Assembly: GCA_025738555.1 (NCBI GenBank)
Contig: JAOVFP010000003.1
Span: forward strand, 5,084,001 to 5,148,000
Length of the DNA: 64,000 nt
From: Cyathus striatus
Lineage: Eukaryota > Basidiomycota > Agaricomycetes > Agaricales > Nidulariaceae
Direction: 5' to 3'
Of this stretch, positions 1-64,000 are shown in pieces; the first letter of the stretch is position 1, and every line of letters begins with the position of its first letter. The notes under the pieces were generated by a model. That model worked only from the letters and a program-made list of their open reading frames with translations. It was not told the DNA's origin and did no database searches. The translations under genes and the position numbers were made by a program.

Positions 1-1009
1 TATTATACCGAGTTGTTGTGATATTTGCTTGTTCTAACTGACTCTAAGTATCTTCTAGATATGTACATGTCAGGCAGACAATCCCGATAATTACAATCGC
101 GCCCCAAGTCTGCTCAGGTTGATATCCACCATATGTATAAGCAGACTGCAAAAGGATTCTTTATACGGAGGCCGAAAGATACCGATGTACTATTCCCTGG
201 TCGTCTCGATAAATACTTACACACATATATCCAATCATCTCCACTTATGTAAGGTGATGCTGATTTTTAGTAAGTAAACGTATTACAGTAAGTCTAATTT
301 CACAGAGATACCAATTAATAGTCAGAAAATCATTCTTTAACAGTTTATCGAGACTTTACAACAAGTAAGCTGAGAGATGAAGAAAGTTGGAATTTGATTT
401 TGATTTGAATTCGCATAACCAAAACTTGAAGTTGATGCATGATGTGTCGCGTGTTCGCTAACCGCCTATTCTGGGTTTTCCCCGAACGCTCAACAACAAC
501 TTCCTTCGCTTTTACGAGTTCCAAATGTCTTTCGTTATCTATTCAGAGCACTTTCTATCATGATTGCCTGCTGATAACATTCGCTGGAAAGCTTAGCATT
601 CTTATCTCTGACTCCTCGTCTGCTTGGCCATGAAGATACAACAATCTGACTGAACTGACATTCTACACTCTCACTGTCAGCGTACTTACTATGTACTTTA
701 CGAGTATACATATCATCTTATCTGACTCCTTCATACCGCCACCAATGATTCCATATACAATTCCTCGCTTGATTCAGGAACGCGAGGCTTTCGGAACGTT
801 GAATTTGCCACTGTGGGATCGATTTTCCTTTCGGACAGACCGCTTCCTTCTTATCTATACTACACATGGACTAGTGCGATAAGGACATAAAAAGCTCAAC
901 CATTTGAATCATTCGCTCCTTGCGCTCCAACTTTTGCGTCGGTCACCCGTATTGTCATACTGGCAGTGTGAACTTTGTGATTTAGCTTCTTTCCTCAACG
1001 ACCCTCGAG
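1..1009. other. Intergenic, no gene recognised
   Basis: Only short, unsupported open frames are present, the longest 64 and 63 codons, and none shows a recognisable motif. The final part is presumably the promoter and 5' leader of the urea transporter that follows. No repeat or RNA gene was seen. Confidence 0.5.
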
Positions 1010-3868
1010 ATGGCTGATAGCACTGTTCTTCCTCAAGGCGCTGGGTATGGCGTTGGTAAGTGAAGCCTTTCCCACCATATGTATACCAGTTTGGTGTTAA
1101 CGCCTGTTTTCTCGTGTAGTTGTTGGTATGTTGTAGGCCTCCGTCCAGCAACTTTCGCAGCCTAATGTTCTATGTGTACAGGCATTGGTTTATTCTTCAG
1201 TGCTTTTATGATTGGCCTTACTGCTATTCAAGCACGCTACACACCATTCTCTCCTAAAAACTCAGAAGAGTTTACTAGTGCCTCCCGAAGTGTCAAGCCT
1301 GGTTTGATTGCCTCCGGAATTGTTTCCGCGTGGACTTGGGCCGCCACATTGGTATGCATTCTGCCTAAGATCCATTCTTTATCCTCTTTTCATATGAGCT
1401 GGCCAGCTCCAAAGTAGCGCAGTCGCGTACAAGTTTGGTATGTGTTTGCAACTCCTAATCTGCACTTGTAAGTTGTCACTAACTTTCCCTAGGTATCAGC
1501 GGACCTTGGTGGTATGGAGGTATGCATGTACTTCAGTCACGTCTCACTGTCAACTTACGTTTTTGAAGCTGGTGCAACTGTTCAAATTCTCCTTTTCGCT
1601 ATGGTACGCACGGTACCATCCTCTTAGGATGGAACGTCGTTCTAATCAAAATATTGTATAGCTTGCTGCGAAGCTGAAGTTGAACGCACCTTACGCTCAC
1701 ACATGGCTTGAGATTGTTGGTGCCCGCTGGGGACGTACCGCACATTTAGTTTTCATGTTCTTTGGGTCGGACTTGCTTCTTTTCTCGTATTCTAATTTCT
1801 AACACTCCCGTTCAGTCTCGCGACGAACATTATTGTTAGTTCCATGCTTATACTTGGTGGTTCTGCCACTGTCACAGATTTGACTGGTATGAGCACACTT
1901 GCTGCCTGCTTCCTCATTCCTCTCGGTGTAGCCATCTACGTTGTCGTTGGAGGAATGCGCTCAACTCTGCTCTGTGACTAGTAAGTTCCCAAACGTATCT
2001 ATTTGCATAATGACATGATCCTCACTCTGCACTTTGTTTCTAGCACTCACACTACCGTCTTGTTTGCTATCATCCTTACGTTTGTCTTCACCGTGTACGC
2101 AACAAGCGAGAAGATAGGAAGTCCTCTCAAGATGCATGAGCTTCTGCAAGCTGCATCCACTGCTGCACCAGTTGCAGGTAATGCTAAAGGGTCTTACCTC
2201 ACTATGCGCTCAAAGAACGGCTTGATCTTCGGTGTTATCAACATCATCGGCAATTTTGCCACTGTCTTCCAGGATCAAGCATACTGGCAACGTGCCATTG
2301 CCAGTAGACCTGCCACCACTGTCAAAGCTTATTTGTTAGGCGGCATCGCCTGGTACGTCGTTAATGCAACTCAATTCCAGACGATGACGAAATTGACAAC
2401 GGAACTAGGTTTGCAATTCCCTTCACCTTCGCGACTACTCTAGGTCTCGCTGCTGTTGCTCTCCGCGGCGATCCCGACATGAAAGTCCTCACTCCCGCTG
2501 ACGTCTCCGCGGGTCTACCGGCTGCTGCTGCCGCTGCCGCCCTTCTTGGAAAGGGAGGTGCAGCTGCATTGCTGGTTCTTCTCTTCTTGGCTGTTACCAG
2601 TTCGTAATATCCCTTGTCGATTTACAGACCGTTACTGAATGGCATTGCTCGATAGGCGCATGCTCTGCAGAGCTCATCGCGGTTTCGTCGCTCTTGACGT
2701 ACGATGTATACAAGCAATACATCAACCCCAGAGCAACTGAGGAGCAGATCCTTCGCGTGGGGCACGCTATGGTTGCCTTCTATGCTTTGGTGTGTGGTAT
2801 CGCGGGTCTCATTTTCTTCTATATCGGTGTCTCTATGGGTTGGCTCTACGTAAGCGCAAGAACTTCTGCTATAACGACGATAATTAACAAACGATAGACT
2901 TTCATGGGCGTGATACTCGGCTCTGGTGTAGCTCCCATTGCGCTTTGTATCACGTGGAGCAAGGCAAACAAGTGGGGTTGCATTGTTGGTGCTCTCGCTG
3001 GGTTCGCGGCGGGAGTTATTGCTTGGCTAGTGACTACAAGTTCTCTCAATGACGGCGTTATAAACGTGCAGGTAAACCACTCTTAATTATGTTAACCTGA
3101 TATACATCTAATTATTCTCTAGACTAGCGGTGGTGATTTTGAAATGCTTGCAGGAAACCTTGCTTCTATTGGAGTCGGGGCCATTATCGCTACCGTTTCT
3201 TCGCTCATTGTAAGTGTATATTTGGCTAAATCTTAAAATCATTTCAGTTGACTTCTCTAAGTGGCCCGACAACTTCGACTGGGAAAGTACGCGTGCTATC
3301 AACAGGCCTACTCACGCCACTTCTCCGGCTAACGACGACGACAACAAGAGCTCTGATGATGAAGGCGAAAAGAAAGGAGAAAATATCACAACCAAAGCAG
3401 CATCTATTACTGGCGATTCCTTCCTTGCCGGCGGAGAAGACGACGAACTTGACCCAGCTTCTCTTAACAAAGCGTTCAGATTTGCTACCTGGTCATCCCT
3501 TTCTTTGGTAAGGGCCTACTTTCTGGAGATTCAATGTTTTCTTGATCTGAATATTTTGTTGTACAGTTCGTCGTTTTGATCCTAATAATACCTCTCCCGC
3601 TCTTCTTCTCTCAAGTTGTTTATGGAACACGCGGCCTGGAAGCGTGGGTTTCAATTGGTATTGCTTGGACATTCTGCTCCGCCATTGCCGTCGTGCTTTA
3701 TCCGCTATGGGAGAGCAAAGAGGCTTTGATCATGATTAGCAAGGGAATTGTTAAGGCAAGTGTTCAATATATCCCGCCAGCTTTATACGTGATAATAACC
3801 TTCACTCCTAGGATATCTTTGCGAAAGGTAGCGGTAAATACGTTACTCCTTCATCATCCGCCGCATAA
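1010..3868 (+). CDS. DUR3: Urea/sodium solute symporter, DUR3 type
   Basis: Probable plasma-membrane urea (and possibly polyamine) symporter of the sodium:solute symporter superfamily, importing urea for use as nitrogen. The start is the ATG at 1010 (MADSTVLPQG). Spliced exons read GIGLFFSAFMIGLTAIQ, then SASRSVKPGLIASGIVSAWT, then the DUR3-like LLQSSAVAYKFGISGPWWYG, followed by many hydrophobic helices including the stretch around IIGNFATVFQDQAYWQRA. The gene is broken by many short introns, with microexons near the N-terminus. A hydrophilic acidic loop encoded near 3290-3460 precedes the last helices. The last intron (3756-3811) appears to use a GC-AG donor and leads to a C-terminus ending GSGKYVTPSSSAA. 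The gene seems intact. Family assignment is strong. Urea as the substrate is inferred from the family. Confidence 0.9.
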
Positions 3869-4748
3869 ATGCTCTGCAAACCTGTTTATGTGATCAACCT
3901 TGACGTACGGCTCATTGATGATTCACGATTTGAAATAACGATTTACGATGGATTGATTAATGTATGGGTGTCCTATCACATTTGTATCTATAGATTATTA
4001 GCGTCTGTTTAAGATATCTGGTTCAACTAGTGGTTATCTTGCGAGACGTGTAAGATAGATAACAAGCAGTTGAACCAAAGTTGAATTTGAAGGTGTGATG
4101 CTGATGCCATTCACTGTCAGGGTGGCAGTGCTGAAGCGCTGAACGAGCATTACGCGCGCTCCCAGGCGCCTAGGCTTCATTTTCATGATTATCGAGAGGA
4201 TAGCTTTCTCTCGTTTTACTTCCTGCACGGTCTTCTACCTTACGTATTTTCGCTCATGGAGCTGGACAACGATGTAACCTGGTGAAAGGGTAGAGGAGTG
4301 TTTCAGGTCTTCCGTCCTTCCGGACCTGCCTTGCCACTCAACTATGGTAGTGGCATTTCTCAAAGACTTGTATGAACCGCGTAATGCCTCGTAGCTCGGA
4401 TATACACCCCCTGATCGTGCGTGGATGGAGGATAAGAGGGTCCAGCTGCGATAGGAACAACTGCATATATGGGACCTACAACAGGCTACACCTAAATGTT
4501 GCGCTTGGTCCGCCAGAATTCCTTTGAAAGGAGCTGTTAGCCCGCAACACGTTGCACTGGTCTCACTTGTTCGTTCGTATTAATTCAACAATGGCAAGTG
4601 GCCACTCACTTTTATCCCTCTCGCTTGGGCCTAGCAAAACTGCATATAATGTATCGCGCATATGACTCGTCGCGTTGTCTCGCGTCTCGTTTTACAACCT
4701 CTGTTTGTATTCACAGTACTCTCTACATCTCACAAATATCTGTCTCCC
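3869..4748. other. Intergenic, no gene recognised
   Basis: This holds the 3' flank of the urea transporter and the 5' flank of the DUF6699 gene. The minus-strand open frame at 4034-4228 (64 codons) has no recognisable motif and is not accepted. Confidence 0.5.
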
Positions 4749-6042
4749 ATGCCTCGCGCAGTCAAGTTTTTCGAAATGCGCGATCCTACATATACTGCTG
4801 GAAAGCCATGTCACCGAACAACGCGGCCTGCCCGTGGCATTCTACGCGTTGTTCAGCAAGCCCTTAATGTCAGCCCCGAAGATAGTCATGAACGCGATGG
4901 TATGTGGCCATTTAAATATCGCGCTAATTTGCAAACTAATATATACCTCAGACCGCAATAACAAGTCAAAGTCAATCCAAAACCTTAGTAGAGCCTCAGA
5001 CAGTCGTAGGATGGAGAAGAGTCTGGATCGGATCCCAAGACCAAAGCCTGGGGAGAACTTGAGTATGTAGCTTCAACTTCCGCCTACATTATTGTCTAAT
5101 ACGGTTCATTCTTCAGAAGCGATTGATCTTGGAGGATCAACACGCACCCGTTCCAAACCAGGCAACAAGGTCATATACCATTCTGTGCCAGATGTCGGCC
5201 CATCTTCTGCTCCAGCAGCAGCCCAGACTCTCCATTATGCTCCAGAAGCAAGTATACCGCGTAGGAGCAGGCATTATTCTCTTCAGCCTTCGATATATGC
5301 ACCTCCAAATCCAGCAGCATTGTTGCACCCAAATGTGACGCAACATTCGTATCAGACACAAGCTCCGCAGCCATTGTATAGTCAACCTCAACAAGTTGCT
5401 CATCAACGGTCATCCCGTGTCACTGACACTGCACCCCAATGGAACCACGTTTCCGTGTACTATCCGACAACAATAGTTCATAATAACGTGCCTCCTCCTA
5501 TTCAGCGTCAACGTCGCTCACACATGTCGGATCATGTCTCACCGAAACTCCAATATAATATTCACCGTCACTTCAGGAACGGCCATCTTATGTGGGATGT
5601 CACGAAGGATCCTTCTGAGGCCCGCTATGCAAAGTATGATTATCGGGAGCTTCCCGACTTTGATGGTCTGGCAGTCGCACCTGAGGTATCGGAACTTACG
5701 ATTTCCTTCACCAATTCGCGTCTATCAAGATGGAAGAAACGATGGGAACCCTTGGTTGTACGCGCACCTCACGGTGGGGCTATTACCGTCAAGAACATCT
5801 TGGACGCTGTCCATGGTTATTTCAATCAGCGAATTCGACACAGTGAGTATGAAGCGGAGTCGCAAGATGTACGCGATCGGCTTATGGCCACCGTTTCAAG
5901 GCGCGTTAATTATGGAAGTCCGCGTCGTGATCCATTACGATTGGACGTGCTCCGTGGTTGTACCCGCTTCGCCTGTCTCGCAGTTAGCAGTGAACAGCAT
6001 CGTGGCGAAACTGCATTGTCGTTAGCCTTTACTTATCCATGA
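4749..6042 (+). CDS. DUF6699 domain protein
   Basis: Hypothetical basidiomycete protein of 395 residues with a C-terminal DUF6699 domain. The function is unknown. Three exons (4749-4899, 4952-5062, 5117-6042) join in frame through introns of 52 and 54 bp, and the spliced length divides exactly by three. The N-terminal half is low complexity, rich in Pro, Ser, Gln and Tyr, and probably disordered. The domain begins near HRHFRNGHLMWDVTKDPSEA and includes a WKKRWEPLVVRAP strand, the helix ITVKNILDAVHGYF, and the typical end RLDVLRGCTRFACLAV. The start was chosen because exon 1 (MPRAVKFFEM) splices cleanly. An in-frame ATG at 4662 is an alternative. The domain call rests on pattern similarity only. 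Confidence 0.8.
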
Positions 6043-7053
6043 TTTCCCACATGGTTATCATTCATATCTCCCTCGTGTTTTGATCACCCTTTATTTGTCA
6101 CGATTTTTCACGACTTTACGACTTTACTACGAATATTTATTTGAATAAAGAGAATACTGTATTTTTATAATTCTTTCGCTGCCCCCTCTGATTTCGAAGT
6201 TGTTGAGCTGCTGTTTCACGTGACTAATTGGATAGGTTTGCAGCTCTCAAGGTAAGTGACTACTGCGCACGCGCTTAGAGCGGCGTTGTGTATTTTGCCG
6301 CATTTGGTTTACAGTATGGTGCATTGCCGAATTTCCAGTGAGTGTAACTGCGCCATTAGTATCTTATTTGGGAATATGTAACTAGATAAACAGCGAAAGA
6401 TTTCTCTCACAACTTGAGGGAGAGGGCTTGGAGGGGCCAGGGAGGGGCTTGGCTTTATTAATTCCTTTGATAAACGTCTATAAACGCGTTATCATTATGA
6501 AGTCGTCATAGTCCTCTTTCTTTTCTATATACGTTGTAGATGTCTTAAATGCTATGCTTTTGAATTCCATGAAATCATGTATGTATTCAGAAGGTCTGGG
6601 TCATCAAACATTCAGTTCAAGGAAGGGGAAAGTATGTTTTGGTAACTTCATAACTTCCAAGCCAACGAAGTTCAGGCGCCCGCTCCTAGATCCGGAGGGT
6701 CGGGGCACTCAGCCATGTCGAGGTTGTGCATAAGTTTGGCGGTGAGACGGACTCGCAGCTGCGAGTTGGTACGATTCAGGATTGAATTCCTCACTCGCCG
6801 GTCGGCTGGCGACTCCAAAGCGGTGCTAGAATACAGTACATGCTTATCATGTCGGGCCGCCAGTTTCCTGAATAGGCAATTGTGAGTATGAGGTAATCCC
6901 CAAAGTAGATAACGCCCGATAACGTGACGCGGGGCTACTGAATGCCAAGGGGGGTGTCGTGTATATAAGGCGTCGAGTCTTGGCCTATCTCAGTCTTCCC
7001 CCCTCGCTTTCTAGGCCCCCATTTTGCTCTATCAAGTCTATTGTTACTTTTGA
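6043..7053. other. Intergenic; promoter side of the Ca2+/H+ exchanger
   Basis: No credible coding frame was found. A purine-rich patch with repeated GAGGG/GGGGC motifs lies around 6415-6450. The last 100 bp hold a TATA-like site and pyrimidine-rich sequence before the exchanger ATG. Confidence 0.5.
6962..6968 (+). promoter_or_regulatory. TATA-like element upstream of CAX gene
   Basis: A TATATAA-like motif lies about 90 bp upstream of the ATG at 7054 and is followed by a CT-rich tract typical of fungal transcription starts. The assignment is by position and sequence only. Confidence 0.35.
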
Positions 7054-9098
7054 ATGGGAGAACCTTCATCTTCTTCTGCTCACAATGTCGCCAACGTCGT
7101 TCTGCCCCAGCCAACACCTTCCATTCTCGCTGAGGATGACGATGAACCCCCTAGTAGTGGCTACAACTCCCCTGGGCGCTCTCAAATAGATGGCAGTTTT
7201 CGTGCCCGTTCTAAATCTTCTTCCATTGCCGAAATTCAAGAAGTTGCTTTTGCGGATGTCAATATAAATAATGTTGTACATATTCACCAATATGATCCCG
7301 AGCACGACGGTGCTGCCAATGGTCCAATTAGTGGGAAAGACGCGTCTGTTGACCCCGAGAAATTAGATGCAACCCAAGATGTAACAATTAAACGTCGATT
7401 CAGATTCCCTGTGCTCTCAGAGACCTCCCGTATTCGCGCTTTGTTTACCCCTCAACGTCCTCTCGGCCCTCGTCCCACGTACATCCAGTCGTTTAAGGCT
7501 GCAATCAAGTACTCGCCACTCAATTTCTGTCTGCTATTTATCCCAGTTTCTTGGGCCCTTCACTTTACTCACCAGAGCCCGACGTTGATCTTCGTCTTCT
7601 CGGCCTTGGGTATGCTCCCCTTGGCTGCGCTCTTGGGATTGGGAACAGAGCAGATTGCTCTAAGGACAAGCCAGAGTGTGGGCGGTCTCTTGAACGCCAC
7701 ACTCGGTAATGTAATCGAAATGATTATTGCTGGTATCGCTTTGAAAGAGGTATAATATTTATTTATTTTGTTTAAAAGCTTATATTTAACGACGCTGCTT
7801 AGTGTGAATTAGAACTGGTGCAGAGCTCCCTTCTTGGAGGCTTAATCAGCAATCTTCTGCTCGTATTGGGATGCGCTTTCGTTGGTAAGTGTTTTCGCAC
7901 TTAAAAGTTTCTTCACATAACTTACATTACATTGCAGTCGGAGGGTTCCGTTTCCATCAACAGGAGTTCCAGCCTATGGTGGCTCAGCTTAACTCGTCAC
8001 TCCTAATAGTCTCCGTTATCTCACTGATAATTCCCGCTGCCTTCGTAAGTCACCCATCTGAGCCTAGCTTCTTCCCCTGTCTTATTGAAAACGCACATGC
8101 TAATCACCCCACCTCTCGATCTAGCACGAGTACCTGGAAAATCGGTTAAGTGCGGTCACAGAGCTTAACATCCACCTGCAGCTCAGTCGCGGTAGCGCAA
8201 TTATCCTGATTCTGATCTACATCGCCTACGTATGTGTTTTGATCCGTTCTCAATTTATGCACAGCTGCTAATCCTTTCTTTCCCCCGCAGCTCTTCTTCC
8301 AGTTCTATTCTCATAATCATTTATTCTTAGACACGACCCAAAGTATCTCGACCAGCTCGACTAGGTCGACGCTGAGTCGGAAAGATACTATGGAAACGTT
8401 GCCTGTTCCCTCAACATGTAGCATTTCGACGACTGAGTCCGAGACGGAACATGCTAAACTAAACACGCCATTTGCTTTGTTCCTGCTGGTAGCGACCACT
8501 GCTCTGGCCTACGTCACCGCGGAGAACCTCATCAATTCTTTGGAAGGACTGGTGGCGGCGCATCCCAGCGTTTCAAAGGAATGGATCACACTGATTATCA
8601 TTCCCGTGATTAGCAATGCAGCAGAACACGCGACAGCCGTTATCGTTGCCAGCAAGGGAAAATTCGATTTGGCCATGAGCGTGGCGGTTGGAAGCTGTAT
8701 CCAGATATCGCTGTTCGTTATTCCGGTTCTGATCTTGGTTGCATGGGGAATGGGGAAACCGTTGACGCTGCTCTTCGATCCCCTCGAGACGATTGTGAGT
8801 GTGCCTTCATTTCTTCTCCCGTGACGCATTTGGGAATAAATGCTGATGTGCATTCGTTCGGGGTAGGTGTTGTTCTTCTCGGTGCTCCTGGTCAAGTTCT
8901 CTGTCGAAGACGGTAAATCACATTGGATGAGTGGATTAGCTCTGATAGGTAAGTGGCATGACACGTCGTTGTACGCCGAGGGACTCTATCTGACGTGTTG
9001 GGTCTGGTTTAGCCACTTACATTCTTATCGCAATCTCGTTCTGGTACTATCCGGGGGAAATTAGGACGTTGCAAGGCCAGCCTCTCCTGTGTGTTTAA
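7054..9098 (+). CDS. Vacuolar Ca2+/H+ exchanger (CAX family)
   Basis: Cation/proton antiporter of the CaCA superfamily, VCX1-like, expected in the vacuolar membrane to load Ca2+ using the proton gradient. A hydrophilic N-terminal tail of about 140 residues is followed by helices. The first alpha repeat is clear: SVGGLLNATLGNVIEMIIAG, carrying the GNxxE signature. The second repeat carries the matching signature in IIIPVISNAAEHATAVIVAS (SNAAEH). A Ser/Thr-rich loop (around 8335-8450) separates the two halves. Several short introns are evident, for example 7751-7802. The last exon reads TYILIAISFWYYPGE and ends at 9098. Both exchanger signatures and a full set of helices are present, so the gene appears functional. 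Calcium specificity is inferred from the family. Confidence 0.9.
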
Positions 9099-10307
9099 CA
9101 CCGGGTTTAGTATGGTGTGCTTGTCAGTACGGTGTGTTGTAGGCTCTGCGCGATCGTTGACGTTCAGCCGCGCGAAGGGGATGATTAAATGAAAGTCACG
9201 ATGTGGAATTGACGTCATATTTTGTCTTTTTTTTCTTTTATAACGATTTTAGTTTCTTTTTTGTTGTTGTACGAAGTGATGAAAGAGATGTGTATTTTGT
9301 TAGTCGGTAAATTTATAAACGAAAAAAGTGGTTTCCGAGACGGTTTTTATACCCTGATGAAAGAGGCCGAACGGAGGGTTAGAGACGATAGCCGACATGG
9401 AGATTAGGATATTATGAAACACCCGTGGGCGATGGACAACCGCCCTATATAGGATTTATTAAAAGCCGCTCCGGAAGGCGCGCCCGCCGTTAAACATAGG
9501 CTTCTTTTCTAATTCTGTGGTGATGAGTAGCCGGAAATAATATGATTTTCTCATGTTTTAAAATTTAAGAAGTTCTGGTGTTCCATAAGAAGTACAACGA
9601 CATCCCTTAAAAAGTTCGCGGTACCTCTAGAGTCGTCTCGATAAACATGCGGTGTCTCCATCTGTGGCTTGTTCCATGGAAATAAGGATATTTTCAGGCT
9701 CAGGTGACATATACGTTATCGTTGTGTATCCAGTGTGCAAAGAGTTGGGAGTGGCAGGGTGATTGGTGATTGCGAGCTATGTGGACGGATCGGGAGCGAG
9801 GAGTCGAACAAGGGCAGATAGGCTCGGGCGGGGGCTGGGCGGCAGGCACATCGTTCAGGGAGGTACAGATACTTAAGTAAGGTAAGGGTGAGGAGGCGGG
9901 TTTCGGGAACGAAGTGGTTTAGAGAGGGCATGCGGTCGGGGAAAGTAAGTTTGAACCGTTAAGGTGGGACGTGACTTCCATTTGCGGACGGGACATTAGG
10001 TAAAGATGTGGAGGGAAAATGGAGAATTGGGTATGATTTTGATTGCACGAGGCGGGGACGGATTCGACTGTTCTTCGCATCTTCTTAGAAAAAAAGAGCT
10101 TCTTTGCAACTCCCTCAATGTACGCGAAATGCCCTGGCGTCTGGTCAAATGCCTTAAGTATTAGCATCTTGTCTGATCCATCTCTCCATACCACCTGTCG
10201 TGCCCTTCTCTTCATATTTCTCTCAACCCTACCCCCACCCCCCCAAGCCACCCTCTCTTCCTCCTCCTCCCCGTGGCACTCCATCCTCTCTCCTCCATTT
10301 CTCTCCC
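9099..10307. other. Intergenic, no gene recognised
   Basis: Overlapping open frames on both strands (for example 9716-9931 and 9919-10284, minus) are low-complexity shadows of CT/GA-rich sequence. A strongly pyrimidine-rich tract around 10200-10300 directly precedes the P450 ATG and is probably its 5' leader. Confidence 0.5.
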
Positions 10308-12574
10308 ATGTCTCCTTCCGTTTTTGCAGGCCTTGCTAGCCTTCTTGTCGCTCTTTTCATCTGGTTCCGGAAGTCTAAACACGCTTCCCAGGCATCTTTG
10401 CCTCCTGGCCCGAAGCCAATCCCCCTCCTCGGAAACCTCAGAGACCTCACCACCAAAGAACTGTGGCTGCCTGCACACAAGTGGGCAAAACAATACGGTA
10501 TGTCGTTAAATGTCTCCAATCACCATCACTTGTGCTTCCTTCGCTTCCGCGCGCGTGCTTACCACCGATGCTTCCTTAATCTTCAGGCGATGTCGTATAC
10601 ATGCACGTTCTCGGTCAAGGTCTCGTCTTCTTGAACAGTCCCAAGGCTGCCTCCGATTTGCTGGACAAACGCGGTTCAATCTACTCGGACAAACCTCAAC
10701 TCATGATGGTGGGAGAACTGTGCGTACATGTCCTTCTCTCTCCTCCGTTTGCCTATCATCTCACGTGGTTTCTCCCGTTATCCCGGCAGATGCGGCTGCA
10801 AGCACATGGTGAGCACGAGCCCATCTTCGGGACAGGAATTGCCATTTCGTTTTTATTCACTCCCGCTTCTTCCTTATCCTACAGGTCGCGTTCACTGCTT
10901 ATGGCGACGAGTCTAAACGGCAGCGAAGGCTCATGCACAAGGCATTTGGTGTCAACGCCATTCCCGCTTATCATCCACTCCTCAATACAGAAACAAACTC
11001 CTTCCTCCGCCGTCTACTCGCTGATCCTGCCGACTATGTAAAGCATATTCGCAGATATGCAGGCGGCCTTACCCTCTCCGTCGTTTATGGATACGAGGTC
11101 AAATCCAACGATGACAAGTTCCTCGATTTGGCTGAAGAATGCGTGGATCTCCTCGCAAACCGCATCGCCTCTGGAGGAGGCATCTGGCCAGTTGATATCT
11201 TTCCCGCTTTGCGTCACCTCCCCAATTGGTTCCCTGGTGCTGCCTTCAAACGTAATGCTGCTATTTGGAAGGCAAAGATGGAGGAGTTCGTCGATACGCC
11301 TTACGAGTTTGTTAAGAATAGCATGGTGAGTTTCACCCCTCCCCTCTGTGGGCTTTTACCCCGCATGACAATCTCAACGCTTCCTTTCCGTATCCAGAAA
11401 TCCGGAAGTTACAAACAATCCTTTACATCTACCCTCCTGGAAGACGAAACAGCGAAGGCTGCCGAGAACTTCGAGTTTGATCTGAAATGGACGGCCAATT
11501 CGATGTACTCTGCTAGTGGCGATACGGTACGTCCATTTACGGCTATCGGATGGCGTAATATTCATGTGTTTCAAACCATATAGACTATGACGGCCATTTC
11601 CCACTTCCTCCTCGCGCTGATGAGTCATCCGGAAGTGCTGAGGAAGGCCCAACAGGAAATCGACACCGTTGTCGGATCGGAAAGGCTTCCTTCCTTTGAG
11701 GACAGACCCAATTTACCGTATCGTACGAGGTGTTTCATTTGTATTCTTGGGAGCTAAATTCATGACTCCGGTAATAGTCGAATGCGTTCTCAATGAGACC
11801 TATCGATGGGGTGTACCGGTACCACTGAGTAGGTCGCCCTTTGACAGATGTGTTCTCAGGTATTGATATTGAGCCTTTAGATCTTCCCCACCGGTTGATG
11901 GAAGACGATGTTTACAACGGCATGCTCATCCCGAAAGGATCTCTAGTGAGCCTTCTATCTTTCGAATAGCTAATCATCGTTCTAATGTCGTCGTTGTGCA
12001 GGTCTTTGGCAACATCTGGTAAGTCGATACATGCGTCGAGATGCAGCAATGCGACTTCGTTACTCATCGTAACTGCGCTTTCACAGGGCGATGCTTCGTA
12101 ACGAGGAAATTTTCCCTGAGCCCGATTCATTCAAGCCCGAAAGGTACTTGGAGAAGGTCGACGCAGCGACTGCGAAGATGATGCATCCAAGGAGTTATGT
12201 CTTTGGATTTGGCCGCAGGTGGGTTTTTCTTCCCTCGCCTCCTCGATCGTCTATTTTTGTCCCCCCTGGTGTATTGATATACTTTTTGTCTTCAGACAAT
12301 GCCCTGGAAAGGAACTCGTCGAGTCTTCGATCTGGCTGCTTATGGCACGCATGATCGCGACCCTCGATATTAACAAAGCGAAAGATGATTCTGGGAACGT
12401 TATCGAGCCAGATGTGAAATTTGAGAATCAAATCTTTAGGTGCGTTTAATTGATGTGTTATGTGTTTAATTTTTTTTTAATATGTGGACATTAAGAATAC
12501 CTAACGCTTTCCCGTGCGATATAAGACCGAGATCTGAGAATGCGTTGAAGTTGATTAGAGAATCAGGATTGTAA
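10308..12574 (+). CDS. Cytochrome P450 monooxygenase
   Basis: Microsomal haem-thiolate monooxygenase of the broad group I-type fungal P450s. The N-terminus is a membrane anchor ([20 protein letters not shown]) followed by the proline hinge [14 protein letters not shown]. Downstream are the I-helix SASGDTTMTA (oxygen-binding Gly/Asp-Thr-Thr), the K-helix ExxR in [11 protein letters not shown], the meander motif FKPERY, and the haem loop FGFGRRQCPGKE with its ligand Cys. An intron splits the haem loop between FGFGRR and QCPGKE. Exons include the family-like stretch [17 protein letters not shown]. Many introns of 50-80 bp are present, and the last exon ends [13 protein letters not shown]. All catalytic motifs are intact. 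The substrate cannot be told from sequence. No other secondary-metabolite enzymes are recognised next to it. Confidence 0.93.
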
Positions 12575-13838
12575 TTACTTACCTTACTATCTCCCAGAAA
12601 TTTTACAACAAAGCTATTCAAATTTCAAGTGGTTACGACATGAATCGAGACCGAAATGAGTTCTCCGCTGATATGAAGTTACTTCAAAGTCAAAATAACT
12701 CACTTTATGTTTTTGTGGATGACATCCCACGCTTTCAACCCACGATAAAAACGTGAATTGTCCGAATTAGGTTCAGCAGTCCAGAAGAAATGCGCATTAC
12801 CTTAACTTTTAATCAACATGTATGCAACGTCGTTGTTGATTTCGCAACCCCACAAAGATACTGTCAACAGGTTGCCGCTCCACCTGTGATTTTTACGGAG
12901 GCTTTTGTTAATTATACCTCTCCCATCCCTTCGTTCACCCTTGTTTTCTCATCAACACCACCGACAGACGCCGGCCTCCGTGAGCTCCACATTTGCGCCG
13001 GAGCAGACGCCATGATCTCAACAATCTTAGCCATCAGGAAGTTGTAATGTCACTGTCCATCACGACATGGCGATTTTTATCGACACTAACGTGAGGAGAA
13101 AATGGTCCTATCGTCTGACCTAGTATGACGATACTCGCAGAACATCGGTGGGGCTGGTTTAAGTCGACGTCTTGAATGGAGTATACTACCTGGGTGAAAC
13201 CCTACCTATCTCCATCCGTCGGAGGAATAGTTTGAATGTATGTACCATCCTGCCCGAATACGCCCAACGGGACAACAGTGAATTACAGGGGTGCTTGCTT
13301 GGCTCAAGATGCGAATACATAGGATACAACAGTTGAAAACATGGACCCCCCATGCTCATCAACTCGTTGGGAGGAACCTCTTATCCTGCGTACTGTGAGA
13401 AGGCATTTATCTACTTTTGCAGGATCTCAACAGTTCGAGGGCGTATGAGGTACAAGAACCTTTTTGTCGGCAAGGTTTTCCGTTTATCTGAAATTAAGGG
13501 TCAGTCAACCTCAGTCCACAGCAAAATTGAACATAAAGGACGAGCGTTACCTTCCCGATATGCCGGCCGGCCCATGCTATTCCATGGGTAAACCGGTGAC
13601 ACGAAAATAGGCGTGTCGTAAATCCTTAGCAAACATTGACCTCGCGTGGAAGTTAATCGGACTTGAGAAAAGAAGGGGGTGCGGGAAGCCAGTTATCGAA
13701 GCATTCATGCATCGAGTTGCCGCTTATAACCCGTATGAACCATATTTTCACTATTGCCTTGTGGAAGCCCCCATATATCTCTCTCTGAGGCCAACTTTCG
13801 TTTCCATTTCACTCTCACTCTTTCCTTCCACATCCACG
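12575..13838. other. Intergenic, no gene recognised
   Basis: An 85-codon frame at 12790-13047 and a 79-codon frame at 13352-13591 were inspected and show no motif or convincing splice partners. Pyrimidine-rich sequence just before 13839 fits the promoter of the next gene. Confidence 0.45.
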
Positions 13839-15673
13839 ATGTCAACTTCTTCAGCCCCCAGGCCTGCCTTCGATAACACGCTTGGGTCGCTGCTTGTGGG
13901 TGGGCTTGTAGCAATGGCGTACGTACTCGAGAGTTTCATGGTAACTTCTCTACTAAATATCCTTTAGGCTTTGGGGTGTCACTTGCGTGCAGACCTATAC
14001 GTATTTCTCGCGCTCGTCCAAGGACCGTCTTTATTTGAAGCTCATGGTGCGCCTTTTCTACCGAGATCTGTTAACCTACTATCGGTCTCACTCAAGCGTT
14101 GCCAACAGGTCGCATTTCTCTTGTTCGTTACGTTGTTTCGAGAAGATCGTGGTCTTAAACTGATATCTTGCGCAGAGCGCTGGATACATTTGACTCTGCT
14201 CTTAATGGCCACATTCTTTACTATTATTTAGTTTCAAATTACCTCAATCCTTTGGCTTTATCGGTTCCAGTATGGTAAGCAGATACGCGTCTTCCTGCTG
14301 CATAGGATTAATTTATTTGGTAGGAGCGTGATTGTAAGCAAATCGTTAAGAGATGTGCCGAACCTGTCTGATTCACCGTTTTCTCTTTCAGGTTCACGTC
14401 GCTATAACAGTAAGTATCTCGTCGTGCGCCACAGTTGAGTAACTCTCTCACCGGCGGCACTTAGTCAGTATCGAATTTTATCATTAGAGCAATGTTCTGT
14501 CTTCGTGTCTATCGACGTAAGTTTTGAGCCGCCCTTTCAAATCTACTTCGGTATGCTTACGGCTATTCTTTCATAGTGAGCAGAGGAAATATCCCTGCCA
14601 CAGTCTGGATTGTACGAATTTCGTTTTGGTAATTTGTGATAAATTCCTGACGTGACCCTCTCAGTTTATGCTCTCGACTGCGGACTTAGGTATGGCTTCA
14701 TTCGCTTCCGCGGAATGCATATTGACTGTGTTCTTTCTCGACTAGTTATCGGCATTAGTAAGTGCACATACAAGTGTCAAATTAACAGCGTCTAATTGAA
14801 TTTCGTGTTGTTAGTCATAACAGCTAAAGCGTAAGCTACTGCTATTTTTTCGAGGATATTCTCTGAATATTCAACGTTGTTAATGCAGATTCCACATTAA
14901 GACATTCCTGCAACTTGACACTGTTTCCGTTCGTGTTCTATCTGGTCACGGTTATCAATGTTCTCTCACCGATGTGATCTACAGGGACTTCTTTATGCAA
15001 ACTTTGCGTGCGGCACTGGAGGTGATCTAAGTCTCGCGCTAGCTTTGAGTATCTTGCTTTATCGCTCGAAGACCGGTTTTAAACAGTCAGTCCTTTACGA
15101 GATCCTATTTACTTTATGATGCCAACTTGAAGTCTACAGGACTGATTCGCTCATTCGTGTCCTGATGGTTTATACCGTCAACACTGGCATGATCGTCGCG
15201 TGAGTTCGGTCGCCGTTCCTGCTTCTCTGTCATCGAGGTTCCTGACGCGATCTTAAATAGATTTGACGCATTTATGGGTATGATCATGTACGCTATAATG
15301 CCAAACAACTTCATATTCCTAGGTATGTCACTATCATATATAGATTTGATGATTTGAGTTATGAGCATCAAAACAGGCTTCTACTTGTTGCTAAGCAAGC
15401 GTGAATACCATTTCTGCATATAACTAGTCCATTTTTCTGATAGCACATTTACAGTGTACTTGAATTCCTATCTCGCAGCGTAAATCCTTCCTATGCTTTT
15501 GGGTACTAGGGCTAACAGCGATCCGTGATAGGCTCAACGCCAGGGAAGAACTTCGGGATAGAATGGAAGAACCTGTTTCCATTCACTTGTCTCAGATTTC
15601 ACATTCTCGAGGCCGTTATGACACCGAAAACACGCTACCAACATTGGTCGAAAAGGTTAGTAGTATACTTTGA
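13839..15673 (+). CDS. DUF6534 seven-helix membrane protein
   Basis: Integral membrane protein of the agaricomycete-expanded DUF6534 family. It is receptor-like in topology, but no ligand or G-protein partner is known. The start ATG at 13839 gives MSTSSAPRPAFDNTLGSLLV. Typical family pieces appear across many short exons: LDTFDSALNGHILYYYLVS, then FIIRAMFCLRVYRLSRGNIP, TADLVIGII, LSLALALSILLYRSKTGF, and the C-terminal SKLYLNSYLAALNAREELRD. The last of these needs an intron at about 15480-15532. The C-terminal tail is hydrophilic and Ser-rich. The stop at 15673 follows a reading without a further intron, so the exact end is less certain. Several exons are too short to appear as separate open frames, so the model is partly inferred. 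Confidence 0.75.
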
Positions 15674-16490
15674 GAGTTATACTAGCATTCCTTTTGTTGA
15701 TTTTCCAAGCCGCTTCAGGGAAGTAGGACGGAAGCGCTTGCAGTATCCGTACAAACCTATACTGACACGAAAGTGGATCACCCGTCGCCAATTATAACTA
15801 GTCCTTCATCTGATTTTGCGCCCAGAGCATTATAAATAGCAGCTGGGAGTCCTGTATGAGCGGGATTCACGGCAATAAAAAGTCCCTTGGTGAAGGCACA
15901 GCGTCCTAGGATGTAGGATTTTGATATTTTCGAAGCACTGAACATTCAGCCTACTTGCGTTCATTGTAGTATTTCTGTAGCAGTTAATGTATTATCAGAT
16001 TGGCCACCGCGCCCTCGTGAGGAATGTACCCTTGTTATGAAATATAGGGGAGCTCTTCCTTAGCTCCTTGTGAGAGTAAGCTATTTCCACCCCGTCATGT
16101 CTTTTCGCCGGTAGTAGAAGATAAGATGCTTCAAAATAGATCGCACATCACTTATTTGATTTCAATTTCCTCTAACGGTATGTCAGTATGTCATCGAAGT
16201 CGCTTAAACAAGCCACAAACAGCAGGTGCATGTGGTGTTATTCCAAGATGACCTTGGAATAGCAAGTATGGGAGCTCAGAAGTGCCGGACCCCGGGCAAA
16301 GTGCCCGATTAGCAATCATGATGGGTGCAAGTCTGGAGACATTGGAGGCAAGAAGCAGCCTTTCTTCGGCGTTACAATCCAAAGATAGAACGTAGTGACA
16401 TTTGACAGCCCCAAATTCCTCTTTCATCTCCTGCTGTGCAAGGAGCCTCGTTTATTACATCCCCCCACTACTATCTGGGCACCATAGGAT
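15674..16490. other. Intergenic, no gene recognised
   Basis: This holds the 3' flank of the DUF6534 gene and the promoter region of the ATG27-like gene. No coding or repeat structure was identified. Confidence 0.5.
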
Positions 16491-18036
16491 ATGGCGTCCA
16501 TGCTGTCTTTCAGCCCGTTCTCTTTCGGCTTTCCGCTCATTACTGCGCTTATCATATTCATACAACTCCTTTATCCCAGCCATGCTTGGACATTATCCCA
16601 CGCAATTGTCGACAACGATTTGACGAAAGATTGCAACTTCAGCTTTGATGGACGAACATTTGATTTGTGTACTCTGGTAGGTGCAAACGCTGTGCAGGTG
16701 AATGGAGGAATGGTCCATAGTGTAGAGGGGGACTTGGAGAGGGTGTATCAAATCAGTTTAGATGGGCGTTCATATGTGGGGAAGTCGGCAAAAACGCTTC
16801 TATCGGTGAGTGCTCAATCGTTACTGCTTTCATTATACCAACATAGATATAATTGAAACGCTATAGTGCGGTGAGGGTACCTGGGTGTGCATGATAGGTA
16901 TGATTTCACCTGATATTATGAGGCGGAGATACGAAAAGCGTTTTACAGATCAAGCGCCCGCTGTTACTCCCGCAAGTGAGGGGAATTCGGGCGAGTATAG
17001 TGTTCGGCAAGATCGTCGGCGAGTTATGCCGTTGGCAGGAAGGAGAAGACCTCCATCGGTATTGGTTGACGAAGGTATTAATGCTCATATATCCCTTCAT
17101 GGGTCCGATGGAGGAAACGAAGACCGTAAGCTCATTCCTCTTTTAATATGAAATTAGGCTGATGATGAGATTACTTGTATTTGGGATTTAGTGACTCTAA
17201 ATATGTTCCTAATCGGAGGCCACGTTGAAGGAGCAGCGGCACAATACGCAAGCATTGATTTCCAGTGCAGCTATGATGAGGGCGAAGGAGGACACCAGAA
17301 CATACAGTTTAAAGGAGAGTATCACGGAGTCCATTCCTTCGTCTGGATTAGTCGACACGCGTGCCCAGTTGCCGTAAAAGCATTGCGTCTTGATATCCAG
17401 GAATCGACCCCTAAAGAAGATTCCGAAAAGGAGGATAAAGAGGGAGATGAGTTGCTCGATCCGCATGGTGCAGGTCCCAGAGTAGCCGGAAGTGGATCGC
17501 GACTATCGTGCTGCTCGCAGGGTAATACTCGATTCTGACTTCTTTAGGAGGCAAACACTGACTGAAGATATTGAAACAGAACAGCAGCCATAATTACTGC
17601 AATCTTGATCACATCACCCTCAGCACGGCATTGGACAAACGAGCACTTGCATGGTGCTTCCTATGCCGTTTTGCCACTTCTCCATAGAGCTGGAGGGACG
17701 CTGAAACCTGTTCAGAAGCGATTCAAGTCGATGATTCCCAAAGCAGGACGTAGATTCCGACAAGGCGAAAGTCGGCTGGTGCAGTGGGCCCAAGAAGACA
17801 TGACCCTCGATGACATTGATGTGATGGTCAATGAGGTAGACGAGAACAACGATGACCGATGGGATGTCGAACAACTGGATGAGTACATTCCGCTGAAGAT
17901 GAGCCCTCGCTGGAGCAAGGGTCAGAGGAACCCTAAAACCTACGGGACGACAGAAATCACAACAGAGGATGACATTGCCATTGGTGAAGGGAAGCGCAGC
18001 GGGTACTGGTTCAAGAACTTCCTCGGACGAAGCTAG
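16491..18036 (+). CDS. ATG27-like type I membrane protein
   Basis: Probable ATG27/MRH-type membrane protein of the Golgi-endosome-autophagy route. An N-terminal signal segment (PLITALIIFIQLLYPSHAW) is followed by a luminal domain. That domain has DCNFSFDGRTFDLCTLVGA, CGEGTWVCMIG, LNMFLIGG, YASIDFQCSYDEG and SFVWISRHACPV, which resembles the cysteine pattern of ATG27. A single membrane segment (WIATIVLLAGTAAIITAILI) and an acidic cytosolic tail of about 140 residues follow. Introns lie near 16806-16865, 17130-17191 and 17520-17580. The frame between the acidic luminal linker (to about 17460) and the membrane segment (from 17493) is inconsistent. It needs either an intron at 17374-17480, which would remove the linker, or a one-base frameshift. 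Function is inferred from weak family resemblance. Confidence 0.65.
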
Positions 18037-20027
18037 ATCTTCAGAGCTATGGATGTCGTGTAGAATATTTCGTTTTTTTTTGTACTTTTTTGCGGTATAT
18101 AGTAGTTGCAGTTTTACGCTTGTATTTTATTTGTTGTACATAGCTCTTTGTTGGGTAAATTTGTAATTTTCGTATTAATCACGGTCGGTGTGCCAGTGCA
18201 CGCTATTTTTTACCTAGCATGTCGAATCTTGGTATATTTGACCGACCGACACGATGCCAAAATGAAGATTTCAGGTTATGCATTGATGCAAGCTGAAATG
18301 ATAGTGGGATCCAGGGCACCTTAAATAATAACGCACAGACTTGAAAGTCGTGTCAATACACGACATAATCATGCTTGCTGTATCCAAGAGCGCTCTGAAC
18401 GCGTAAAGAACGACAGGTAAACGTTAACTCAACCGTAACATCTGATGTTTTGGAAGATGGCATCGCGAAGTTCGACATTCACCTATCTTTCCAAATTGGT
18501 GATCCCTGTGACGCGTTTTGTCACGAATTCCAACCGCTATTCTCTGTCCAGGATGCTTATATATGGCGAAGGCTTCCGAGATGGCGTTCATGAAAACAAA
18601 CAGAGTGGGATACTGCAAGGAATTCGCGACTTGCAAAGGTGGAAGGAACATGTTGGGAAACATGGGCTAATTTTGGGGAGTAGATCACGTGCCACTGCCA
18701 GTATAAAGTTCCGATAAGTTTTGACTTTTACCTTTCGTCCTTGGGAACATTTGAAGTTTGAACCTGGCAGTCGTACATCATCATGTAACATACACAAGGG
18801 CATGCTACATTTCTACAACTATTTATGTACTGGCAGTACTTGCTGGCTGTGAATATTCTCTGTTACGAAGATTTTATGAAATTAACGGCGGACCACGGAC
18901 GCTTGTGAAAGTATGTGTACTTATTAATGCATATTCTTTCGATGTATTGAATCAGATCCATATCTTCCAAAAGGCTACCATCCCAATGATTACTTATCGA
19001 GTGCTCAAAGTAGGGAATTGTGTTATTGGCCTGCCGCATGTTGGCTCCATGAGAACATTAAGAATCTCGGAAGACCATCCCTGGCGACATGTTGCGTTCT
19101 AACTTATTATACCTGGTATTTAAGGTCGATTTGAACGGACTACTACAACTACAACTGACTAGAAGCGGTGTCGACGCGAGAGTTTTTTTATAACATCTGT
19201 TAAGCATAGAGGCATTTGTTAGGCACTTTCTATTTAGGATTCTTATCAGTCCTACGAATGACACCGCAGTTAAACCGTAGCACTGCTGAGCAGCAAGGAT
19301 CAATGGAGGATTGCCGCTATGCGTAGTAAGCTTCGAGTACGAGTGGTTCCTCGGCCTTAAAGTACTTTATAACTTCTGGTGCCAGTGTATGAATGAGCTC
19401 TAAGGACGTTAAATATACTCCAGATCTGTGGCAGTATCAGATGACTTCATCTGATGTATTAGACTAGATTAGACTAACGGCATTACAGATTGATTCCGTA
19501 TAGGTCGACCAAGTTCTAGGCAAACTGTTGTCATTTCGTGTATTTTTTCTAAAGGTGCGCACACTCTGTACATTTGACCTGTACCCCATGTCTGGTCGTC
19601 ATCGAATGTCAGTCATTACGTTTTCTTGCACATTTCTCATTAACGTGCAGACGTGGTAGTCAAAAATGAGGGTAAATATCTCAGACATTGGACAGATGAA
19701 TTCAGTCCTTGGGAAGGGGAGAAGCCTGGAGAAGCTGGAGCATTTCCTGTTAGAGGATGGCATCGGCAAAGGAGCGGCAATGGGTCGGCTTTATCGCGAA
19801 ACAATTGAATATTGCTGATCGAATCGTCCAGATCCTATCAGCCAGGTGGCCGAAAGCGGATATGTGAGGGTCGCCCCCCTCAACCAGAAGATCAAGAGTC
19901 GCAATTTGTCAAGATTGTGGTTGTACTTATGGCCAATGTCCTGACTCCTGATTTAATTCAATAAGAGCGTGAAATCAGCGCGAAACACACGTCGTCGTAT
20001 GCACCATCCCCCACCGTCGTTACTGCC
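18037..20027. other. Long intergenic, no gene recognised
   Basis: About 2 kb without a supported gene. A 114-codon plus frame at 18758-19102 and a 90-codon frame at 18445-18717 have no recognisable motifs and no obvious splice partners. The region separates the ATG27-like gene from the seven-helix array. Confidence 0.45.
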
Positions 20028-21353
20028 ATGTCTCTCTCACCCGATATGGCGTGTGCCGTCGCCATCTGGGTCGAGGTAAGGAAACCTCGCAACAGTGGCC
20101 TAGAAGCATTGACAAAGCTTAGTTCTCGTAACCTGTAGACGTTACTGTATGGTACGTGGTCTGTCCGATTTTCTATCGTTTCCATAGACTGACGTTATTC
20201 AACAGGAATGTATACATGTCTATACTTTGAAGCCCTCTACGTTATGACCAAGAAAGTCTCAAAAGTAACCTCCACAAAGGTACTGCTCGCTGGATAATTC
20301 TACCCGGAGTTTCTGAGGTGCTTGAACATGTAGATTTTCCTCGGTGCCACAGTTGTAATGCATCTCGTTGCAACCATTCACATTAGCAAGTACTGTTACC
20401 CATTCCCTATCTCATATGTTCTGACTGCTCGGCCTAGTTGTCAACTGTTATCGCCTGCTAAGAGCATTTGTTTTACACGTGGAGCCATTAGGCCCTGCAG
20501 TTTATTTTATCAGCCTCAATCGATGGGATAACCTTACGCACAATGCCCTGATTTGCGTGATGACTTGGCTAGGGGATGGGCTTGTCGTATGTGTTCACCT
20601 TATCCTGTATTGACTTTTTCTCATCTGTTTTCAGATATATCGCTGCTACATAATATGGAACTACAATTACTACACCATTATATTGCCTGTGGTCTTACTG
20701 ATAGTGAATTTCGGTACTTCTGTTCAGCCTTGACTTGGATTCAGGAGGCTAACCATATGTACATAGGTGTTAACGTCTATCTTCTATACTGGTTTGATCA
20801 CGGAAATGCTAGTGAATATCCAAAAGTTGTTCCTTGGCTCAACACGGTCTATCCGCTGGCCTTTACGGAAAATGTCTTGACTACTGGCCTAATAGCCTTG
20901 AAGATATGGAATCAGCACCGCATCTCCACAAGAGCAGGAATCGTGGATCACTCGTCGCGACATAGTCTCTTCAATATCCTTCGTATCATAGTGGAAAGCG
21001 CAATGATCTATACGGTTCAACTAATGATTCTGATAATTCTATATCCTCTTCAGAACCCAGCCCAGGTGATTATACAATCTGCGATAGTGCCGAGTATTGG
21101 TATGTCTGGGACCCTAATTCACATGTCTGCATAATATAATGTGGAATCAACAGGAATCGTATTTGTACTCATTGCAGTACGGGTTCACCTAACAAAATCC
21201 CAGACAATATTCGGTCCTTCTCGCATAGGCATTCCATCCTGGTTAGATGACTCAGATCGTAGGGCGAAAATGACACGCTCGAATCAGGAAACAGAAGACA
21301 CAGATCATAGGACGACAGTGCTAAGTCCGCTTCGCCCCTTGGACGATGTATAG
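20028..21353 (+). CDS. Seven-helix membrane protein, tandem copy 1
   Basis: First of three tandem paralogues of a receptor-like seven-helix family with no name that I recognise. The start ATG at 20028 gives MSLSPDMACAVAIWVE, then a splice into a TLLYGMYTCLYFEALYV helix. Conserved blocks are CVMTWLGDGLV followed by a spliced IYRCYIIWNYNYYTIILPVV, then VPWLNTVYPLAFTENVLTTG, LIALKIWNQHRIS, and the hallmark IIVESAMIYTVQLMILIILY. The last helix is GIVFVLIAVRVHLTKSQT, followed by a hydrophilic tail ending RPLDDV. The segment around 20670-20760 is read less clearly than in the sister copies, so one intron border is uncertain. Extracellular N-terminus and cytosolic tail are inferred from topology only. 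Confidence 0.75.
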
Positions 21354-21864
21354 TAGTAGCAGTTCTCATACGGTGTACATAATACGACGCGCATACCTAG
21401 CTCTAGTACATAATCCTAATCGATTTTGAGCATTTAGTTCCCAGTGTGCAAATACACTGACATCTCTAGCTCCACATTGTTCATGTTTCCACTCGCTGAC
21501 TAGTTCGGGATTGTTTTCTCTAGACATCAAATGTATATGTAGAAAAGGTAACAAGTTTCATGTATTTTAGCAACCTATGCATGGTCCCAAAGCATTCTGA
21601 ACATACAGAACCTAAGCTCTGTCATCTTTATGTGAAGAAATCGCTTGGAGAAGTGGTCGGCGGCTTTATGATTTAACTTAGCCTTTCCCCTGATTGGATA
21701 CGAAGACTCAATATCGACGACAAAAATAACTAGCCCAACCTGCCGGAAAACGAAGTCCCGATAATAGTTATGTATGAAAGAGCGCAACACATTCGTTCTA
21801 GCTCCCACATCAGCCTGAGGCTTTCCTTCCCCTCATCTTCTGCAAATAACAAACCCCGGAATGA
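21354..21864. other. Spacer between seven-helix copies 1 and 2
   Basis: No gene seen. The two short minus-strand frames (62 and 77 codons) lack motifs. Confidence 0.45.
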
Positions 21865-23163
21865 ATGATGGCCTTATCACTCGACGTAGCAGTCGCAGTG
21901 GCCATTTGGACAGAAGTAAGTCTTTAAACCTACTACTAGCACTCATATAAACTGAGAGTTTGTGGATGAAGGTTCTGCTATACGGTGAATCTAAAATGAA
22001 ATTCAACAGTGGAGGTTCTTACATCCTGCAGGGGTCTATACTTCGCTATTCTTCGAATCAATCTTTATTATGTTTAAAAAGAGATCTACTAGTGCTAATC
22101 CAGCGAAGGTAACTTCGACGCGGTGGAGTGATTGCCGTTTTACTAAATCTAATGGGTTGAATAGGTATTTTTGGTGTCAACCATTTTGATGTACCTGGTA
22201 GCAACAGCCCATATAGGTTAGCGTTTGAAATTTATTCAAACATGTTTTGTTGATCTTCCGGTTTCATCAGTTGTGAATCTTTTTCGACTCATTCGATTGT
22301 TTATCTTCCACGACGATCTAGAAGGTCTTTCGGATTATTTAATGGATTTTCAACAATGGGATACTCTTGCTCATAATGTCATGATCGCTGTTATGACATG
22401 GCTTGGTGATGCCCTAGTCGTAAGTGCGAATGCTTCAGACTTCGATCATTCTAACATTTTTATATAGATTTATCGCTGTTTTATTATATGGGACAATAAC
22501 TACTATGTCATCGTTTTACCGGTCATACTTCTTCTGTTAAGCATCGGTATTAACCTTCCTAATTTTATATGTATCGGCACATTATTTACACTTATAATTG
22601 ATATAGCCACAAATGCGACATTATTTCAGTGGTATACACATCCGGGTGCTGCAACCACATCACAGGAGATTCCATTGCTCAATACTATCTATCCGTTCGC
22701 ATTTGTTCAGAACGTGATGACCACTGGGATGATTGCCCTCAAAATTTGGAGGCAACACCGCGCTTCAAACGCATTTGGCGTCGTCGACATCACATCAAGG
22801 CTGAGCCTTATAAACATCATGCGCGTTGTAGTGGAGAGTGCCATGATATACACGGTTCAATTATTAATTCTCATTATATTATATCCTCTGCATCACAACG
22901 CTCAATTCATCGTCCAGTCTGCTGTTGTTCCCAGTATAGGTGACCTTGGTCGTTTACATCACCAACCAGATATACTAATGCGTAATAATATTACAGGAAT
23001 AGTGTTCGTCCTGATTGCAGTTAGGGTGCATTTTATGAAAAGCAGGACATTGTTCGGGGATACAGTAATGGCGGTCCTTCCGACATGGCTAGAGCAAGAA
23101 TCAGGCACGAATAGCAATGTAACCATACCTCGTCCTTTGGCACCAGAACAAGAAAAGACATAA
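21865..23163 (+). CDS. Seven-helix membrane protein, tandem copy 2
   Basis: Second tandem paralogue, clearly homologous to copies 1 and 3. It starts at one of two adjacent ATGs (21865 or 21868) with ALSLDVAVAVAIWTE, then splices into VLLYGVYTSLFFESIFIMF. Conserved blocks are VVNLFRLIRLFIFHDDLEG, IAVMTWLGDALV, IYRCFIIWDNNYYVIVLPVI, IPLLNTIYPFAFVQNVMTTG, MIALKIWRQHRASN and VVVESAMIYTVQLLILIILY. The last helix, GIVFVLIAVRVHFMKSRTLF, precedes a short polar tail ending at 23163. Splice sites are GT-AG and lie at the same places in copy 3. The open blocks look under constraint and the copy appears intact. Its function is unknown, possibly sensory. Confidence 0.8.
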
Positions 23164-24907
23164 AGTCTTCTCCATTTAATGTCCCACCACGTAATACATC
23201 ACCAGCAAATGGCACACTACAAGGACCTTCACCACAAACTTATGTATGATAGAATAAATTTTTGCGTACCAGGATAATCGGTTATACCACCATAGCATTG
23301 TCTGACGACTTACATGGTTTTCCCCTCTGATTTGAATACCTAATCAACGAGTCCATGTGAATTATTTTCTGTAATTTAAGAGCTGCCTGAGTATTTTCAC
23401 ATCAGATGTTTCTATTTTAACTTCTCTCACCCAATAGTTCGTCTCATCGGGATGCAGCCAGTTAAAACGTGAGCACCCAAATAGCTTAGAATAATTTGCC
23501 AGCTTCAAGAGAATTACGACTGATTTCCAATAACCTGTGAGTTAGTATATTTAATGTAGTCAAACTTACAGTTGGAGGTACACTCTTCCGTCCCATCAAG
23601 AAGTTCGGGGAAAACTGGTCTCGCATCAAGTTAAGATCTGTTGCGATCTTAATCCATGCATTCTCATGCAGTCGGGACCGACGAGTAAAATTTCCAAACC
23701 GGGATAGTTTTTCCCTTCTATGACTTGTCTCCTGACCCCAACATTTCAAAAATATTTCTAGCGGTCATTGGATTCCTGCATTATGAACTGAGAAGTTGTA
23801 TACGCTTTAAACCACTTTGTGGTGACGAGTGTGTATACATTGTTTACGTCGTGAAACTCTGCAATTATCGTTGTCCACGCACGAGAAGCTAAGACATGAA
23901 TGGAAGATCGAAACCAGACATCGTGTTTCTTCAGCTTTATTTAAGGTATGTTTCTTGTTGCCTTGGAGAACTTCTGCTAATTCCGGACTGCAGTTTTTCA
24001 AGTCGCAGTTGAATGCTTCATAAAGCTTTAGATAATGATCTTAGACGTAAGAAATAACACAGCCCAACACATCTGAAGGAGCGGTTTAGCTTACCGAGGA
24101 GTTAGTTAGTATACAGCCCACCTTTTCAATATGAATATCTATGTTATTGCACGCAGTGTTGGAGAGGGCACTGGACATACGGTTCTTTCAATAACCGGCC
24201 AATGCCTAAACCTTGTGACCAGGCTTCTTGGAGCATGTTCGGAAAACGGAACCTTTACATGCACATAGACGTCTTTCCGCAGCAACTATATAAAGCTCAG
24301 TGAGGAGTCTATGTCGTAGCTTTTCGACAACATGAATTTAATCGGAAAATGTTCTAGAATTTGAAATTCGTCAAATATTGAAAACTTCAGTCAAAGGAAT
24401 GAAATTTAAACGTCTAATAAAGATTCAATAAAGTCGACCATGAAATATCGGGGAAATACGTACAGCTGCGGCGTAAGTTGTCACTTATGTACATCTATTC
24501 TTCTTGGAATATATATTCGCGCGGGAGCTTGCAAGTGCTGAGCTATTCCTCAGTGGGTGGGCACGGCAGTGGGCGTGTGCTAGATGCCACGCAAATCCCG
24601 AGGAAGTCTCACGTCCGTCTTTATGTCGGCCCATACCACGACATCGCTCCCGCTTTCAGGGGGTCTGCCTAAAAGAGTTTGTCTGTTGGTGGGGAATGGG
24701 CGAGAGAAGTGTTTGTGGCTTTGTCATTCTATACATTACTTCCAAACATAGTCAATCAATCCGTGTAAAAATAGTCGCAAATGACAGCAGGGGTACCGTG
24801 GATGTCATCAAGAACGTGGTCATAAGAAAAGAAAATTTGGTTCGTTTCCCCACAAGACGTTTCCTTCTGTCTTGCTCACCCTTCCACAGACAACTTAATC
24901 GAATGGG
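23164..24907. other. Spacer between seven-helix copies 2 and 3
   Basis: About 1.7 kb without a recognisable gene. Short frames, including a 141-codon plus frame at 24504-24929 that overlaps the start of copy 3 in another frame, show no family motifs. Confidence 0.45.
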
Positions 24908-26273
24908 ATGCAGCCGTCTCTCGAAGTAGCAGCCGTCGTAGCAATATGGGTTGAGGTGAGTAACATGGAAATCGCTAACTCATCAGAGTCATTGCTTATC
25001 AAGTTACCATCGAACTATAGGTGTTATTATATGGTGCGCGTCCCTTCTCACGTACTTCAACAAATGTTCAAGGGTAGCAGGGATTTACACATGTCTCTTC
25101 TTCGAATCGGTGTACATTATGTTAAAGAAACGGTCAACAAGCGCCCTCTCCGCCAAGGTTTGAACATGAATATCTGCTTACCTTAGGGCTAACACCGAAT
25201 CAGGTCTTTCTGTGCTCTACAATATTAATGTACTTGGTTGCAACAGCCCATATAGGTCCGTAAACATTGTGTAGACGACCTAGTTTCTAACGAATCATTC
25301 AACAGTCATCAACCTGTTCCGGCTTCTTCGAGGATTCGTGCTGAACGTTGACCCTAAGGGTGCTGACGATTACATTTGGGATTTCACTCGGTGGGAAAAT
25401 ATCGCGCACAATATCCTACTCTGTTCGATGACTTGGCTCGGGGACGCGCTAGTCGTAAGTTGCCAACTCAAATCCATTCCAATAGGCAAGCGCTAAAAAA
25501 AAATCAAAAGATTTATCGGTGTTACATTGTTTGGAACAACAACTTTTACATTATTGCATTACCTTTAATACTTTTGGTTTTGAGCATCGGTATGTCGGGT
25601 TCAATTTGCCTTACTTTATAATATCTAAGAGGTTTTAGCCATTAACATTATGCTTCTGTGGTGGTTTACGCACAACACAGTCACCCTGACCACATCAATT
25701 CCGTGGATGAATACGATATATCCACTTGCCTTCGTCCAGAATGTTCTCACAACAGGAATGATTTCGCTGAAAATATGGAGGCAGCATCGTGTATCGTCGG
25801 CGTCCGGAGTAATCGATTCGGCTTCGCGACTAAGCCTCATCAACATAATGCGTATAATCGTCGAGAGCGCGATGATCTATACCGTCCAGCTCATGATCTT
25901 GATCATATTGTATCCTCTCCATCATAATGCGCAATTTATTGTGCAGTCAGCGGTGGTTCCCAGCATAGGCAAGTCGTCCCCTCCACTTGTTAATGTTTGT
26001 TATTCATCTCTCTGGACAGGAATCGTCTTCGTCTTGATCGCAGTCAGGGTCCATTTCATAAAGTCGAAGACACTACTCGCCGGAACAGTAATGGCTGGGA
26101 TGCCTTCATGGCTCGACGATGACACAAGTAGTCATCCTAGCATTCCTGAGTCTTCAACTAGGACAGCTGGCATCGCATACCCATTGGAAGACAAATTCAG
26201 ATCAAACTATCCACGATCACCCCTTGCTTCATCTAGTACGAACGTGGGTCAAGAGACATCGAACAATCAGTAA
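24908..26273 (+). CDS. Seven-helix membrane protein, tandem copy 3
   Basis: Third tandem paralogue, closest to copy 2. The start ATG at 24908 gives MQPSLEVAAVVAIWVE, spliced to VLLYGARPFSRTSTNVQG-like sequence and then the same helices as copy 2. Conserved pieces are SMTWLGDALV, IYRCYIVWNNNFYIIALPLI, IPWMNTIYPLAFVQNVLTTG, MISLKIWRQHRVSSASGVID, IIVESAMIYTVQLMILIILY and GIVFVLIAVRVHFIKSKTLL. The C-terminal tail is Ser/Pro-rich and longer than in copy 2. The stop is at 26273, only about 560 bp before ATG12. The exon joining the second helix is the least certain part. The role is unknown. Confidence 0.78.
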
Positions 26274-26829
26274 ACACTCTTTTGTATTTCGCCTCCTGTA
26301 TTTGCCCGAATTCTTCGTGGATGTAATCGTTACGATTATTAGCAAGCGATTGGCTTCGAAGTAGGAGAGGCCTCTGGAAGCTGTAAGCTCATCCTGCGGT
26401 CCTTCGGGCTTACGGGATCAGCAGCTCTATGGGGCCTCTGAAGCTTCAGCTTCAGCAATGGTATGGGCACTGATCCCGCGAGGAAGTAGCCATGCCGTGG
26501 AACAGTAAAATATTGTGCATCTGATACGAGCAAATTTGTATGTATCGATTAGACACGGAATTTCAATTTTAGGGAAGTTGAAAAATCTGACAAGGCATAT
26601 GGCTAGAGAAACAATGGTGAAGACTCACAGAGTTACTATTGGCATGTTGGAGTGAAGCAGTCAGGCCTTCAGGACCTGAGGCGAAGTCCTGTACTTACGC
26701 AAGCTACCCTAAACTCAATTATATAATCGATTCCCACAGTGTTACTTACATTATTAATGTCACGTATTGTGACAACTGCTGCACGCGTTGGGATGTCAAG
26801 CCAGGTGTCATTCGACATCCTCTACCATT
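26274..26829. other. Intergenic between the array and ATG12
   Basis: Contains the 3' end of the seven-helix array and the ATG12 promoter. A patch around 26365-26490 is rich in short imperfect repeats of AAGCTTCAG/CCTCTG type. No gene was recognised. Confidence 0.4.
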
Positions 26830-27461
26830 ATGGCTCAGTCTACTGGGGGTGCGGATGCCATCTCCCAAACCTCATCGAATGGATCGGGGACAGAGAGGGG
26901 TGAAAACTTTGACGAGGCTTTGAATGCGCTGGAAACGTACAAGAAGAAGGACCTATCGAAAGGTGTGTTCATTTGGCTTCCACATAGCACATGCTACACA
27001 CCAACTTACACTATCCAATAATCAGTGATAGTGCGATTCAAAGCTGTTGGAAATGCTCCTATTATGAAGCAGAACTTCTACAAGATTACATCTTCCAATC
27101 GTTTTCAAGCTGTGATTCAATTTCTAAGGAAAGAATTAGGGTGGCAAGCAGGGGAGCCTTTAGTACGTCGCAGTGGCCCTGCTACATGTGCTCGCTTTCA
27201 ACATTGCCACAGTATACATACATCAACCTTGCATTCTCTCCTGCCCCAGATGATACTGTATCGAACTTGTTCAAGGTCAGAGCCCCCACGTTGGTGTCAA
27301 CACCAGAACGGCCTCTAACAGCATTCCTGTAGTCATTTGCCACAGAAGGGCATCTGATCGTAAACTATAGGTCCGTTCCTCTACTCGCTATTACGATTGG
27401 AAGTACTAATATAGACGTTACATATTCCCCGATGTACAGTACGACCGCGGCATGGGGTTAA
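26830..27461 (+). CDS. ATG12: Autophagy ubiquitin-like protein ATG12
   Basis: Ubiquitin-like modifier that is joined through its C-terminal glycine to ATG5 (by ATG7 and ATG10). The ATG12-ATG5/ATG16 complex then promotes ATG8 lipidation on forming autophagosomes. Five exons (26830-26962, 27026-27162, 27213-27275, 27333-27370, 27440-27461) give exactly 130 codons plus stop. After a disordered N-terminal region of about 45 residues comes the ubiquitin fold: VIVRFKAVGNAPIMKQNFYK, then FQAVIQFLRKELGWQ, YTYINLAFSPAPDDTVSNLF and SFATEGHLIVNY. The last exon supplies STTAAWG, ending in the Trp-Gly required for conjugation. The last exon is only 22 bp and easy for gene callers to miss. Retention of every motif makes this a confident call. 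Confidence 0.95.
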
Positions 27462-30400
27462 TGATGCGTTGTATTTGCTTTATAATTACATTATGTTCGA
27501 TTATAATCTAGCGTTTTTCCAAGGTGCGCTCTACTTCCGAGATGAATCAGTGACCACTTGTCTCACAACCTCTAGGTCGAATAGTGAAGTGTCTGGAGTC
27601 GATCGGCATCTGCGGTGATACCCCACTCACAGCAGCCCCCCTTTCCCCGTATCGCGCTCGTAGCTATACCCCGAATATGCTCAACTACATTTCTGGGATA
27701 TTGCCCAGCCATATGCTGAAGTCTGTATCTCGGAGAACTCCTGGATGGGTTGTTCATAGCGATAAGCACGGAATACGTACCTCCATCTTACCGTTACATG
27801 CTTATAACGATTGCTATAGCAGAGAATTTAATTATCATTCCATTCAGATGACTAGGATGGATGAGTTGAACGACAGTTAATGAAGCTATTTTGCTCGCTC
27901 AGGCTAGGGAACTGTGATGTCACATGACATCGAGGTTTGCGATATACACGAATACGCCACTTATCCAGACAGATTGTGGCGATTCCGCATCTTATTCCAC
28001 GCCTATACAGCTTATGCTGATCATCTGCAGTTGTTTATCGGCCGGATCAACCATGAACGTCAGTGCTGTATGAGTCTACTGCTCACATACTTGTGAATGT
28101 ACAGCATTTCTTTCCTCAACGGTACATGTGCATCGTTCACCTTGAGGAAACCATGCTGTTCACTACATTCAGCATGGTTATATCCCAATCATTCCCAAAA
28201 CCATATTTCATATCTCAGAGCGCACAGCTTTACATTCATGAATATAGTATATTGGATGGGCTAACATGGAAATCACTTGATTTTAGTTACAACCGGTCCG
28301 CTGAAAACAACGAACGAAGATTCACGTACGTACGCAGTCATCCTAAAGTCTGCAACCTTGACTTCTTGATCTCGTATGTTTTAAAGAAAATTGTCCCCCG
28401 CCGATATATTGCTTCTCACCCCTCAGAAAAATGCAGTTCGGTGTACCTTATGACTTACTTTCCAATCTGGGAGATGGGCATAGAGCTGAAGTTCACAATT
28501 GCTCGCCGCCGGTGCAGCAATGCAGGCTCGCATCGCAAAGAACTAGCAGTGATGTTATGCGTTAATGAAATCACGTCGCAGGCATGCGATTATGACGGCG
28601 AGTATAACGAAACCTAGAGCACAGTTCAGTTGAATGGGTGAACTACAAACTTAAAAGGCAATCGACTGGTAATCTGCCTCGTTGCCTCTCATTTTAGATG
28701 TGGACAGATATGGAAGCTAATGCTCACGGGTGATGCTTGAAAGCCAACCCAACTGCTCACGCCAGATTATCAATGCGCAGCATTCGTGTGGACTACAGTA
28801 AGATCATTGGATACAAGACAGTGGTTGGTGGGGCGCTGCGCACTGGCAACAGCCAGCCCCGCTTGTGAAAGGCCAATAGAGAGAGCAAGGTGGTATTTCA
28901 CCTTCTGGGCGGGTTCTACACATATTCTCGGTAGCAATCGAGAAGTATAATCGAGGAAACAGAGTTGGATGCGTTTTTACGTGTATGAGCGACATGGGCT
29001 GAGAAAAAAAGAACAGGAAGAAACATACCAGTTGCCTACTTTCCTAGATAGGAGGGGAGCAGATGCTTCTTGCGTCTTATCTACACAGGATTAAACAATA
29101 AAGGGCAGCAGCTCGCGGCGGCATATTGCCGAAATGACAGCTCTATGCGTCGCGGAGTGATCTAATTTTTCGATACTTGAAGGTTTTCCTCGTTATAAAT
29201 CTAAGCTTCGAATGACAGCGACATCGAGGGTGCATCGAGGTTGATCAGTACTTGATGATGTGCCCCGTATATCAAGTAAAGTGATGATGATGCAAAACAT
29301 TTTTTTGGGAGGTCGAGGATCCATAGATGATTAATGAATGACAGGAGACATAATGTATGAAATTGACGGCATGGCGTGTCTTTCATTCGAGCCCTGTCCA
29401 TGCAAACTGTCAGCACCATAGCAATACGTGAAAGGCAGACTCGAGCAGATTATACACGTTGATTAGGCTGCAGATTGTGGAGGCGAGTAGATAGGTACGA
29501 GTTATTGACAAGTAATAATTGAAGGACAGCGAGCTAGAGTCTTCATGTCGCGTAGTCCATCTCTGATAAAGGTTTGATTTTTTCATATCTCTTTCATATC
29601 TATACACTGCCCCGCTTAATCGCTATGATGTCACCAGAACACGAAGCACGAGCGATGCAGGGACAAGAAGTAGTGGTGGGTCCATGAGAAACCCAGGCAA
29701 ACCGGACCAGGACCTACGAGGACCCACGAGAAGAGCTAAGAAAAAACAAGCTATCGGACCAGGAGAGCCCATGACTTACCCAAGCACACCGGCGAAATAA
29801 AGGAAAATCTAAGAAAATTCCAGATGGTAAGTAGCAAGTACCCGTGGGTGGGTTGTGATGAAGGTAAAACTCCGTATAGAACGAGTCCGAGTCTAAGCTC
29901 AGAGGGGTTGCGTTTCAATATTTTGAACCTCGGGCATCTGGCTTGTCCTCGGTAATTTGAAAATTATTTCTTCCAACTGTGAAGGTACGTATGTACTTTA
30001 AGTTTGGTAATAGTCGATGCAGACGACATAGGCCAAGTTGAGAATAGTGCATGGGGAGAACGGCGACCTGAGGGGTTTACGAATTGGAGAAAAAGGCGCG
30101 GACGGAGAGGACCGAAGCCGTGTGTGCCGTTGTGCACACTAGTGCAAGTTTAGGCTAGGAGGGGGGGAAAGTGGTACGCCATCGTTGCGGTGGGCCGGTG
30201 GGTTAGACAGCCGGCGGAAATATTCTGGATATTTTGACCCGTTGAGTCCGAGTTGATGCAATGTCGTAGTCGTGGGATGAGGAACGAACTGATACTGGCT
30301 TTTGCGGGCTAGTGGAGGCAGGAATAGCCGTTATCGTTGTTAATTAAGGCGTAGTGGATCAAAGCATAGCCCATATGGCTGAGGAGAATGTGCGTGCCGC

Positions 30401-31342
30401 TGAGAAGTCGAAAGGCGTGTTGCTGACAGTGGGTCAGGAGAGGCCGACGACGGAGTAGGTTACCCTGAGAGTACGTCTAGGTACCTGTAGAGTAGTCGGG
30501 GAGCAACGGAGAAATAAGTTGATAATTTTTAGTCAGGTTGGGCGTGATTTGCGACGCGTAGGGAGTGTGGGTGTCCAGGTAGAGTTTGTATGCGCATGTG
30601 GGTGAGTGAGCTGGGCAACGGAGGATATATTGAATAAACTATTTTGCGCGAACGGGGACCAAGGTTGAGCTAGGCAAATAGAGCACAGATACGGAAATAG
30701 AGCACCAGAGAAGGGGAGCACTGAGCAGAGCAGTAGTGGATTGGGACTGGAGATCTCAGTATCACATCACCACGTGCTTCGTTTTACGTACCAGACGCGT
30801 GAGACCCGGAATGCATCGAAATCTCCCAAATTGGGAAACATGCACTGATTGCCGAGGGCGTCGCCGCGCTCACATTGGCTCGTCTAATTGTCGTGCTTTC
30901 TGTCCCCAATTCTACAATAACCAACATTCATACGGTACCGACATGGATATGGCAACCATTCCGTATTGTCACGACGCGTCGAATGCCCACAAAACCCAGT
31001 GATACGATTGATAGATAGATACATATGCAGTGTCTACGAGTGTACTGATACTTATTAGAAAGAGTTGAACCCCGAAAAGAAAAGTAAGTGTAGATACAGG
31101 AGAAATGCCAGTGAGAGGGGGGAGATGGAGAGATAGAGACGACGAGAGAAGATGCAGATGTCTACGAGTAATTGCATGCAAAAAGCGAAAGCGAGAGGAG
31201 AGCGATAGCGCGAGGTAAAGGTTTTAGGCCGACTCTAGCGGCACGGAGGAGCAAGAGTGCGCCTACAAAGTCCCAAAATAGAGTAATAAACGAAAGTTCT
31301 ATGTGAGCGAGAAAAATAAGAAGGCAAGAAAGATTGAGGCGT
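27462..31342. other. Long gene-poor stretch, strand-biased composition
   Basis: No gene recognised. The largest frame (28063-28617 plus, 184 codons) lacks motifs and codon-like structure. From roughly 29600 to 31340 the plus strand is purine-rich and the minus strand is correspondingly CT-rich, with only short open frames. That could be an untranslated leader, a long non-coding RNA or simply compositional bias. Confidence 0.4.
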
Positions 31343-31810
31343 CTAGACTTTGGTTTTCTGAAAGAGTGGGTTGATAGCAGTCAGAAGCTGTTCTAGATAA
31401 GCCCTGGAAAGAAGCATGCACTTACTGGTTTCCGCATCACTAGCGCTGATGGGTCCTGCGATGAACTGGGTGGCTGTAGAGCACGACGTGTTAGCTCGCT
31501 CGCTTCGCGCTGCAACCGAGTAAACACACGAACCGGGACCATGTACGCTGGCACTGGAAGCGGATTTTGGGAAGAGTACGACGAAGCAGTTTTTGAAAGA
31601 GCCTTCTGGAGCTAATGAGTTGGTGAGACAAAGCACTTGATGTGGATGAAAGACAAGCGGACACACCTTGGCTTCGCTTTCTGCAGCCCGCTGCGCGTAC
31701 ATGTTGGGATGTAGGGACACATTTTGCATGCTGGTCGCATGGGGTAGGGAGTGTAGTGAGGATGAGACACTGGGGAAGGCGACGAGGTTGGAGGGGACGT
31801 TGCTTGTCAT
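31343..31810 (-). CDS. Small hypothetical three-exon protein
   Basis: Predicted 114-residue protein that I do not recognise. The ATG at 31810 has a good context (A-rich, CT-rich leader upstream). Three exons (31810-31667, 31611-31426, 31357-31343) join through GT-AG introns of 55 and 68 bp, both phase 0, ending KPKTKV. The first exon begins MTSNVPSNLVAFPSV. The middle exon encodes LQKALSKTASSYSSQ, then PVPAYMVPVRVFTRLQREAS, with a short amphipathic helix (RLQREASELTRRAL). No signal peptide or membrane helix is visible. The unspliced frame is also open through 31343, so a single-exon 155-residue product is the alternative. Support comes from splice sites and start context only. Confidence 0.5.
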   Translation of the reverse strand: MTSNVPSNLVAFPSVSSSLHSLPHATSMQNVSLHPNMYAQRAAESEAKVCPLVFHPHQVLCLTNSLAPEGSFKNCFVVLFPKSASSASVHGPGSCVYSVAARSERANTSCSTATQFIAGPISASDAETSKCMLLSRAYLEQLLTAINPLFQKTKV

Positions 31811-33625
31811 TTTAGTATAGAAAGTAATATGGAGAGTAAGCTGGACGTCGAGTCGAGGGATTGCGGGGTGGAGGATGGAAGGGTAGGTTGGTTCTTGTGG
31901 TAGATTTATATTGGGTGACAGGGTCTGGTTGGTCTCACGATTGAGATTCGTTCATTATCATGTCGTTTGCCCGATCGAGACGCTTTGATTGGTGAGGCCA
32001 TATGCGGCGGTCCTTCCCGGGCTGAAAATCAGTCTGATTATAGATGAGTCCTCGAGGCAACAGACCTCTGCTTTGTCCAACGGTTATCAGGCAGCACCTA
32101 TGCCTCATCGTAAATTTGGGGTGCTCCTCCAATCCAGGGATGTCCCGGCCTCTTTTGTTCAATTACCTCTAACCTCAACCTCTGCTGCATATTTGCTTCC
32201 TTTCTCAACCTACAGTACTCACGTTCCTGTGAAGTCTAGTAACTGCATCTTTCTTTCTTTTACTACTTCATGTCAAATCCACGTCATATCATCATCTCTT
32301 CTGCATTATCACTCCGAAGCTGTACCCCGCTGCCTGCAGGCTTCCATGCATCTTCATCATCGTCTATAGCTCTTTCATTGCTCTCTCCTGCCTCTACCAA
32401 CTGCACTGCACTGCCCTCACCTAGCCCCTGGCCTCAACGCCTGCATCCTTCATTTCAGTCCACATATTCAGCGACCTCGGTTGCCTCCGAACTCATGACG
32501 CTCGCATGTTTTTTCTCTTTACGGCGCTCCGTTCATCTATTCCACACGCACTCGCAGATCTCTACCTGCACCTATGTATGTACGTTCATTAGTAGTCTGC
32601 CGTCACTCTGTGTTACATTAAGGATCGTTATCCAAACCGACGGCTCGTTGACAAACTTTATTTCCTCAACTGTTCTTTGACATCATCATCTGACCCAGCA
32701 AGACCACGATCCTTTTCGGCCTCATGACTGTGCTCGGTCCTTCCTACATGGCAAATTTACCCCAGAATCTCGCCAGTCAAAGCCCTACCTACCTACTGCA
32801 TTCAAAACAAATTTTAAAAATATAAAAAAAGACTCACAAATCCCACTTCTTTTCCAGGGTATTCTCAGATCCTGCCCATTCATTTCGTTCATATACTGAT
32901 CCCGCCAGTTGCCCTTTTCCCCCTTCTTCGTCATTTCAAACTTAAATCCTTCCTTAATTTTGGATCTCGCCCAATCCTGGCCCATGGATCGGCGTTAATA
33001 TACTGATTTCAAATATCGACCGACATTTTCATTCATATCCCTCTCCCAGCCTTGCCTCAGGTAGTACTCAAACCGTAACGCCTACCCCACATCCTATGAC
33101 ATGCGTCATTTAACTTTCATGCGGATGCCATACAGCCCTTTTCATTCATCATATCTAAGCGTCTCACACACAACCTCGCTATCTGTAAAAAAACTTGATA
33201 ACAGACTGCTATCCCTTCCCGGATACATCACGTTCCGCTGAGAGTGAATAAAAAAGAAACACGGCTTCAGTTTATACCTCTCGCCGGCAGACAGACGTGA
33301 GTCCCAACCAAAAAGATCCGTCCGACTAATATGGCTTGATATAAAGCTATCATGCCATGTCATGTGTTGTCACTCAATATGTTCCCAGAACGTGTCTGCT
33401 ATCTTTATGCGCGTTTATAACAATGTTCTATATTGAACCATGTACACTCCTGATTCCGTTATATTTTAAAATAACGCAAAAATCTACTAGATTCTTGTCT
33501 ACTTGCGTTGATACCGCCGACAGAAATAAAATAAACACACAAGATCCAACTATGTAAAGAAACCGTCATGTGTCCTTACTTTTTCTAGTGCTATATCCAC
33601 TAAACAAGGGCCAGGTAAAGCATCT
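31811..33625. other. Intergenic, pyrimidine-rich plus strand
   Basis: Lies between the divergent start of the small gene and the 3' end of glycyl-tRNA synthetase. From about 32150 to 33140 the plus strand is strongly CT-rich, with overlapping Ser/Leu/His-rich open frames (for example 31989-32369 and 32270-32680) typical of CT-rich non-coding DNA. No gene accepted. Confidence 0.4.
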
Positions 33626-36192
33626 TTAATCGATAGCCTGGACACCATCGTACGCCGGTAAGCGCTTGCAAGCCTCGTCCCAATCAATCGACCCATTGAC
33701 GAGATCCGTGACAGTCGCAATCACCTCGTCAATAGGTCCAATACGCTGATCCATGGTGTCTCGTTCACTATAAAGAAAGAAAGCGTACCAGGTTAGAAAA
33801 AAGATTACCCCGGAACACGGAGTACCCTAGCGACAAGAAGGCAGGCCAGGACAGGAACTTACCGAAGTGTCATCGTCTTATTTTGAACGGCTGCAACGTT
33901 GGTGGTAGATGCCATTAGGACTTATCGTGGGCACGACAAACATTTCGTGAACTCACAGGCAAAGTCGAGTGTAACTCCGTACGGTGTGCCCAACTCGTCA
34001 TTGCGCGCGTAACGCTTTCCAATCGACGTGTTCGAATCATCTACACGGGAGAACACACCCGCCCTACGCAGCTTCGAAGCTGAAAGAAAAAGACAGAAAT
34101 AATAAGGCGTGTCAGCTGCTCTGTATGAAGTCCCCGTTGACGATAGTTATGACGCACAAACTTCCTTAACGAGGGGATCAAACTCTTCTCTCGCGCTCAG
34201 GGGTACAATAAGTACTTTCGTAGGCGCCACGAGGGGAGGAATTGAGAGTACCTGTAGGTAGTTAAGGTAGGTGAGTTAGATTAAATGAATAAGAATCTTG
34301 TATGAAGTGAAAAGAACCAACTCCACGTTCAACGTCCTGTTCTCTACTCCAGAAGCTGTGTTCCAGTAAGGTATAAAGGATGCGACCGAGGCCAAAGGAG
34401 GGTTCGATGACGTTCGGGGTGTATTCGCGGACTGGAAAGTTGCAGGTCAGATATAGAAAGTGGTTCTCGAAGTACCCAAATGTGAGGGAGGGAACTTACT
34501 GGATTGTTTGAACGTCTTGCGTTCGATAGTCAAGACTTCGGAAGTTACAGTAAACTCCCTGCCATCATCCTCGGATTTGATAGTAGCAGGGCTGTAGGTC
34601 GAGCAAGGTTAGTCGGCACCACTCTAACCGAAAAACATAACAATAGCTCACCCTTGCGCAAGCTCTCCTTTAAGCTTCAAGAGCTTTGACTCGTCGTACG
34701 AGTCAACAATCTTTTGAATGACGCCGGCGTCTGCTTTGAAAGTCTTACCCAATACTTTTTTATTCCACTCGGCGACCTCCTTCTCCGTAACGATAGGCTC
34801 CTTCAAAGCCTCTCTAACAACCAGTGGCTGGCCTGTCTTCGCAGAGTGCACCGTAAGATCATAAGCAGCCCGATCGGCACATCCAACACACTCGGTCCAC
34901 CCAGTCGAATTGTGGATCTCAGCATCCCAGCAATCCGTCGCATAATGGGCCATCTCGTTGGCCATGTGTTGCCGGAAGCGGAGGCGGGACGGGCTAATCC
35001 CGATCTTGAGCAGGAACTGGAAAATGCGCGCTATAAAGTAGCCCAGTGTCTCGTTCGCGATGATGCCCTTGTCTACCGCGTCGCCGACTGTCACGTGTGA
35101 GATCGTGCTTTGGCCTGCTTCTTGGATGTGCCTGTCGAGGAGGGCAAGCTCTACGTCGCGCACCTCGGAGAAGCGCTCGTGGCGCTTGTCGGCGGGATCG
35201 ACAAAGTGCTCGATTTCAGCCATTGTGAATTCTCGCACGCGGAGAAGGCCTGCGCGGGGTGAAATTTCGTTACGGAAGGAGCGCCCGATCTGGGCTGAGG
35301 CGAAGGGGACACGGCCGTTGTTGAACTCGAGAAGACGGGAGAAGTTGAGGAAGTGCCCTTGAGCTGTTTCCGGACGGAGGAAGCTACAATGGAGCGTAAA
35401 TGCTTGATTGGCAGGCGAGTGAATAGCAGGAAGTTACCCTGGATGTTGGCCGGTGGGACCAATGCTGCTCTTGAACATGAGATTGAATTGCTGGGGTTCC
35501 GAGACTTCGTTGTCGGTATCTGGGTTGCGGAGGTTGTATTTGCGGCATAGTTCACCAATTTGAGGGCCATCGTAGTTGTCCAACTGTATTGTATTAAGTC
35601 TAAACATGGGTGAGGTATTTCAAGATCGGACACATACCTGAGCCAAGATGCTCTCGTATTCTTCAGCGACGCCATCACCCAGTTTTGCGGCAGTGAGCTT
35701 TGCACCCTTCTTCTTCCTCTTCTTGTCATCTACGACGGGAGCGGCCGCTTCGCCCCTGGCTTCCTTGTCGGCCGCGAGACGAGCCTCAAGAACATTCTTG
35801 ACAAGGTGATCGGCACGAAGGACGTCGCCAGTCTTGGTATCTTTGACCATCCAGTCGGCGAATCTGGCGACGTGACCAGAAGTTTCGAAGACCGAGGCTG
35901 GGGTCATGACAGTGGTGTCGACCTCGAGCATGTGCTCCTCGACAATGAAGTGTTTTCGCCATTCAGCGATGATGTTTGCCTGGAGAGAGGAACCTGGTGG
36001 GCCGTAATCATAGAGACCGGCAACGCCTATCGTGGCAGAATATCAGCGATGATTGTTTGAGCAGATGGATTAAAAAGGAGATATACCGCCATAGATCTCG
36101 AATGCAGGAGCGTAGAAGAACCTGCGGTTGAGGAGAGCCTCGAAGCGAGTTTTGTCGAAGGGGTGAGCGGATTTGTTGACCTGAGATGCCAT
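33626..36192 (-). CDS. GRS1: Glycyl-tRNA synthetase (class II)
   Basis: Charges tRNA-Gly with glycine for protein synthesis. It is a eukaryotic-type alpha2 class II enzyme. The cytosolic start ATG (36192) gives [20 protein letters not shown] and is followed by [15 protein letters not shown] and [19 protein letters not shown]. Then come the Lys-rich insertion, [14 protein letters not shown] (class II motif region), [20 protein letters not shown] (motif 2) and [14 protein letters not shown]. Later exons carry [20 protein letters not shown], and the anticodon-binding C-terminus includes [20 protein letters not shown]. The end is [18 protein letters not shown]. Several short introns are present. 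In-frame codons upstream of this start encode a possible mitochondrial presequence, listed separately. Housekeeping gene, apparently intact. Confidence 0.95.
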
Positions 36193-36273
36193 TGAGGAGG
36201 AGAGACGAGGACGATGAGAGTTACGATAAGATGTTTGTCTGATGAGTTGGATCCAGCCAAATCTTGTGCTCAT
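36193..36273 (-). other. In-frame N-terminal extension of GlyRS: likely mitochondrial presequence
   Basis: Twenty-seven in-frame codons from an ATG at 36273 lead without a stop into the cytosolic start at 36192. The peptide begins MSTRFGWIQLIRQTSYRNSH and has five Arg, several Ser/Thr and no Asp or Glu, which is the profile of a mitochondrial targeting signal. Fungi commonly make cytosolic and mitochondrial GlyRS from one gene by alternative initiation. Still further in-frame ATGs exist up to 36450. Confidence 0.6.
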
Positions 36274-36839
36274 GAAAGTTTTTCGAGTCAGAGTCACTTG
36301 TCCCATCCAAAGAATCCCCAAATTAAGAATCCCGGAATCGCCTATTCGATCGATCACGTTTATCCTCACCTCCGCAATGCATCCATCCTTCGACCGACAT
36401 TTCTGCGATTTCACTAAACTAACGCGCTCTTTAAATCTATATAAACTCATCTATACGTGTCATCACACCTTTCTGTCTACTTCAAACTCCGCGAGCCTTG
36501 GGAGCGCCTTGTATGTACTTAAAATCTGGCTCTCGTTAATCTTCTACAGTCACAGTAATCGCACCATTGCTCAAATTTCAACTGGTGACGCGTCTCAGTT
36601 CTAATGGCAGCTATTTTGAAGAGCTACTCATCACCCCAGTTGATGACGTGTACCTATCCTCAGATGACCTATTTTGAGTCTCAGTAACTGCTTAAAACAC
36701 GCTACATGCGCACGGCGCAGCTCTCACCAAAATCACCAACGAATGCTTCCTTCATCGTGCCAGAAACCCGGGAATACACCATCCTACATCTGGGGTTCTT
36801 ACGAATTACCGGAAGCTCTAGGTGGCATTTCAAATTGTG

Positions 36840-38140
36840 CCCTTTCTCGCGTTTTTTTTTAAAAAAAGTGGCTGATGTAGGCCAGAGTATTGGAATCCGA
36901 GCATCGTAGTCGCAGCACCGAAGCAAACGTCACACCTACCTTCACTCTACCCGCGAGGCTGGCTACTGTCTACTCACATGTCCTCTACCAAGCTCAACAG
37001 TTTGCATCCGAGTTCGTTGGCAGCACCCTGCTTTTGTCATTTCAACAATCTATTTCTGTTGGCGGACGACTGGACCCACCAAAGATATCGGATCTTGAAC
37101 TACAGTTAAAATAACAGGCAACCTTTCTGTTCTAGTATGCAGGAATTCGACGATCTTCATATTTGACCTGGAACAGTCTATGGTCATCGCGGACCTTCAA
37201 TGCACTCTTGACGTTTCTGATTTTCTGCAGTTTCTTCAAGCTCTATAAACTTTATGGACCTCTGATCTCGGTATCTTGGTTTTCTACACTCCCTAGCTGA
37301 GAGTCCTTCCATCACGAAAAGCCGTGCGAGTTCAATCTCCAACCTCCTGGATCCCTTGGTCACGCTCGCTACATTCGCAGAAACTGTTGACACCTACCTT
37401 CATAGTTTACCCGCCATTTCCTTTTTCCTCCGCAGCATACCGCTGAAAACCAGTATGCGACGGTGGAAGCACTGTAAGGGTTCTGCCGTCAACGGGCGCA
37501 CTTCCTTCGCGTTTTTATCCAATACGACGAATGCAGGCCAAAATATCGGATTCGGCCACAACACGAAAACATCGCGTCACCACACGTCTGCTTTCACTCT
37601 ACCCGCGAGGCTTGTACTAAGGCTATACGTTTCCTGTTTAACCCAAGGTTAAAGTCCGCTTACGATCTCATTAACAATGGACGTGAAGCGCAAGATGTCT
37701 GTTCTGCTATTTTAATCCAGATTCCAGCTTGCTTTGCGGGATGACTGTACAACGCGTCTCGAGCGTCAATTTCAAGGGGCATGGGATGTGTAATGCTCTC
37801 TTTCTGGTCTGCGTTTAGTCAGAAACTCGTCAGCCTCAAAATGAACGAAAGCTTCTGTGTTACGAATGATTGATCATTATGGGTCTTTTGGTGGACCTGC
37901 TGATATTCCTTCAAGATCTACGCTCCCTGAATGCCTGAAAGCCGTGCGAGTGCAACCTTGAATTTACTAAATTCCTGGGTCACGCACACTACATCCGTAG
38001 AGATTCTTGATACTTACATGGCATACGCAATGTTGAAGGCCCCTCTGTATGTTCCGGTCATCTGTTACCCACCATTTCGTCGGTTTTCACTTCCCTCCGC
38101 AGCATACCGCTGAAAGCTTGTTTGCGACGGTGAAAGGTTC
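36840..38140. repeat. Degenerate direct repeats, about 650 bp apart
   Basis: Two pairs of matching segments occur with similar spacing. One contains TTCACTCTACCCGCGAGGCT (near 36950 and 37600), each preceded by related sequence with TAGGCCAGA/CAGGCCAAA blocks. The other contains CAGCATACCGCTGAAA with flanking CTCCGC and TTTGCGACGGTG or GTATGCGACGGTG (near 37430 and 38100), each preceded by AGCCGTGCGAG and GGTCACGC blocks. The copies differ at many positions. They may be remnants of a duplicated element. Confidence 0.6.
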
Positions 38141-38989
38141 CGCACCGCATGTGGATATCGTTCTCTCGAGTCCCAGCCATTACTAGGTAATTCTTCCCCT
38201 CGGGGCATGCACAGTAGGACTTCTTACAGTCCGAGGTCGAGCGAGAATAATTAAACTTCTCTGCCATCCTCCATCGTGAACTTCACAGAATTGACAACAA
38301 AGTTCATTCATGACCGAAACTCGTCTGGTCATGTTGGTCATGTGCTACACGGCAATGGGAAGATAAAGGGTTCTACATATTCCTTCCTCTCACTCAGTCT
38401 TCTGTTATGATGTATGTGATTCTCTGAGTAGAGCTTGCGTTTCTCTGCTGTGTTCACACAGATGTTCTTTTGAAACATTTTGTATCGCCGGCATTACCGT
38501 AATCATGTCAGTGTACTCCAACTATTTACTATACTTACCATTCCGTACCCCACAGTATGGATGTTTATCTCTGCAATGCATACTTCACGATCCACGATCC
38601 GCCTACTTACTTCCAATAGCTATGTTGTTATCCGTACGTTATTCCGCCAACGAGATAGCTCCAGAGTTATGGATTCTGCGACGGAGACGGAGAGTACTGC
38701 AGTCGCCCAAGTTCCTTCCAAGCACACAGATAAGACCTTTCAGAAAGCCAAGGATAGTTCGATGCCCTGGTTCTGGCTTCGCAATTCAAGTCGGCGGTCT
38801 TGGTAGATTATACACAGGCTCACTTAAGGCAGCATTTTCTGACACATTTATTCTCAAGCTGCAACATAGCCTCCGAGATTCGAACGAATCGAGCAACGAC
38901 GTTTCGATTAAACATATCTACGTGTACTGACAGTTAATTTCGAAATGCCACAGCCCGAGCAATATAAGGAATTGATGTGTGCGAGATAA

Positions 38990-39122
38990 CGATTGCTTAA
39001 GTCCGCTCGATGAAACGTTTATGCGAGAACAGTTGTCGTGACAGAACAGTGATACCAAGATCGACAAGACGAGTTCAGAGTAGATTAGTGAGACGAGACG
39101 CGTCGATTGTTTAAGTCCGCTC
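38990..39122. repeat. Short direct repeat, 114-bp offset
   Basis: CGATTGCTTAAGTCCGCTC at 38990-39008 recurs with one change at 39104-39122, and both are followed by similar TTTATGCGA sequence. It lies just downstream of the first bestrophin-like gene's stop. Confidence 0.5.
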
Positions 39123-39205
39123 CTTGAGGATTTATGCGATAAGCAGTTGACAGTAGGGCGAGCCTGAGCTTGATGTGATGTCAACCGTGACCCATGTCGC
39201 GTTCC

Positions 39206-41593
39206 TCAAGGCATGGTACTCAAGGTATCTTGCAGATGGCGATACCCCATCTTCAGCCATTCGTCAGGGCTAACACGGTCGTCAATGTGCCCTGGGAAGA
39301 GCAGGTTGTTCTCCGGGGAAAATGCCCAGTGTGCGGGGTCGGGAGGAGGCATGGATGTCAATGCTTGTAGTTCATTACCTGGAATACATCGTCATGTCAG
39401 CAGACTTGGACCTCATGTGGCTTGTAGTAGTAATACTACGCACGGATTATGTTATTTGTGAAATGATCGAGATTCTAAACATTGAGAATGATCAGCTTGA
39501 GCATTTAATTTATCTATCCACGCACCAGATCGTTCTTATCATAACCAAAGGGATCTAACATGTAAGGCAGGATTAAAATCTGGGGGCGGAACGTCGCAAA
39601 TAGAAAGTTACAGGACATACTTTCAATTTCTTCCCCTGCAACAAGGAACCCGAAGAATATAAAACTCTGTAAATGCAAAGGGGTCAATCGGCATAACAGC
39701 CTGGAATGATGGAATAATCGTACTGCAATTATCGTAGCAGGAATGGTCAACCACTTCAACGTGGCCCAGATCTGAAACGGCTAATGGAGTATTCAACGGT
39801 CTCTTCGTGGCGCACAGAAAGGAATTTGCATACCAGGGAAATACAATAGATGATGGTGACAAGCCATAGATGAATGGAATACCTGCGAATCCCCGGGTGA
39901 GAATTCGAGAAGATGGAGAAAAGGGAAGGTATAATTCCAGCGTACGAAAAGGGTATGGGAGTGGTCAAGATTCTCTCTAGGCCCGTGAGACTATCTACCA
40001 GCTGTGACAGGGCAGCCAGCAATGCATCTATTGAGTATACATACATTGTAAGTCACCTGAACAAGTACTAGCGCGCATAGGAATACCCACTGATCGTAGA
40101 CGCATCGGCTATCTGCTTGTGCTGCAGCACGGATACATACGAACTCTACGGACGAAATAATCAACGATCCACGTAACCACCGTGACTCGGCTCCGAGCTA
40201 AAATCAAATACATACGAGATACAATGACAATTCCAAGGGCAGATTGTGAGATATCGCCCTGTTCAGCATTTTCGCCCTCGTTTTTGCGGCCTTCTTGCCT
40301 CCTAGGTCACGACCTCTTTCTGTGAGCATATTTACAAGCAAAGAGAACGGAAAGAGATCGAAGATGCCATATTTTGGTGCGTTGTAAGCAGGAAGCAGTT
40401 CCGCTTCTTCTTCTCTTGAGAGAATCATACGTTCGCGGTTTTTGATCCCTCTCTGCGCACCCCCTGGTCGTTGTAAATGAGAATGGAGAAATTGAGATGG
40501 TTGAGAGAGGTATGTCTTCTTCGACTGATGTGCAACAGGTTCAAGGAACGTGGTCTTTGTGCGCGCCGAGTGAGAAGTCACCGGTGAAGGAAGACCAGAA
40601 GTAGCAAGTGGGTTTCGGTGATACAAGGTCGAGACTTGTTCGTCTAGAGAAGGACCAGGGGCCTCTACAGACACCCTGTACCCCTCCTTAGAGGACGATT
40701 TCCGATCTTGAATATTAACTTCCTCCGGAGGTACGTCTATTGTGGGCATGCCATGTGGGAGAGCGTATGCTGGCAGGAACTTGACCAAGTAATATAGATC
40801 TCTGGAACGTTGACGATGAAAGTGAGAAACGGGTAGCTAGACAACGACTGAGGAAGGGCAACGCACTTGTAGTAGATCCCATCTTCCCCTCGTAGATAAT
40901 GCTTGACGGCGACTGCAAATGCTTCGAGGAGGTTGATCACCGTTTTCTTTTCGATCAGTGCCCTCGTCTTCGAGTCTTCCGTCGATTTTGCATCAGTCCC
41001 TTTCGGATCTAAAGTAGAATGGAAATATTAATGAATATCCAATTCGCGGTTGTGGAGAGAATTCATTTGATCGTAGAAAGGAACACGCACCCGGAACATG
41101 AAACCACACTACGCGTGCAAAGGTACGGGTAGCGAAGATGATCTGAGACCATAGCCGTCTGCCTTCGTTATATCTCTCAAACGACGATGTAGTGCGATAT
41201 GAAATCACAAAACCTAACACGGTACCAATACTGTGGGGGATATTGTCAATCCTGTCGTCAGAAGATGTGTGGAGTATCGTACACTGTAAGAAGTGTGGGT
41301 TGAAATGAAACGTTGTGCCCATTGTGATTGAGTACGGTAATCAAGGTCGACCAGCCCGAGAAGAAAAGGAGTATGTGCCAGCATCTGAAAATGGCGGTTG
41401 CGAGCACAGCATGTACGAACGAAACAGCTGGTCGTTCCCTTGGAGCAAAGCTGTAGAAGTTCAAATGTAGTTATCACTTGCCATTTACAGGAAACGTAAA
41501 TGAAACATACGGATCGGGAACATTGGGTCCTCTGTAAGTAGAACCCTGGTGTTCCGGTAGAGGTGATGTTGTTCTCTGAAGTGAATAATCCAT
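39206..41593 (-). CDS. Bestrophin-like (UPF0187/RFP-TM) channel, copy 1
   Basis: Predicted membrane anion channel of the UPF0187/bestrophin-like family. The start ATG at 41593 gives MDYSLQRTTSPLPEH, then GPNVPDP spliced to FAPRERPAVSFVHAVLATAI, the helix FRCWHILLFFSGWSTLITVL, and the signature LGFVISYRTTSSFERYNEGR followed by LWSQIIFATRTFARVVWF. A long polar insert (about 40400-40780) separates this from the second half: LFPFSLLVNMLTERG, SHNLPLELSLYL, DALLAALSQLVDSL, WPTLKWLTIPAT, SFIFFGFLVAGEEIE, and a PFGYDKNDL block (Asp-rich, as in the bestrophin calcium-clasp region). The tail reads SPENNLLFPGHIDDR and ends HLQDTLSTMP. There are many introns. An upstream in-frame ATG (41677) is an alternative start. 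It appears intact. Confidence 0.8.
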
Positions 41594-42372
41594 TCCGTGG
41601 TATAACTCGTCTGGACCAATCGAGACATTGAGAATTCGCTTTCTACAGCAGCAAAAAAGAAAGGAAAGATTCACCAAATCGTCGCAGTGATAATAATGGA
41701 TGTTGGTACAGTGGTCGTCACGGCCGTAAGGAAGCAGTGTGAGAGTCTCCGACTCCGAGTGGTAAGTTCTAAGGTTTTCGTCGTTGAACTAGAGTTAACC
41801 CGTGATACGCGAAGGTTCATTCAACGGCATGCACACTGAGAATGCCAAAACAATGTCGTTCAGGCCAAGTTGAGGCTTATATGCTGTGTGATCTGGCGTG
41901 GCTTCCTGCCGCATGGTCTGTCTATCGATGTCAGCGGTGATAGCCTCGCAGATAGGCGCTTTTTAAAAAGTAGACGCCGTAGCGAGGGAAGAAAACATAC
42001 GGATGTCACCACTCGGAACACACGAAGAAAATACAAGCGCTCGTCAACAAGCCAGCAATGCTCAAAAAGTTTGAAAATTAAACATTTATCACAGATTTAG
42101 TATACAGATTAGCCGATTGTATAGCATAGCTTGTAAGAAAAGCAGGTATATTGGGGCGCGAGTGCCAGAAACTCAGAGCAAGATGAAAGAAGAAATCCAA
42201 GATTAAGAAGTCTAAATTCGTGAGAATCCAAACGCGCAACACGGTCAGATGACTTGGTCCCAAAAATAAATCCATTACATAATTTATGCTATAAATAACG
42301 CCTATTAAACTATTCTCGTCCGACCACCCAACAATCTCCAACGATGCGAAAGGATGCCATGCCACCCGTCAT
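41594..42372. other. Spacer between the two bestrophin-like genes
   Basis: Contains the promoter of copy 1 and the 3' flank of copy 2. A plus frame at 41870-42100 and a minus frame at 42078-42365 have no motifs. No further gene recognised. Confidence 0.45.
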
Positions 42373-44773
42373 TTACACCCAATGCATCATTCCCAAAGAT
42401 TGCTGTATCTTCACAGGCCCAAGCTTCGCCCACTCATCGGGAGTAATGCGATCCTCTAACTGCATTGAGAATAGGACGTTGTTCTCGGGGACAAATGCCC
42501 AGCGGTTGGGATCAGGAGGCGGTGTGGACGTGATAGACTTTAGCTCGTTCTCTGTGGTGATAAATGACGAAAGAACAAGAGAAATGTCAGAAAACCACTT
42601 CGGAACAATGAGTAACAGTGAACGAGAAACCCACTTATGATACCATTAGTGAAGTGATCCAGATCCTGATTAATAAAAGAAGAGTAAGTGACGGCACAAG
42701 TGGGAATGCCCGGAAAAAGTCTAGCGATGGCGGAGGCGTTAAGCATGGACTTACCAGATCATTTTTGTCGTATCCGAAGGGATCTAGAAGGAACGTGAGC
42801 ATACGGGAATATACTCGACAAATACTGATGAACACCGGTGGCTTACTTTCGATCTCTTCACCAGCAACAAGGAAGCCAAAGAAAATAAAGCTCTGCAATG
42901 CCGATGAATTAGTGACCCCAATAAACACGGACCAGTCGGTTTACAGCGGTGTTTACGTACCATCATTCCTGTAGCAGGTATTGTCAGCCACTTGAGTGTA
43001 GGCCAGACCTGCAAAGGCTGAAAACAGAATTCGCCTATGTATCGGCATCGCACATACGAAGATAAAGCGGAGCGCACGCACCAAAGCCAAGCAGTATATG
43101 ATCGCAACAAGCCACAGGTGAATCGAATATCTGGGGTGAATGGTGCTCATTTAGCATGTAGTTCACTAAGCGCAAGAGTCGGTGAACTTACATGAACGGG
43201 AGCGGCGTTGTTAGCACGCGTTCCAAGCTTGTGGCACCTTCTACGAGTTGGTTTAAAGCTGCAAGGAGTGCATCTGAGCGGAACGATATTAGATATCTCG
43301 ATGCAAAATTGAGCTTTTCAGATCTTACTGGTAGTGGGTACATCAACAGCCTTGGTGCTTTGCAATAAAGCGATATATGAACTCTGGAGTCAAGATAATG
43401 AGTTAGACACATTTAATCAATCAGGAAGAATGATAATAACGCACGATATACAAGGAAATCTCCAATGGCAAATTGTGATTAACCCTCTTTCTCCGTAAGA
43501 GCTCTTTCATCTTCGCTCTCTTAGATTGTTTATCCTTATATTTCTGACTAAGGAAATGTACAAGTAAAGAGAAAGGGAATAACTCCAGCAAGTGGTACTT
43601 CGGTGGCTTGCAGGCAGGGAGAAGGAAAGGCTCATCTTCCAAAGGCAAAATCGCATCCTTTTTAGTTATATTTCCTAAAGTTACATGGTGTGTTTCCCCA
43701 GCCGCAGATAGGTCAACGATGCGTGGCGAAGGTTGGTCGACAAAAGCTGTGCGTCGCGGTTGGGATTGAAACGTGGTATTTGAGGGTGTTGCGGTTACTG
43801 GTGGGGGAAGAGTTGAGTCCCCGAGCCATTGCCCCGCTTCCATCGATGCGATATTATCATTGGGGAACGGATCGATATTGAAGATGGATGGTGGCCCTAG
43901 GTCTTTGTCATCTTCTGGGGAGACGGCGGCAGACGGTATACTCTGGGGTACTGAGTAGGCGGGCAGGAACTTGACCAGATAATAGAGATCCCTGGAAAAT
44001 CGAAATGAGTATGGAAAAGGCAGTGTGGTTTGGGATTCCCAACTAACCTGTAGTAGATACCATCCTCGCCCCTCAGATAGTGCTTCAGGGCCACTGCATG
44101 TGCAGCTACAAGGTTAATTACCGACTTCTTTAAGATCAAGTCTCGTGCTTTCGCCTCGTCAGCTGCTGCTTTCTCCAGTCCAGAAACATCTAAATGCAGA
44201 TTACGCAAATACGTAAGTCGACGCGCACAGGCACAGGGGGAGAATAGCAACTGACTAGGGGCAGGAACGTGGAACCACACTGTTCGAGAAAAAGTCCGAC
44301 TTGCTAAAATGATTTGTCCCCATACCCGCCTGCCTTCATTATAACGTTCAAATGAAGCATTGGTCCTACATGTCATCACGAAACCAAGCACCGTACCGAT
44401 ACTATTGATCAGTATCAGTTATGCTAAGAAGCCAAGAATGAAGCCAAGAATGCTCGTACACAGTGAGAAGCGTTGGCTTGAAAATAATGTGATTTCCGCG
44501 CCAATTGAGCACCGAGACCACAGTAGCCCATGACAGGTAAAACAGTAGGATATGCCAGCATCGGAAGAACGTAGTAGAGACAAGCAACTCCACCAAGGTC
44601 CTATCCCGTTTCTGCCTTGGCGCGAAGCTATGATGAGCGACTATGTCAGCCACCCATACGCCGAAATTATAACAAGAATGAACACACGGGTCGGTTCCTC
44701 GAAATCCCTTATGCACCTCCGCCGACTTGGGCCCAGGGCTTGGAAGAGGAGAGTTGAACGTGAATCGTGGCAT
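42373..44773 (-). CDS. Bestrophin-like (UPF0187/RFP-TM) channel, copy 2
   Basis: Tandem paralogue of the gene at 39206-41593, with the same intron after the GTDP/GPNVPDP block. It starts MPRFTFNSPLPSPGPKSAEV, then GTDP spliced to FAPRQKRDRTLVELLVST, FFRCWHILLFYLSWATVVSV, LGFVMTCRTNASFERYNEGR and VWGQIILASRTFSRTVWFHV. Next come AHAVALKHYLRGEDGIYY, a shorter polar insert, LLELFPFSLLVHFLSQKY, NHNLPLEISLYI, DALLAALNQLVEGATSLERV, WPTLKWLTIPATGMM, FIFFGFLVAGEEIE and PFGYDKNDL. The final exon carries PENNVLFSMQLEDRITPDEW and ends LGMMHWV. Shared exon layout shows tandem duplication. Divergence is substantial, so the duplication is not recent. Ion specificity is unknown. Confidence 0.8.
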
Positions 44774-46079
44774 TGTGAAGTCTGTGGGACATGTTTCCTG
44801 AAATTCCTCTCAAGTAGAGTATATGAGACTTACGAGAAGATGAATGGGATTAGATATACGAAGACCAGCCTACACAGGTAACCAGCACCTGAAGGAACAA
44901 CGATGGACAGACCTGCTGTCGGGTTCAGTGTCTATAACTTTCAGAAAGCTAATGACGGCGAGCGTAAACACGAGCATAGCAACAAACTTGTGCTTATAAA
45001 ACACCATCGCTCCTTTGCACTGCCCGCCATTACATTTGATACTTGTTTTGGATCAGTGTCAACGACTCGGGCACGGAGATGGTGACCATCGATGGAGCGT
45101 ATTTTGTTGAAGACGTTTGAGGATGTTGAAGCTGAAACCCGAGGGTGGTTATTTAGTTGAACGGTAGGATAAGATTCAGAACGTTATACGTCGTTCAAGT
45201 TGAGCTCATGTTTTTGAACCCGGGAGCGCACGGTAGCCGGGCCGGGCGGAAATACCCCGCCTTCCCCTCTGAACGGTGTACGACGGTGTATCGCCTCCAC
45301 ACTTCAGTCCGATGCTAACATAAGGCGGCACCATCATTTACCGCATTCGATGTATATTGGCTTTATGTTAATTTGCATATCCGCCGATTGTACCCTTTAC
45401 TATTCAGCGCCTGTAATCACTTGCAACCGCGATGTGCAGCTATCGCGGAAGGTTTTAAAGTAGAAAGGCGGGATGAATGGGTGTTTTCCTCTCTCGTAAG
45501 TAATTACTAGCCTGTGCATATTTACATTATCCCGAACTTCTCGTACCATTGTTCTCGATGCTTTCCCTTTGCCCAGCTCACTTATTTTTCAAGTGGATTT
45601 ATGGCGCACGTAACATTGCAGCAGTCCACCTACTCTTCAGGTATTTCCTCCGTGATCCGAATCTACGACTTCCACATCCGACTCGGTTTCTCCACAAACG
45701 GGATTCTCAACATGGGGAAATATGTGAAATGTTGTAATGTCTTTTGTTTTCAACTCTTTTCTAGAAGAAGTTACACAGTAGTACAACCCTAAGGAACAAA
45801 ACGAATGATTAACTCCGGTGGAGAAGATTCTGTAGCTGTATGAAGGCAGTAAAGTATGAAGAGTCCTCTCCATCCAAAAATATAAGTAATGAAATAAAAA
45901 AGAGCGGATGTATGTAGGTGCAGAGCTGTGCAAACCACAAACCAATAATCGATGGTGGTATTATGGAAACTTGGGGGTTTAATGAGAGTTAATGTTCCAG
46001 TATCAATCCCATGCTGCTTTGATTCATCCTCAAATGGATGTCCAACGTCCTGCGCATATGTGGTTTAGGCACAATGGGT
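44774..46079. other. Intergenic, no gene recognised
   Basis: Lies between the second bestrophin-like gene's start and the peptide precursor's stop. Short frames (for example 45514-45792 plus and 45637-45945 minus) show no motif. The 45100-45990 part may hold the precursor's 3' untranslated region. Confidence 0.45.
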
Positions 46080-46707
46080 TTACCAATTGGGAGCACCAGC
46101 TTCTGCATCACGTCTCCAATTGGGTGCACCAGCCTCCGCCTCACGCTTCCAGTTGGGTGCACCAGCTTCTGCATCACGTCTCCAGTTGGGGGCACCAGCC
46201 TCCGCCTCACGCTTCCAGTTGGGGGCACCAGCTTCTGCCTCACGCCTCCAGTTGGGGGCACCAGCCTCCGCCTCACGCTTCCAGTTGGGGGCACCAGCTT
46301 CTGCCTCACGCCTCCAGTTGGGTGCACCGGCCTCTGCCTCACGTTTCCAGTTGGGAGCATCAGCTTCTGCCTCACGCCTCCAGTTGGGGGCACCACCGGC
46401 CTCAGGTTCACGCCTCCAGTTAGGAGCACCGGGTTCACGCTTCCAATTGGGCGCGCCGGCCTCCGCTTCACGTCTCCAGTTGGGCGCAGCTCTCTATTGG
46501 GAGGGAGACAATTAAGCATTGTAAAGGCTGTAGAATAAAACAACACCACACACCGCTACTTCGAGATCCCGGGCGTTGTTCTAAAGATAAATCCATCCGT
46601 TAGCGAGAGCATAATGGACAGTAAGAGTTCACGATGCTTACTGCAGGGGCAGCGCAAGCAGCACCAACGAAAGTTGCAGCAACAATGATAACAGCTGAGA
46701 TGCGCAT
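46080..46707 (-). CDS. Secreted repeat peptide precursor with Kex2 sites (GAPNW cores)
   Basis: Predicted 166-residue secreted precursor. Three exons join in phase 0: 46707-46642 (22 codons), 46580-46560 (7 codons) and 46493-46080 (137 codons plus stop), with introns of 61 and 66 bp. Exon 1 is a signal peptide (MRISAVIIVAATFVGAAC, then AAPA). Exon 2 gives NNARDLE. Exon 3 is made of 13 cores ending APNW. Twelve are preceded by Arg-Arg or Lys-Arg and then EAEA, DAEA, EP or EPEA, and the stop directly follows the last core. Unit example: KREAEAGAPNW. Kex2-type cleavage, Kex1-type trimming and dipeptidyl aminopeptidase removal of X-Ala/X-Pro would release ten GAPNW plus single AAPNW, GGAPNW and DAPNW peptides. 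This matches ascomycete alpha-factor and KEP layouts. The biological role is unknown. The second intron's donor (GTAGCG) is unusual, so the exon 2/3 border is the weakest part. Confidence 0.85.
46083..46488. repeat. 33-bp tandem repeat array within the peptide precursor
   Basis: Thirteen tandem units, mostly 33 bp (spacing ranges from about 26 to 36 bp), each with CCA(A/G)TTGG-like sequence on the plus strand. In the central part units alternate Lys-Arg and Arg-Arg types, making a 66-bp higher-order repeat. It encodes the peptide cores on the minus strand. The long open frames in other frames and on the plus strand are by-products of the repeat. Confidence 0.9.
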
Positions 46708-49700
46708 TGTAGATGGGGGAGAATTTGACTAGGCACGTCAGTGGGGCTATCTTCTTTTAAGGCGTAATGTTTCGGTTTACGCGAAGATCCCGATGCGGCT
46801 AGAGGACCCCATCTCAAAATTTCCCAAGGGATCCAGGACCTCCATGTGCCTGGCGTGTGCCCGGGCAGACGCTTTCAGATGGCAGAAATATCGTGAAACT
46901 TTCGTCATCCGCATGACAGCATGCTGATTACTTACCCCCTTCGGAACATCTATCGGGAACAGACTTTTATGGCAGTAAGTAGACGGCATTTCTATGACCT
47001 CTAAAATAGCCCTACATCTTATCATTGGAAATACCTTAGAGAGCCCACAACAGTGCACCTGTTCGCGGCACTTGAGCGAAGAATGACGACTGCAAAAATA
47101 TTTTCAGTGGTGGTAACCCTGCCAAGTTGTTTTCCCCCCATAACCATTGCTCCCGTTGCTATCTTATGTGGACTTCATTTCAGTCCGCGCCCTGCCCGCC
47201 AAGATGCAAGTCGATCTTTTCCCAGGGGAGCCGGAGACGATGTGGACAACAAGAAAAGCACACTCTTGTGATAATCTATGTCATCAGGGGTTTCCAATTC
47301 AATTGACTTGAGGAATAGAAGATCATGGAATGGCTCACGATGGGTAACAGTACCGAGGAAACCAGTGATCATGGAGCACATAAAATGATCCGCAAGTATC
47401 AAGTATCTAAAATTGTTATCCAGCCGACGGTACAAAAATATATCCTGTTGCTCTGGAAATGAGTAAGAAACATCCAACGTCAACTTACTCTGGCCAGCCA
47501 GAAACCATACGGAACCATATACAGCACAGTAATACTGATCTCGATGTGTCGATCCCTGTAGAAACCTGAATGAGATATAATGAATTACTGGGACACGTAG
47601 AATGAAATGTTTCCCTATCAGCTTGACCTACTGTTCGGAAGACGGTAAGTATCATGACATTCATTCTGTTTCCCAATAAAATAAACAGGAAATTGCAGAT
47701 ATTGAACATGAAGCGTTATGGTAAATTTTACATACGTACTTCCGAGTTTACTGAAAGTCTGACGCTAAGCCGGGGAATCATTTTCCGCAAGCCCTGCTTG
47801 ATCATATGCGCAGCGGCACAGCCGAAGTGAGTTTCGAACAGGAAACTACTTCCGCCCGCGACGGATACATAGTGAATCTCCGTCCGACAGAAGGCTTCAA
47901 CAATAGCTCTAAACGCCACATTGTAGGCATCGCGATGACTCTGGCATTGACAGATACCTAAACCGAGGATCATACTTTCTGAAAACAAGCTGACCATATC
48001 ATCTTTCTCATCCACCCCAGACGTCATGGAGTGCATATAAGGTATTCGAAGAATATCTAGGAACCAAAGGCTGTTGGTATGTTGGTGGAGAAGTTCCGGT
48101 CGATTCGTATATACAGGATCTCGAAGTAGATAGCAAAAACAGATGGTCAGTTAGCATCATCATCAGATTAGTACGCACCGCAAGGGCGTGCGTAGTGTGG
48201 TAATACTGTCATTATTGACAGACCCAAAATCGAAAAAACACGGAGAACAGAGTCCAGCCACATGGAGTTACAACTCTGTAACGGATGAATGTCGCCGAAG
48301 GTTCGGGCGTCGGGTTGAATAACTTTTGAAAGGAATGATTTCACACAAATCACTGAGAAGTATCAGTTGAACGCCCATCCGAGTCTTTAGTAAGTTTAGT
48401 CCGAGCTGAAACACTGTTCGCCGTAAATAACTTCATCAAGAACATCAAAAAGCCAGCAAGTATCATAGCACCAAGAGTCCATGTGAAAGACCGGTCATTT
48501 TTCTTTTTCGAGGACTATAGATACTGATAGAAATGTGTGTATATCTCAGCTGACACGCGCAGATACACTTCAAGACTCCACGTTCTGCCGTTTGTGTCGT
48601 TGTGCATGTGGTGGCGTTCTACTTTCGAATATGGCGTGTATAAATCCATGCCGATGGAGAGAGAACTAGCCAGACCTATAGCCAGGCACGTCGTCGATAA
48701 GCTTTAATAAGAGTAAGAGAGAACCGTTCATAATGGGGTCGGTCCGCCCACCCGATCTTAAGATCGAATGGTGATAAGGCGTAAGGTTCGCTGGCAAAAA
48801 ATCGCATTACGTCGACGACGGGGCTCCAAAGTTGCGGTAAGAAAAGCTGAGTGCAAAGAATTGCTGATGGTTCATAGACATGAAGCGCGACATGCATGAT
48901 ATCGTGTATGCACTACGCCCACATAGAAGGTTATTTGGACACAAAACGCATACAAAATATCTGGCTTCCAGTGTGGGCGGGGATGCACAATTGGTCACTA
49001 GGGCATGTTTTAAATTATAGCCTCCGGAAGAGAAGAACGACATCGAGGGTCTATGATGGGTTAAGGCAAGATATGCACCCAACCTCTTTTAGAGCACATA
49101 CTTACTGTAAATGCGATAGTTCGAAGTTAAGAACGGATCGATTAAAGCGGCCTTAAAAAGGCAATTTTGTTCAGTAGAAGAACAGATAGATCATGTTGGA
49201 TCAAAAATGCGTTAGCACGGAAGGATCCCATATCTCTCGGCGATTTAGTTCCGTCGATACGGTGGAAACCGGAGGTGAGTTCGTTGTATCAACCTTGAAT
49301 TTCCCTCTTGCAGGACGTTTGGCAGCGGGAGTACGTCCAGGTAGATACATAGACTTGCGTCCAAAGTATCAAACAGATAGACCGTGAGACTCTAGTTGAA
49401 CTTATCCAAAGATGTTTCCTGTACGAGGTACCGTTGCGAAATCCGCCATATGGATTTAGATACGAAAACGGTCCAAAAGGGCGGGAACATCATGCACCAC
49501 CTTCCAGCGAGACTGAACCAGAGCATGTATTCTGTGAAAACGGCCGCGGGCCCACGCGGTTTAATCTGAGAAGGCTTTGCCTCGCCTCGCGCTCCCTCTT
49601 TCGATAGTGGGGCAGGAAACAACCAGTATGATCAGTAGCGAGAGTGTGCCGTGGTAGTTTCTCGTCAGATAAAAATATCTGGTGTCAGAAAAAGCACACA

Positions 49701-51060
49701 AGAGCACCTGGTTTCTAGAACGTAGAAACCATTCCGATCACTGTCAATCTGAGGGATTGCGAGGAGTTACGGATATACGTGCTAGGGTGGACTGTAGGCG
49801 GCGAAGAGAATTCGTGTGTGAGTAAAGTCTTTCCATTGCGTTTGCAAATGAATCCATATGGACAACAAGTTCAATTACTGGACCAGGGCACAAAGCTGTA
49901 CTTGAAGACACTAGAGAATACGTCATACCCCAAGTGTAGGGGTTAGAAATTGGCCACGTATAGCAAATTTTCCAGGTTCGTAAAACCCACAGAATTCTGG
50001 CGTTGAAAGCTTGGGAGTAGAAAGAAGCAATATTGATAGTAGAAAATGACTGCCCCAGGTATCCATTCCGCAGACTGAGATTGGAACTGCGGCAAGGATC
50101 AATCACATAAGGTACAAGCAAGAGCTTGCCATCGGAGCTCCTTGAATCCTTGACGGCACCTAAACAATATATCTTTGCCATCGACAATGAGAGTGATGGA
50201 TAAGACGTAATAATTCATAGGGATGAAGCAATAATCTATAGAACGTTCAAAAGCTGAGTGACCACCTGTGTCGTTATTGGATGGGTATACAGTCAAATAC
50301 CGACGAAGATCTTGAAAGGGGAAGTGAAGTTACTGTCGGGAACTAATCTCCCAACGCAGATCCTCCTGGTATGAGCGATGGATAACATTTGCTATTGGCG
50401 TAATGAAATCCACTATAACTTGACTAAAGTGCCGTCCATTCGTTAGCCTAGGACGGAAAAAGAGGGCCTACTCGGTTGTAACGGAGGCGGGGGACGGATA
50501 AGCTTGTATGTCAATGTCATTTCCAGGATATCGTCGAAGAATCGAATGGATATATCAACCTTGATACTCTTCCCTCCAGGAAACAGGGTTCATGCAGTAA
50601 TGTTCTTCTCGACGCACGGTCACGTAAGGCATACCTGCTCTTGTACCCATGACATGTCAGAAACAGCCGTTCTATACTTTCATACCCAATATGTGAAAGA
50701 GGAGGGAAAGGAAAGACATATGTGGTGGAGCGGAACATGAAGGAGTGGGGAGTGTTCAACATGTGAATGCCACGTGAACACACAAAACAAAGGGACCCCA
50801 GAAACCAGCCCCGCATTACGGCACGGGATGTTTGGTGCCGGAAACGTGTTCTTGACCCTCATCTACGTACCGCATACACCTGGATTTCCTACTTCTCTGT
50901 CTGCTGCTCACGGTAACTACTCAGGTCCATATCTTGTTTATGTAGCATATTCAGTATGCCAGATCAAACCCTCAAGCAAAGGAAACGCTCAGATTATGTT
51001 TATGTCCTAGAATACCGCACACGTTGGTTTGTCTTTATTGTATCGTTTCGCAAAAATTGA
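46708..51060. other. Long gene-poor stretch
   Basis: More than 4 kb with no gene I can support. Minus-strand frames at 47485-48036, 48168-48353 and 49744-50187 encode hydrophobic pieces that do not join into a recognisable protein. Fragments of decayed membrane-protein genes are possible but unproven. The first 60 bp include a TTAAAAG-like site upstream of the peptide precursor. Confidence 0.4.
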
Positions 51061-51065
51061 CACTT

Positions 51066-51559
51066 ATGTACACGAGAAGGAGTGATAACGACCAGTATTC
51101 ACACATGAACAACTCCATTCTACTATCATCTTTTCGATTCAATCGTTAATACATACCTCATTGAGCACTGCGGACTTAACCCCACAACATCGCCTCTCAT
51201 CGGACTGGTCGTATCATCCTATTGCCAGGTACCTCCTTGACTGTTCTAATGCATCATTAACAATACACTTCTAATCTATTTTTAATTATATTCAGTTCTT
51301 CGCGCCTGTCTCCTTTCCCGAAGTCCTACAGCTCGGACTACGCGTAGACAGATTGGGTACCAGCTCAGTATCCTACGAAGTGGGCGTCTTCTCCAACGGC
51401 AAGGACATTCCATCTGCTGTGGGCGGCTATACCCACGTATTTGTTGACAGAACAACACGGAAAAGCAATGCGCTGGGGGACGAAACGAAGCGGGGTTTAC
51501 AAAAACTGTTACCACATGCCGCTTCCGATACACCGTCGTCTGTGAATTCGAAACTGTAA
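51066..51559 (+). pseudogene. Hotdog-fold thioesterase fragment, frameshifted
   Basis: Resembles the 4-hydroxybenzoyl-CoA thioesterase/YbgC-like acyl-CoA thioesterase family. The catalytic region reads SDNDQYSHMNNSI, then, one base out of frame, YYHLFDSIVNTYLIEHCGLN and PLIGLVVSSYCQ. An apparent intron (about 51228-51297) leads to FFAPVSFPEVLQLGLRVDRL, SYEVGVFSNGKDIPSAVGGY and HVFVDRTTRKSNALGDE, ending at 51559. The extra base at 51117-51120 creates an early stop at the following in-frame TAA. The usual N-terminal strand before the catalytic Asp is not found upstream. I read it as a 5'-truncated, frameshifted pseudogene. A sequencing error plus an unseen first exon is the alternative. Confidence 0.7.
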
Positions 51560-53232
51560 AAACTATTGTTCGAGATTATAGAAATTGTTGACGGTGAGAA
51601 CGTAAATGCACAGCAGATGTGTTGGGTCTCATTTCTTGAAGCTTCTAGCTTTGAGCACCACATGGGTACGTCGTGCACGCAGTTCTTCGAGGTTGACATC
51701 GCCGACTAGTCCACTCTGGCTTTAGTGTGTAAATTTGACTCGCGTAGGTTAGCGTAGGTTCCCGAAACCTGTGCCAGCCAGAGGTTCTAATTCACATATG
51801 GGCATTTCCCTGGAATAGAAAGAGGCACGCCATCATCCATGCGCTCGAGACCCAAGAACCAACGCTAAATATAGCCTGAACAGTGTCAGACGGCGATAAT
51901 GCTTAAAGCTTGAAGTTCATATCATGTAGGCGATGGCGCTACGCGTTCCGGAAATGTCAACCCCGGGAAATAATACCGTCATTCATAATTGATGAGTACT
52001 TTATAGGCAAGATTCAACATTACAATACAGTCATCTGTACCCATCTTAATTTGAAGTTCTGACATGACTGCATAATGGATACGATAAACTTGCAATAACG
52101 AAGATACACTACCCAACTGGAGAACAATAGGGAACGAATGCTATCTTTCGCGATTTATTAGGCAAGGCTTCAAACTACAACGCCCAACATTGACAGCCAT
52201 ATTGATTTCAACTTTAAATGTTGGCATGACCACATGGTTGATAACCTTATAATACGAAATCACATCACAGGAAACATTAGCGTTTGAAGCTCAAAGCTTG
52301 AAATCTCATTGGATTAATGCTGTCAACCCCTCCTCGCGAGTCCCCATCCTACTCCCAAAAGCAATGCTATTACTCACAGTTACCAAGAACTTCATAAGTA
52401 GGTATTACTTAAGCAAGGATACGATGCCTAGCGCTACTCGACAGTGATATTGGTTTTAGCTTGAAGTTGAGTCGCATAACCACATGGTGGATTCTAACCT
52501 TACAATAAATGACTGTACTGGATAACACTAGCCTCAAAGCAATAGCATTACTCACAGTTACTAATACTGGTATTAGTTTGCCTTCAATATTACCACCCAT
52601 ACCCAGCGCCACCTCGACAGCAATATTGGTTTCACCTTGAAATTGTGACATGTCCATATGGTAAATAGCCTTAGCGTCAGGAATTCGGCATTTCCTTATG
52701 AAGATTTACTTAAAGCGGTTTGTAAGTAAAAATCATTGAATGTCTTTTATTACTGAAAATTCATAGTGGTGATTGATTCTATGCCAGGCTTTTATCTATT
52801 CTTCAAATTACTTGGACTCAAGCACCAGATTTGTATAATACCCACTACGCCCCTTTATTCAGAACGGTTAATGCTCCTGAAATTACTTAGACTCGAGTAC
52901 CGGTAACACGAGCGCCTACCATCTTGACATCAACACTGGACCCCTCTATTCCAGAAAGGTTAAAGCTACGAATACACACTATTACTAACTGCTACTATGT
53001 ACTAAACGTCTAGAAATAATGCATGGATAAAAAGTTCATATGAATAAATAACAACCTACACTACCCACCCAAAAGTGAGCACACCCAAAAAAAAAACCAA
53101 AAAGAAAAGTCGAAGCAAGAGAGTTTTGACCTAGATCGCAAGCAACTTTATACATGACAAGATTTTTCGCCGTCCGTCGTTCTCATCTGGTTCAACACAT
53201 TACACCGTAGGGTGTAATCTCCACGATGGCGC
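51560..53232. other. Intergenic with degenerate repeats
   Basis: AT-rich and without coding potential. It contains the tandem repeats listed at 52015-52680, and similar ACTTAGACTCGAG/ACTTGGACTCAAG blocks near 52810 and 52890. Confidence 0.45.
52015..52680. repeat. Degenerate tandem repeat, about four copies
   Basis: Four related blocks (about 52015-52100, 52167-52265, 52418-52512, 52594-52680) share a TTGATTTCA/TTGGTTTTAG stretch, a TTGAAGTT-like segment, and then a (GA)C(C)ACATGG(T)-like segment. AGCAATGCTATTACTCACAG near 52360 recurs nearly unchanged near 52540, giving a period of about 178 bp for the last two copies. Non-coding. Confidence 0.5.
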
Positions 53233-55467
53233 CTAGTAGTCCTCATCTTCCTCCATAGACTCAGTAGGGACAAACGACATCTTTAGCCTATCCGGATTCA
53301 TCACCCTCGCATACTCCAAGAACAACCTACGCCCACCATCAGATCAGCACCCACATCCACTTCTCAGAAATAGATAAAAAGACCCACCTAAACATATACG
53401 CCGTCAGATCCTCCTTCCTCCAAAACAGCTTACTCCACTCCCTCCCAGCATACGCAATTTCTTTGCCATAGCATCATGCGAATTCTTCCCCGCCTGATCG
53501 CCCCGGAAGAAAAGCAGGGAGTCATACAAATCCGTAAGATCGACGTGCACGGGGACGTAGTGCACCCACGGCTGGATGCGGTCCGTGTACCATTCAGGGT
53601 AAACTGTGGATTTGAAGATGAGAGAGTTGGAGGTGATGAGACGTTTGAAACGGGATGACCAGCCGTTTCCGTCCACCTATTTAATTTTAGTGATAAGAGC
53701 AGGAGAAAAGAAGGAGGACGCACATCAATAATATACTTATACCTCCCCGCCATCCAATTATCATGAGGTCTCCTAAACTCGAATATTTTCTCGAGCTCCT
53801 CACACATCTCAGGCGAACAACTAACCGCATCAGGCGTGAACGCAACATCTGCCACAGCGGGCGCAACGCGCACCTTGCGCACCTCCACACTCTCCCCTAC
53901 CCTCTCGTCTTCCCCCGCAGTGGGTAACAAAAGCGACACATTACCGCCAAGTTTATTCGCCCAATCGACTAGCCTCTCCCGATGGGCACTCCGCCACCGC
54001 TTATTCCCATGCCATATCCCCGTCGTCCGCCCACGCCACTGCAGCCTCTCATCATGCTTATCCTCCCACTCGGGATCATCGTTTCTCGGATATATATCCT
54101 CAACCCAATTAATGGACATGGCGGGCATAATATCCTGATGGAGCATAGTGGGACACCAGCTGAACTGTGGGATGAGCTTCTGATGCGGGACGGGCCCAGT
54201 GTCATGGGATAGGAACTGCCCGTGCATCTTCAGGAGCTCCGGGTGGTGGCATGGGTCCATTGCTAGGCGGTGGTTGTGGACGAAGACCTTCTTGTCACGC
54301 GGGGGAGGGCGTGCATCGAGATCGACAGGTTCTTCCCATGCTTTGGTGGATGGCGGGCAGGCGGAGATCCACCCGTGCAGTTTGGTTTGAGGAGGATCGC
54401 TTAGGTCAATAACTGCACGGAGTGAGATCAGGTGGGCGAGAGAGTGGAGAGGAATAACGTACAAGTGCCTTCGGCAGCGGCTTTCAATGCCCTCTCTTTC
54501 AGCTCGTAATCGGCATGCAGATTTGGGTTGTCGTGCGGCGAGAACACAGCTCTGAATGCCGGGATGTACGCCTCCACGTCCTCTAGCAGCTCCATGACTT
54601 CGAACGCTCCTTTTGCAAGGACAAAGCGCGCCTGCTCGTTCTCCGGGGACGTGTAGTTGAGGAGACCAATAAGAGTGTCGACCTCTTTTCCTATGGTAAA
54701 GGAGTCCTCGTGGGCCTCCCAATCGCTCTGGATCTGCTGCAGCTCAATGGGGTCGATGCCCCAGAATGGCTCGAGGTCATGGTAGATCTGATCATACTCG
54801 TCCGGGAGCTGAACATTGTTTTGTTCGACATATGCCCACCTAAAACGCGTAAGGATAAAATAAGACATGATAAAGCGATAACGTACCAATGATCAAAACC
54901 GAAAGGCGGATCGCGCTTGTACCTCCTCTTGTACTCAGCGACGGCCTCCTGAAGGGTGTTGCTGGCTTTATCAAGCTTTCGAGCCCACTCCTCCTCGGCG
55001 TTCTTGACGAGTTCGAAAATAGGATGCGGGCCGTTCGGGTTAACCTCCAACAGGCCATCCTGGCGATAAGTGTGTTTTTCCAAGGGAGGTAACTTCTTCC
55101 CCTCCTTGTCTCCGACGTTCCCAGCGCCCATGTCCTCGGCCATCTTCTTCTTGCCAGCAAGCTGGGGTGCTCCATTCTGGAGGATCTCACCGGTGCTAGG
55201 GTCGAAGACTGGGTACCTGTCGTTGTCGATGTCGGTTGGATCGGCCTGGAGGGCGAGAACGGTGCGGGTTGTGCGAGCCCATGCGGTGCGGGTGCGGGTG
55301 ATGGTGACAGGGTCGGGAACGATGCTGGGGCCAGGGCGGGAGGAGGCGACGAAGGAGAGGGAGTCCTTGAAGTGGGTTGCGAGAAAGACGGTGATGGAGA
55401 GGATGGCGAGGATGGAGAGTGGGCGGCGGAGGGAGATGGTGCGTCGTGTGTTGTGGAGGACGCGCAT
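53233..55467 (-). CDS. GT90/CAP10-domain glycosyltransferase
   Basis: Type II Golgi membrane protein with a CAP10 (glycosyltransferase family 90) domain, similar in layout to fungal beta-1,2-xylosyltransferases. It starts MRVLHNTRRTISLRRPLSIL, with a signal anchor (PLSILAILSITVFLATHF), then a Pro/Arg-rich stem and RYKRDPPFGFDHW spliced to WAYVEQNNVQLPDEY. The domain proceeds through DLSDPPQTKLHGWISACPPS, LIPQFSWCPTMLHQDIMPAM and WRGRTTGIWHGNKRWRSAHR. The CAP10 signature follows: NWMAGRYKYIIDVDGNGW, SSRFKRLITSNSLIFKST, YPEWYTDRIQPWVHYVPVHV and DLYDSLLFFRGD. It ends PTESMEEDEDY. Introns are short and GT-AG. It appears intact. The acceptor glycan (capsule-like or cell-wall polymer, or protein glycan) is not known. 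Confidence 0.92.
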
Positions 55468-56172
55468 GGTTGGAGGGGGGAAGGGGAAACAAGACTCTCG
55501 GAGGGACAGAGGACAGATGCAGGTATTTTATTTTAGACTCTAGAGACCGGACATATGGCTGGGCGGAAAGAGCCCTGAGTGAGACAGGATGATAGATGAT
55601 TTATTTTTTAGCCCGTACCTGAATACAACACACGGATAATTGAAATTTCAATTTACTTACATATATATTCTCTTTCCATAACTCTCTCCTCCATCTCTCC
55701 ATCTCTCCCCTCCACCTCCATTCTCCAATTCTGAGAAAGGGGCTGACCACCACCACGCCCACTTCTCAGAGCTTATCGATTATCAACCCGCTCTGACAGC
55801 GGCAATGACAGCACACTGACTGTTCGTTGCAATGCCACCATGACCGTCAGCGATGCCAAGTTGGCGCTTCCGGCGCTCGCACGTTGTCGCACCCACGAGT
55901 CAGGATAGTCTCGGTGGCGCACTCCGCTGGCCATCGTATGAGAGAGGCGCTGGGGCTGCCCTCGATTACGGACCGACTATCCCCGACAGATACGCGACTG
56001 ATCTCAATCGCCCATCCGGAGTCAAAAATATATAATGACATAAACCACATGTTCCACGGGTTCATGAATGTTTGCCTCAAGGCTTCTCCGATCTAGTCGA
56101 ATATCCAAATGACTAGATAATAGCGTGCTTTCTTATATCTAAACAAAGACCTTTAGTCATCTCTCCAACACC
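55468..56172. other. Intergenic between GT90 and PNPOx copy 1
   Basis: Divergent promoter region. It includes CT-rich runs near 55680-55730. Short frames at 55827-56096 have no motif. Confidence 0.5.
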
Positions 56173-57023
56173 ATGGGCCAATTCTTCGACGAAATCCCCC
56201 CTTCCATTTCCCAATGGATCCAGCAACAAAAGATGTTCTGGGTAGCCACCGCGCCCCTCGCCGAGGACGGACACGTTAACATCTCCCCAAAAGGCACCCT
56301 GGGCACATTCCACGTCGTCGACTACCAGACCGTATGGTACGAAGACCTCACCGGGAGCGGGTGCGAGACCATCTCCCATCTACGCGAAAACGGCAGAATT
56401 ACAATCATGTTCCACGCCTTCGACGGCCCGCCGCAGATCGTGCGCCTCTTTGGCAAGGGGACCGTATACGAATTCGGGACACCCGAATACGAGGAACTCC
56501 TCCCTGTATCGAAACGCCAAGCGGGCTCGCGCGCAGTGATCATGGTAGACGTGCATAAAGTCGGCTCTGTAAGCCCCCTTCTTTCCCCTCTTCTCTTCAC
56601 TTCTACACCGTACTAACGCCATCCCAGTCCTGCGGGTTCTCCATTCCATTCTACGACTTCCGTTCGGATAGGATGAAGTTGCATATTATGGCAGCGAACA
56701 AGGAGCTGCAAGACATTTCTGCCGAATCATGCCTCACCACTCCCGCCGAGCCCCCGCGCCCCAAAACGGGACTAAAAGGGTACTGGTTTAAGCATAACGC
56801 GCGTTCTATCGACGGGTTACCCGCTTTGGAAACCGCATATGAGAGTATCATTAAATTCGAGAGGGACGAGTGGGAGGCGAAGAGGGAGAAGGACGACGAG
56901 ACGCCTCGTGGGATGACCGTGAAGAAAGAAAGACAAGGTGGGAACGGGGAGATGGTGATTTGGGGATTTATGTTGGGTGTAGCTGCTAGTGCTGCTGTTG
57001 GGCTGTTGAGGAGGAGAGTGTAG
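56173..57023 (+). CDS. PNPOx-like flavoprotein, copy 1 (tail-anchored)
   Basis: Pyridoxamine 5'-phosphate oxidase-like (split-barrel, FMN-binding) protein of 263 residues with a C-terminal membrane helix. The substrate is unknown. It starts MGQFFDEIPPSISQWIQQQK, then MFWVATAPLAEDGHVNISPK (the FMN-binding strand of the family), VWYEDLTGSGCETISHLREN, GRITIMFHAFDGPPQIVRLF and GTVYEFGTPEYEELLPV. One intron (56569-56627) precedes SCGFSIPFYDFRSDRM. The C-terminal end is a hydrophobic anchor (MVIWGFMLGVAASAAVGLL) followed by RRRV. Fewer introns than in the other copies (one rather than three) suggests intron loss or gain between paralogues. It appears intact. Confidence 0.88.
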
Positions 57024-57426
57024 ACCTGTGGGTGCGTTTTGTATTTTATGTATTGTTACATAGATGTATGTAAAAGTTGAAGTTACTATTCTATGTATAG
57101 AACACTGTTATCTGATAAACTTTAGGTTTGTAATGTGGTTTTGTACGAGTAGATGATGCTGGTCGGGTGTGTCACCGAAGTTCGAACCCAACTCAAATCG
57201 ACACTTCAGCGCTGTGCACACTGCATTACCATGACATTCGAGCCAAAGTCAAAGACTTCCGAATCTATTTCTATCACTGTCGACCACAACTGAGATGGGG
57301 GATAGTAATCTGTATTGTTGCAAACAATTATTTGGGAAGACCCTTGATATGTCAATCTTCTCTGTTCAAGGTCGCGAAGCTGCCAAACAAATTTAGAATC
57401 TGCGCTGAACTATCGAATCATTGTCC

Positions 57427-58634
57427 GGTGATGTGTCCCCTGTTACTATTCGATTCACAGATCTGGTCCAAATACGGAAATTGCTGATGCCGGCGAAACC
57501 CGGGAACACGCTGGTTCATTCTCACAACTGAACCAAGTGTTTGGCATTGGCCTCCCGTTGTTTGGCTGCGTGCCGCCTTGTGTGTGCGAGAGAAAGGTGC
57601 CCTTGAGGAGCACCACAGTAGGCATTGCGCTAATGGCATCTTGAATGCACGAGTAAATATTTTCCAGTATTTTATGGAAGCCATGATATAGCTAGATTCA
57701 TGTAAAATTAAGATAAATGGAATAAAAATGCGATATTAAATGTAGAACCAGTGGTTTTTAATTGTGTTCAATATACTTACCAGTAAGCACAAAGTTTTTG
57801 GTCTCATCTTGATTAACATCCCATGCTTGTTGAATATGATTTAAGTAATATAGTAATGTACACTGATTCTATGTAATGTTAGAAGTTGTGCAACTTGTAG
57901 CACCAAATGTCAAATGAAATTTATATAATAGTAGAAATACAGTGTTTTTATGACTATTTAAATGTGCCCCAGTACGAAATAAGAGCCTAAATAATGTATG
58001 ATAACCACTGGAAAGATTTGCAAAGGAAAAAGAATACAAGTGACCAGAAAGGTTAGAGATGAAATACTTACAATATTTAAATGATACTTGCTACAACTGA
58101 AGGAAAATATTAATAATTGACATGATAGTACACCTAAAATCACCAAGGAATGCAGACTAAAACATACATAACTGAGCAATGGTCTCATGGCAAAAGAAGG
58201 TGTGTGACAGAAAGGAATAACACGATAATAATGTTGATCTAAGCACATAAAGGTTTCACCACAGTGTGCCTCACGATATTATGTTTCTTTTTATTTCTCT
58301 TTATTCATATGTTTACCTTTCTCCATTTTACTTACTGTACACCCCAGTGGCACTCTTAGACAGTATATATAGACATTAGATACATCATTACACCTCAGCC
58401 TCAGTACTCAGTCATTGTATTCATACATTGCACTGAGGTGAGATATCTTACTTACTGTTCCTCTGTAACTCTTACTTACCTGACACATAGATATAATATC
58501 TAACTACTCTCCTCATGTGTATAGACTAAACTTATAGATATCTATTTCTACAAATAACAACATAAACTTAAGATAACTGACGCACACAGGGCCACAAATT
58601 TACATTAGTAATACTTAAGTAACAGTAATATTGG
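57427..58634. mobile_element. 1.2 kb insertion with 10-bp target-site duplication
   Basis: ATCATTGTCC occurs at both borders (57417-57426 and 58635-58644). The homologous region before copy 3 (near 60415-60440) runs straight through as ATCGTTGTTCTAGAGTATTC, with no insertion, so it is a natural empty site. The 1208-bp insert is very AT-rich after about 57700 and has no coding frame. It contains a TATA-like sequence near 58360 and short TGTTAC/GTAACA ends set slightly inside each border. The element class is unclear. A 10-bp duplication fits Mutator-like DNA elements, while the composition could also suit an LTR remnant. Confidence 0.75.
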
Positions 58635-58967
58635 ATCATTGTCCAAGAGTATTCAAGCCTATTGGATTTGTGTATCAGCAATATTTTTCCTTGCTCTAAA
58701 ATAAACCTTGCAACGCTCGTTTTAAGTTCTTTCAGACAAGCATCTGGATGATGTTGTTCTAAGTGGCGCGTATCAGATACTTAGCTATTCTAGTTGCCGG
58801 GTGGAGTACGTGTTCCTCGTATTCTGACACCATTCGGCGCTGGCTCCGCATTCAACCGCTACGTCTTTCCAATTTACTCATTGTACCAAACGAGCGATTA
58901 AACTCACTGCGTGCCAGTAACAAAACATGCACCACTGATGCGCTACCAGGGATCTAGGGACTGGAAC

Positions 58968-58976
58968 TATATATAT
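58968..58976 (+). promoter_or_regulatory. TATA-like site, PNPOx copy 2
   Basis: CTATATATATG lies about 107 bp upstream of the ATG at 59077, and the same site occurs at the same distance before copy 3. It is followed by a block shared by both promoters. Confidence 0.45.
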
Positions 58977-59076
58977 GTAACCTCTTCCTGAAAGTAAATC
59001 ATACCCCGCCTCACCTACGAAAACCTTACTCACAATCCATCTCCATTCACAAACAACTTCTACCGAGCTTGACACC

Positions 59077-60099
59077 ATGGGTCAGTTCTTCGAAGAAATT
59101 CCACCCTCTCAAATATCATGGATAAAACAACAAAAGGTGTTTTGGGTTGCCACTGCTCCGTTAGCTGAAGACGGACACGTAAATGTCTCGCCGAAGGGGT
59201 ACGATCAGACTTTTCATATTGTCGATAGCCAGAGGGTGTGGTATGAGGATTTGAGTGGGAGTGGTGCGGTTTTCTTTTATTCTATCATTGCGAATAATAG
59301 AAAGGCTGATAGTTCGATCATTAGGTGCGGAGACGATTGCGCATCTGCGCGAGAATGGACGTATTACTATTTTGTTTGTTGCGTTTGAGGGACCGCCGAA
59401 GTTGGTTAGGTTGTTTGGTAAAGGTACGATTTCTTTTTCCTAATATCTGGATAAAATGGCTGATATTTGGAATATGTGAAGGCACGGTTCACGAATTCGG
59501 GACTCCGGAATACGAAGAATTCGTCCCTATAGAAAGGCGTCATGCAGGATCGCGTGCAGTTATCGTGATAGATGTACACAAACTCGGCACAGTAAGCCTT
59601 CAATTCTTCTTCGTCTTCATTTTGTTTACTGACCAGCATCCAGTCCTGCGGATTTTCCATCCCCTTCTTCGACTACAGATGCGAGCGCATGAAACACGTA
59701 ACAATGGGCGCGAAAATGGAACTTAAAGACATCGCGCACGAAGCTTCCTGCTCCAATATCCCAGAGGGCCAACCAAAACCCAAAGGACAAGGACTAAAAC
59801 ACTTCTGGGAGTCAAATAACTTGAAGAGCATCGATGGATTACCTGCCCTTGAGAGTGCCCATAATAGCGAGGTTGGGTTTATCAGGGAAGAGTGGGAAGG
59901 GAATAGGGAGAAAGATGACGAGTCAATTAGAAGGAATAGGAAAGTAGAGAAGAAGGAAGAAGTTGCTAATATGGTGGTGAAGGGAAACAACGGTAGAGAT
60001 GATAGGATAGTTATTGGGTTTATTCTTGGTCTTTTGGTGAGTATGGTGGTTGTTGGGCTGAGGAGGACTTTGGAGGCTCGGGGGTTGGTTGTGCCTTGA
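59077..60099 (+). CDS. PNPOx-like flavoprotein, copy 2 (tail-anchored)
   Basis: Paralogue of copy 1, 283 residues, in four exons: 59077-59263, 59325-59423, 59482-59591, 59644-60099 (introns 61, 58 and 52 bp, total divisible by three). It starts MGQFFEEIPPSQISWIKQQK, then VFWVATAPLAEDGHVNVSPK, TFHIVDSQRVWYEDLSGSG, ETIAHLRENGRITILFVAFE, GTVHEFGTPEYEEFVP and SCGFSIPFFDYRCERMKHVT. A charged linker precedes a C-terminal helix (IVIGFILGLLVSMVVVGL) and a short Arg-containing tail ending GLVVP. Its sequence is almost identical to copy 3, including the promoter. It appears intact. The insertion described above lies 433 bp or more upstream and may affect its expression. Confidence 0.88.
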
Positions 60100-60855
60100 A
60101 CCGTTTTTCTTTTTCTTTTTCTGTTTTAACGTTAGGATCACGATATTTATCTACTTTAGTTATATCGACGAAGTTCGACCCACAGAACAGAGCGCGCGAT
60201 TGGGGATTACCTTAATTACGCCTTTCACTGCACAATTAATAAGATAAGATAAGATCCATAGCTACTTACCGTAATTACATTTATGATTTATTACTCGAGG
60301 TCGATGAAATGTTGGTGTAGAAATTATTTGGGAAGAGTCTTGATATATCAATCTTCTCCGTTCAAACTAAGGCTCACGAAGCTGCCAAACAAATTTAGAA
60401 TCTGCGCCGAACTATCGAATCGTTGTTCTAGAGTATTCAAGCTTATTGGATTCGTGAACCGCCAAGCTATTTTCCTCACTCTAAATTAAACCTTACAACG
60501 TTCGTATTAAGTTCTTTCTGACAAGCATCTGGATGCACGCTGTGTTATCTGCACGCAATCTGCGCGTAGCGGCGTATCAGATACATAACTACTATTCCAA
60601 TTACCAGATGACATACATATTCCTCTGACACCATTCGGCGCTAGCTCCGCATTCAACCGCTACGGGCTAATTTACTCATTGTACCAACATGTGTCATTAA
60701 TAAAAGCATGCACCAATGGTTCGCTACCAGGGATTAGGGACTGAAACTATATATATGTAACCTCTTCCTGAAAGTAAATCATACCCCGCCTCACCTACGA
60801 AAATCTTACTCCAATCCATCCCCATCAATAAATAACTTTTACCGAGCTTGACACA
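60100..60855. other. Intergenic between PNPOx copies 2 and 3
   Basis: Holds the 3' flank of copy 2, the duplication boundary near 60321 and the copy 3 promoter, with a TATA-like site at about 60749-60757. No other gene. Confidence 0.6.
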
Positions 60856-61970
60856 ATGGGCCAATTCTTCGAAGAGATTCCACCCTCTCAAATATCATGG
60901 ATAAAACAACAAAAGGTGTTCTGGGTCGCCACGGCTCCGCTAGCTGAAGACGGGCACGTAAATGTCTCGCCAAAGGGGTACGAGCAGACTTTTCATATTG
61001 TCGATAGCCAGAGGGTGTGGTATGAGGATTTGACTGGGAGTGGTGCGTTCTCTTTTATTCTATCATTGTGGATGATAGAAAGGCTTATGGTTCAATAGGT
61101 ACGGAGACGATTGCGCATCTGCGCGAGAACGGGCGTATTACTATTTTGTTTGTTGCGTTTGAGGGACCGCCGAAGTTGGTTAGGTTGTTTGGTAAAGGTA
61201 TGATTTTCTTCCTTTAATATTTGGATAATATGGCTGATATTTGGGATGTGTGAAGGCATGGTTCATGAATTCGGGACTCCGGAATACGAAGAATTCATCC
61301 CTATAGAAAAGCGCCTTGCAGCGTCGCGTGCAGTTATCGTGATAGATGTACATAAAGTTGGTACAGTAAGCCTTCAATTCTTCTTCGTCTTCATTTCGTT
61401 TATTGACCAGCATTCAAGTCTTGTGGATTTTCCATCCCCTTCTTCGACTACAGATGCGAGCGCATGAAACATGTAACAATGGGCGCGACATTTGAACTTA
61501 AAGACATCGCGCACGAAGCTTCCTGCTCCAATATCCCAGAGGGCCAACCAAAACCCAAAGGACAAGGGCTAAAGCACTACTGGGAGTTAAATAACTTGAA
61601 GAGCATCGACGGATTACCTGCCCTTGAGAGTGCCCATAATAGTGAAGTTGGGTTTATCAGGGAAGAGTGGGAAGGGAACAGAGAGAAGGATGACGAATCA
61701 ATTGGAAGGAATCGAAAAGTAGAGAAGAAGGAAGAAATTGCCAACGCGGTGGTGAAGGGAGAGAACGGTAGGGATGATAGGATAGTTATTGGGTTTATTC
61801 TGGGTCTTTTGGCGAGTGCAGTGGTGATTGGGTTGAGGAGGGCTTTGGAGGCTCGGGGGATGGTTGTTCTTGAATCGATTTTCTTCTTTTTTCTTTTTAA
61901 CGTTAGGATCATGATATCTATCTACTTTAGTTATATCGACGAAGTTCGACCCACAGAACAGAGTGTGTGA
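60856..61970 (+). CDS. PNPOx-like flavoprotein, copy 3 (extended C-terminus)
   Basis: Near-identical duplicate of copy 2 with the same four-exon structure. It starts MGQFFEEIPPSQISWIKQQK, then VFWVATAPLAEDGHVNVSPK, VWYEDLTGSG, ETIAHLRENGRITILFVAFE, GMVHEFGTPEYEEFIP and SCGFSIPFFDYRCERMKHVT. The membrane helix is IVIGFILGLLASAVVIGLRR. After GMVV the copy 2 stop context GTGCCTTGA is here GTTCTTGAA. One base is missing, the stop is lost, and the frame runs another 30 or so codons through an FFFFLFNVRIMISIYF stretch to the stop at 61970. This puts a second hydrophobic segment after the anchor. Whether this form is made is unknown. Alternatively it could be a sequencing error in a T-rich tract. 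Confidence 0.8.
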
Positions 61971-63675
61971 CTGGGGATTATTCTAATTACGCCTTTCACT
62001 GCACTATTAATAAAATAAGATAAGATCCATAACTACTTACCATAATTATGATTTATGATTTATTACTCGAGGTCGATGAAATCTTGGTGTAGAACGTTGC
62101 AGTCGTTGAAGTGTGAATGAAGTTCAATAGCCAAATTCAGTCGGAGATGAAAATTTGACTTTGATTTTAAGCCAAGACCTTTTCAACCTTCAACCTCTTC
62201 ACTTACACCGCGAACATCCCCTTAACCCAATCTCCCGTCTCGCCATTGCATTTACATGAACAATGGATTGATTTCTCGTTGACCGTCTAACCTGGGTCCA
62301 GATATTCTGCAACAAGTCGTAGTAGACTTCTGCAAACTTGCGCTGATGACGACTCAACTTTCAAAGTTCAAGCAGCCCTGCTAACTCTTGGCAAGAGCGG
62401 ACATGAAGTTTCTTATGAAATCGATATGTGCTTCATTTATTGTACCAGAGTAGGTCACGAAGGTACAGCAAGGATATTAAAGTGTTTCATTCACATTCTA
62501 GTTCAGGCCAAGGCTCATCGGTCCCTCGATGTCTCATCGCTATTAAATCCAATTCGTCGAACATGAAACTCGATCTTGTTTACATAGCTAAGCATGCTGT
62601 TTTGCTACCCTTCTCCATCCACAGTGGTCAAATGTCGAAATTCAACATTTCCATGAATGACGTGACTCTTTGGATGGCCCCTGTACATGTTGGTGTAAAA
62701 TGCATGCCTTTGTCATTTTTGAAACGTTTTCTTACTTTAGTGGTTCTAGGCTGTGGTTGAGACCTTAATGCTCTTAGTTCTTCTCGAGGAATTTTTCTAG
62801 CGACACAAAGTAGCGAACGCCCCTTTATTTCTCCAAATCATAACTGCCATTTCATTATTTTTTACCAATATACAGGTACCTCGAGTTTCTTAAGGCTTCA
62901 AGGGAAGTCTGGAATCGTAGTAATGCAAATCTCAACATATTTGAAAGGCTATACACACGCAGGAAGCTTGTAATAAACTAGGAAACTTCGTGCCTCCTCG
63001 ATGACGTATGCATATTGTAGAAACACTACTTATTCTCGATTCGCGAGTCACATGGTCCCGGAGAAGAAAATGAATCATGAAGAAAAAGATATCGCTACCG
63101 TACAAGGTTTGGCGTATTCAATTTTTTACCGCTGCATTGCTTCGTAATACTTCGGCACTCTTGGAGACGAACGAGTCCCTGGTACTAGGGATAATGGACT
63201 TACTTGCTAGTAACGACTGGTAACCTGCGAAGTTGTCCAGAACATTGAATCGCTTTCTCTGAGCTTTGAGTCTTCTCTTGCTCACAGTCGTCAAGAGCTG
63301 AGACGTGACTACAACGCATGGTCAAACCTGGTTTCGAGTTCTCGACTCTACCTCCTTAACACTGATATGACAAGCATCAGGCGCCACGTCCATCTGCCGT
63401 TATCTGATAACTTCCTGATCTAATTCTGACTCTGCCGTGCGCATACGTACTTTTTCTCCGTGGTTCCTCTGAGTCCTATTGGCTGCTCTGTTTGGGAGTC
63501 CATATTGTATATTGAATACCTAGTTCTGACCATGTTCTCGCTCCATTTCTGACATCCGGTTGGTTGTTATGGCTGCGTGTGGCTACATAAAAAATATTTA
63601 TATGTAAGCACTTCAGCTCTTGAAGAAAATCACCATCTTAAAGTTCAACCAAACTGCAAGTAACTCTACTACAAT
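61971..63675. other. Intergenic between PNPOx copies 3 and 4
   Basis: The first part is the end of duplication unit 2 (to about 62098). The rest holds no recognised gene. A 110-codon plus frame at 62428-62760 has no motif. Confidence 0.5.
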
Positions 63676-64000
63676 ATGGGAAAATTATTCGATGAAATCC
63701 CTGCTGCTCAGATTTCTTGGATCCAACAACAGAAAATTTTTTGGGTTGCCACTGCCCCGCTCGCCGAGGATGGACATGTTAATGTTTCGCCAAAAGGGTA
63801 CGAGGGGAGCTTCCATATTGTAGATAATCAAAAGGTATGGTATGAGGATTTGAGTGGAGTGGTATGTTCTTATTTTATTTCTCGTCGTAAATTGAAACCG
63901 ATGATAGTTATAGGCGCTGAAACCATTGCGCATCTCCGCGACAATGGACGCATTACGATTATGTTTGTAGCATTCGAAGGTCCACCAGAGATCATCAGGC
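63676..64000 (+). CDS. PNPOx-like flavoprotein, copy 4 (partial, cut by window)
   Basis: Fourth paralogue, more diverged. It starts MGKLFDEIPAAQISWIQQQK, then IFWVATAPLAEDGHVNVSPK, SFHIVDNQKVWYEDLSG, ETIAHLRDNGRITIMFVAFE, and continues past the window end. At the end of exon 1, copies 2 and 3 read AGTGGGAGTGG, but this copy reads AGTGGAGTGG. Normal removal of the 52-bp intron (donor GTATGT, about 63860-63911) would therefore shift the frame. Unspliced, the reading frame stays open through the intron. So the copy is either expressed with that intron retained or decaying. The remaining exons are outside the window. Confidence 0.75.
   Translation, partial: MGKLFDEIPAAQISWIQQQKIFWVATAPLAEDGHVNVSPKGYEGSFHIVDNQKVWYEDLSGVVCSYFISRRKLKPMIVIGAETIAHLRDNGRITIMFVAFEGPPEIIR

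Follow-up and report, generated by a model that had tools for sequence, protein, structure and literature searches.

A minus-strand gene at positions 46707..46077 of the window (the whole stretch of 64,000 nt analysed here), stop codon included, was predicted to consist of three exons and to encode a precursor of 166–168 aa. In this precursor, a hydrophobic N-terminus is followed by a short pro-region and thirteen APNW cores. It is very probably a KEX2-processed repeat protein (KEP), of the mushroom type that resembles alpha-factor precursors and carries Ste13 motifs, and would mature by a Kex2/Ste13 route. The chances are about even that the resulting linear GAPNW peptides are used for extracellular signalling or biotic interaction.

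Structure of the Precursor Gene

The first-pass annotation had placed the gene at 46080..46707; the start at 46707 was retained, and the coding sequence was found to end at 46077, with the stop codon, rather than at 46080. Exon 1 (46642..46707) contains the ATG and a hydrophobic, signal-peptide-like N-terminus, MRISAVIIVAATFVGAACAAPA. It is followed by a predicted intron of 61 nt (46581..46641, GTAAGC...TTTAG, phase 0, with a branch-like CTAAC at 46603), by exon 2 (46554..46580), which encodes the short pro-region NNARDLEVA, by a second predicted intron of 60 nt (46494..46553, GTGTGT...AATAG, phase 0), and by exon 3 (46077..46493) with the thirteen cores and the stop TAA (46079–46077), all on the minus strand. 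Removal of both predicted introns yields one open reading frame, and an in-frame TAG immediately upstream of exon 3 makes the second intron necessary. Of the signal-peptide exon and two GT-AG introns proposed earlier, the signal-like leader and the single reading frame therefore stood; the splicing is predicted, and the donor of intron 2 is ambiguous.

Two in-frame GTs are available as this donor, one at 46559 (GTAGCG; 166 aa, exon 2 then ending at 46560 with NNARDLE) and one at 46553 (GTGTGT; 168 aa). The 46553 donor, and with it the 168 aa model, was preferred because GTGTGT is closer to the donor consensus than GTAGCG is. Leader alignments with two homologues appear not to decide the matter: with P0003, the longer model scored 64.5 (z 8.6) versus 59.5 (z 7.9) for the shorter, and with P0009 its score was higher (42 vs 39) and its z lower (5.3 vs 5.9).

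Exon 3 begins with RAAPNW, so that the first core, AAPNW (46476..46490, minus strand), is preceded by a single Arg and no dibasic site. The twelve units that follow (46080..46475, minus strand) consist of (K/R)R, a spacer (EAEA, EP, EPEA or DAEA) and a core, which is GAPNW in ten units, GGAPNW in one and DAPNW in one. KR or RR with X-Ala/X-Pro dipeptides precedes 12 of the 13 cores, and the Ste13 signature, an XA/XP dipeptide directly after the Kex2 site, was found in 12/12 units. The Trp of the last core is the C-terminus of the precursor, and TAA comes next. The repeat organization described in the first-pass annotation was confirmed, and its likening to alpha-factor precursors, here with a Kex2/Ste13 layout, was supported.

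Repeat Array and Coding Constraint

At the DNA level, the array forms a tandem repeat (46083..46430) with a period of 33 bp (84% matches) and a higher-order period of 66 bp (91% matches). RR and KR alternate across most units. The 66-bp period fits growth of the array through duplication of two-unit blocks, which would account for this mostly regular alternation.

Over the ten 11-codon units of regular form, pS was 0.479 and pN 0.043 in the coding frame (pN/pS 0.089). Within the APNW codons of these units, pN was 0 and pS was 0.533, with no amino-acid change. The same ten units gave pN/pS values of 8.9, 1.08, infinite, 1.67 and 0.097 in the five other frames, the frame with 1.08 holding 11 stop codons, which were skipped in the calculation. 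The ratio was thus at least 1.08 in four of the five non-coding frames, and 0.097 in the fifth, the complementary antisense frame. Because that frame is also low, the test settles only the register; assignment to the minus strand was based on the leader, introns, dibasic sites, homologues and paralogue.

The antisense ORF at 46069–46515 (+), open and with the pN/pS of 0.097, has no signal-like leader at its start and was rejected as an artefact, since its wobble positions presumably mirror those of the coding frame. Its near-equal ratio is a warning against inferring strand from such values. A Pfam match of the precursor to RDM3_C (27.1 bits, cut-off 35) was taken as a repeat artefact.

Homologues in Agaricales

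The one-sequence protein search, in which 7994 candidates with the most words in common were scored, yielded 6 proteins and the profile search 11, together 12 (P0001–P0012). The top catalogue match shared 45% identity with the precursor, and no identical protein was among the matches of the one-sequence search. None of its 6 matches was a C. striatus protein, which may mean that this species lacks the gene or that it has not been annotated there. The named hosts were Termitomyces sp., Amanita thiersii, Lyophyllum shimeji, Arthromyces matolae and Volvariella volvacea. The basidiomycete origin read from the letters was upheld: the named homologues come from Agaricales genera, and the window ORF at 5071–6039 (+) is 94% identical (290/308) to a Cyathus striatus protein, its sole match at E ≤ 1e-5. 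On this one ORF, the host would be a bird's-nest fungus of the genus Cyathus near C. striatus, though perhaps a different species.

The homologues carry KR/RR plus EA/EP and Trp-ended cores, the core ends being mostly PxW, or SNW/NNW. The layout expected of relatives recurs in Agaricales genera; one VAPNW core occurs in Arthromyces and one SPNW in P0009. P0001–P0004 and P0010 resemble the APNW precursor in their signal-like leader, KR/RR sites, EA/EP or similar spacers and mostly PxW cores. They differ from it in that these cores are mostly PGW, PSW, PPW, PAW and PDW and their units fewer and less uniform.

Low complexity (KR, EA) explains part of this similarity. For this reason, leader sequences stripped of the cores were aligned with those of P0001–P0005, P0008–P0010 and the paralogue. 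Against P0003 of Lyophyllum shimeji and against P0009, 0 of 1000 shuffles reached the observed score in either case. For the six other homologues tested and the paralogue, between 8 and 156 of 1000 shuffles did so; these matches are weak, and the case for homology is there made by repeats and layout. The exon 2 pro-region resembles AREL..AR of P0003. The Trp of the last core is the natural C-terminus in 7 of 14 precursors compared (the window precursor, the paralogue, P0001, P0003, P0004, P0009 and P0010); some of the other seven lie on short contigs and may be partial.

Paralogue and Other Repeat Loci

The genome scanned comprised 107.45 Mb in 24 contigs; as its searches score only the best candidates, exon by exon, paralogue counts are lower bounds. 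Among the best candidates scored, the only other matches with E < 0.001 fell at 1710.4–1710.9 kb of contig C4, where a second Trp-core precursor was located (L009, G000:C4:1710402-1710871, plus strand). When spliced in silico, this paralogue encodes 118 aa, in which six APPW cores are accompanied by one GDW unit. Its introns of 52 and 58 nt are both phase 0, and its three-exon plan is that of the window gene; its spacers (DTDAS, DTEAT) are less clean Ste13 motifs. The SNW-type relative P0008, used as a genome query with no control, gave no match among the best candidates scored.

Loci L010–L013 (E 0.12–0.83) were rejected as APNW relatives, as they carry different repeats (EVQRGNFGR). They form near-duplicate loci, L010/L011 (G000:C3:5959940-5960218, minus strand) and L012/L013 (G000:C10:4273856-4274398, plus strand), with UstYa matches about 3.3 kb from L010 and from L012. 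Both have the look of dikaritin-type RiPP clusters, duplicated and with single-Arg spacers.

Pfam scans covered 20 ORFs of the window. Two bestrophin-like ORFs (Bestrophin_2), apparently tandem copies, lie beside the peptide gene at 40996–41340 and 43900–44418, both on the minus strand. The region 56143–64000 (+) holds several ORFs that are alike by eye (M-G-x-F-x-E-I-P..., WVATAPLAEDGHVN) and looks like a tandem array, the first ORF of which matches PNPOx_N. A match to the class II tRNA synthetase core domain was found at 34651–35433 (−).

Predicted Processing

KEPs were defined by Le Marquer et al. 2019 (PMC6339444). In that paper and in Umemura 2020 (PMC7329392), the criteria are at least three similar fragments between KR/RR sites, making up at least 15% of the length, together with a predicted signal peptide and no transmembrane segment elsewhere; Umemura 2020 adds units of at least 8 aa. 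The APNW precursor agrees with the criteria for fragments: 12 of them follow Kex2 sites, and without the basic pair ten measure 9 aa, one 7 and one 10. Its N-terminus is hydrophobic by sequence and aligns with the leaders of P0003 and P0009.

The precursor would be directed into the secretory pathway. Kex2 would cleave after every KR or RR and Kex1 would remove the basic residues, leaving peptides of the EAEAGAPNW type, from which a Ste13-type dipeptidyl aminopeptidase would take off EA, EP or DA dipeptides. Enzymes of the DPP type are not known to cleave before Pro (Pro in P1' blocks), so trimming should halt at x-Ala-Pro, that is, at GAPNW, where the next dipeptide is Gly-Ala and Pro follows. 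A script applying this rule to the twelve units returned 10 GAPNW, 1 GGAPNW and 1 DAPNW. The predicted product is accordingly linear and Trp-ended, with GAPNW ten times, one GGAPNW, one DAPNW and possibly AAPNW, as the first core, with its single Arg, may come off in that form. When C. cinerea KEPs were expressed in Pichia, some of the products reported had apparently been cut after a single Arg (PMC9769878).

The genome holds matches for both processing families: DPPIV_N (10/10 over cut-off, on contigs C4, C5, C11 and C17) and P_proprotein (3/3 over cut-off, on C2 and C5). These matches make the presence of Ste13-like and Kex2-like genes likely.

Discussion

The APNW gene belongs to a class already described in the literature, which includes KEPs of basidiomycetes that have Ste13 motifs and cores ending in Trp (PMC6339444, PMC7329392, PMC9769878). 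Le Marquer et al. 2019 reported KEPs from Basidiomycota that have Ste13 signatures together with a conserved XSDW motif (PMC6339444), and Umemura 2020 counted 7878 KEPs in 1345 of 1461 strains (PMC7329392). Vogt et al. 2022 noted Ste13 motifs and a C-terminal Trp in many basidiomycete KEPs, expressed C. cinerea KEPs in Pichia and obtained QYKAPSW, and found GPPAPSW in C. cinerea culture fluid as well as SGVAADW-type peptides (PMC9769878). What is new here is this particular gene, its pure 13-copy APNW array, the constraint on it, and the paralogue. Neither PMC9769878 nor PMC7329392 has the string PNW in its main text; their full KEP lists sit in supplementary files, where a relative may be listed. 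Titles among the literature matches listed for APNW look unrelated, and no literature from 2023 on was found that combines KEX2-processed repeat proteins, STE13 and Agaricomycetes.

The closest counterparts by description are C. cinerea KEPs 490115 and 447393, Agaricomycete proteins that give the Trp-ended peptides QYKAPSW and GPPAPSW, the former KEP also having RR sites and XA/XP motifs (PMC9769878). The likeness is one of description; their core is APSW rather than APNW and their peptides are longer, and GPPAPSW, unlike the APNW cores, derives from a non-repetitive C-terminus (PMC9769878). Pleurotus KEPs 1091723 and 1439342 likewise combine KEX2 sites, Ste13 motifs and Trp-ended peptides, but their cores end in AADW, not APxW; the SGVAADW peptides were seen as linear by mass spectrometry (PMC9769878). 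As reported for C. cinerea, synthetic KEP peptides had no antibacterial activity and six kep knockouts had no phenotype (PMC9769878); these results leave a role in signalling or defence putative.

Three other readings of the gene were weighed. The architecture of secreted, Kex2-cut repeats is shared with dikaritin precursors (ustiloxin, phomopsin), and enzymes of the UstYa type that might cyclise or cross-link the cores are encoded in the genome (34 matches, 33 over cut-off, including those near L010 and L012). DUF3328 genes are reported near 22% of KEP genes and near 17 of 76 homologues of Ste13-type basidiomycete KEPs (Umemura, PMC7329392). However, no UstYa/DUF3328 match was found in the window, in agreement with the first-pass annotation; on contig C3 the closest one starts at 5,963,500, more than 800 kb from the gene (5,130,077–5,130,707), and on C4 more than 1.3 Mb separate the paralogue from the closest UstYa match. 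The APNW cores lack Tyr, and related Agaricomycete peptides were detected as linear (PMC9769878). Cross-linking by an unlinked gene may occur, but a dikaritin-like RiPP precursor is improbable, and the cyclised product suggested earlier found no support. A surface-bound or structural repeat peptide of the U. maydis Rep1 kind, or a secreted protein with repeats that is not cut into signals, is about equally improbable: many identical copies and the silent C. cinerea knockouts would suit it, but the cores are very short, and the Ste13 signature present here is stated to be absent from Rep1 (PMC6339444).

The plan of the precursor is also that of ascomycete alpha-factor precursors, with signal sequence, Kex2 sites, Ste13 dipeptides and a repeated core (PMC6339444), as would be expected of an alpha-factor-type basidiomycete mating pheromone read by a STE2-like receptor. 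In contrast to those precursors, the APNW core is unrelated and MF_alpha is absent among the Pfam matches of the precursor at E ≤ 1. Basidiomycete mating pheromones are defined by a C-terminal CaaX, whereas the present precursor ends GAPNW-stop. The one STE2 match in the genome, L014, lies below cut-off (21.5 bits vs 27.2) in a search with no eukaryote positive control; STE3 gave 31 matches, 30 over cut-off, which indicates that the method finds fungal pheromone receptors here, though a divergent STE2 could be missed. The STE3 receptor-like matches lie on contigs C15, C6, C16, C8 and C20, several of them clustered on C15 and C6. The earlier view that this is not a standard mating factor was thus sustained, and an alpha-factor-type pheromone is the most improbable of the three readings. 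The most likely use is that of an extracellular signal or biotic-interaction peptide rather than a mating pheromone.

As a KEP of the Ste13-motif type, the APNW precursor adds a very uniform, high-copy member with a defined predicted product to the alpha-factor-like KEPs of mushrooms. Its cores are under strong constraint, and it has a paralogue as well as similar counterparts in several other genera of Agaricales. It is conceivable, though rather unlikely, that GAPNW and its PxW relatives form an Agaricales family of Trp-ended peptide hormones, processed in alpha-factor style and perceived by a non-STE2 receptor, that would coordinate hyphae or fruiting or serve the recognition of neighbours. 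GAPNW offers a concrete peptide for probing the role of such products in fungi that are believed to mate without them.
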